DNA of 30,350 nt from a virus. Below are positions 1 to 30,350 of this stretch, one piece after another (positions within the stretch are counted from its first letter, which is position 1; every line of letters starts with the position of its first letter). The notes beneath the pieces are model-generated. The model was not told the DNA's origin and searched no databases. It was given only the letters and a program-made list of their open reading frames with translations. The DNA is taken from IMG/VR virus record IMGVR_UViG_3300020207_001125, positions 1 through 30,350 of that record; one strand, 5' to 3'. The translations under genes and the position numbers were made by a program.

Positions 1-1090
1 GATCAGCAAGAAGGCTACGATTACCAAAAGCACGAGGACCGTATTCAGCACCGCCGTTAGCGACTCCACATATTCCGGTGGTTTTGAGTTCTTGGATGAT
101 TTCTTCAACAGGGTATTCTCCTTCTATGTTATACCCTAGGTAAGGGTGCTTCCATGCTATGTGTTTTTTCATATGGGCAAGCGGTCCGCCTATGCTTGAC
201 CCTGCATCACCCGGATTGGGCATAATCCATACGTGCTGGAAATACTTCTGTGCTATACTGTTTGCTGAACAATTTAATGCACACCCACCCATAAGAACAA
301 GATTACGACTTTTGTATTTAGATGAAACTATGCGTATTATTCGTTCGAACAGTACCTCATATACCTTTTGGGTAGCAGCAGCTATGTCAAACATGTCTTG
401 TTCTGTAGTAAGATCAGGACGCCACCGCTTACACCCTCGGTGTAAATTGTGTTTGAATTTAATCTTTAATCCTTTACTGTCAGGCAATTTAGTAAAGAAG
501 TCGTTTATAATGTCCCCATAGTATTTCATATAGTCGCCGTATGCAGCCATACCCATAAGAATATATTCATCCTCATTAGGCTTGAGTCCTATACGTTGTG
601 TCATTGCACTGTACCATAAACCTAAACTGTTAGGGTACCCTTGACTGTAACGTTTCTTTAGAACATCATCCTTGCCTTCCCAAACTGTAAAAGTTTCAAA
701 TTCTCCAATGCTATCAAGACATACAATAGTAGCATCACGGAAAGGACTAGTGTAATAACCAGCGGCAGCATGACTATGGTGATGGCTAGTGTAACTAATA
801 GGAGCAGTAATGCCGTAGGACCTAAGATAACTGCGTATATTATTTTCTCTAAAATTCCAACCTTGTCCTGCTCTAAGTTGTCTAAGGCTCTTTCTAAAAG
901 GCCGTTCGTACCAAATAATTTCATCAGGCTCTCCCCATTTTAATGCATGATTAATTAATCCTTGATTTAGATGCGGGTCATTTTTAACACCACTAAATCG
1001 CTCACTATGACTCGCAAACTCTACTCCTGTGTTTGTAAACACGGCTAGAGAAGCATCATGACTGTTTGCACTTATTCCCCAAGTAATCAT
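1..1090 (-). CDS. Carbamoyltransferase (NodU/CmcH/TobZ family), C-terminus cut by window edge
   Basis: The reading frame opens at the ATG at 1088-1090 and runs off the left edge without a stop, so about 363 codons are visible. The start MITWGISANSHDASLAV is the usual N-terminus of the carbamoyltransferase family, where an ASKHA-like fold begins near GxxxxHDAS. A histidine-rich motif SHHHSHAAAGYY follows near residue 105, as in the Kae1-like domain that forms carbamoyl-adenylate from carbamoyl phosphate and ATP. Further on are LVLMGGCALNC and, at the edge, YGPRAFGNRSLLAD, the signature at the start of the YrdC-like part. Such enzymes O-carbamoylate sugars or small molecules. The ATG overlaps the stop of the 33-residue gene upstream (ATGA), so it is in the primase transcript. 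It may decorate a glycan together with the sugar genes elsewhere in the window; that is inference. Confidence 0.9.
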   Translation of the reverse strand, partial: MITWGISANSHDASLAVFTNTGVEFASHSERFSGVKNDPHLNQGLINHALKWGEPDEIIWYERPFRKSLRQLRAGQGWNFRENNIRSYLRSYGITAPISYTSHHHSHAAAGYYTSPFRDATIVCLDSIGEFETFTVWEGKDDVLKKRYSQGYPNSLGLWYSAMTQRIGLKPNEDEYILMGMAAYGDYMKYYGDIINDFFTKLPDSKGLKIKFKHNLHRGCKRWRPDLTTEQDMFDIAAATQKVYEVLFERIIRIVSSKYKSRNLVLMGGCALNCSANSIAQKYFQHVWIMPNPGDAGSSIGGPLAHMKKHIAWKHPYLGYNIEGEYPVEEIIQELKTTGICGVANGGAEYGPRAFGNRSLLAD

Positions 1091-1188
1091 TTGTAGATAA
1101 AAGGATCCCGTTCTTGTATTTCTTTTCTTTTCTTCCAGGCTTTATATTTGCGCCACGGCCATGTTATAAAATCTTTTAACCAAACCAT
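1087..1188 (-). CDS. Small conserved-type basic protein, 33 residues
   Basis: ATG at 1186-1188 and TGA at 1087-1089 give a 33-residue protein beginning MVWLKDFITWPWRKYKAW and ending RDPFIYK. It is rich in tryptophan, lysine and arginine and could be a short amphipathic helix. The start lies inside the last codons of the primase gene (13-base overlap), and the stop overlaps the carbamoyltransferase ATG, the tight packing expected of a real phage gene. Similar short WPWRKYK-type proteins occur in marine T4-like phages as far as I recall, with no known function. It has no strong ribosome binding site and may be translated by coupling to primase. Confidence 0.65.
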   Translation of the reverse strand: MVWLKDFITWPWRKYKAWKKRKEIQERDPFIYK

Positions 1189-2168
1189 TTTTTTGCTCTC
1201 AGTCTAATCTTTAATGGTGATTCGTCTGCATGCATAGCAATACTATGCAAAGTATACAGCCTACCATATCTTTGTACAGCGTCACCTATATCATTTATAT
1301 CTTCTGCCCAGTCTGGCATACTTACACTGTATCCTAATTCAATAGCACGTTCAACAAGTTTACTACCTGCCTTATCTCTATCAGGAATAATGATAATATC
1401 TTTTTGTAATCTATTTAACAACATTGCTTGTTGGTCAGAAATTTCTGAGCCACCTAATGCACAGCCTTCTACATGGATAGCATCTAGTTGTCCTTCACAT
1501 ACAATAGCAAATACTTTATTATAACCTTGCTCGTCTAATCCGTATACAAAGCCAGGTTGTACTTCTGTGAGATACTTGGGCTTTTTATCTGCTAGTATAC
1601 TACGTCCAGTCCAGCCTACAACTCTTCCTTCATAGTAGAATGGAATAATAAGACGATCGCGATAACCTAAACTAGGTGACCAATAATAATCTGTGTCGTC
1701 TAAATTTAAATTACGACTTGCCATGTATTCTAATACTTTGTATAAGTGTTCGCTTATTTCATTACTATCAACAACTTTTGAAATAGGAACAGCATCGTCT
1801 GGCAACGGAACAGTGTTGAACGTAGGCAATTCCGCTATGCGTGTTTGTGCTTCGACGCCTTCGTTCTCTCTCATAACCTCAAGTGCGACCTTGTTGATTA
1901 TATCGTCAGGTGCCCCCGTCCATTGCAGGAGCTTGCGCATCTTGTGCGAGAAGTTACGTCCAGGTTGCCAGGATGCCTTGAAGCCGCAGTTAAAGCAATG
2001 ATAACTAACGCCTCCATCTGGGTTACTTATAAGGCCACCACGGCCTCGAGTGTCTGCACTGTGTCCATTATGATGGCAACACGGAGCATTAAAGGAGAGC
2101 CAGCCGCTAGGCGTTTGTTTACGCTTAGACGGCAAGTATGTCAGAACTGTCTCATTTACTACACTCAT
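1176..2168 (-). CDS. 61: DNA primase, T4 gp61-like
   Basis: This 330-residue protein makes RNA primers for lagging-strand synthesis, in T4 as part of the primosome with helicase gp41. The N-terminal zinc-binding region has C30/C31-H32-H33 followed by C58-x2-C61. A TOPRIM-type catalytic core follows, with the acidic motif VCEGQLDA (E225) and the metal-binding DRD at 263-265 (IIPDRDKAG). The length fits T4 gp61 (about 340). The gene is the first of a short transcript with the 33-residue protein and the carbamoyltransferase. A strong sigma70-type promoter lies directly before the ATG and no Shine-Dalgarno sequence is present, so the message may be leaderless. The helicase partner is not in this window. 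Confidence 0.92.
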   Translation of the reverse strand: MSVVNETVLTYLPSKRKQTPSGWLSFNAPCCHHNGHSADTRGRGGLISNPDGGVSYHCFNCGFKASWQPGRNFSHKMRKLLQWTGAPDDIINKVALEVMRENEGVEAQTRIAELPTFNTVPLPDDAVPISKVVDSNEISEHLYKVLEYMASRNLNLDDTDYYWSPSLGYRDRLIIPFYYEGRVVGWTGRSILADKKPKYLTEVQPGFVYGLDEQGYNKVFAIVCEGQLDAIHVEGCALGGSEISDQQAMLLNRLQKDIIIIPDRDKAGSKLVERAIELGYSVSMPDWAEDINDIGDAVQRYGRLYTLHSIAMHADESPLKIRLRAKKWFG

Positions 2169-2174
2169 ACTAGT

Positions 2175-2203
2175 ATTATAGCGTCAGTGTAGGGTAAAGT
2201 CAA
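2175..2203 (-). promoter_or_regulatory. Sigma70-type promoter of the primase transcript
   Basis: On the minus strand, TTGACT (2198-2203), a 17-base spacer and a perfect TATAAT (2175-2180) are followed by six bases and then the primase ATG (2166-2168). The expected start, about 7 bases after the -10 box, falls on the A of that ATG. The same geometry is repeated at 13207-13235. No ribosome binding site lies between the -10 box and the ATG. Confidence 0.85.
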
Positions 2204-2989
2204 TCAGTTTCGAACAAGTATTTTAGATATTTTGTTTGCTGGGTTTGCTGTTGATTTAAAACGCAAGTAACTGTACACACCGTTAAAGTTTGTAGGTGTA
2301 GGTTCTGTTTCGGATCCTGTAAAGGTAAGTGTTGTGATATCAGCCCAGTCAGTAGTTCCTGTAACTTGATTGTCTAATGTTGCTTGTACAACAAGATCGC
2401 CTACATAACTATCTGTATATATTACCGCAGTATGCAATGCTTCGTTACCGTTTATAGCAGGCTCAGCAGTGATTGTTTCTGATGTCCAGTATGGTGTGCT
2501 TTCTGTAACTTCTGTAAACGTAGTTACATTATATGTATCTCTAGGTGCAGGGTTAGCCGAAGCATTTACCTTGATAGTGCCATTGTTTTCAAAATGTGAA
2601 TTAGTATATGTAATTACAGAGTCGCCACTGGCGTTTACTAAATGCACATTGTATTTTAAAAATTGTTCTTTTACATTTAATAAGTCGTTTTCGGTTATAG
2701 TAACTTTGCAGACACCTTTTACGTTTGCACTATTTTTAACAACTTGAACTCCATCGTGTTCAATTATTAAACTATTGTTTTCGTCAAACGCTTGAAACTT
2801 TACAGTATAGCCTGTTAAACTAATTGGCTTTTGATCTGCATTTAGTAATTTAAATTCTAAGACATTGTCAATGCCTTTATATATTTCTAATTGTCTATTA
2901 TACACTGGTCTATACTCCGTAACGAACCCTGATTCATTCGCTGTTAACAACGATCTATTTGAGACTAAATATCTAGGTATTAATTGCAT
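2204..2989 (-). CDS. Putative virion structural protein (fibre or baseplate type)
   Basis: A 261-residue protein, beta-rich by composition, with many Thr, Asn, Val and Ser and few Cys. The N-terminal half (about residues 30-130: YKGIDNVLEFKLLNADQKPISLTGYTVKFQAFDENN) resembles the BppU-type N-terminal domain found on phage baseplate and fibre proteins. The C-terminal part (about 160-261) looks like a beta-sandwich appendage ending YLRFKSTANPANKISKILVRN. Proteins with this start are recalled as structural proteins of marine T4-like phages. The gene stands alone, with a late-type octamer 4 bases before its ATG and no ribosome binding site. Whether it sits in the tail, fibre or capsid cannot be told from sequence. 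Confidence 0.65.
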   Translation of the reverse strand: MQLIPRYLVSNRSLLTANESGFVTEYRPVYNRQLEIYKGIDNVLEFKLLNADQKPISLTGYTVKFQAFDENNSLIIEHDGVQVVKNSANVKGVCKVTITENDLLNVKEQFLKYNVHLVNASGDSVITYTNSHFENNGTIKVNASANPAPRDTYNVTTFTEVTESTPYWTSETITAEPAINGNEALHTAVIYTDSYVGDLVVQATLDNQVTGTTDWADITTLTFTGSETEPTPTNFNGVYSYLRFKSTANPANKISKILVRN

Positions 2990-2993
2990 ACTA

Positions 2994-3001
2994 TATTTAT
3001 T
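2994..3001 (-). promoter_or_regulatory. Late-type promoter octamer for the structural gene at 2204-2989
   Basis: The minus strand reads AATAAATA, one base from the T4 late consensus TATAAATA, then four bases and the ATG at 2987-2989. Late genes of T4-like phages are read by host polymerase with gp55 and gp33 from such boxes, so transcription should begin at or next to the ATG. Confidence 0.55.
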
Positions 3002-3010
3002 CGGATTATA

Positions 3011-3382
3011 ATGTTAACACGGAATATCAAAGAAAATTATCCATATATCAGTGTCGTTACGTATGGTGGTAACGAGTATGTCGGCATCATTGCCAATCAA
3101 GATCAACACATCACAACAATGTATGTTTTTACACAACTAATCAATGAAGATGACAAACGTCAGTTTTTAGAAATAGGCGAAACTTGGTGGTGGGAATCAA
3201 ATCGAATGATTCCGATCAATATCTTTATGCGAGAAGAAATGGAAAAATTTAAACACACGTTAATAGTAATGAATTCTAAAGATGTTAAAGTAACAATAGG
3301 ACCGTGTGTTAATTTAAATAATTTAACTATTAAAAGAGTTAAACGTAAAAACGTTCAGTTACTAAAAAGACCTAAGAACTAA
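3011..3382 (+). CDS. Conserved-type phage protein of unknown function, 123 residues
   Basis: This is one of three plus-strand genes. I take the ATG at 3011 (MLTRNIKENYPYISVVTYGG), because the extra residues from an upstream in-frame ATG at 2984 lie in the divergent promoter region and do not look like part of the fold. The protein has a central tryptophan cluster (GETWWWESNR) and the segment IPINIFMREEM, then a lysine/arginine-rich tail. The pattern matches a small protein recalled in many marine T4-like phages. No enzymatic motif is visible. It diverges from the structural gene at 2989 and converges with the DnaE-like gene, overlapping it by 11 bases. Confidence 0.75.
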   Translation: MLTRNIKENYPYISVVTYGGNEYVGIIANQDQHITTMYVFTQLINEDDKRQFLEIGETWWWESNRMIPINIFMREEMEKFKHTLIVMNSKDVKVTIGPCVNLNNLTIKRVKRKNVQLLKRPKN

Positions 3383-3932
3383 CCTGTTCACACAATAAAT
3401 TCATATGCACTACAACAGCCATTGCGTAACTTACAGCATGGGCTTTCTTAAAGTAGTATTCGTCGCCCTCAGGCTTCTTCCAAACTTCGTTCATTATCTC
3501 CGTCCATGTCTTCCCAATCAGATGTCTCTTCGCTGGTCGTATCATAGCAAGGACGGCAGCTAATTGTTCCACGGAAGTAGGGCAAGTCTGCTTCAGAATT
3601 GATGTATGGCCATTTAAATGAAATAATTGATCCACGAACTCTTCGTGTTGTAAAAGTTCCCATAAGGGCTCTGTCTCCATAAGTTGTTGTAAGTGTTTAT
3701 CATCTTTTACATCTTTATAAATGCTTACATTTAGAAAATCTAATTTAAAGTATCCTCTATCTTCAGCAGTTTTATAATCAATGGTAGAATGATTGTCTAC
3801 AGGATTATGAGGAATCTCAGTAACATAGATACCTGTATTGTGTTTCTTCTCGTTATTTATTACAGCAACACGATGTTGTATTTTGTCTAATACAATGTCT
3901 CTATCTGCAAAGTCTATATCAATATCAGGCAT
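3372..3932 (-). CDS. Miniature DNA polymerase III alpha (DnaE)-like palm protein
   Basis: At 186 residues this is far shorter than DnaE (over 1,100), yet several DnaE landmarks occur in order. PDIDIDF at residues 2-8 matches the palm motif with the first two catalytic aspartates. HNTGIYVTE (31-39) resembles HxAGVVIS. YFKLDFLNVS (61-70) resembles VKFDFLGL, which carries the third catalytic aspartate (here D65). Next come CPTSVEQLAAVLAMIRPA, like the DnaE segment ending in xRPG, and near the C-terminus FKKAHAVSYAMAV, like FNKSHAAAYA. The PHP, thumb, HhH and OB regions are missing. It could be a catalytically reduced enzyme, a decoy or regulator of the host replicase, or a structural reuse of the fold. 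It overlaps the 58-residue gene upstream by 8 bases. Confidence 0.75.
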   Translation of the reverse strand: MPDIDIDFADRDIVLDKIQHRVAVINNEKKHNTGIYVTEIPHNPVDNHSTIDYKTAEDRGYFKLDFLNVSIYKDVKDDKHLQQLMETEPLWELLQHEEFVDQLFHLNGHTSILKQTCPTSVEQLAAVLAMIRPAKRHLIGKTWTEIMNEVWKKPEGDEYYFKKAHAVSYAMAVVVHMNLLCEQVSS

Positions 3933-4101
3933 CGTTTATTTTTTTCCAAAACATATTATGTTCATCAGGACGGTTACCGACATACTCTTCGCCAGTTTCC
4001 ATATCAACTAACTTCCATTTGTTAGGACACTTTGTAACAACTTTGAGTTCTACTGCTTCTGACAACTCTTGTACTTCAGTGCCGTCCTTTAGTTTACGCA
4101 A
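3925..4101 (-). CDS. Small conserved-type protein with TTG start, 58 residues
   Basis: The frame from TTG (4099-4101) to TGA (3925-3927) encodes 58 residues including KLKDGTEVQEL, VTKCPNKWKLVDMETGEEY and PDEHNMFWKKIN. No ATG or GTG is available in the open frame. The TTG is preceded by GGAG at a 7-base spacing, which decides the start. The gene overlaps the end of peptide deformylase by 8 bases and the start of the DnaE-like gene by 8 bases, filling what would otherwise be a gap of about 160 bases. The CPNKWKLVDMETGEEY core looks like a small beta domain; I recall similar proteins in marine T4-like phages. Function unknown. Confidence 0.75.
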   Translation of the reverse strand: MRKLKDGTEVQELSEAVELKVVTKCPNKWKLVDMETGEEYVGNRPDEHNMFWKKINDA

Positions 4102-4591
4102 ATACTTTCTCCAATTTACGTGCTTTCTTTTTAGCCATATCCCATTTTAATCTTGACACACGATCTTTAAATGTAATACCTAAACAGTGATCTAACTCGT
4201 GCAAATAACAACGTGCTGAGTAACCTGTGATCTTTACAACCTGCTTTTTCAAATCGACATCGTAAAACTCTGCAAGTATTTCTTTAGGGCGTTTTACTTT
4301 TACAAACACATTAGGGAAGCTCAAGCATCCTTCTAGTTCAGTTACAGTTTCTTCTGTATATTCTAGCACAGTCGGATTAATATGTATAGTAGCATTTTCT
4401 TTTGAATCACCCATTACAAACAAGTTATGATCTAGTCCTACTTGTGATGCTGTTAATCCAATACCGTTGTTATTTAACATAACATCGACCATTTGTTCTT
4501 TTAATTCTTTAATATCAAACCCAGGATTTTCTAAATTAACATCTGTTAGTTTTTTATCTAAGATTGTATTTGGGTAATATACTAAATTCAT
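4094..4591 (-). CDS. def: Peptide deformylase
   Basis: The 165-residue protein carries all three deformylase motifs: GIGLTASQ (43-50), EGCLS (87-91) and HELDH (131-135). C89, H131 and H135 should bind the metal and E132 is the general base. The enzyme removes the formyl group from new N-terminal methionines. Phage-borne versions are known in marine T4-like phages, where they are thought to favour processing of host or phage proteins. The protein is near the length of bacterial Def but lacks a long C-terminal helix extension. Its ATG overlaps the stop of the nucleotidyltransferase by 4 bases, so both belong to the same long transcript. Confidence 0.96.
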   Translation of the reverse strand: MNLVYYPNTILDKKLTDVNLENPGFDIKELKEQMVDVMLNNNGIGLTASQVGLDHNLFVMGDSKENATIHINPTVLEYTEETVTELEGCLSFPNVFVKVKRPKEILAEFYDVDLKKQVVKITGYSARCYLHELDHCLGITFKDRVSRLKWDMAKKKARKLEKVFA

Positions 4592-4998
4592 AACTTACCT
4601 TCTTTCCTTAAATTTTCTCTAATCTTTGTAGCACTAATATCATGTATATCCTTACCTAGATCGTGCTGTGTAAATGTATAACCTACGCCACGTCCATAAC
4701 TAATATCTACAATATTAGGAACTTTCATTATAACATATTCTCGGCCATAAATAAAGTCGTGTTCTGCCAATCCTTGCTCAATATTCATATATACTTGCTC
4801 AAAATCAAAAGGATTGTCATCTTGTGTTATTGTACGTCCAGCGCCGGCATCTTCTCCAACAATGCCGCCTACATCGCGGATCATAATACAAACTTGTCCA
4901 GTTTCTGCTAGAGCACGTTTGAACAATTCTGTATGTCCATCGTGCCAAGGTTGCCAACGTCCTAACATCTGTGTTGTCGGCTTTTTCCAATCAAACAT
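4588..4998 (-). CDS. Small nucleotidyltransferase (HxGH type, NMN-adenylyltransferase-like)
   Basis: A 136-residue protein of the nucleotidylyltransferase superfamily. The ATP-binding motif GRWQPWHDGH is at residues 13-22 (H19, H22) and ISATKIREN at 121-129 matches the ISxTxxR motif. Together they are closest in pattern to NadM, FMN or CTP-type transferases. The length is short for NadM (about 170). It sits in a row with the DUF2061 and APS kinase genes. ATP sulfurylase belongs to the same superfamily, so a role in feeding APS to the kinase is imaginable, but the motif spacing does not indicate that. The substrate cannot be assigned. SD GGAG precedes the ATG. Confidence 0.8.
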   Translation of the reverse strand: MFDWKKPTTQMLGRWQPWHDGHTELFKRALAETGQVCIMIRDVGGIVGEDAGAGRTITQDDNPFDFEQVYMNIEQGLAEHDFIYGREYVIMKVPNIVDISYGRGVGYTFTQHDLGKDIHDISATKIRENLRKEGKL

Positions 4999-5200
4999 CT
5001 TTAACTCCGTATCTTATATGTTTATACCAAACTCGTTCGTGTATATAATATAGAACAAATTTAATAATTAGATCAGCCACGAAAACAGCCCCAACTGCTT
5101 TCGGAGGTAATCCAAATGCATATGCAATTATTGCAGTTACTATACTTGCAATAATTCGCCAAGTTACTGCCTTGGCTAGGTGTCTACTCTTTGTTACCAT
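4991..5200 (-). CDS. DUF2061 small membrane protein
   Basis: I take the ATG at 5198-5200, giving 69 residues beginning MVTKSRHLAKAVTWRIIAS. The SRHLAK-x-WRIIAS opening and the later FVLYYIHERVW are the family hallmarks of DUF2061. Two hydrophobic stretches (about residues 15-32 and 37-52) should cross the inner membrane. The reading frame stays open upstream to 5251, but that extension lies inside the APS kinase gene and is unlike the family. The start overlaps the kinase end by 17 bases. The function of DUF2061 is unknown; its position next to an APS kinase suggests a link to sulfur or sulfate handling, by context only. Confidence 0.88.
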   Translation of the reverse strand: MVTKSRHLAKAVTWRIIASIVTAIIAYAFGLPPKAVGAVFVADLIIKFVLYYIHERVWYKHIRYGVKDV

Positions 5201-5621
5201 AGTCCACCATATATTTAGATACAACTTTAACAAGTTGTTCGTGTGTATCATTAAACCACTCTGCTACGTGATAATCGTATTGACCTTTTTCTAAAGGTAC
5301 ATACATTTTATTAGTATCTTCAAAGCGACCTTCTTTGATTGTGTCCATCCACACTACGAAGTTTGCTCCAAATTCATCACGTGCTTGCGGAGTAGGAGCA
5401 ACAAAGTCTGCTACTGCAATACCGCCTGCTTTAACTACACCGTCTGCTAGATAGCGCATGCGCTGTGCTTGACGAATACGTCCTTCTGGTGTAAAGTCCC
5501 AATCATCGTATTCTTTTCTTATTTCATCAGCATTGAGATGCACCGCACCGATTAACTTTGCAAACGGTTGGGCTAGTGTAGTCTTACCACTTCCTGGTAA
5601 GCCACATATTAAAATTTTCAT
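5184..5621 (-). CDS. cysC: Adenylylsulfate (APS) kinase-like P-loop kinase
   Basis: A 145-residue P-loop kinase with Walker A GLPGSGKTT at residues 7-15, then LNADEIRK (29-36), DFTPEGRIRQAQRM (42-55, like the FSxEDRxENIRR region of CysC), and DFVAPTPQAR (72-81, like the SPxxxxR segment). These are the order and spacing of APS kinase, which phosphorylates APS at the 3' position to make PAPS, the universal sulfate donor. The protein is somewhat shorter than CysC (about 175-200). Two sulfotransferases elsewhere in the window (18896-19492 and 29706-30332) would use PAPS, which supports the call. Another small-molecule or nucleotide kinase of the same clan is possible. It has SD GGAAAG before the ATG. 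Confidence 0.8.
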   Translation of the reverse strand: MKILICGLPGSGKTTLAQPFAKLIGAVHLNADEIRKEYDDWDFTPEGRIRQAQRMRYLADGVVKAGGIAVADFVAPTPQARDEFGANFVVWMDTIKEGRFEDTNKMYVPLEKGQYDYHVAEWFNDTHEQLVKVVSKYMVDYGNKE

Positions 5622-6310
5622 AGATTACTTTCCTTTGCAACGTCTTTTGCTAGTTGTACATCATTGGGTAATTTTCTAAAACGCATTGCCCAATGTTCTG
5701 GATTAATAACATGATATACCATTCCTAGTTGTTCATCGTTAAATTTACTTAGCATCTCTTTGCCACTGTCACAGTTTAATAAGAGCCACGGACTAATCTT
5801 TCCGTCCTTAATATGCCACACTGCTCTATTCAAACTAATGTAATTAAAATAATGATTCCAGGCTGCTGGTTCATTTTCTTCTGCCCACTCCATCATAGTT
5901 TTTATACTACGTTCAAGTGCAGTAGTAACATCTTCTTTTAAAATAAACTCTAGCACATAAGTTTCGTACATGCTATCCCTACACCAGTGATCTAATTTAA
6001 TACCACTAGTGACTACATAGTCAATATATTTTTCAGGGTAAAGAGGACGAACATTATTAATGAAACTTCCAAACTTAACAAAAGCATTATAGTAAGGAGA
6101 TCCGCAAAACTCATCATAAGTCTTTTCTCTCTTTGCTCCTGCAGAAAGTTTATAAAATCTTTGAAACGCATAAAAGCCATACCGTACCCTTTTCTCGTCT
6201 TTTTGTAATGCCCGTCTCTTTTTCTCACACATATGCGCCGCAAGAGTTTTCTCTTTCATGTAGCCGTTGCCACAATATTCGCACTTGTATGGTTTATCAG
6301 AGTTTGACAT
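5618..6310 (-). CDS. Zinc-finger protein of unknown function, conserved type in marine T4-like phages
   Basis: From the ATG at 6308-6310 the protein is 230 residues and starts MSNSDKPYKCEYCGNGYMKEKTL. A treble-clef or C2H2-like finger, Cx2C followed by HMC about 13 residues later, occupies residues 8-30 and is followed by a basic stretch (KKRRALQKDEKR). The remainder is helical and aromatic-rich with no enzyme motif. Upstream in-frame starts (ATG at 6319, TTG at 6367) exist but lie deeper in the preceding gene and lack a good ribosome binding site. The finger and basic patch suggest nucleic-acid binding, as inference. The gene sits between a probable clamp-loader subunit and the APS kinase and overlaps each by a few bases. 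Confidence 0.7.
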   Translation of the reverse strand: MSNSDKPYKCEYCGNGYMKEKTLAAHMCEKKRRALQKDEKRVRYGFYAFQRFYKLSAGAKREKTYDEFCGSPYYNAFVKFGSFINNVRPLYPEKYIDYVVTSGIKLDHWCRDSMYETYVLEFILKEDVTTALERSIKTMMEWAEENEPAAWNHYFNYISLNRAVWHIKDGKISPWLLLNCDSGKEMLSKFNDEQLGMVYHVINPEHWAMRFRKLPNDVQLAKDVAKESNL

Positions 6311-6749
6311 CAATTTCATGTTCTTCAGCCAATTGCTTGAGTTCTTTTTTTGTAGATAATCTAGCAAGTAAGTCCACCTCGTCTTGTTTCATGTTTGGAT
6401 AAATTTTTTCTAGCAACTTCATTGCATTATTGTTGCCTTGCTTCTTTTTAAAGCCTATCCATTGATGAAATTCTATTTTGCCTGTATTGCCTGATTGACA
6501 TAGCAACTGCCATTGTAGTTTAGGATGCCTAGTACCTAATTCATTCCAATTCTTGTTGTAGTACTCGTTAGTTTTAAATACAGCAAGTTCTTGTGCGTCT
6601 CGATCGCCTTTGACTGAACTAACGTATCTGTTTAGCAACCAAAAGTTAACTTGTTTCTTTTCTTCATCAGAGAGCTCGTCCCATACATTTTTTGCACCCA
6701 TATCAATAGCTGCTAGTACGTCTTTTACTGGGAGTGTTTGTTTAGCCAT
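6297..6749 (-). CDS. Possible sliding-clamp loader small subunit (gp62-like), otherwise conserved unknown
   Basis: A 150-residue helical protein containing VLAAIDMGAKNVWDEL, FWLLNRYVSSVKGD, VFKTNEYYNK, HPKLQWQLLC, HQWIGFKKK and a C-terminal KELKQLAEEHEIDVKL. The order NRxxS, then NE, then a basic W-containing stretch, recalls the clamp-loader A subunit (gp62) of marine T4-like phages, which with gp44 loads gp45 onto DNA. Identity at sequence level is weak and the partner genes 44 and 45 are not here, so the call is tentative. The start overlaps the KdsB end by 25 bases. If not gp62 it is a conserved phage protein of unknown role. Confidence 0.5.
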   Translation of the reverse strand: MAKQTLPVKDVLAAIDMGAKNVWDELSDEEKKQVNFWLLNRYVSSVKGDRDAQELAVFKTNEYYNKNWNELGTRHPKLQWQLLCQSGNTGKIEFHQWIGFKKKQGNNNAMKLLEKIYPNMKQDEVDLLARLSTKKELKQLAEEHEIDVKL

Positions 6750-7414
6750 TCGTTTACATCCTCGGGAGTGTTTATTTCTACTCCATTATATTGTACACTC
6801 AAACAACCTATTTGCCAACCATTTTTGAGCCAGCGAAGTTGTTCTAGTTGCTCAATAGTTTCTTCTTTTTCAATTTCAAGTGTAGGATACATTTCAAGAG
6901 CATTACGCCGATAACCGTATACGCCTAGATGCCAATTGCCGTATCCTGTCATACCTCTACCAAACCATAAACACTGATCTCCTGCACGTACCATTTTAAC
7001 CGAGTTAGGATCATTTTGTTTTTCTTCGGGCATTTCAGTCCATACAGTTGTTACAGGGTAGTGTTGCAAATGCCATTTTACTTTTTCAATTATATCAATA
7101 GTTACATCTGGCATGTCACCTTGCACATTTATAAAATTATCATACTCGTCGAACAAACTACTTTTTATTGCACCAGCACAACGTTCTGTACCATTAGCAT
7201 AATCTTTTGAGTCTATGTAAACTTTACCGCCTGCACTTTGAATACATTGTGCAATAGTCTTATTATCAGTAAGCACGTATGTTGGTATCTTAGACGCAAT
7301 ACAAGCGTCATACACACGTCTAATCATAGGAACGCCATCTAACATAGCTAGAGGCTTTGCAGGGTAGCGTGTTGACCCGTATCTAGCGGGAATAAGAATG
7401 GCTGACGATGTCAC
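6725..7414 (-). CDS. kdsB: 3-deoxy-manno-octulosonate cytidylyltransferase (CMP-Kdo synthetase)
   Basis: A 229-residue protein that should couple CTP and Kdo to CMP-Kdo. The N-terminal nucleotide-binding motif IPARYGSTRYPAKPL (about residues 8-22), ADP-like loop YVLTDN, NGTERCAGA and the product-site segment NVQGDMPDV are the classic KdsB landmarks. The C-terminus GVEINTPEDVNEWL also fits. It is slightly shorter than bacterial KdsB (about 245-250). The start is a GTG (7412-7414) with AAAGGA six bases upstream, and it overlaps the kdsA end by 32 bases, so the two are translated from one message. With KdsA it forms the last part of the CMP-Kdo pathway. KdsC and KdsD are absent here and would come from the host. 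Confidence 0.94.
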   Translation of the reverse strand: MTSSAILIPARYGSTRYPAKPLAMLDGVPMIRRVYDACIASKIPTYVLTDNKTIAQCIQSAGGKVYIDSKDYANGTERCAGAIKSSLFDEYDNFINVQGDMPDVTIDIIEKVKWHLQHYPVTTVWTEMPEEKQNDPNSVKMVRAGDQCLWFGRGMTGYGNWHLGVYGYRRNALEMYPTLEIEKEETIEQLEQLRWLKNGWQIGCLSVQYNGVEINTPEDVNEWLNKHSQ

Positions 7415-8156
7415 GTACTATCCTTTCAAAATGTATTAGTTTGATCATGTTAGGTCCATCACTTGGTGCATTATCTGGATCACCATGTACCTCTAGAAAA
7501 AAGTTATTAATTCCCAAAGCAGAAGCGGCACGAGTAAGACCAGGCACGTAATCACGATTGCCGCCAGAGCTCGTTCCATTTCCTCCTGGCTTTTGTACGG
7601 AATGGGTAGCATCCAGAAAAATAGGAACGCTATAGTTGTCAAGCATATAATTGAGACCAGTAAAATCAACAACAAGGGTATTATAACCAAAACTTGTACC
7701 TCTCTCTGTTATCCATACTTCTTCAGCACCTTCTGTTTTTGAAAGGATACCTTCTACGTCCCAAGGTGCTAAGAACTGTCCTTTTTTAATATTTACAATG
7801 CGTCCACTATCACAAGCAGCTCTAATTAGATCTGTTTGACGACATAAGAATGCAGGAATCTGTAATACATCAATGCTTGCATCAACACTAGTAATAGTAT
7901 AAACATGTTGTTTTTCATGCACGTCTGTTAATATTTTTAAATTAGGAATCTGCTCTTTAATCTTATCCATATCTCTAATAAACTGCGGCAACCCTATGCC
8001 ACGTTTACTGTTTAGACTTGTACGATTTGCTTTATCAAAACTTGCTTTAAAATAATATTCAATGCCTAGTTTATCACACACTCGTTTACATTCTTTTGCA
8101 ATTTCTAAACTTTGTTCTATTGATTCATGTTGACATGGTCCTGCAATTATTCTCAT
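7383..8156 (-). CDS. kdsA: 3-deoxy-8-phosphooctulonate synthase (Kdo-8-P synthase), metal-dependent class
   Basis: A 257-residue aldolase that condenses arabinose-5-phosphate with phosphoenolpyruvate. Family motifs are plain: FKASFDKANRTS (37-48), ITDVHE-like LTDVHEKQ (76-83), QIPAFLCRQTDL (99-110), NIKKGQF (122-128), SSGGNRDYVPGL (196-207) and EVHGDPDNAPSDGP (222-235). C8 in AGPCQHES replaces the asparagine of metal-free enzymes, and H185, E222 and D233 complete the metal site described for the Aquifex-type class II enzyme. The gene is preceded by AAAGGA and lies directly upstream of kdsB, so both steps are co-expressed. Its place inside a phage replication transcript suggests use early or mid infection. 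Confidence 0.95.
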   Translation of the reverse strand: MRIIAGPCQHESIEQSLEIAKECKRVCDKLGIEYYFKASFDKANRTSLNSKRGIGLPQFIRDMDKIKEQIPNLKILTDVHEKQHVYTITSVDASIDVLQIPAFLCRQTDLIRAACDSGRIVNIKKGQFLAPWDVEGILSKTEGAEEVWITERGTSFGYNTLVVDFTGLNYMLDNYSVPIFLDATHSVQKPGGNGTSSGGNRDYVPGLTRAASALGINNFFLEVHGDPDNAPSDGPNMIKLIHFERIVRDIVSHSYSR

Positions 8157-8422
8157 TTACTGTCCTTTACTAGATAATACGTTGTTACTAACTTATCCAT
8201 TTGTTTTTTTATTGTTGGGTGTGTTTCTGCTAAATCACATAAGTTTAGCCATTCACCATAGTCTAATAATCTACCTTGTGCTCTTGCTACAGCACCCGGA
8301 TCACCTCCAACAATCCAACGAGGAATTTCAGGCTTGTCTCGATAATGAGCATATACTACTCCGTTTGCACGTTCGTATATCAATGCCTCACCGGGGATTA
8401 ATTTTTTCGATTGCGACATCAT
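8153..8422 (-). CDS. Conserved-type small phage protein, 89 residues
   Basis: The sequence MMSQSKKLIPGEALIYERANGVVYAHYRD, then IPRWIVGGDP and ARAQGRLLDYGEWLNL, recalls a protein present in many marine and enteric T4-like phages with no assigned role. It has no transmembrane segment, signal or catalytic motif. Two adjacent ATGs (8422 and 8419) are possible starts; AAAGG lies 5 or 8 bases before them. Its start overlaps the methyltransferase end by 35 bases and its stop overlaps the kdsA ATG, so it is part of the long transcript. Confidence 0.75.
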   Translation of the reverse strand: MMSQSKKLIPGEALIYERANGVVYAHYRDKPEIPRWIVGGDPGAVARAQGRLLDYGEWLNLCDLAETHPTIKKQMDKLVTTYYLVKDSK

Positions 8423-8930
8423 ACTTGCCTTTGCTAGTTAGCTCGTCATAGACAACTTCGCCGGCTATGCATTTATTAATTTTTTCTAGCCACCAATCTG
8501 ACGACTCTAAAGTTATATGTGCATTTCTACCGTCTGGTAAAGTTTTACGAGCAGGTAATGTATCTATTCGTAGCCAAATATATTTGTTTGCTAAACTGTT
8601 AATATGTTCTAGAACTTCTTCAACATAGTTAGGTTCTATATGTTCTAATACATCATTTGAAAATACGCAATCGTATGTTTTATTAGGCAATCCTTCAAAC
8701 AACTTTACAGCAGGATCATAGCCTTCACACAATGTATTTTTATATTGATCTCGAATATCAGCAAGTACATGGCCTTTGCCGCATCCGTAATCAAGCAGAG
8801 AGCTAGGCTTCCATGCATCCATCCATGTATGGAATTTGCCTAGCTTCTTAGGTTTACCTCCGAAGCCTTGTGGCCGACTAGAGTCAGTGTGAAGACTTCG
8901 GAGTTGTTTAATATACGATTTACTGTACAT
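8388..8930 (-). CDS. Class I SAM-dependent methyltransferase
   Basis: A 180-residue Rossmann-fold methyltransferase. Motif I is LDYGCGKG (46-53), the acidic residue of motif II lies in EGYDPAV (69-75), and VFSNDVLEHIEP (89-100) is motif IV/post-I of the methyltransferase-11/23 type. The C-terminal part is short. The target is unknown: the surrounding sugar genes make a carbohydrate plausible, while small phage methyltransferases of this type also act on other molecules. Its ATG overlaps the last base of the YhhQ gene stop (TAATG). Confidence 0.88.
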   Translation of the reverse strand: MYSKSYIKQLRSLHTDSSRPQGFGGKPKKLGKFHTWMDAWKPSSLLDYGCGKGHVLADIRDQYKNTLCEGYDPAVKLFEGLPNKTYDCVFSNDVLEHIEPNYVEEVLEHINSLANKYIWLRIDTLPARKTLPDGRNAHITLESSDWWLEKINKCIAGEVVYDELTSKGKYDVAIEKINPR

Positions 8931-9586
8931 TAACCTGCCTGTGTATCGCTCATTTTACCTTTTAGGTAACGTAGTAATACACCGTATGCTGGTAAAAACA
9001 CAATCAATCCAACTACAATTTTTGTAAGTGTATTGTTTTGTGCAACAACATGCCAGTTAGCACCAATCCATGATAGGTTGCCTTCTGCATCAAGCGAACC
9101 TGCAAACGCCACATAAAAGAATGAATATGTGTCAATAATGTTAGCCGCGATAGTTGAAATCGCCGGAGCTGCCCACCATGCATTTGAACGTTCTCTGATT
9201 GCTTGGAATACATATACATCAAGCATTGTACCAATAGCATAAGCAGTACCACTTGCAAAACCAACTCTGTATGCGTGTGGATCATCTAATGCTAATAGCA
9301 CAAGAACTGATGCAATAATAGCAGGAATAATAGCCATTGCTACAACAGCACGACCTGCTTCCTTACCAACCATACGTACTGTAAGGTCAGTTGCTACAAC
9401 CACGATCGGAAACGTAAACGCTGCCGCCGCTAATGGAAATGATCCAAACAAGGGCAAGTCTGCTCCTGGGAATAAATCAAATCTAATTGTAACCAAGTAA
9501 TTACTTACTGCAATTACTAATGTGTGTAAGATTACTAGTTTAGTAACTAGTGCTCTGTCTACACCTTCTAGTAGTTTTGTAAACAT
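8930..9586 (-). CDS. yhhQ: YhhQ/VUT-family transporter, probable queuosine-precursor importer
   Basis: A 218-residue integral membrane protein with about six hydrophobic segments. The pattern VIAVSNYLVTIRFDLFPG, FTFPIVVVATDLTVRMVGKEAGR, VGFASGTAYAIGTMLDVYVFQAIRER and STIAANIIDTYSFFYVAFAG is typical of the YhhQ (VUT) family, whose E. coli member imports 7-deazaguanine precursors (preQ0/preQ1) through the inner membrane. Phages use 7-deazaguanines to modify DNA or tRNA. No tgt, dpdA or queuosine-synthesis gene is visible in this window, so the use of the imported base here is open. It has SD AAGGAAAG before the ATG and follows the cupin gene. Confidence 0.88.
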   Translation of the reverse strand: MFTKLLEGVDRALVTKLVILHTLVIAVSNYLVTIRFDLFPGADLPLFGSFPLAAAAFTFPIVVVATDLTVRMVGKEAGRAVVAMAIIPAIIASVLVLLALDDPHAYRVGFASGTAYAIGTMLDVYVFQAIRERSNAWWAAPAISTIAANIIDTYSFFYVAFAGSLDAEGNLSWIGANWHVVAQNNTLTKIVVGLIVFLPAYGVLLRYLKGKMSDTQAG

Positions 9587-9589
9587 ATT

Positions 9590-9958
9590 TTACTTCTTTC
9601 CTTTTGTTGCGGAGCCTACTGTTCTTCTCACGATATCATCATGATTAAATTCCGCCCAGTAAAGTTCAAAAGCGACTCCATCTTCCAAACCTTCAAACTG
9701 GTGGACTTTTCCAGGCTTCACTTGCGTGAACTCTCCTGGGCCAAGAATAGTTTCATCAACTAATCCTTCTTGGTCTGCATCTTGCCAAACACGGACAAGC
9801 ATTTTGCCCGATTCAACAAAGAATCCGTTCCATTTGTATTTGTGTTCATGTTCTGAACACTTATATCCTGCTTTGTATTCAATGCGGTGAAACTCAAGTA
9901 CACCGTTAGCATGAATTAGTTCTGTCTGACCCCAAATCTTTCCTGCTTTCATTGTCAT
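9590..9958 (-). CDS. Single-domain cupin protein
   Basis: A 122-residue beta-barrel protein. The first cupin motif is visible as CSEHEHKYKWNGFFVESG (about residues 34-51), with two histidines for metal, and the second as PGKVHQFEG (about 82-90). The spacing fits the RmlC-like cupin superfamily, close in style to the C-terminal half of type II mannose-6-phosphate isomerases. Cupins of this size act as sugar isomerases, epimerases or binding proteins. The substrate is not indicated. Strong SD GGAG precedes the ATG. The gene sits between a conserved unknown and yhhQ on the uvsW transcript. Confidence 0.8.
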   Translation of the reverse strand: MTMKAGKIWGQTELIHANGVLEFHRIEYKAGYKCSEHEHKYKWNGFFVESGKMLVRVWQDADQEGLVDETILGPGEFTQVKPGKVHQFEGLEDGVAFELYWAEFNHDDIVRRTVGSATKGKK

Positions 9959-9968
9959 AACCTTTCTC

Positions 9969-10475
9969 CTACAATAATCCTGAATAATCTATAACTTCAC
10001 TCTGTCTACTAATATCTTTTACAAAATATGCACACAATGGCTTTGGACCATCGTCAATAGGTATTCCTAAGAGCTGACCGTTTTTCATTTTAGGAAAATA
10101 CCATTTAACATCATTATAGAAATTAGTAACTTTAATTTCGCCAAAGTCAAATTTAAAACTAGATATTGGATTAAATAGAAACGCTTCAAAGCCTCTGTCA
10201 TTAATACTTGTTAATGGTAGTATCTCTAAATCGTTTCCGCTATAACTATCACCAACAGCCATACACCAATCAACTGGCACCATAATTTCTTTTCCATTAA
10301 TTTCCATTACTATTGCAGGAGCACTAAATGATTCAACAAAAATCATTGGAATAAAAAAGAAGTCAGGATTTTTTGGATCTGAATTATCTAGTACACTAAA
10401 ATGTATTTCTTCTTCTAATTCATCAGGTAAATTTTTTAATTTGTAGCATGTGTTATCTAATGTTAATATTTGCAT
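9969..10475 (-). CDS. Conserved-type phage protein next to uvsW, function unknown
   Basis: A 168-residue protein beginning MQILTLDNTCYKLKNLPDELEEEI and containing PVDWCMAVGDSYSGNDLEILPLTSINDRGFEAFLFNP, VKWYFPKMKNGQLLGIPI and DISRQSEVIDYSGLL. I recall proteins with these phrases next to uvsW or other replication genes in marine T4-like phages; none has a known function. Composition is acidic and aromatic, with no signal peptide or membrane segment. It starts 2 bases after the uvsW stop and has no clear ribosome binding site, so translation may be coupled to uvsW. Confidence 0.75.
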   Translation of the reverse strand: MQILTLDNTCYKLKNLPDELEEEIHFSVLDNSDPKNPDFFFIPMIFVESFSAPAIVMEINGKEIMVPVDWCMAVGDSYSGNDLEILPLTSINDRGFEAFLFNPISSFKFDFGEIKVTNFYNDVKWYFPKMKNGQLLGIPIDDGPKPLCAYFVKDISRQSEVIDYSGLL

Positions 10476-10477
10476 TT

Positions 10478-11941
10478 TTAATTCCAGTCAATTTTTTCTA
10501 TAGTAAAGGGATACTGTGCATCCTTATAGAATTTTTTACGTTGTGTTAAATGACGTTTAGCAAATTTGCAACTTGATGTAATATCCCAAATTTGCACAAA
10601 GTCTTTGTCTTTTGCTTTTCGAACTCCTCGTCCGATAGATTGTATTACACGAACAAAAGACTTACCAGGTTCAATAAGTACCAAATTAAAAATGCGAGGA
10701 ATGTTGATACCAACGGCAGCAACACCATACGTAGCGATGACCACGTGATTATCTGCTTCATTGATTTCGTCATATGCTTCCTTTCTGTCTTTTAGTTTGA
10801 CATCACCTTTAACGAATACTGATCCCGGTATGCGTTCTTGTAACATTTCACCTGCAGATATTCTATCTACAAGTATTAGTGTGTTGCCTTCTTGCCTTAC
10901 ATTGTTTAATAGTTTGCCTATGTAGTCAATTCTATCTTTGTTAGTAACAAGATATTTTAATTCTGACTGGTAATCTGTAAATGCCTGTGTGTCTAATAAC
11001 TGACAAATGTTTACGTGACAGTTAGATAGAACTCCTTTGTCTTGCAATTCCTTTGCAGTAATACTTCCTATTACTGGACCTAATGAAGCGTGGATTGATT
11101 CAAACTCAAACTTTTCTTTTGGAACAGTTCCAGTGAGGCCCCAGCGAATTGGTGCATTGCGTAGGTTGCGTGTAAGTAGATTCTTTAATACTTCTGCTTT
11201 AGCTTGGTGTACTTCGTCAACAATAATAGTGCTAACACCGTCTAAGAACTCTGCTAGACTTAGTACTGCACTGCCGTCTTTAAACTTCTTGTCTAAGATG
11301 TTCAAGCTCTGCCAAGTACAGATAGTGTGAGTCTTACCTAACTCTTTTCTGTCTCCGAAGTACACCCCTACGTCTAACCCACAATTGATATAGTCTTCTT
11401 CTGTTTGTGTAACAAGTGATTTGTTAGGCACAATAACAAGACTACGTCCGTACGGCTCACTTAAATGTGACAGTGTTGCAGTTGTAATTGTTTTACCTGC
11501 GCCTGTTGCAATCTCTTGCAAGCTCTGTGGGTTTTGTAGAAAGTTGTTGATTGCTGTAACTTGATAGTCACGCAACATAATAAGCTCGCCTTCTGCCGGA
11601 TGTCCTTTAGGCCATCTTACATCTTGGTCTGCCCAGTATGATTCTGTAATGGTAGGAAAGTTAAACTGTACTGGATGTCTATTGTCTTCAATATCGACTA
11701 TTTGGACATTATTTTTTGTAAGTACTTCAACAATAGTATCAAGATGATTAACGTAGCCGGTGCCGCCAATGCCAAAGAAAGCAACTTTGCCATCCCAACG
11801 CCCGAGCTTATACTGAGGCATGTATCGTGCATAAGGCACTTCGAACTTGAGTGCATTACTAAGTTTACGTCTGACGTCAACTTCTAATCCTTCCAGTTTG
11901 ATGTTTACTTCATCTTCAATTATTAATCTGCAACTTGCCAT
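10478..11941 (-). CDS. uvsW: UvsW-type DNA helicase (recombination and replication fork reversal)
   Basis: A 487-residue superfamily 2 helicase. The Q-like RDYQVTAINNF (124-134) precedes Walker A ATGAGKT (145-151), DEVH (242-245) is motif II, LTGTVP is motif III, and the second RecA domain ends with QSIGRGVRKAKD (motif VI). In T4, UvsW unwinds branched DNA and R-loops and switches replication from origin to recombination-dependent mode. The first 110 residues form the small N-terminal DNA-binding domain. The length fits T4 UvsW (about 500). The start overlaps the stop of the upstream unknown gene by one base. Confidence 0.95.
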   Translation of the reverse strand: MASCRLIIEDEVNIKLEGLEVDVRRKLSNALKFEVPYARYMPQYKLGRWDGKVAFFGIGGTGYVNHLDTIVEVLTKNNVQIVDIEDNRHPVQFNFPTITESYWADQDVRWPKGHPAEGELIMLRDYQVTAINNFLQNPQSLQEIATGAGKTITTATLSHLSEPYGRSLVIVPNKSLVTQTEEDYINCGLDVGVYFGDRKELGKTHTICTWQSLNILDKKFKDGSAVLSLAEFLDGVSTIIVDEVHQAKAEVLKNLLTRNLRNAPIRWGLTGTVPKEKFEFESIHASLGPVIGSITAKELQDKGVLSNCHVNICQLLDTQAFTDYQSELKYLVTNKDRIDYIGKLLNNVRQEGNTLILVDRISAGEMLQERIPGSVFVKGDVKLKDRKEAYDEINEADNHVVIATYGVAAVGINIPRIFNLVLIEPGKSFVRVIQSIGRGVRKAKDKDFVQIWDITSSCKFAKRHLTQRKKFYKDAQYPFTIEKIDWN

Positions 11942-13200
11942 TATAATTCTTGTATTCCTTGGTGTTGGTGTCTCATTATTTGACTTGCAGTTTCATCATA
12001 ATGAATAACCAAATCTGCTTCGTTAATGTATGTTTGAACATTAGACGAAGGTCTTATACTCCCCATCATTAACACTGTAAGTGCCTGCCATCCTGATTTA
12101 ATTAATGGCTTTGGTACTTTATTGTTATTAATATACACTACTTTCAATGATTTGTCAAGTGAAGAATTTAGATTATGTTGTTTAACATATGAATTAAATT
12201 CATAATTTGCATGTGTATCTAATCTAAACAATACACTAGACTCTGACGACTCAATGAATCCAGATAATCCAGAATGTATTTGATATAATGGTTCTAAAGG
12301 TGTTGCTTCTGGTAGAACAACTAACAATGGAAATCTATCTAGCTCAAGCAGAGTTTCACAAAGATTGTTTGTATTAAATTGTTTACTGTTAACAAGTACA
12401 TGTGATTTATCTCGTCTAACAACTTTTTGTGACAGTGTTGTAAGCATATTGATACTAGTATCTAACTCGTCTTCGTCAAAGTACTCTAGACCTAACTTGG
12501 TACTACGATCTTTATACATAGACAAATTATCAACTGTAGGTTTGCCTAGGCTCGATACCATATAATTGATTGCACGTTCATTGAGATTTTCTAATTTATA
12601 ATTGTATATTCCAGGTACATAATTATTTTTATTTGTTTTCATTTCTTGAATCTTTTCATACCAATCTAATAATTCTGTATCTATTTCAAAACTTTTATTT
12701 TTAAATGCATCAATAATAGATACGGTAGTAGTTTCGTTTAATACAAAGTAATGTTCGTGTGATCCTTTAGCATGATAATATTCAGATGGATTTTTTGAAA
12801 TGTTTTCAATTTCTATTATAAGTTTTTTACTAAAAGGAAATCTTACTTTAATCCATTTCCAATCTTGCTTGTAAGATTCGTATATATTATCGTCAACCAT
12901 TTCACTATGCGAAACAATCTTAATATATTTGCTGCGATCAATTTCACGTAAGGGCATACGTAAATTTTGAATTGCAAAGTCAAATTCATATCCTGATGAA
13001 ACATATTGTTCTTTATATGATTGTAATTTTTCTTTTACAAGGTCAAACTGTCGATCAGTTAATGCAGTACCTTTAAAAACCTGTCTTGCAATACTATACA
13101 TGATAGTTGCATCAGATTTATCAATCTCAATTTTTGGGCCACTTACAAGGCCTGCTAAGATTTCAAGAAGATCTTCTATGGTGTTTGCTTTATTAGTCAT
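11941..13200 (-). CDS. Large protein of unknown function, co-transcribed with uvsW
   Basis: A 419-residue protein that I cannot assign. The N-terminus (ANTIEDLLEILAGL, ATIMYSIARQVFKGTALTDRQFDLVKEKL) reads like a helical bundle. The centre is lysine and tyrosine rich, and the C-terminal third (LPLLVVLPEATPLEPLY to INEADLVIHYDETASQIM) looks like alternating strands and helices with a late LVIHYDE. No Walker A or nuclease motif can be seen. It is the first gene after a strong promoter and directly precedes uvsW, which suggests a role in recombination or replication. The ATG lies six bases after a -10 box with no ribosome binding site, so the message may be leaderless. Confidence 0.7.
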   Translation of the reverse strand: MTNKANTIEDLLEILAGLVSGPKIEIDKSDATIMYSIARQVFKGTALTDRQFDLVKEKLQSYKEQYVSSGYEFDFAIQNLRMPLREIDRSKYIKIVSHSEMVDDNIYESYKQDWKWIKVRFPFSKKLIIEIENISKNPSEYYHAKGSHEHYFVLNETTTVSIIDAFKNKSFEIDTELLDWYEKIQEMKTNKNNYVPGIYNYKLENLNERAINYMVSSLGKPTVDNLSMYKDRSTKLGLEYFDEDELDTSINMLTTLSQKVVRRDKSHVLVNSKQFNTNNLCETLLELDRFPLLVVLPEATPLEPLYQIHSGLSGFIESSESSVLFRLDTHANYEFNSYVKQHNLNSSLDKSLKVVYINNNKVPKPLIKSGWQALTVLMMGSIRPSSNVQTYINEADLVIHYDETASQIMRHQHQGIQEL

Positions 13201-13206
13201 ACGTAT

Positions 13207-13235
13207 AGTATAACTTAAATGAGCTTAGAAGTCAA
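13207..13235 (-). promoter_or_regulatory. Sigma70-type promoter of the uvsW transcript
   Basis: Minus strand TTGACT (13230-13235), a 17-base spacer and TATACT (13207-13212), then six bases and the ATG at 13198-13200. The -35 box is identical to that of the primase promoter and the spacing to the ATG is also identical. The -35 box lies inside the last codons of the gene ending at 13215. Confidence 0.82.
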
Positions 13236-14069
13236 GCGTTTAATAGGTAAACCTGTAGAAATTTCTTCTAGGGTAAACTCTGTCCAAGCATAGTCGTTTA
13301 ACCATTGTTGTCTATCAGGTCGTATAGGATTTTCTATATCGTGTAAAAAGTCGATATCATTAGCAGCTTCGTATGCTAAACTATGTGTGCTTACAAATGC
13401 AGGAATACCATTAATTATGCTATGTATGCCAGGATTGCTAGAATAACTTATTGTTGCCCATACATTAGAGAACCGCATATCAAAATCATCATATGTTCCG
13501 GCTATCTGTACAGGATCTTGTCGTCTAACATTTTTATATTGGTGTTCTATTGCATCTAGTCTACATCTAGGATGTGGGCGAAATATAATAGGTCGTTTGC
13601 TGTGTAATTGAATAGTTTCAATAGTATCCATTACCCATGTACTCATACGTGGCATGCCTTGCCACTGTAAACTTTTATCGTGTTGGCCACATATTAAAAT
13701 GTATTCGCCTTTGTTATTCCAAGGCTTTAATCTGAGTCCGAGTCGTTCAGCCCTACTGCTATCATTACCGCCATCGCCAAAAAAAGCATCTCTATTGATT
13801 CCATTTAAACCTACCTTCCATGTTGTTCCTCTTTTGATTCCGCCTACTTCTAAGACCACGGTCGGTTTGGATTGTGCCACGTTCCGTTGCCAGATATTTT
13901 TATTCGGACCCATTCTACCATTCCAAAGAACACTCCAAATAACATCAACATCAGATACATTGTCATTCCAAACAACATCATGACCATTAGCCATAGCACC
14001 ATTAGCAAAGGCATCAAAAACTGGTTTACTATTGAGTGCGCCATTTTGTGTCCATAAACTAAACTTCAT
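13215..14069 (-). CDS. Capsule-synthesis-like transferase, paralogue A
   Basis: A 284-residue protein with a GT-B-like C-terminal half. Key stretches are YILICGQ, RPIIFRPHPRCR (about residues 158-169), SYSSNPGIHSIINGIPAFVS (about 208-227) and a tail PIRPDRQQWLNDYAW. The arginine-proline-histidine-proline motif and the SxNPGIxSIIxGIP segment resemble the capsule polysaccharide synthesis group (KpsC/KpsS-like). In that group a known activity is beta-Kdo transfer from CMP-Kdo. Two relatives lie at 15773-16687 and 16674-17450. Since the phage also encodes KdsA and KdsB, a Kdo-using role is attractive but unproven. The 11-base overlap with the next upstream gene places it in the glycan operon. Confidence 0.7.
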   Translation of the reverse strand: MKFSLWTQNGALNSKPVFDAFANGAMANGHDVVWNDNVSDVDVIWSVLWNGRMGPNKNIWQRNVAQSKPTVVLEVGGIKRGTTWKVGLNGINRDAFFGDGGNDSSRAERLGLRLKPWNNKGEYILICGQHDKSLQWQGMPRMSTWVMDTIETIQLHSKRPIIFRPHPRCRLDAIEHQYKNVRRQDPVQIAGTYDDFDMRFSNVWATISYSSNPGIHSIINGIPAFVSTHSLAYEAANDIDFLHDIENPIRPDRQQWLNDYAWTEFTLEEISTGLPIKRLTSKLI

Positions 14070-14967
14070 CTTCCGCAGCCATTTCAGCTTCTATGCCATC
14101 AAAGTTGACACGCTCTTTTAGTCCTGCTTTAAAGTGTTGTATATATGGGCCAATAACACTTCTACTAAACGGTGTTTTGTGTTTTCCTGGATTTAGATTT
14201 AGCATTTTATGACCCCGAGCTGCTAGTATATCAACAGTTCTGCCATATACTTCCCCGTCATAAAAACGTCTAAGTTCACTAGTTTCGTCCTTTGTATAGA
14301 TGCGTGTATATACATCTTTAAATTCGTTAAATCCTGGATGACGTTTATTTAAAATAAAGAACCCAGTTTCGCAACTATGATATTCTTTTCCGTTATGTTC
14401 GTGCCACACACTAAAATGGGTACTAAGAACATCATTAGGAGCAATCATATCGAGCAACTGTGTATTAAAGTCTTCAACAAGTAATGTGTCAGCATCCATC
14501 CAAATCAATCTATCACAGTCAATATTATTCATTGCATGTATAATGCTGAAGCCTTTTTTAGCAAATGTTTTTACTTTTTCATTTTTGTGTCTTTTTTGAA
14601 ATTTAACAAATTCAGGACCTAAATCCCAACCTTCGGTTACTAGGTTCTTTGCCTTTGGTTCAAATAGTCCTTCGTTGTACACATGAATGTCACATATAAA
14701 TCCAAAGTATTTGCTAAAACTTCTTAGGAACGGCCGACCAGTTTTATTGTAATATGTATTATTCATACTAGTTATTACTTCATATTTTGCTTTTGTCATA
14801 ATTTCTCTTTCCTTAGGCTTTTGCCCGATTTTTACTTTGCCCCAGTTAACTTTATTAAATGAATCGCTACTAATATGCGAATTCGTGCATCTCCAAAATG
14901 CATCGTCGTATTGAACAAATTGTCCTTCAATATATCTTGTCTTTGGTCTCCAAACTTGATCGTTCAT
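14059..14967 (-). CDS. Glycosyltransferase with N-terminal carbohydrate-binding-like module
   Basis: A 302-residue protein in two parts. Residues about 5-45 (VWRPKTRYIEGQFVQYDDAFWRC and SHISSDSFNKVNW) follow the W-Y-G-V-Y-W pattern of the CBM5/12-like module seen in chitinases and phage tail proteins. A glycosyltransferase domain follows, with the nucleotide-sugar and metal-binding DAD at 158-160 (DRLIWMDADTLLVEDF) and a conserved-looking CETGFFILNKRHPGF. An internal Met at residue 57 could start the enzyme alone, but the ATG at 14965-14967 has GGAG upstream and overlaps the neighbour by four bases, supporting the fusion. Donor and acceptor sugars are unknown. Confidence 0.78.
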   Translation of the reverse strand: MNDQVWRPKTRYIEGQFVQYDDAFWRCTNSHISSDSFNKVNWGKVKIGQKPKEREIMTKAKYEVITSMNNTYYNKTGRPFLRSFSKYFGFICDIHVYNEGLFEPKAKNLVTEGWDLGPEFVKFQKRHKNEKVKTFAKKGFSIIHAMNNIDCDRLIWMDADTLLVEDFNTQLLDMIAPNDVLSTHFSVWHEHNGKEYHSCETGFFILNKRHPGFNEFKDVYTRIYTKDETSELRRFYDGEVYGRTVDILAARGHKMLNLNPGKHKTPFSRSVIGPYIQHFKAGLKERVNFDGIEAEMAAEDEV

Positions 14968-15776
14968 ATTGTTCTCCAGTATTCTTCGCTCCGAGGTCGA
15001 AGCAAATCTGTTTTACGACTTTTACCTTCATCTTTTCTGCCGCCCTTTAAATGATCTAAATATGCTCCCCAAACGCTGTTAATCAAAGGATGGCCTTCGC
15101 CTCTAACAATACCTGCTCCCCAGTTTTGCGACTTCATTTTTAATTGTTTTCTTACTTCTTCAAACACAAAACTATCGTGCCACTCTGACATTTGAAAGAT
15201 ACCGTCATCTGCATTTTCGTAGACCCATTTAAATTTCTTTAAAAACATATTGCCCATTTTAGTTGTTAGATTAACACTATACAGTCCGCATTCGGGCCAT
15301 TTGCGTTCTCTCCCAATATAACACAAGTCTGCATCGTCTTGATGTAACGACAGTAGAGTTTCGTAATCAATTGGACTGTGGCAATACATATCAGCATCCA
15401 TCCACATTAACCAATCAGTATTACATATTTCTGCACAATGGAATATAGAATAAACTTTGTGACTAAATCTTACAGCGTCCCATTTGAATCCTTTACCTGC
15501 ATCTTTACGTCTGCTACGAATAGGATCCTTTGTAACATCTCCGTTAGCTTTTGGAACATCTTTCCATTTTTCTTTAAATCTAACTAAGTCTTTACATGTA
15601 GAATTTTGATCTAAAACAATTACATTCTCGCTAGGAATTGTTGGCTCACAATCTTCTGCATAGACATATAGTTTTACATTCTTTGGCCAATTTTTAGAAA
15701 AACTGTTTATCATACGTTGACCGTATTTTTCTAGTCCTCGTTTGTTAAAAGTTGTAATTACACTAATTGTGTTCAT
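14964..15776 (-). CDS. DxD glycosyltransferase
   Basis: A 270-residue GT-A-like enzyme. It opens with MNTISVITTFNKRGLEKYGQRMI, an alpha/beta start common to glycosyltransferases, and carries the metal-binding DAD at 127-129 (WLMWMDADMYCHSPIDY). The region after that (GLYSVNLTTKMGNMFLKKF, WHDSFVFEEV) fits the acceptor side. It is related in layout to the enzyme at 14059-14967. The ATG has a perfect AAGGAG about 5 bases upstream and overlaps the stop of paralogue B (ATGA), so translation is strong and coupled. Probably cytoplasmic; it has no signal or membrane segment. Confidence 0.8.
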   Translation of the reverse strand: MNTISVITTFNKRGLEKYGQRMINSFSKNWPKNVKLYVYAEDCEPTIPSENVIVLDQNSTCKDLVRFKEKWKDVPKANGDVTKDPIRSRRKDAGKGFKWDAVRFSHKVYSIFHCAEICNTDWLMWMDADMYCHSPIDYETLLSLHQDDADLCYIGRERKWPECGLYSVNLTTKMGNMFLKKFKWVYENADDGIFQMSEWHDSFVFEEVRKQLKMKSQNWGAGIVRGEGHPLINSVWGAYLDHLKGGRKDEGKSRKTDLLRPRSEEYWRTI

Positions 15777-16687
15777 AGGTACTCCTTAATAATATTCCAG
15801 GCTGTACCCTGACTTAGGTCTTTATAATTAAAATGACACATTGCTATTTTGTTAATCCAGTCTGTTCTATCAGGTGTTGCTGGTTGCTCAATTCTTTTCA
15901 AATCTATGTTTGCTATTTCGTATGCTTGACTTACTTTTGGTTCGGGATCTGTAACAAATACAGGTATTCCTTCTATTGCTGCTGCAACACCAGGTGAACT
16001 ATTATACGTTATAACAGCCCAGCAATTAATAAAATCATCTGTTATATTAGGATTTTTACTTACAATCACATTAGGCCAATGTATTTTTAAATAGTCTTTG
16101 GCTCTTCTATCTCCGGGGTGCGCCCTAACTACAATGGGCCTATCTGTAAATTTACGCAACCGTTTAATCGTATAGTTACACCATTGCATTACATCAACTT
16201 CGCCCATGCTCCAGCCGCCGTTTCTTTGTAAGCAAATTAATATATGATTACCATTTTCTCTCCAAGGTTGAAGATCCATATTATAATCTTGTTTAATTTG
16301 TCTCCATCTATTAGGATCTACGTTGTCTGTAAAGTAGTTGCCAGTAGTAGGAAATATATCATTTAAACTAAAACGAAGATACTTTAAAGGATTGTTAGTA
16401 TTTTTATATAAAAATAAATTACTGTCAATTGCAAGAGTATGTCCTCCGTGTACACGCTGTTCGTTAATTACTTTACGTCTAAACATTAAATGAGGGGTAC
16501 GCCCACTATTTTGATGTACCCAACCTTGTATAACTGCGAGGTCGCTTGGTTGATAATTTCTATCTTCTACTTGTATACTTTCGCCTCCGGAGCCTACACC
16601 ATTATGAAAGTGTGTAAGAACATCTCGCTTTTCTGGTTTAGTATTATTTGCAGGAATGCCTGCGTAATATACTCTAACTGTCTTCAT
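15773..16687 (-). CDS. Capsule-synthesis-like transferase, paralogue B
   Basis: A 304-residue relative of the proteins at 13215-14069 and 16674-17450. It has HILICLQRNGGWSMG, RPIVVRAHPGDRRAKDY, AVITYNSSPGVAAAIEGIPVFVTDPEPKVSQAYEIA and the C-terminal PATPDRTDWINKIAMCHF. The HP motif and the S-x-PGVAAAIEGIP segment are where KpsC/KpsS-like enzymes hold the CMP-sugar. The N-terminal 130 residues are unlike the other paralogues, which suggests a different acceptor. The start overlaps the gene upstream by 14 bases. Kdo transfer is a hypothesis only. Confidence 0.7.
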   Translation of the reverse strand: MKTVRVYYAGIPANNTKPEKRDVLTHFHNGVGSGGESIQVEDRNYQPSDLAVIQGWVHQNSGRTPHLMFRRKVINEQRVHGGHTLAIDSNLFLYKNTNNPLKYLRFSLNDIFPTTGNYFTDNVDPNRWRQIKQDYNMDLQPWRENGNHILICLQRNGGWSMGEVDVMQWCNYTIKRLRKFTDRPIVVRAHPGDRRAKDYLKIHWPNVIVSKNPNITDDFINCWAVITYNSSPGVAAAIEGIPVFVTDPEPKVSQAYEIANIDLKRIEQPATPDRTDWINKIAMCHFNYKDLSQGTAWNIIKEYL

Positions 16688-17450
16688 TGTTTAACATCCT
16701 ATAAGCTGTGCCGTTTTTGAATTCGTCAGTATGAAACTGACCATATGCCAAATGGCATGCCCACTTGTATATAGTTTCTCTATCTGACCACTTTGGGTTT
16801 TCTAGATCCTTTAGGTCTTTATTAGCAACTGGATCTGCTGCTGTCGGTGCCATTGTAAATGCAGGAACACCATACATTATGCTTTCAACGGCTGCAATAC
16901 TTTGATATGTTACCATAGCATGACAGTTTTCTAAATCATGAAATATTGTTTTTTGAATACGCTCAGGCCTTGGCGCTTTATCTCTAACTATAATAGTTCT
17001 GTCAGTATACTTTCCTATTTCATTAACAGTATCATGTACCCATTGATCTCTATCTATACCATAAAATTTACAGGGCTTTTCAGACGGAGTAACAAGTAAT
17101 ATGTGTTTGCCTTGTTTACGTTTGTGTAATACAATTTCTAGCTTCTTCCAACGATCGTCTGGTCTGTCAATTATCTTGTTATGTTGTACATCATTTTTAA
17201 CTATTCTATGATATAATTTCCAACCATAAGGATTTGTTGCGCTTCTATAGTTGCCTACATAACCGCTATCCATATAGTAAAATGTATTGTTATTTTCCCA
17301 ACAGTCATGTATAAGTTTACGCTTGCCCATACTACGAATTAGTATAGGTACATTTTTAGGATATTGATCGTAGTCGTAGACAGGAAGGTTAGCACCTTTT
17401 GCGAACATGTTAACATATTCGTCACTACGATTTTTACTTAAACATATCAT
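16674..17450 (-). CDS. Capsule-synthesis-like transferase, paralogue C
   Basis: From the ATG at 17448-17450 (MICLSKNRSDEYVNM) the protein is 258 residues. The frame stays open to 17513, but that part lies inside the GT8-like gene and adds no family sequence. Matching blocks are HILLVTPSEKPCKFYG, RTIIVRDKAPRPER, AMVTYQSIAAVESIMYGVPAF and WSDRETIYKWACHLAYGQF. In this copy the usual HP of the RxHP motif is replaced by RDKAPRP and the NPG segment by QSIAAVE, so its active site may be altered or its donor different. It sits between the GT8-like enzyme (17-base overlap) and paralogue B. Confidence 0.68.
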   Translation of the reverse strand: MICLSKNRSDEYVNMFAKGANLPVYDYDQYPKNVPILIRSMGKRKLIHDCWENNNTFYYMDSGYVGNYRSATNPYGWKLYHRIVKNDVQHNKIIDRPDDRWKKLEIVLHKRKQGKHILLVTPSEKPCKFYGIDRDQWVHDTVNEIGKYTDRTIIVRDKAPRPERIQKTIFHDLENCHAMVTYQSIAAVESIMYGVPAFTMAPTAADPVANKDLKDLENPKWSDRETIYKWACHLAYGQFHTDEFKNGTAYRMLNNEDS

Positions 17451-18105
17451 ATAGCTCTTGTTTCCACAGTTCGTTAAATTCACAATCTCTGTAGTTTTCG
17501 AACCAAGGACCACCTTCTGTATAATGTATTAGTTTAGGTTTTTCAATATCGTCATACACTCCAACTAGATAGTTCCATGTATGATCTAGTTCGCCAATCT
17601 CTTCATCTTTTAACCAACTAAAGCGATGTAAGTATGCTCCATTAATTTCAGGATCGTTAACTAGATCCATAGTAAGTCTCTTATTGCTAGGATGAGCACA
17701 ATTAAACAACATAACGCTTGACCAGTTCTTGCGTGGATATATCGTTTGTTTTTGTCCATCCATTTTAAATCCTTCTTTAACTTTATAATCGTGTTGAACA
17801 CACATTACTGCATAACGATCATCTGCTTGGTCAAATAATTCTTTAATGTCTGTTGTAAGGATCATATCACAATCCATAAACAATGCCCAACCTTCAAAGT
17901 TAGTAAGCTCTGGAATAAGGAAACGTGTAAAGGTAAATTCTGTACTTGCAAGTTTATCTACAGGACGAGTATACCATCCTGCATCTCTTAATTCTTGTTG
18001 TTTTAATGGACGCACATCTGCGTCAGGTTGTTTACTAATAATACTATGCTTACATACTTGATAAGCAATATCTTCTCTTGTATCGTATCCTACAAATACT
18101 TTCAT
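17434..18105 (-). CDS. GT8-like glycosyltransferase
   Basis: A 223-residue protein with the look of family GT8 and related enzymes: KVFVGYDTREDIAYQVC at the N-terminus, FTRFLIPELTNFEGWALFMDCDM with the metal-binding DCD at 78-80, NWSSVMLFNCAHPSNKRL, and a C-terminal LIHYTEGGPWFENYRDCEF that includes the HxxxGPW motif for the donor phosphate. GT8 enzymes are usually retaining galactosyl- or glucosyltransferases. Similar proteins are recalled in marine T4-like phages. AAGGGA precedes the ATG, which overlaps the last base of the nucleotidyltransferase-cupin stop. Confidence 0.85.
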   Translation of the reverse strand: MKVFVGYDTREDIAYQVCKHSIISKQPDADVRPLKQQELRDAGWYTRPVDKLASTEFTFTRFLIPELTNFEGWALFMDCDMILTTDIKELFDQADDRYAVMCVQHDYKVKEGFKMDGQKQTIYPRKNWSSVMLFNCAHPSNKRLTMDLVNDPEINGAYLHRFSWLKDEEIGELDHTWNYLVGVYDDIEKPKLIHYTEGGPWFENYRDCEFNELWKQELYDMFK

Positions 18106-18872
18106 TAGTCCCTTCTTTCAATATCTTCTTCGGTTAGTTCTTCGCCAAGCCATACTTCAATAACTCTTGCTGTTTCTGTTCCTACATTAGTTGCTTTGTG
18201 CCAGGTTTTTTTAGGAATATCAATACTTTCGCCTGCTAAGTATGTTCTAGTAGTTTTGTATTCATTAGCAAACTCTAATTCCATTCTTACAGCACCTTCA
18301 ACTACATGCCAATGCTCTGACCGTTTAAAATGGCGTTGATCGCTTAGTGCTTTACCTGCATCAAATGCAAGTTGTTTAACTTGCCAGCCATCTCCTTTAT
18401 CAAGCACAGTGTATCTACCCCAGGCACGTTCTGTAGTAGGCTGGCTCCACTCTTTGAGTATCCAACTGCTTGAATTCTTTTTGTCTTGTCCGCCAACACC
18501 GAATGCAAACTCTACATTCGGCATATCACCGTATGTTTCGTATTCAGGCGTTGTAGTATTAGTTCTATCGCCCCCGTTAGCAAATATAATTTTTATTTGT
18601 CCGTGTGTTGCCATAGTTTTGTATATAGCACCGCAGGCACTGTTGTCACTGTCATCAAACGCAACAACTCTGTCTACCATTTCTAAATTTTCAATTACAG
18701 CCGCTCGTTCTGCAAAAGGCATAAACGGACGACCTTTTTTACGTGTAAGCCAATCATCTGAATTTAGGCCAACATGTAATTCGTCTCCTAATTCTTTAGC
18801 TGCTTTAAAATAAGCAATGTGCCCTGAGTGTAAGGGATCAAAGCCTCCTGTTACTAATACTATTGTCTTCAT
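18105..18872 (-). CDS. Fusion of a heptose-type nucleotidyltransferase and a mannose-6-phosphate isomerase-type cupin
   Basis: Counting from the ATG at 18870-18872, the 255-residue protein has two domains. Residues about 1-130 form a cytidylyltransferase fold with GGFDPLHSGH (9-18), the signature seen in the C-terminal domain of HldE (RfaE) and GlpD-type enzymes. Residues about 145-245 form a cupin with WGRYTVLDKGDGWQVKQL and RHFKRSEHWHVVEG, as in the C-terminal isomerase domain of ManC/AlgA. The pair could make and activate a sugar phosphate (heptose or mannose type). The ATG two codons upstream (18878) is possible, but the chosen start sits five bases after a late-type octamer. It opens the glycan operon that runs to 13215. 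Confidence 0.85.
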   Translation of the reverse strand: MKTIVLVTGGFDPLHSGHIAYFKAAKELGDELHVGLNSDDWLTRKKGRPFMPFAERAAVIENLEMVDRVVAFDDSDNSACGAIYKTMATHGQIKIIFANGGDRTNTTTPEYETYGDMPNVEFAFGVGGQDKKNSSSWILKEWSQPTTERAWGRYTVLDKGDGWQVKQLAFDAGKALSDQRHFKRSEHWHVVEGAVRMELEFANEYKTTRTYLAGESIDIPKKTWHKATNVGTETARVIEVWLGEELTEEDIERRD

Positions 18873-18877
18873 GTACA

Positions 18878-18885
18878 TATTTAAT
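18878..18885 (-). promoter_or_regulatory. Late-type promoter octamer, left half of a shared palindrome
   Basis: Minus strand ATTAAATA is followed by five bases and the ATG at 18870-18872. It forms half of the perfect 14-base palindrome at 18878-18891. The box differs by two bases from the T4 late consensus TATAAATA. Confidence 0.5.
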
Positions 18886-18891
18886 TAAATA
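18884..18891 (+). promoter_or_regulatory. Late-type promoter octamer, right half of a shared palindrome
   Basis: Plus strand ATTAAATA is followed by four bases and the sulfotransferase ATG at 18896-18898. No ribosome binding site is present, so the message would be leaderless if transcription starts 5-7 bases after the box. Confidence 0.5.
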
Positions 18892-18895
18892 CTTT

Positions 18896-19492
18896 ATGGC
18901 GATAATAATTCCTGATCACAGTTTAACCTTTATACACATACCTAAAACTGGCGGTACAAGTGTATCTAGATGGCTTAAAGAAAATGCTAATACAGTTTAC
19001 TATAGAAAACACTGCACTGTTGATGTAGCAAAGACATACATTAATAATTTAGGTACAACGTTTTGTGTTATTAGAAATCCATATGATTGGTTAGTTAGTT
19101 GGTTTGAGTATGAGAAAATATTTGTACGTGAACGTATGACTGATATCGAAAGCGGAAATGTCAAACAATTTAAAATCAATCCAGAAAAGGATAATCTTAC
19201 ATTATTAAAAGAAAAACTGTATAATTTAGAAAACAAAGGGTTTGATTACTTTGCTCGAAATACTGACAAAGAACCTCAAATAAAATGGGCTAAAGATGTT
19301 GATATAAAACTTAATTTTAATAACTTAGAAAAGGAATTTAGAAAAATACAACTTATGATTAATTGCCACAAACCTTTAGAAAAAATTAATTCGTCAGATC
19401 GTTTAGACACCGACAGCTATTATACCCCTAAGTTAAAAAAATTTGTTTCTAAGAAGTACTCAGCAGATTTTGAACTTTTTTATAAAAATTAA
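18896..19492 (+). CDS. Sulfotransferase (PAPS-dependent), copy 1
   Basis: A 198-residue protein on the plus strand. The 5'-phosphosulfate loop is FIHIPKTGGTS (12-22), and the 3'-phosphate motif is CVIRNPYDWLVS (57-68), the two PAPS-binding signatures of the sulfotransferase-2 group, which sulfates carbohydrates. The start at 18896 is preferred over an upstream in-frame ATG at 18863 because the domain begins only a few residues later and the palindromic promoter lies between them. PAPS could come from the phage APS kinase. The 3' end overlaps the convergent pyruvyl transferase gene by 44 bases, with no terminator seen. Confidence 0.85.
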   Translation: MAIIIPDHSLTFIHIPKTGGTSVSRWLKENANTVYYRKHCTVDVAKTYINNLGTTFCVIRNPYDWLVSWFEYEKIFVRERMTDIESGNVKQFKINPEKDNLTLLKEKLYNLENKGFDYFARNTDKEPQIKWAKDVDIKLNFNNLEKEFRKIQLMINCHKPLEKINSSDRLDTDSYYTPKLKKFVSKKYSADFELFYKN

Positions 19493-20222
19493 TATTTAGA
19501 GTCCTGCAATCTTTTAAATACTTTGGCCACGGAACAATCGGTTTGTGTTTCCTCCAATTTTCTATTTTATCAAGTATTACTGGCTTAGTTTTAAAGTTAT
19601 TAAACTTTGTAGTCCAACTTACTACTCTTACATCTTTGCCTAAAAGCAATCCCCAGTATGCACCGTGATAGCTATCAGTAATTAAAGTTTTGCAAGATCC
19701 TATAAATTCTATAACTTCGTCAAAGTTAGTATTGTCGTTATACATTACAATATCATTCTCTTGCGGTTTATACTTACTGCTAAAATGATGTAGGAAATAT
19801 CCGTGGTCATATTTTATTTTATAACTTTTATCAAATGCAGGGTGCATGCAACTTACACAAGGAACATAATTATTTTCATATCCTTTGATATAATCTCGTA
19901 TGCCCCAAAGGCTTGAATTTGTCATCCACTCTGGCCACCACATATTTTCTTTCCAGCCAAAGTTATGTCCTATCCCCCAAATTATAAGATTTTTATAATT
20001 AGAAGAAGAAACAAGATCAGTATGCTTTACAAAGTATCTTCTGATTAGGCCGCCGCCACCTACTATTATGTTTCTATTTTCAAGGTTAATACTATTAGCT
20101 TTAGTAATACAATGACTACTAATATTATCAAAATCAAAGTATCTACTAGGGTTACAGTACATGTCCCCTACGTTATTGTAACCTTTTTTATAATGGAATT
20201 CTAGCGTCGATTGTTGGCCCAA
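19449..20222 (-). CDS. Polysaccharide pyruvyl transferase
   Basis: A 257-residue enzyme of the PF04230 family (WcaK/AmsJ/CsaB), which adds a pyruvyl ketal from phosphoenolpyruvate to a sugar. Matching landmarks are YNNVGDMYCNPSRYF near the N-terminus, NIIVGGGGLI (about 50-59), WGIRDYIKGYE, CVSCMHPAF, the loop ENDIVMYNDNTNFDEVI, and TLITDSYHGAYWGLLLGK in the C-terminal half. No ATG precedes the domain; a TTG at 20220-20222 within the end of the FkbM-like gene is the most upstream usable start. It overlaps that gene by 22 bases, suggesting translational coupling. It would tag the phage-made glycan with an acidic group. Confidence 0.87.
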   Translation of the reverse strand: MGQQSTLEFHYKKGYNNVGDMYCNPSRYFDFDNISSHCITKANSINLENRNIIVGGGGLIRRYFVKHTDLVSSSNYKNLIIWGIGHNFGWKENMWWPEWMTNSSLWGIRDYIKGYENNYVPCVSCMHPAFDKSYKIKYDHGYFLHHFSSKYKPQENDIVMYNDNTNFDEVIEFIGSCKTLITDSYHGAYWGLLLGKDVRVVSWTTKFNNFKTKPVILDKIENWRKHKPIVPWPKYLKDCRTLNINFYKKVQNLLSTS

Positions 20223-20779
20223 GATGTGTAATCCATTTCATCAAATTTAATGTCTTTGTTAACAAACCAAGTTTCAAAGAGTCGTGTAGGTTTCTTGTGC
20301 CAAACATCAAATACAGCAACTTTGTATCCTAATGGTATAAGATAGTCACATGCAATAGTATGGTAGTCTTCTTTGCATTGATATCTATCATGTTCGAATG
20401 TAATTAGATCAAAACTAACACCATCACTAATTACTTTTTGTAATGCTTTAAATGTATTTGACGGAGGTTCAATATCTACAGACAAATAATTAATGTGCAT
20501 CGGCATTGACAAGTCTTCTAGTGCATTTTTATAATTGAATTTAATAGCATCGCCCCAATAGATAGGATTTTTTCTGTCTAAACAATTATCCCATTCAGTC
20601 TTATATTGTGTATCAAATTCAATACTAAAACCCTTCCATTTATAACATACTTCTAAGTTATATGTATTGCTTCTTCGACGTGGAAGATGTCCACCTATTT
20701 CAATATAAGTACCTTGAGGACCAATAAGTTCGTATGCAAACTTATCCTGCCCTGCTTGGCTACATTTGCTCCATTTCAT
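20201..20779 (-). CDS. FkbM-like SAM methyltransferase
   Basis: A 192-residue protein of the FkbM (methyltransferase-21) type, which O-methylates sugars and other hydroxyls. The start MKWSKCSQAGQDKFAYELIGPQGTYIEIGG contains the SQxGQDxF entry and the SAM-binding TYIEIG. SNTYNLEVCYKWKGFSIEFD is the second half of the SAM site and NYLSVDIEPP (95-104) is motif III/IV. AAAGG precedes the ATG by 8 bases. Together with the pyruvyl transferase next to it, it could finish a glycan. A late-type box (CATAAATA, 20814-20821) lies upstream. Confidence 0.8.
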   Translation of the reverse strand: MKWSKCSQAGQDKFAYELIGPQGTYIEIGGHLPRRRSNTYNLEVCYKWKGFSIEFDTQYKTEWDNCLDRKNPIYWGDAIKFNYKNALEDLSMPMHINYLSVDIEPPSNTFKALQKVISDGVSFDLITFEHDRYQCKEDYHTIACDYLIPLGYKVAVFDVWHKKPTRLFETWFVNKDIKFDEMDYTSWANNRR

Positions 20780-20805
20780 GCTTTGTACCTTTAATCTACG
20801 CAGTT

Positions 20806-20813
20806 TATAAATA
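20806..20813 (+). promoter_or_regulatory. Late promoter (exact T4 consensus) for the plus-strand glycosyltransferase
   Basis: TATAAATA matches the T4 late box exactly. Five bases separate it from the ATG at 20819-20821, and there is no Shine-Dalgarno sequence. The expected start lies at or within a base or two of that ATG. Confidence 0.7.
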
Positions 20814-20821
20814 TATTTATG
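20814..20821 (-). promoter_or_regulatory. Late-type octamer upstream of the FkbM-like gene
   Basis: Minus strand CATAAATA, one base from consensus, directly abuts the divergent plus-strand box. It would give the FkbM-like gene a leader of about 30 bases that includes its AAAGG ribosome binding site. Confidence 0.45.
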
Positions 20822-21487
20822 AAAATACTTTGGACAAGTGGCACAAGTAGAAGATACTATACTACTGTATCATCTAACACATTGCCGTCGTGGAAATACC
20901 TCGATGGCGATAAAAAGATCTATACAGATCAAGACATGTTAATAGGTGGTATAAACACCGAAACTGTTAATTTTAACTATTGGCCAGAGCCACCTAATCT
21001 AACACCTTCAGAATATAAATTTTATAGAAAAAGTAGAAGTATTGTATCTGCACTCAAAGGCAGTATCGGACAATATGATTATTTAATATGGCTTGATGGT
21101 GATGTTGAAGTTATAAACAGACCGCACCTTCCAAAAATATTACCTAGAAAAGATCAAGTTCTAAGTACTATAAAAAAGTTTAGTAAAAACGGAACTGGAC
21201 TAGACAGTGGATTTATTGCATTTAATTTAAAACATAAAAAAATACACAACTTGCTTTTTGAATATACGCAGTATTGGCAACTAGAAAAATTAAACGATTT
21301 ACCGTATAGATATGACGCTTGTGTGCTAGAAAAAATATTAGAAAATTATAATTGGAAAAATTTAATAAATGAAGATTATAATGGAATTAAAGATAAAAAG
21401 AATCACTGCGGATTTGAAGGATCTGAGTTAGAAAATTATTTCTATCATTATTGGGGCAAAAAGCAGAAGCAACAACAATTTTCATAG
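20819..21487 (+). CDS. DxD glycosyltransferase on the plus strand
   Basis: A 222-residue protein beginning MKILWTSGTSRRYYTTVSSN, with an acidic metal motif DGD at 93-95 in YDYLIWLDGDVEVIN, followed by GTGLDSGFIAFNLKHKKIHNLLFEY and DACVLEKILENY. The layout is that of small GT-A glycosyltransferases. The C-terminus is basic and glutamine-rich. It reads against the surrounding genes and starts at a perfect late box. Its stop overlaps the end of uvsY by six bases in convergent orientation. Such a single gene on the opposite strand with its own promoter has the look of a recently inserted accessory gene. Confidence 0.78.
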   Translation: MKILWTSGTSRRYYTTVSSNTLPSWKYLDGDKKIYTDQDMLIGGINTETVNFNYWPEPPNLTPSEYKFYRKSRSIVSALKGSIGQYDYLIWLDGDVEVINRPHLPKILPRKDQVLSTIKKFSKNGTGLDSGFIAFNLKHKKIHNLLFEYTQYWQLEKLNDLPYRYDACVLEKILENYNWKNLINEDYNGIKDKKNHCGFEGSELENYFYHYWGKKQKQQQFS

Positions 21488-21937
21488 TGTTGCATCTTCC
21501 ATTCCTGCTACACGTAATTTAACTACGTTAGTAATTTGCCATTGTTTTTGATCAAGTGCTTTGAGAACACCTAACCATTTATTACGAATTAATGCAAACT
21601 CGTTGATAATCTTTTCATAGTCAACAACGTCTGCCTCACCGTCAACGTATTTTTCAACGTCACGGCTTGACAGAGCTCGTTGATAATTTTCAAGGTACTT
21701 TTTAAAATATGAGCTACGCAATCTACGTAGCTCAATATTCAAATAGTTTAAAATTGCTTCAATTTCTTGCAGTTGATTAAACCGATGTTCAACAATACCG
21801 GGCATAGCAGCCGCACTTTTTTCAACGTTACCTACAAGTTTACATTCTGCTCTTGCTTGTACAAGTTCTGATTCAAAGTGTGCTACTGCATCAGGAATCT
21901 TGCTCACGTCGCGACTTACTTCACTATACCAACCCAT
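21482..21937 (-). CDS. uvsY: UvsY-like recombination mediator
   Basis: A 151-residue helical protein with the C-terminal block SSRDVEKYVDGEADVVDYEKIINEFALIRNKWLGVLKALDQKQWQITNVVKLR, split here by no obvious gap, matching the T4 UvsY pattern in which a helix ends in a segment that promotes loading of UvsX onto gp32-coated DNA. T4 UvsY is about 137 residues. The N-terminal half is a coiled coil by heptads of leucine and glutamate. It closes the gp32-uvsX-uvsY transcript, an arrangement that fits co-expression of three recombination partners. The start overlaps the stop of the small acidic gene by one base. Confidence 0.85.
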   Translation of the reverse strand: MGWYSEVSRDVSKIPDAVAHFESELVQARAECKLVGNVEKSAAAMPGIVEHRFNQLQEIEAILNYLNIELRRLRSSYFKKYLENYQRALSSRDVEKYVDGEADVVDYEKIINEFALIRNKWLGVLKALDQKQWQITNVVKLRVAGMEDATL

Positions 21938-22167
21938 TAATCATCCCATTCGTCATAATCATCAATGTCATCTTCATCTAATTCAAGATAGTATCTAATG
22001 GCATTGTCTAGTTGTGCATCAATGCCAAAACAATCATTGAACGTTTCATCGCTTACGCCATAATCGGCTAGTAAATCAACAAAACGTTCAGCTGCCATTT
22101 CAATATGTTTCTTATCTAGATATTCTTTAAACAGCATCCAAATATCAGCAATTTGTTCTTCACTCAT
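21937..22167 (-). CDS. Small acidic protein between uvsX and uvsY, 76 residues
   Basis: The ATG at 22165-22167 overlaps the uvsX end by 8 bases. The frame stays open upstream to 22215, but that portion is inside uvsX. The protein starts MSEEQIADIWMLFKEYLDKK and ends in a strongly acidic tail (LDEDDIDDYDEWDD). I recall small proteins at this place between uvsX and uvsY in marine T4-like phages, without known function. The acidic tail resembles those that compete for single-stranded DNA-binding proteins; that is only suggestive. Confidence 0.75.
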   Translation of the reverse strand: MSEEQIADIWMLFKEYLDKKHIEMAAERFVDLLADYGVSDETFNDCFGIDAQLDNAIRYYLELDEDDIDDYDEWDD

Positions 22168-23254
22168 TAGTAACAGTTTCCTCGATTGGTTCAAAATCAG
22201 TTGCTTCTTCGTCAACTTCAGAGGTATTTACCACAGAAGCTTCTTTTACTAAGTAATCTGACATAACTTTATCGAGTAATTCACCTGTCCATTTCTTACG
22301 ATAGTCTAGTAGTTCTTCACCTTCGGTTGTTACATACTTGAGTCTGTTACCACTCTTTTCAATCACACCCTTTGCTTCGAATAGTTCTACTAGTCCGCTG
22401 TATGGATTCATTCCTGTTTCATAAGGAATTTTAACTTGTACGCCTTCAAACGGTTTTGCATAACGAGTCTTCATTACTTTACAACCTGCTCTAATACCAC
22501 GTACTTCGCTAATTTTATTACCATCTTCATCTTCTTTTAGTTTTAGTTTTTTCATTGCTACAACAATTGAAGATGCATAGATAAATCCTTGTCCACCTGA
22601 AATCTTGTCATCTGGATCGAACATATCTTGTGATGCGTATGTATGGTTAGTACATACTAAGCCAACATTGTGTGAGCCAATCATATTAACTGTGTTACGA
22701 ACAAGTGAAGTCAATGCCTTAGGCTTACGACCCATATCACCTTTCATATCACCTTTGTTAAACTGATCAACATCTGTAGGTGTTAGCAACATACCTAAAC
22801 TATCAATAACAAACAGTACCTTAGGACGATCTTCTTCTGGCATTGCTTTATAGTCTGTCATAAACACACTAATAGTTTTAGCAACATCATCAATCATTGA
22901 CATGTTTAGTTTGAGTAGTTTTTCTTCGCTTGTGTCTACGTCTAGTGCGTGTAGCCAAGCCTCGTCGAGTGCATTCTCTGAGTCAATTAGAACAACAAAG
23001 ATGCCTTGCTCTTGTGCGTATTTTACAATGTTACCTGCACAGATATACGATTTACCTGCACCGGATTCACCTGCAAATACAGTTACCTTACCCATTGGAA
23101 CACCTCTATGGAAGTCTCCTGAAATAAGATAATTGAGTGCATAGTTACCTGTACTAATCCAATCAGTTGGGTCGTTAAAACCTGCACTCATACCTTGAAT
23201 GGATTTAGTTAACGAAGTTCGAAACTTCGTAGGATCAAATGCTTTTGATGCCAT
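22160..23254 (-). CDS. uvsX: UvsX RecA-like recombinase
   Basis: A 364-residue RecA-family ATPase that forms filaments on single-stranded DNA and pairs homologous strands in recombination-dependent replication. Walker A is GESGAGKS (62-69), Walker B lies at VLFVIDSLGM (about 146-155), DSENALDE (91-98) includes the catalytic glutamate region, and DNA loop 2 precedes the segment CTNHTYASQDMFDPDDKISGGQGF. The C-terminal tail is acidic (DEEATDFEPIEE), as in recombinases regulated by their tails. The length is close to T4 UvsX (about 390). Strong SD TAGGAGA precedes the ATG. A 14-base inverted repeat lies between gp32 and this gene. Confidence 0.96.
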   Translation of the reverse strand: MASKAFDPTKFRTSLTKSIQGMSAGFNDPTDWISTGNYALNYLISGDFHRGVPMGKVTVFAGESGAGKSYICAGNIVKYAQEQGIFVVLIDSENALDEAWLHALDVDTSEEKLLKLNMSMIDDVAKTISVFMTDYKAMPEEDRPKVLFVIDSLGMLLTPTDVDQFNKGDMKGDMGRKPKALTSLVRNTVNMIGSHNVGLVCTNHTYASQDMFDPDDKISGGQGFIYASSIVVAMKKLKLKEDEDGNKISEVRGIRAGCKVMKTRYAKPFEGVQVKIPYETGMNPYSGLVELFEAKGVIEKSGNRLKYVTTEGEELLDYRKKWTGELLDKVMSDYLVKEASVVNTSEVDEEATDFEPIEETVTNE

Positions 23255-23277
23255 ATGTATCTCCTATCTAAAAAGCG

Positions 23278-23350
23278 TGACAGCTATTAACTTTTGAAGT
23301 GTTGACAGGTAAACCGTGAATCTCTGCTTCGGTTTCGTTAATAGCTGTCA
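23278..23350 (-). ncRNA. Inverted-repeat RNA structure between gp32 and uvsX
   Basis: A perfect 14-base inverted repeat, 23278-23291 and 23337-23350, flanks a 45-base loop. The loop holds a smaller hairpin of AAACCG with CGGTTT. The structure fills most of the 100-base gap and stops just short of the uvsX ribosome binding site. A 27-codon reading frame from the ATG at 23349-23351 covers it but has no clear ribosome binding site. Confidence 0.55.
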
Positions 23351-23357
23351 TATTGTT

Positions 23358-24356
23358 TTACTGTCCTTGACGTGCTCTAATCATTGCTAGAATGTCTTGA
23401 GCATTGCCACCTTCTGCAGGAGCCGCTTCAGCCGCTGGTGCTGGAGTTGGCTCTGGTGCTGCCTCTGCTACTGGAGCAGGTGCCGCTTCTGGTGCTGGTG
23501 TTGGCGCTGGTGTAGCCGCCGGTGCAGGAGTCGATGCTGCCGGAGCAACTGGATCGCCTGTACGTGCTGCCATACCTGCTGGACGGAAATATTGACCCCA
23601 ACGGTCCATGTCAAATGCTTCACCGTCTACTGACGCTTCAAACATTTCTTGCATGACCTTGATTTCAACTTCACCTGGCTTTTTAGGTAGGAAGTCATTG
23701 AGATTAAACAAACCGTGTGCATTAACTGCATTCATTTCAGCATCGCCTAATGGACGCTCTCTACGAGCCCACTGTGATGTTGAATAGTCTGCATAGCCGC
23801 CTTTTGAAGTTTTATTTAGACGGAAGTCTACACCTGCTGTGTAATCTGTTGGCAATTCTTCCATATCTGGATCCATAAGAGCCTGCTTAATAATTTGGAA
23901 GATCTGCGGACCAATAATAAATCTACGGATTGGATTCTCCGGAGTTTGATCATCCGCAATTGGATTATCCACTACAAAGCCTTGGAACACATAAGAACGC
24001 TTCTTCCAATACTTACGACCCATATCTTCTAGACTTGGATCTTTAAACCAGCCACGTACTTCGTTTAGAATGTTACATGTCTCGCCGTACATTTCCATAC
24101 ATGGAATTTGTACTTGCACTGGACGTGAATCAGTTTGACCTTTAACACCTGCAAAAGGTAGTTTGATCATTAAACGCTCTACCCAGAAAAATGTGTTATC
24201 TGCGTTGCCGTCAGGAAGGAAACGTAGCGTTGAGCTATCGCCTTCTTTCATATTCCAAAATGGGTAAATTGCGTTATCACCGCCTGACTGACGGTTACCT
24301 GAAGCGCCTGCTTCTTGTTCTTTGAGCTTTGCTCGGATTTCTGCTAATGATGCCAT
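23358..24356 (-). CDS. 32: Single-stranded DNA-binding protein, T4 gp32-like
   Basis: A 332-residue protein. It begins MASLAEIRAKLKEQEAG (the basic N-terminal region for cooperative binding), then YPFWNMKEGDSSTLRFLPDG, and a cysteine pair IPCMEMYGETCNIL (about residues 84-97) of the zinc-binding lobe. Aromatic and basic blocks of the OB-fold core follow (RKYWKKRSYVFQGFVV, RRFIIGPQIFQII). Residues about 263-318 are an unusual Ala/Pro-rich low-complexity linker, then EGGNAQDILAMIRARQGQ. T4 gp32 is 301 residues with an acidic tail; here the tail is linker plus a short conserved-looking end. It has a strong AGGAGG site and its own promoter. Confidence 0.95.
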   Translation of the reverse strand: MASLAEIRAKLKEQEAGASGNRQSGGDNAIYPFWNMKEGDSSTLRFLPDGNADNTFFWVERLMIKLPFAGVKGQTDSRPVQVQIPCMEMYGETCNILNEVRGWFKDPSLEDMGRKYWKKRSYVFQGFVVDNPIADDQTPENPIRRFIIGPQIFQIIKQALMDPDMEELPTDYTAGVDFRLNKTSKGGYADYSTSQWARRERPLGDAEMNAVNAHGLFNLNDFLPKKPGEVEIKVMQEMFEASVDGEAFDMDRWGQYFRPAGMAARTGDPVAPAASTPAPAATPAPTPAPEAAPAPVAEAAPEPTPAPAAEAAPAEGGNAQDILAMIRARQGQ

Positions 24357-24407
24357 AGTTATGCCTCCTAAATGTTATGCCTATGTTTGTGCCTTTTCTT
24401 GTAGCAC

Positions 24408-24424
24408 AGTGTATAATATACACT
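24408..24424 (-). promoter_or_regulatory. Operator-like palindrome over the gp32 -10 box
   Basis: The 17-base AGTGTATAATATACACT is a perfect palindrome around a single central base. It covers the -10 box (24415-24420) completely, the usual position of an operator for a dimeric repressor. No protein that binds it can be named. Confidence 0.55.
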
Positions 24425-24443
24425 CAACTACTTAGCGTGTCAA
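24415..24443 (-). promoter_or_regulatory. Sigma70-type promoter of the gp32-uvsX-uvsY transcript
   Basis: Minus strand TTGACA (24438-24443, exact consensus), a 17-base spacer and TATATT (24415-24420). The expected start near 24408 gives a leader of about 50 bases that carries AGGAGG before the gp32 ATG. Unlike the promoters at 2175 and 13207, this one has a normal leader. Confidence 0.88.
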
Positions 24444-24465
24444 GTCTTTTTTAAAGAAAAACTAG

Positions 24466-24483
24466 AAAAACTTATAAAAGTTT
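24466..24483 (-). terminator. Weak intrinsic terminator after the LysM virion gene
   Basis: On the minus strand a six-base AT-rich stem (AAACTT-TTAT-AAGTTT) is followed by further T residues, just past the stop of the gene ending at 24490. With a single G-C pair it may be leaky. Confidence 0.35.
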
Positions 24484-24489
24484 AACCAA

Positions 24490-26223
24490 TTATATACCGG
24501 CTAAACTTCTAATACTGTCTAATTCTGTGTTATCTTGTTCTACAGGCTCTTCTTCCCTATAGCCCATTACTTCTGCAACACGATTATTAATACGTTCGAT
24601 AAACTGCTTTGCAGGATCAATAAACTTCTCACCATATTGCTTTTCTACCATAGTTAGCACAGCAGTTTCGCCTTTTGGAAACTGTCCTGTTGTGTAATCA
24701 AAATATGAAAGAATAAACTCGCCTAATGGTGTTTTGTCATCTTCTTGTTCGATTTTAATCTTTTCGTCGCCTGGACCGTCTACTTCATCACCTTTTTCAG
24801 CGCCATTCATTTTAGCCTTACGTACTGCGTGTGCATATGCATTGCCTTCGTCTGCGTCTGCTTCTTTTTCTGAGAAGTTACCTAGTAACTCTTCAATTTC
24901 ATTTTCAATTTGTGACTCGTAGTTTGTAAATCCACCTGGTGGCAAACCTCTGCTTGCACCATCTGGTCCTGTTCCCATTGAGTAAGGAATTTCAAGAACT
25001 TGACCAACTTGTAATTGCTGTGGATTAGAGATGTTATTCATTTGCATAATATCTTTTACAAATTGCTTTACATCTCCGCCCATATTATTTTGATCATTAA
25101 ATGCTTGTGCAATACTAAAGATAGTCATTCCTGGACGCACTTTAACTGTGTTTGCTGGACCTCTTATGTTATCAAGATTTCCTGTACCCCTAACATCTCT
25201 ATCATTATCATCTGGTGCTTCTGTTTCACCTAGTAAATCGTCTGGACCTAGTTCTTGTGGAGCAGTTGCTTCACTTACTAATTTATAGATATAAGGAAAT
25301 ACATCTGCTAGTTCTTCATTAAACTGTTTGATTGTTAGCTCGTCAATCCAATTTTCTTTTACATCTGCAGGTACTTCTTCAAGTGTTGGCGCTTCAAATG
25401 ATTCAAATGCTTCTTTATAGTATGATGGCTTTTGTAGTGATTCTACAGTCTTTTTAACTGTAGCGATACGTTCTTTAACAACATCCATATAGCCTGATAA
25501 ACTTTCTGCCATTACAGCTGAACGTCCCATATATGTTTTAAACTTGCGTAGTTTGGCAAGTTCTTCACTTAGACTTGTAATATGTTTACCAAAATCATCA
25601 AATGGTTTGCCGCCTTCACTTACGTGTTGTGCCATTGCTCTTGCACCGCTTAGGTGTTTGTAAGGATACATAAATCTTTCACCGTCAGCACTTTCAACAT
25701 AGATCTTACCAATCTTTTGTGTTCGTCCGGTTGCACTTTCTTGATTAATACTTTCTGTATGTTTAATCATTATACGTGCTTCGCCAACTTTTTGATAGCT
25801 AACACGACTAGTGCCGTATAGTTTTGATTCTGTCATTTGTTCGTCCTCAATGCGGTTCTGAGCTAAAAATTTATAATCTCTTTTATTTAAATTATTTTTT
25901 GTTATGTTTCTTGTATCAAAATTTAGCAATCTTTTTTTACTAAATTGACGCAATTCTCTTAGAAAATTGTACCAGTTATCCCTAGTCATTTGGTCTTCGT
26001 TAGCAACAAAGTCATTGGTGTACATAACAGCAATAGACTCTTCGTCTAGTGTAATGCTAACCTTTCCTAACACACGGTCTGCTTCTTTGTATTCAAAATC
26101 AAAGAAACGTGCATCTGAAGGTACGTTAGTTACATTACCTTCGGCATCACCGATTGTAACGCTTGGAAAGCGTCCACGTATTTTATTAAAAAGGTCTTCT
26201 GATATATTTTCCAAGTTTTTCAT
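24490..26223 (-). CDS. Virion structural protein with LysM domain
   Basis: From the ATG at 26221-26223 (MKNLENISEDLFNKIRGRFP) the protein is 577 residues. An ATG five codons upstream (26238) is possible, but the chosen one matches the start recalled for relatives and lies five bases after a late-type octamer. Residues about 1-250 form a domain shared with marine T4-like phages (DARFFDFEY, NWYNFLRELRQFSKKRLLNFDTR, KLYGTSRVSYQKVG). About residues 360-415 are a LysM-like module (TVKVRPGMTIFSIAQAF to LQVGQVLEIPYSMG), which often binds peptidoglycan. The C-terminus is acidic. The place directly after gp17 fits a neck, tail or capsid role, not resolved here. Confidence 0.8.
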   Translation of the reverse strand: MKNLENISEDLFNKIRGRFPSVTIGDAEGNVTNVPSDARFFDFEYKEADRVLGKVSITLDEESIAVMYTNDFVANEDQMTRDNWYNFLRELRQFSKKRLLNFDTRNITKNNLNKRDYKFLAQNRIEDEQMTESKLYGTSRVSYQKVGEARIMIKHTESINQESATGRTQKIGKIYVESADGERFMYPYKHLSGARAMAQHVSEGGKPFDDFGKHITSLSEELAKLRKFKTYMGRSAVMAESLSGYMDVVKERIATVKKTVESLQKPSYYKEAFESFEAPTLEEVPADVKENWIDELTIKQFNEELADVFPYIYKLVSEATAPQELGPDDLLGETEAPDDNDRDVRGTGNLDNIRGPANTVKVRPGMTIFSIAQAFNDQNNMGGDVKQFVKDIMQMNNISNPQQLQVGQVLEIPYSMGTGPDGASRGLPPGGFTNYESQIENEIEELLGNFSEKEADADEGNAYAHAVRKAKMNGAEKGDEVDGPGDEKIKIEQEDDKTPLGEFILSYFDYTTGQFPKGETAVLTMVEKQYGEKFIDPAKQFIERINNRVAEVMGYREEEPVEQDNTELDSIRSLAGI

Positions 26224-26228
26224 ATTAG

Positions 26229-26236
26229 TATTTATC
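26229..26236 (-). promoter_or_regulatory. Late-type promoter octamer for the LysM virion gene
   Basis: Minus strand GATAAATA, one base from consensus, is followed by five bases and the ATG at 26221-26223, without a ribosome binding site between. It overlaps the stop codon of gp17. Confidence 0.5.
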
Positions 26237-27818
26237 AATAGTTACTGCTAATGAAGATCGGCATTGGTGGGTCATAATCTTCATAATCTTCTGCCTGTGT
26301 AAATGTATTATACACTCTAGGATCCCAGTCTTTGAGAACATCCATCATTCTTATAGCAAGTAATGTTGCACTTACTAAATCGTCTGTCATGCCTACTTTT
26401 GCTTGGTAACTTGATCCTGTTGCAACATAGCCTTTTAGTTCTGATATAAACGGCTTGCTACGCACAGTCATTTTGTCGTTTTCGACCATTGTTTTTAAAC
26501 GACTGCATGCTGTAATTTTTGTACTATGTGTAGTATTAAATCCTTTACGGAACTTGCGCACATGTCCTTTGCGAATAGGTTCAGACACAAATAGTCCTGG
26601 TATATTCTCTTCCCCAAAATCGTTTATAACGATTAGTGCAGCTTCTCCGATACCGTTGTTTTCTACACTCCAGTATATGCCTTGTGGATTTTTAGTTTCT
26701 TGTTCTATATACTTGCAAATATCTGATAGTACTCTAATTTGTCCTGGAATAGCAGTTTGATTGTGTTGCCACTCTGCAACCTGCTCATAACTTGGCAATT
26801 CAAATACTTGTATAGCAGCATAGTCACCGCCTGTGCCCATACTAGGATCAAGTGCTACAGCATAAGTGTATTGACTTGTTGGCTTTTTATACCAACGTGT
26901 TTGACCCATATTCAATATAGGATTATCACCTTCCATTGCTGCTAGTTTAATAGAATTAATTAGAGTTTCGTCAAATACTAAAAATTCGCAGCCATATTCT
27001 CGACGGAATTTTTCTTCACCAATGCGGCCTATTTCAGCATCACGCCATTCTTCGTCACGATCTGGATGTTCTTCCCAATTAGCACGGAAACTATGAAAGC
27101 CGTTAATACCTACTTCGCTTTCGTTGCCATATTCATCAAACTTTTGTTCTGCTTGTTTCCAAATAGTAGCAAAAGTATCTTCGTCTGAGTTAGGTGTGCT
27201 TGTAATAATAGCACGACCACCTGTTGCTAGTGTAGGTGATATTGAAGTCCAAAACTCTTCAGCAATGTTAGGTTGCACAAACGCAAACTCGTCACAGTAT
27301 AGTAGCGAGATACTCATACCACGTCCTGTGTTGCCTGTTGTTGTTTGACTTACAATCCTACTGCCATTCTCAAACTCAATACTACCTTTGTTGTAACTAG
27401 TAACACCTGCTCTAATATGGTCTGGACAAGTTTCATACACATATCGTATACGTGCCATAATCTCTTGCGCACCTGTATATTTGTGTGCAGCAATAAGAAT
27501 AGTTTGGTCTGGATTAAACATTGCATACCAAGCAAGATAGATAGCCGCACAAGTAGTTTTACCAGTCTGGCGTGGCATCATGTTAATGTTAAAGCGATAG
27601 CTGTGATAGCTATGCATTAGTCTTAACTGATACTCAAAAGGAGCAAACAGCAACTTACCTTTTACAGGATGCTGTATATATGCAAAATGTTCTGCAAAGT
27701 ATAGATATCCTTTATCAGGATCCATGCACTTTGCAATATCCTCAATTTGAGAATTAGTATAGGTTTCTTTTTGATTGGCTTTTTTAGTTAATACGCCGTC
27801 TAAACTTTTACTACTCAT
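26235..27818 (-). CDS. 17: Terminase large subunit, T4 gp17-like
   Basis: A 527-residue DNA packaging motor. Walker A is PRQTGKTT (82-89), Walker B LLYCDE (172-177) with catalytic E177, and the coupling motif is TSTPNS (207-212). The nuclease domain starts at YAVALDPSMGTGGDYAAIQVF, with the metal aspartate D324. T4 gp17 is 610 residues; the deficit is mostly at the N-terminus. The small subunit gp16 lies about 1.4 kb upstream, separated by two virion-type genes, an unusual split. A terminator and a late-type octamer (GTTAAATA, five bases before the ATG) lie directly before it, so it is probably expressed independently. Confidence 0.96.
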   Translation of the reverse strand: MSSKSLDGVLTKKANQKETYTNSQIEDIAKCMDPDKGYLYFAEHFAYIQHPVKGKLLFAPFEYQLRLMHSYHSYRFNINMMPRQTGKTTCAAIYLAWYAMFNPDQTILIAAHKYTGAQEIMARIRYVYETCPDHIRAGVTSYNKGSIEFENGSRIVSQTTTGNTGRGMSISLLYCDEFAFVQPNIAEEFWTSISPTLATGGRAIITSTPNSDEDTFATIWKQAEQKFDEYGNESEVGINGFHSFRANWEEHPDRDEEWRDAEIGRIGEEKFRREYGCEFLVFDETLINSIKLAAMEGDNPILNMGQTRWYKKPTSQYTYAVALDPSMGTGGDYAAIQVFELPSYEQVAEWQHNQTAIPGQIRVLSDICKYIEQETKNPQGIYWSVENNGIGEAALIVINDFGEENIPGLFVSEPIRKGHVRKFRKGFNTTHSTKITACSRLKTMVENDKMTVRSKPFISELKGYVATGSSYQAKVGMTDDLVSATLLAIRMMDVLKDWDPRVYNTFTQAEDYEDYDPPMPIFISSNY

Positions 27819-27823
27819 GAAAG

Positions 27824-27831
27824 TATTTAAC
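27824..27831 (-). promoter_or_regulatory. Late-type promoter octamer for gp17
   Basis: Minus strand GTTAAATA, two bases from TATAAATA, is followed by five bases and the gp17 ATG at 27816-27818. It lies immediately after the terminator T-tract. Confidence 0.5.
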
Positions 27832-27832
27832 C

Positions 27833-27859
27833 AAAAAAATAGGCACCTAAGTGCCTATT
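27833..27859 (-). terminator. Intrinsic terminator before gp17
   Basis: On the minus strand a nine-base stem AATAGGCAC with GTGCCTATT around the loop TTAG is followed by a run of T residues (seven in all with the stem end). It ends the transcript of the virion genes upstream and separates it from the gp17 promoter. Confidence 0.85.
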
Positions 27860-27883
27860 GATTCGCTCCCCACCGTAGCTAAT

Positions 27884-28008
27884 TTATTTTTTTCTGCAAG
27901 ATCCTTTTTCGCCACGTTTTTTACCAGGTACTCTTTCGTAACCGTCCCAGCATTTATCATACATGCTGCTGTTACCGTGACGTTCACCTTCAGCGGTTTT
28001 TACATCTT
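27884..28008 (-). CDS. Cys-rich C-terminal extension in the -1 frame, or separate small gene
   Basis: The -1 frame directly after the slippery site encodes 40 residues, DVKTAEGERHGNSSMYDKCW and then DGYERVPGKKRGEKGSCRKK, to a TAA at 27884-27886. The CWDGY...VPG...GSC pattern is recalled as the end of small or C-terminally tagged proteins in marine T4-like phages. No ATG, GTG or TTG start with a ribosome binding site serves this frame; the only ATG (27962-27964) would give 26 residues and lacks one. It is best explained as an extension of the upstream protein by frameshifting, or by a one-base error in the A8 run. Confidence 0.55.
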
Positions 28009-28611
28009 TTTTTTCGACATCTTTTCTTCTAATGCCTTGCGCAAGCCTGCTTTTAATGAATCTGCAAGTGCTTCCATTGCAGGATCTTTTGCACGGATTG
28101 CTTTAGGATCTTTTGGTCTATGTAAGTCGTCTCCAACTGTAAGAACATCATCTTCGCTACCATACTCTTCGTCAGGTGCGTTGTCCCATTCTTCTTTTTC
28201 CATATCCATTTCAGGCTCATCATCTTTTTCGCCTGCTGCCATAATGGCTCTCATAGTATCCATGTCCATTTCTTGATCACTGCTTGGCATTTCAATATTA
28301 TGAGAAGCTGAATCGATATGTGCGTCATGTGCCATCGGCATATCTACATGCTGTTCTATACCAGCTGCTTTTTGCATTAATGATATTAGATCAGCAACAT
28401 TATCTTTACCTGATGCAGTAACGCTAACAGTTACAGGCTGTCCTTGTTGTGGCATTTGTGTTGGCATTTCCATTGGCATGTCACCACACTCGTCAACTGC
28501 CTGGATTGATTCTAAAATTGCTTTCATGCTTCCGACTTCTGCGGCTGCTGCTGGCTTGTTACCTTTTTCAGCTTCATCAAAGTTTTTTAGAATGTCTAGC
28601 ATACTGCTCAT
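28000..28611 (-). CDS. Virion-associated-type acidic, Met-rich protein (zero-frame product)
   Basis: A 203-residue protein starting MSSMLDILKNFDEAEKG, then a Met/Pro-rich stretch (DMPMEMPTQMPQQGQ), VTVSVTASGKDNVADLISLMQKAAG, and an acidic centre containing EEWDNAPDEEYGSEDDV. The layout matches a protein between the terminase genes of marine T4-like phages that is listed as structural, as I recall. The end (EEKMSKKKM) is short and basic and holds A AAA AAG just before the stop; a -1 shift would add 40 residues for a total of 242. GGGAG precedes the ATG. No enzyme motif. Confidence 0.75.
   Translation of the reverse strand: MSSMLDILKNFDEAEKGNKPAAAAEVGSMKAILESIQAVDECGDMPMEMPTQMPQQGQPVTVSVTASGKDNVADLISLMQKAAGIEQHVDMPMAHDAHIDSASHNIEMPSSDQEMDMDTMRAIMAAGEKDDEPEMDMEKEEWDNAPDEEYGSEDDVLTVGDDLHRPKDPKAIRAKDPAMEALADSLKAGLRKALEEKMSKKKM
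28006..28012 (-). other. Candidate -1 ribosomal frameshift site A AAA AAG
   Basis: In zero frame the codons are AAA AAG ATG TAA, and the heptamer A AAA AAG is the same as in E. coli dnaX, the best -1 slippery site known in bacteria. The stop is two codons later. Shifting leads into the open -1 frame with the CWDGY tail. A weak purine-rich GAAGAAAAG lies 12-20 bases upstream and could serve as an internal Shine-Dalgarno stimulator. Confidence 0.5.
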
Positions 28612-28613
28612 AA

Positions 28614-29171
28614 TTAACTCCCTATAACGCTAGTAGCGTTTTCTTCGTTTGTAATATCGCTGCTTTCGCCAGGTGTAATTCCTTCTACAGGATCAATTTC
28701 TCTTTCCTTACGTGCAACTTCTAGTTCTTTTAATAAGTCCATTACTCTGTTGCCGCCTGCATCTTTTTGAGCACTTTCGCCGCCCATGTCTTCTGTGTTT
28801 AACATAGACTCATATGGCTCTTCGTTTTTAGGCTGCTGTTGTAGTTCTAATGGTTCACCTGGTACTCTAACAACAATATGTGCTGCTGGAATTTTACAAC
28901 TAGCAGCAATGTAATTTTCTAATACTTCTCTAGTTGTAGGATAGTTTACGTCAACTTCCCAGGTATGTACTTCCATGTTCTTTAGTGTAGGGAAATCCAA
29001 TGGTGATTCTTGTATTGGTGTTTTCTTACCTGCTGAACAGCTCTTTAGACTAAATCTTTCTAAACAAGTTTTCATTTGAGCTTCACAACCTTCTGGTAGC
29101 TCTCCTGCAACCTTGATTAAAAAGCTATAAACTTTTTTTGATTCTGTTAAAATATCGCTAAATGATCTCAT
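28614..29171 (-). CDS. Conserved-type virion-associated protein, 185 residues
   Basis: The N-terminal 110 residues (MRSFSDILTESKKVYSFLIKVAGELPEGCEAQMKTCLERF to TWEVDVNYPTTREVLENYIAA) form a domain with the beta-alpha-beta look of ferredoxin-like folds. They recall a structural protein that lies beside the preceding gene in marine T4-like phages. The C-terminal part is charged and flexible (LLKELEVARKEREIDPVEG). Cysteines at about 29, 35 and 45 have no visible metal motif. AGGA precedes the ATG. Function unknown, virion role inferred from gene order between the terminase subunits. Confidence 0.7.
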   Translation of the reverse strand: MRSFSDILTESKKVYSFLIKVAGELPEGCEAQMKTCLERFSLKSCSAGKKTPIQESPLDFPTLKNMEVHTWEVDVNYPTTREVLENYIAASCKIPAAHIVVRVPGEPLELQQQPKNEEPYESMLNTEDMGGESAQKDAGGNRVMDLLKELEVARKEREIDPVEGITPGESSDITNEENATSVIGS

Positions 29172-29191
29172 GTTAACTATCCTATTATATG

Positions 29192-29692
29192 TTATTTATC
29201 CTTATCAAGACCTTTTAGACGCTCTAAGAGACTGTTGCGATCAGTAACTACGTAACCTTCTCCACTAATTAATCCGTCGTCTACACCGCTATTTTCTTTG
29301 TCCATTTTTTCTTTTTTGAGTTGCAGTTCAATCATTTTTAATTTTTTATCTAATTTAGCAGTTTTTGCATCTAAGCCAGTCTTGAGCATATTACCTGCAA
29401 CTTCAAATACTCTGCCACTATAACGACTTTCAACATTCATTCCTAATGTCATTAGATCTTCGTATGCGTTTAAAGCACGGTCTGCAATGTCTTCTAATTC
29501 TTCATCTGCTTTATCACCAAGCCCTTTTACATGCGGTAACGCTGCTGAAATTTTATCAAATTCAGCCATTGTATTAAACGTTTCTTGACGTTCTACATCA
29601 TGCTTCTTTTGATCTTTTTCTTGTGACTCAGCTTTTTCTATAATTTCTTTTGAATCAGGTAAGTCTAATAATTCTTCTAATTTTTTAGTCAT
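29192..29692 (-). CDS. 16: Terminase small subunit, T4 gp16-like
   Basis: A 166-residue protein, largely helical and charged, with a central coiled coil. The middle (ADEELEDIADRALNAYEDLMTLGMNVESRYSGRVFEVAGNMLKTGLDAKTAKLDKKLKMIELQLKKEK) matches the phage gp16 pattern in which the long helical hairpin forms the ring that regulates gp17. The length fits T4 gp16 (164). It is preceded by an exact late box. The gap to gp17 of about 1.4 kb with two virion-type genes between is noteworthy, because in T4 the two terminase genes adjoin. Confidence 0.88.
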   Translation of the reverse strand: MTKKLEELLDLPDSKEIIEKAESQEKDQKKHDVERQETFNTMAEFDKISAALPHVKGLGDKADEELEDIADRALNAYEDLMTLGMNVESRYSGRVFEVAGNMLKTGLDAKTAKLDKKLKMIELQLKKEKMDKENSGVDDGLISGEGYVVTDRNSLLERLKGLDKDK

Positions 29693-29705
29693 AGTAACAC
29701 ACCAA

Positions 29706-30332
29706 TTATGTAGTAATATTTATATCTTTAGAATAACCTAGTAATTTAAAATCATCTTCGTATATATTGTATACTATCTTTTCACAATGTTTATTATAGT
29801 ATCGTCTATATGTACTTGGGCCTGTTTTGTTTAAATGATATAAGTCTTCTGTTGTTCCTAAACATTCTTTAATAAAACTGTTTAATTTATCCAATTCTTC
29901 AAATCTAAATAATATATCAACCGGAACATATGGATGTTGTGGCCGGCCTAAAGGAACATGAGGTAATTGGTTACAAAATTCTCTAAATGACATTGGACCA
30001 TATTGATTTTTCCAGTTGTGGTACCAGTCAAGATTTGAAACAGTATTAAAGAACGGGTCTGATTGTTTTGCTAATTTTCTAATATCACTTTCGTATAGAT
30101 ATCTATATAAACTTACTACACGCGAATAGGGATTTCTTGAAATAGCAAATGTTGTACCTAAGTCTTTGCCTAGTGATCTTATTTCTTCAACTGTTGCATG
30201 AGAATCATCATGTAAGGTATAGTATTCTTTTGCATGTTTGAATATATATGCGCTGACACTTTTTCCTGCGGTTTTTGGAATGTGGATAAAAGTATATTTC
30301 TCATTGTTTTTTCCTATAAATGTTATATTCAT
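29706..30332 (-). CDS. Sulfotransferase (PAPS-dependent), copy 2
   Basis: A 208-residue protein with the PAPS loop FIHIPKTAGKS (15-25) and the 3'-phosphate motif SRNPYSRVVS (65-74), as in carbohydrate sulfotransferases of the sulfotransferase-2 group. A third common feature, the RFEELDKLNSFIKECLG segment (about 143-159), also fits. It differs clearly from copy 1 (IPKTAGKS against IPKTGGTS), so the two may sulfate different acceptors. The ATG has AAAGG about 9 bases upstream. It lies directly before gp16, among virion genes, which suggests expression late in infection and possible action on virions. Confidence 0.85.
   Translation of the reverse strand: MNITFIGKNNEKYTFIHIPKTAGKSVSAYIFKHAKEYYTLHDDSHATVEEIRSLGKDLGTTFAISRNPYSRVVSLYRYLYESDIRKLAKQSDPFFNTVSNLDWYHNWKNQYGPMSFREFCNQLPHVPLGRPQHPYVPVDILFRFEELDKLNSFIKECLGTTEDLYHLNKTGPSTYRRYYNKHCEKIVYNIYEDDFKLLGYSKDINITT
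29717..29724 (-). promoter_or_regulatory. Late promoter (exact T4 consensus) upstream of gp16
   Basis: Minus strand TATAAATA. The expected start lies about 18 bases before the gp16 ATG at 29690-29692, giving a short leader, in contrast to the boxes that sit 4-5 bases from an ATG. Confidence 0.65.
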
Positions 30333-30350
30333 CTACGGCGACCTTTATGA

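Follow-up and report, generated by a model that had tools for sequence, protein, structure and literature searches.

A maintained slippery A-run may control an exchangeable C-terminal module in a terminase-flanking phage protein

The window analysed here is a stretch of 30,350 nucleotides from a marine-type phage (positions 1 to 30,350 of the IMG/VR record IMGVR_UViG_3300020207_001125). For a gene lying between its terminase genes we lean, if only slightly, towards the reading that a maintained slippery site controls an optional, exchangeable C-terminal module, the short form being the default in the window.

According to this reading, the module is an optional part of a single cistron and would lie behind a slippery A-run that has been maintained. 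The zero frame of the window stops one codon past the heptamer A_AAA_AAG and would give a short form of 203 residues, while a minority of ribosomes slipping by -1 on the heptamer would enter the CWDGY tail and make a long form of 242 residues; the same long form would result if RNA polymerase added one A in the A8 run. In most relatives, owing to an extra G or another in-frame junction, the zero frame would encode the long form, and a short form would come from slippage. Both forms would be reachable in all of these phages, with one nucleotide setting the default. We infer that slippage is frequent enough to be useful and that the virion employs both products.

Organisation of the terminase locus

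The initial annotation had proposed a programmed -1 frameshift joining forms of 203 and 242 residues of a virion-type protein, and its site, coordinates, frame relation and product sizes proved correct when all of them were re-derived on the minus strand. The gene does sit between the terminase genes, with the TerS-like gene and a virion gene on one side and TerL on the other. The features of the locus are as follows.

29192..29692, minus strand: terminase small subunit-like gene (TerS-like; phrog_445, E 4.7e-4; phrog_16202, E 4e-13)
28614..29171, minus strand: virion structural protein, upstream neighbour (phrog_14802, E 1.5e-6)
28000..28611, minus strand: zero-frame open reading frame, short form, 203 aa; homologs in IMG/VR, nothing above chance in Pfam and PHROG
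28007..28014, minus strand: A8 run
28006..28012, minus strand: in-frame slippery heptamer A_AAA_AAG, kept in ten lineages
28000..28002, minus strand: zero-frame stop TAA, one sense codon (ATG, 28005-28003) past the heptamer
27884..28006, minus strand: -1 frame tail, a mobile CWDGY module that is in frame in relatives, running from GAT (28006-28004) through 40 open codons (DVKTAEGERHGNSSMYDKCWDGYERVPGKKRGEKGSCRKK) to the stop TAA (27886-27884)
27838..27859, minus strand: intrinsic-terminator-like hairpin, just 3' of the tail stop and ahead of TerL
26235..27818, minus strand: terminase large subunit (TerL), downstream neighbour (Pfam Terminase_6N/6C)

The 203-codon open reading frame (28611-28000) has an SD-like AGGGAG 5' of its ATG, and its 3' end reads TCG AAA AAA AAG ATG TAA, which gives the C-terminus ...EEKMSKKKM and a stop. 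The conceptual -1 fusion is 242 aa long. Pfam and PHROG searches with the 203-aa protein and with the tail returned no family above chance, and the label "virion-type" derives from the gene neighbourhood. In the phage collection, the 203-aa part had no relative and the tail gave weak matches in cyanophages only, and the search of genome contigs returned no match. For CWDG, a weak PDB hit to fucose-binding lectins (E 0.026) was attributed to chance. The AlphaFold model of a fused relative was poor overall (pLDDT 52), with the tail forming a small two-strand element (pLDDT 73-79).

Two further genes flank this region. A sulfotransferase-family gene (29706-30332, minus strand; Pfam PF03567, E 1e-5) adjoins the TerS-like gene, and its region is also covered in the contigs L001/L042. 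Directly 3' of TerL lies the gene of a 582-aa protein (24490-26238, minus strand) that has a LysM domain (PF01476, E 6e-8) and resembles the virion structural family phrog_13484 (E 3e-16).

As had been stated at the outset, the tail frame has no good start of its own: its only ATG is codon 15 and is not preceded by an SD at the usual distance. This ATG, together with free-standing short CWKGY open reading frames that have their own ATG in L154, L166 and L167, speaks for a small gene of its own that would start within the -1 frame. However, a tail encoded separately with its own start, which the initial annotation had named as contrary to a frameshift, is absent from every relative at this locus. 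With neither an SD nor a separate-gene relative at the locus, an independent tail start was rejected, and we regard a separate tail gene as extremely improbable.

Frame relation of the tail among relatives

Relatives were drawn from IMG/VR, and the class to which the site belongs (...MSKKK-DV) consists of six contigs including the window; looser DNA patterns brought no member beyond these six. The tail is in frame in three of them (L002/L028, L003/L035 and L048) and displaced by one base in the other three (the window, L001/L042 and L037). Fused copies read TCN AAA AAA AAG GAT GTA and shifted copies TCN AAA AAA AAG ATG TA(A/G), so that the difference is one G past the A-run. Nine A residues had been anticipated as the mark of a fused gene; the relatives instead differ by a G of the GG pair (A8-9GG to A8-9G). 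The alignment of the contigs L001 and L002 covers 2,554 bases at 99.57% identity and has a single gap, which is this G, and over the 6.9 kb compared between the window and L002 the same G is the sole uncompensated indel.

Relatives with the tail in frame include L002 (99% identical), L003 (about 73-77%), and L004, L005 and L006-L009 (about 50-60%), and these proteins (L002-L009) span 239-246 residues. All more distant relatives carry the tail in frame, and the out-of-frame relation occurs in none outside the six-contig class. The initial annotation had asked for the same site and frame relation in related phages: the site recurs in ten lineages and the shift in L001 and the divergent L037, but most relatives are fused. 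A simple fused gene, listed beforehand as evidence against a frameshift, is indeed what L002, L003, L048 and all the more distant relatives have, while the window itself is shifted. As the relatives encode the tail in frame, the -1 frame is a true coding module.

We consider it quite improbable that the shift is a sequencing or assembly error, with the phage really carrying A8GG and encoding an ordinary 242-residue in-frame fusion. The position adjoins a homopolymer, the sole A/T run of at least 8 within 30 kb (about 5.7 expected from base composition), and singletons of such a type are usually errors or indels (PMC3711429). A case that is probably an edge error was seen in L172 (positions 1-100), 1 of five L078-type contigs, in which the CWKGY tail has lost one base (GTRKRVA vs GTKKKGGK) at the extreme edge of the stored locus. 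However, the shift is common to three contigs, one of them divergent, and each of them shows one frame switch relative to the relatives' proteins, at this site only, which is not what random errors would look like; general assembly noise was rejected as unlikely on this ground. Moreover, a G and not an A would have to go missing each time, and no contig in which other bases follow the same A9 run is shifted there.

The comparison of the window with L001 showed 4 nonsynonymous and 6 synonymous codon changes in the tail, and the window tail stays coding. The private changes of the L037 tail are 6 nonsynonymous and 2 synonymous, a ratio that could fit relaxed constraint; some of its variants (NSK, PGTKRGEKGSC) are also found in intact in-frame modules elsewhere, e.g., in L022 and L026. 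A burst of differences is present in TerL at positions 27000-27200 of the window (about 26 and 18 per 100 nt), against both L001 and L002, and it suggests recombination.

Conservation of the slippery run

Ten lineages keep the KKK codons as AAA AAA AAG; this is so for every lineage, fused or shifted, whose gene at this locus ends in a CWDGY tail, and for the more distant CWKGY version (L078/L161). Every relative at this locus with a CWDGY tail or an L078-type CWKGY tail has the A8-9G run, which is A8 in the window and L048 and A9 in the other lineages. A census of KKK codons over 80 terminase loci and the window, with 96 distinct contexts outside the site, gave AAA AAA AAG in only 1 context, whereas codon use would predict 14.5%, and AAA AAA AAA in none, with 37% predicted; these phages avoid such A-runs in general. 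An intragenic A9 occurs within 615 kb only at this site. Of the 23 conserved lysine columns in neighbouring genes of these lineages (at least 8 lineages per column), 19 switch codon, the remaining four have AAA throughout, and an all-AAG column is absent. On this basis a fixed AAA, AAA, AAG has a chance of very roughly 0.001-0.0025, a rough estimate since neighbouring codons, and cassettes, may have a common history. About 60 family members that end in different tails lack an in-frame A_AAA_AAG close to their 3' end.

Because AAA AAA AAG is fixed in ten lineages though otherwise almost never used for KKK, it is likely that the slippery site is maintained and that selection keeps a slip-prone sequence. 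The A-run belongs to the SKKK linker of this gene; a slippery site borne by the module was rejected, as CWDGY modules in other genes lack such an A8G run.

For the window, L001 and L037, the predicted zero-frame product ends ...KKKM and a stop, and the -1 frame is the tail. In the fused relatives, the zero frame runs into the tail and the -1 product would end KKKE-stop (L004, L005 and L029), KKKD-stop (L006/L026) or KKKGCK(S/N)(R/S)-stop (L002, L003 and L048).

A8 runs were also observed in L065, L089, L111, L114, L116 and L132, at a TESKKTY/EAKKTY motif close to the start of the adjacent virion gene, the counterpart of 28614-29171 in the window.

Exchange of the C-terminal module

The terminase locus yielded 90-odd relatives of the 203-aa protein, whose C-terminus has been repeatedly swapped and in some lacks a recognisable tail. 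The C-terminal types include CWDGY, CWKGY, CPECG..KLMACSSCGCS, GSKPKKGEVPPQFKK, GRGRGKKK and SRGKKSRG, among others. Numerous unrelated phage proteins also contain the CWDGY module: some as their C-terminus, relatives of the gene 3' of TerL internally, and small proteins close to their N-terminus.

Across the wider family the tail is clearly dispensable, and a silent deletion is a serious rival to maintained slippage. It supposes that the fused gene is ancestral, that a genuine one-base deletion in an indel-prone A-run switches the tail off, that tail-off phages circulate (as a polymorphism or in a phase-variation-like manner) and that any slippage product is incidental. We regard this as a real possibility, if a doubtful one. 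It accords with the fused state of all more distant relatives, with the near-identity of L001 and L002 (99.6%) in spite of their different frames, with the free swapping or loss of C-terminal modules at the locus and with the predominance of nonsynonymous private changes in the L037 tail. On the other hand, the lost base is a G and not an A in 3 of 3 cases, and slippage of the A-run would need an A10G intermediate, of which none was seen; all three shifted tails are free of stops and further indels, and every copy, whether fused or shifted, retains the slippery codons.

The exchange of modules was also evident elsewhere. In L064-L143, the gene upstream of TerL has a hypervariable C-terminus in which at least six recurring short modules (CWDGY, CWKGY, CPECG/CSSCGCS, GSKPKKGEVPPQF, GRGRGKKK and SRGKKSRG) are exchanged while TerL is 85-95% identical. 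The CWDGYE[RK]VPG module (L012-L063) is mobile over unrelated phage proteins and is found inside relatives of the window open reading frame 24490-26238 as well, including one in L021 that has the same AEGERHGN..MYD version. At unrelated loci, a gene ending GGC AAA AAA AAG overlaps a small CWKGY open reading frame in the -1 frame (L162/L163) or the +1 frame (L158/L165); these small frames are probably separate genes with GTG starts.

Search for stimulatory elements

The heptamer A_AAA_AAG (28012-28006) conforms to the X_XXY_YYZ pattern of -1 frameshift sites in the zero frame, and it is followed by ATG TAA and by the open, coding 40-codon tail in the -1 frame. No Shine-Dalgarno element was found 5' of the site in any of the ten lineages. 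Downstream folding is modest (z -2.3 for 107 nt in the window, -0.8 in L037 and -0.8 to -1.6 in relatives), and a consensus stem near the site showed almost no covariation, so that a stimulatory RNA stem is doubtful. The proposed programmed -1 frameshift is plausible for the window gene: the slippery run is kept in all lineages despite the avoidance of A-runs, but neither an SD stimulator nor a covarying stem accompanies it.

Bacterial transcription slippage is quoted for runs of about 9 or more A or T, and the A8 of the window is one short of 9. As A8 is at the low end for slippage of RNA polymerase, ribosomal -1 slippage on A_AAA_AAG seems the likelier mechanism in the window, with RNA-polymerase slippage as a candidate.

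Discussion

The arrangement resembles several known systems. The heptamer A_AAA_AAG is that of dnaX and, of those compared in E. coli, shifts most readily (PMC5009743). As in bacterial dnaX (E. coli gamma/tau), one gene with this site would give short and long C-terminal forms. The -1 product of E. coli dnaX terminates a codon later, the layout is reversed in some bacteria, and one nucleotide can reverse the roles (PMC5009743). The relatives with KKKE-stop or KKKD-stop would follow the E. coli layout, while in the window the roles would be reversed, with a zero-frame stop almost directly past the site, the short form as the default and the long one reached via -1. Unlike E. coli dnaX, which has stimulators and about 50% shifting, no stimulators were found here, and the proteins are unrelated.

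Some phages encode their Ig-like modules in frame, and others need a shift to express them (PMC5009743). The present tail is comparable to the Ig-like C-terminal domains of T3, A2 and A118/PSA in being a promiscuous C-terminal module that is in frame or out of frame depending on the phage. However, the modules here are Cys/Lys-rich CWDGY peptides of 30-40 residues with no Ig fold (the window tail has 40 residues, no Pfam match and two short predicted strands), and fused and shifted copies differ by one base at a kept site, not by the place where the module landed.

Poly(A) slippage of RNA polymerase yields two forms of one protein in tssM (A11), both of them required (PMC4256274). The rescue of split genes in Citrobacter tssM, Buchnera/Blochmannia and Thermus dnaX is similar in that an A-run lies ahead of an early stop and one extra A restores the full frame. 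The tssM run is A11, in contrast to A8 in the window and A9 in most relatives. As in slipped-strand phase variation, a one-base length change beside a homopolymer toggles the C-terminal part in close relatives, but the changing base is a G past the run and not an A, and it is known here from the comparison of contigs.

A further reading, which we think rather unlikely, is that the single base past A8-9G toggles this virion-type protein between mostly tailed and mostly tailless states while slippage keeps some of the other form, making a heritable ratio switch for an exchangeable tail module.

These phages exchange the C-terminal modules of this terminase-flanking protein extensively, and gene callers would list near-identical phages as having a protein of either 203 aa or 242 aa and miss that a single gene lies behind both. 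The recoding considered here is of a known kind, and the contrast between L001 and L002 is an unusually clean natural one of one base. If slippage is real, these two contigs would be a natural before-and-after pair, one base apart at the site, for the gain or loss of a frameshift-dependent optional module. Reversed dnaX layouts suggest that such role switches have taken place, and a polymorphic virus pair would allow a direct test.
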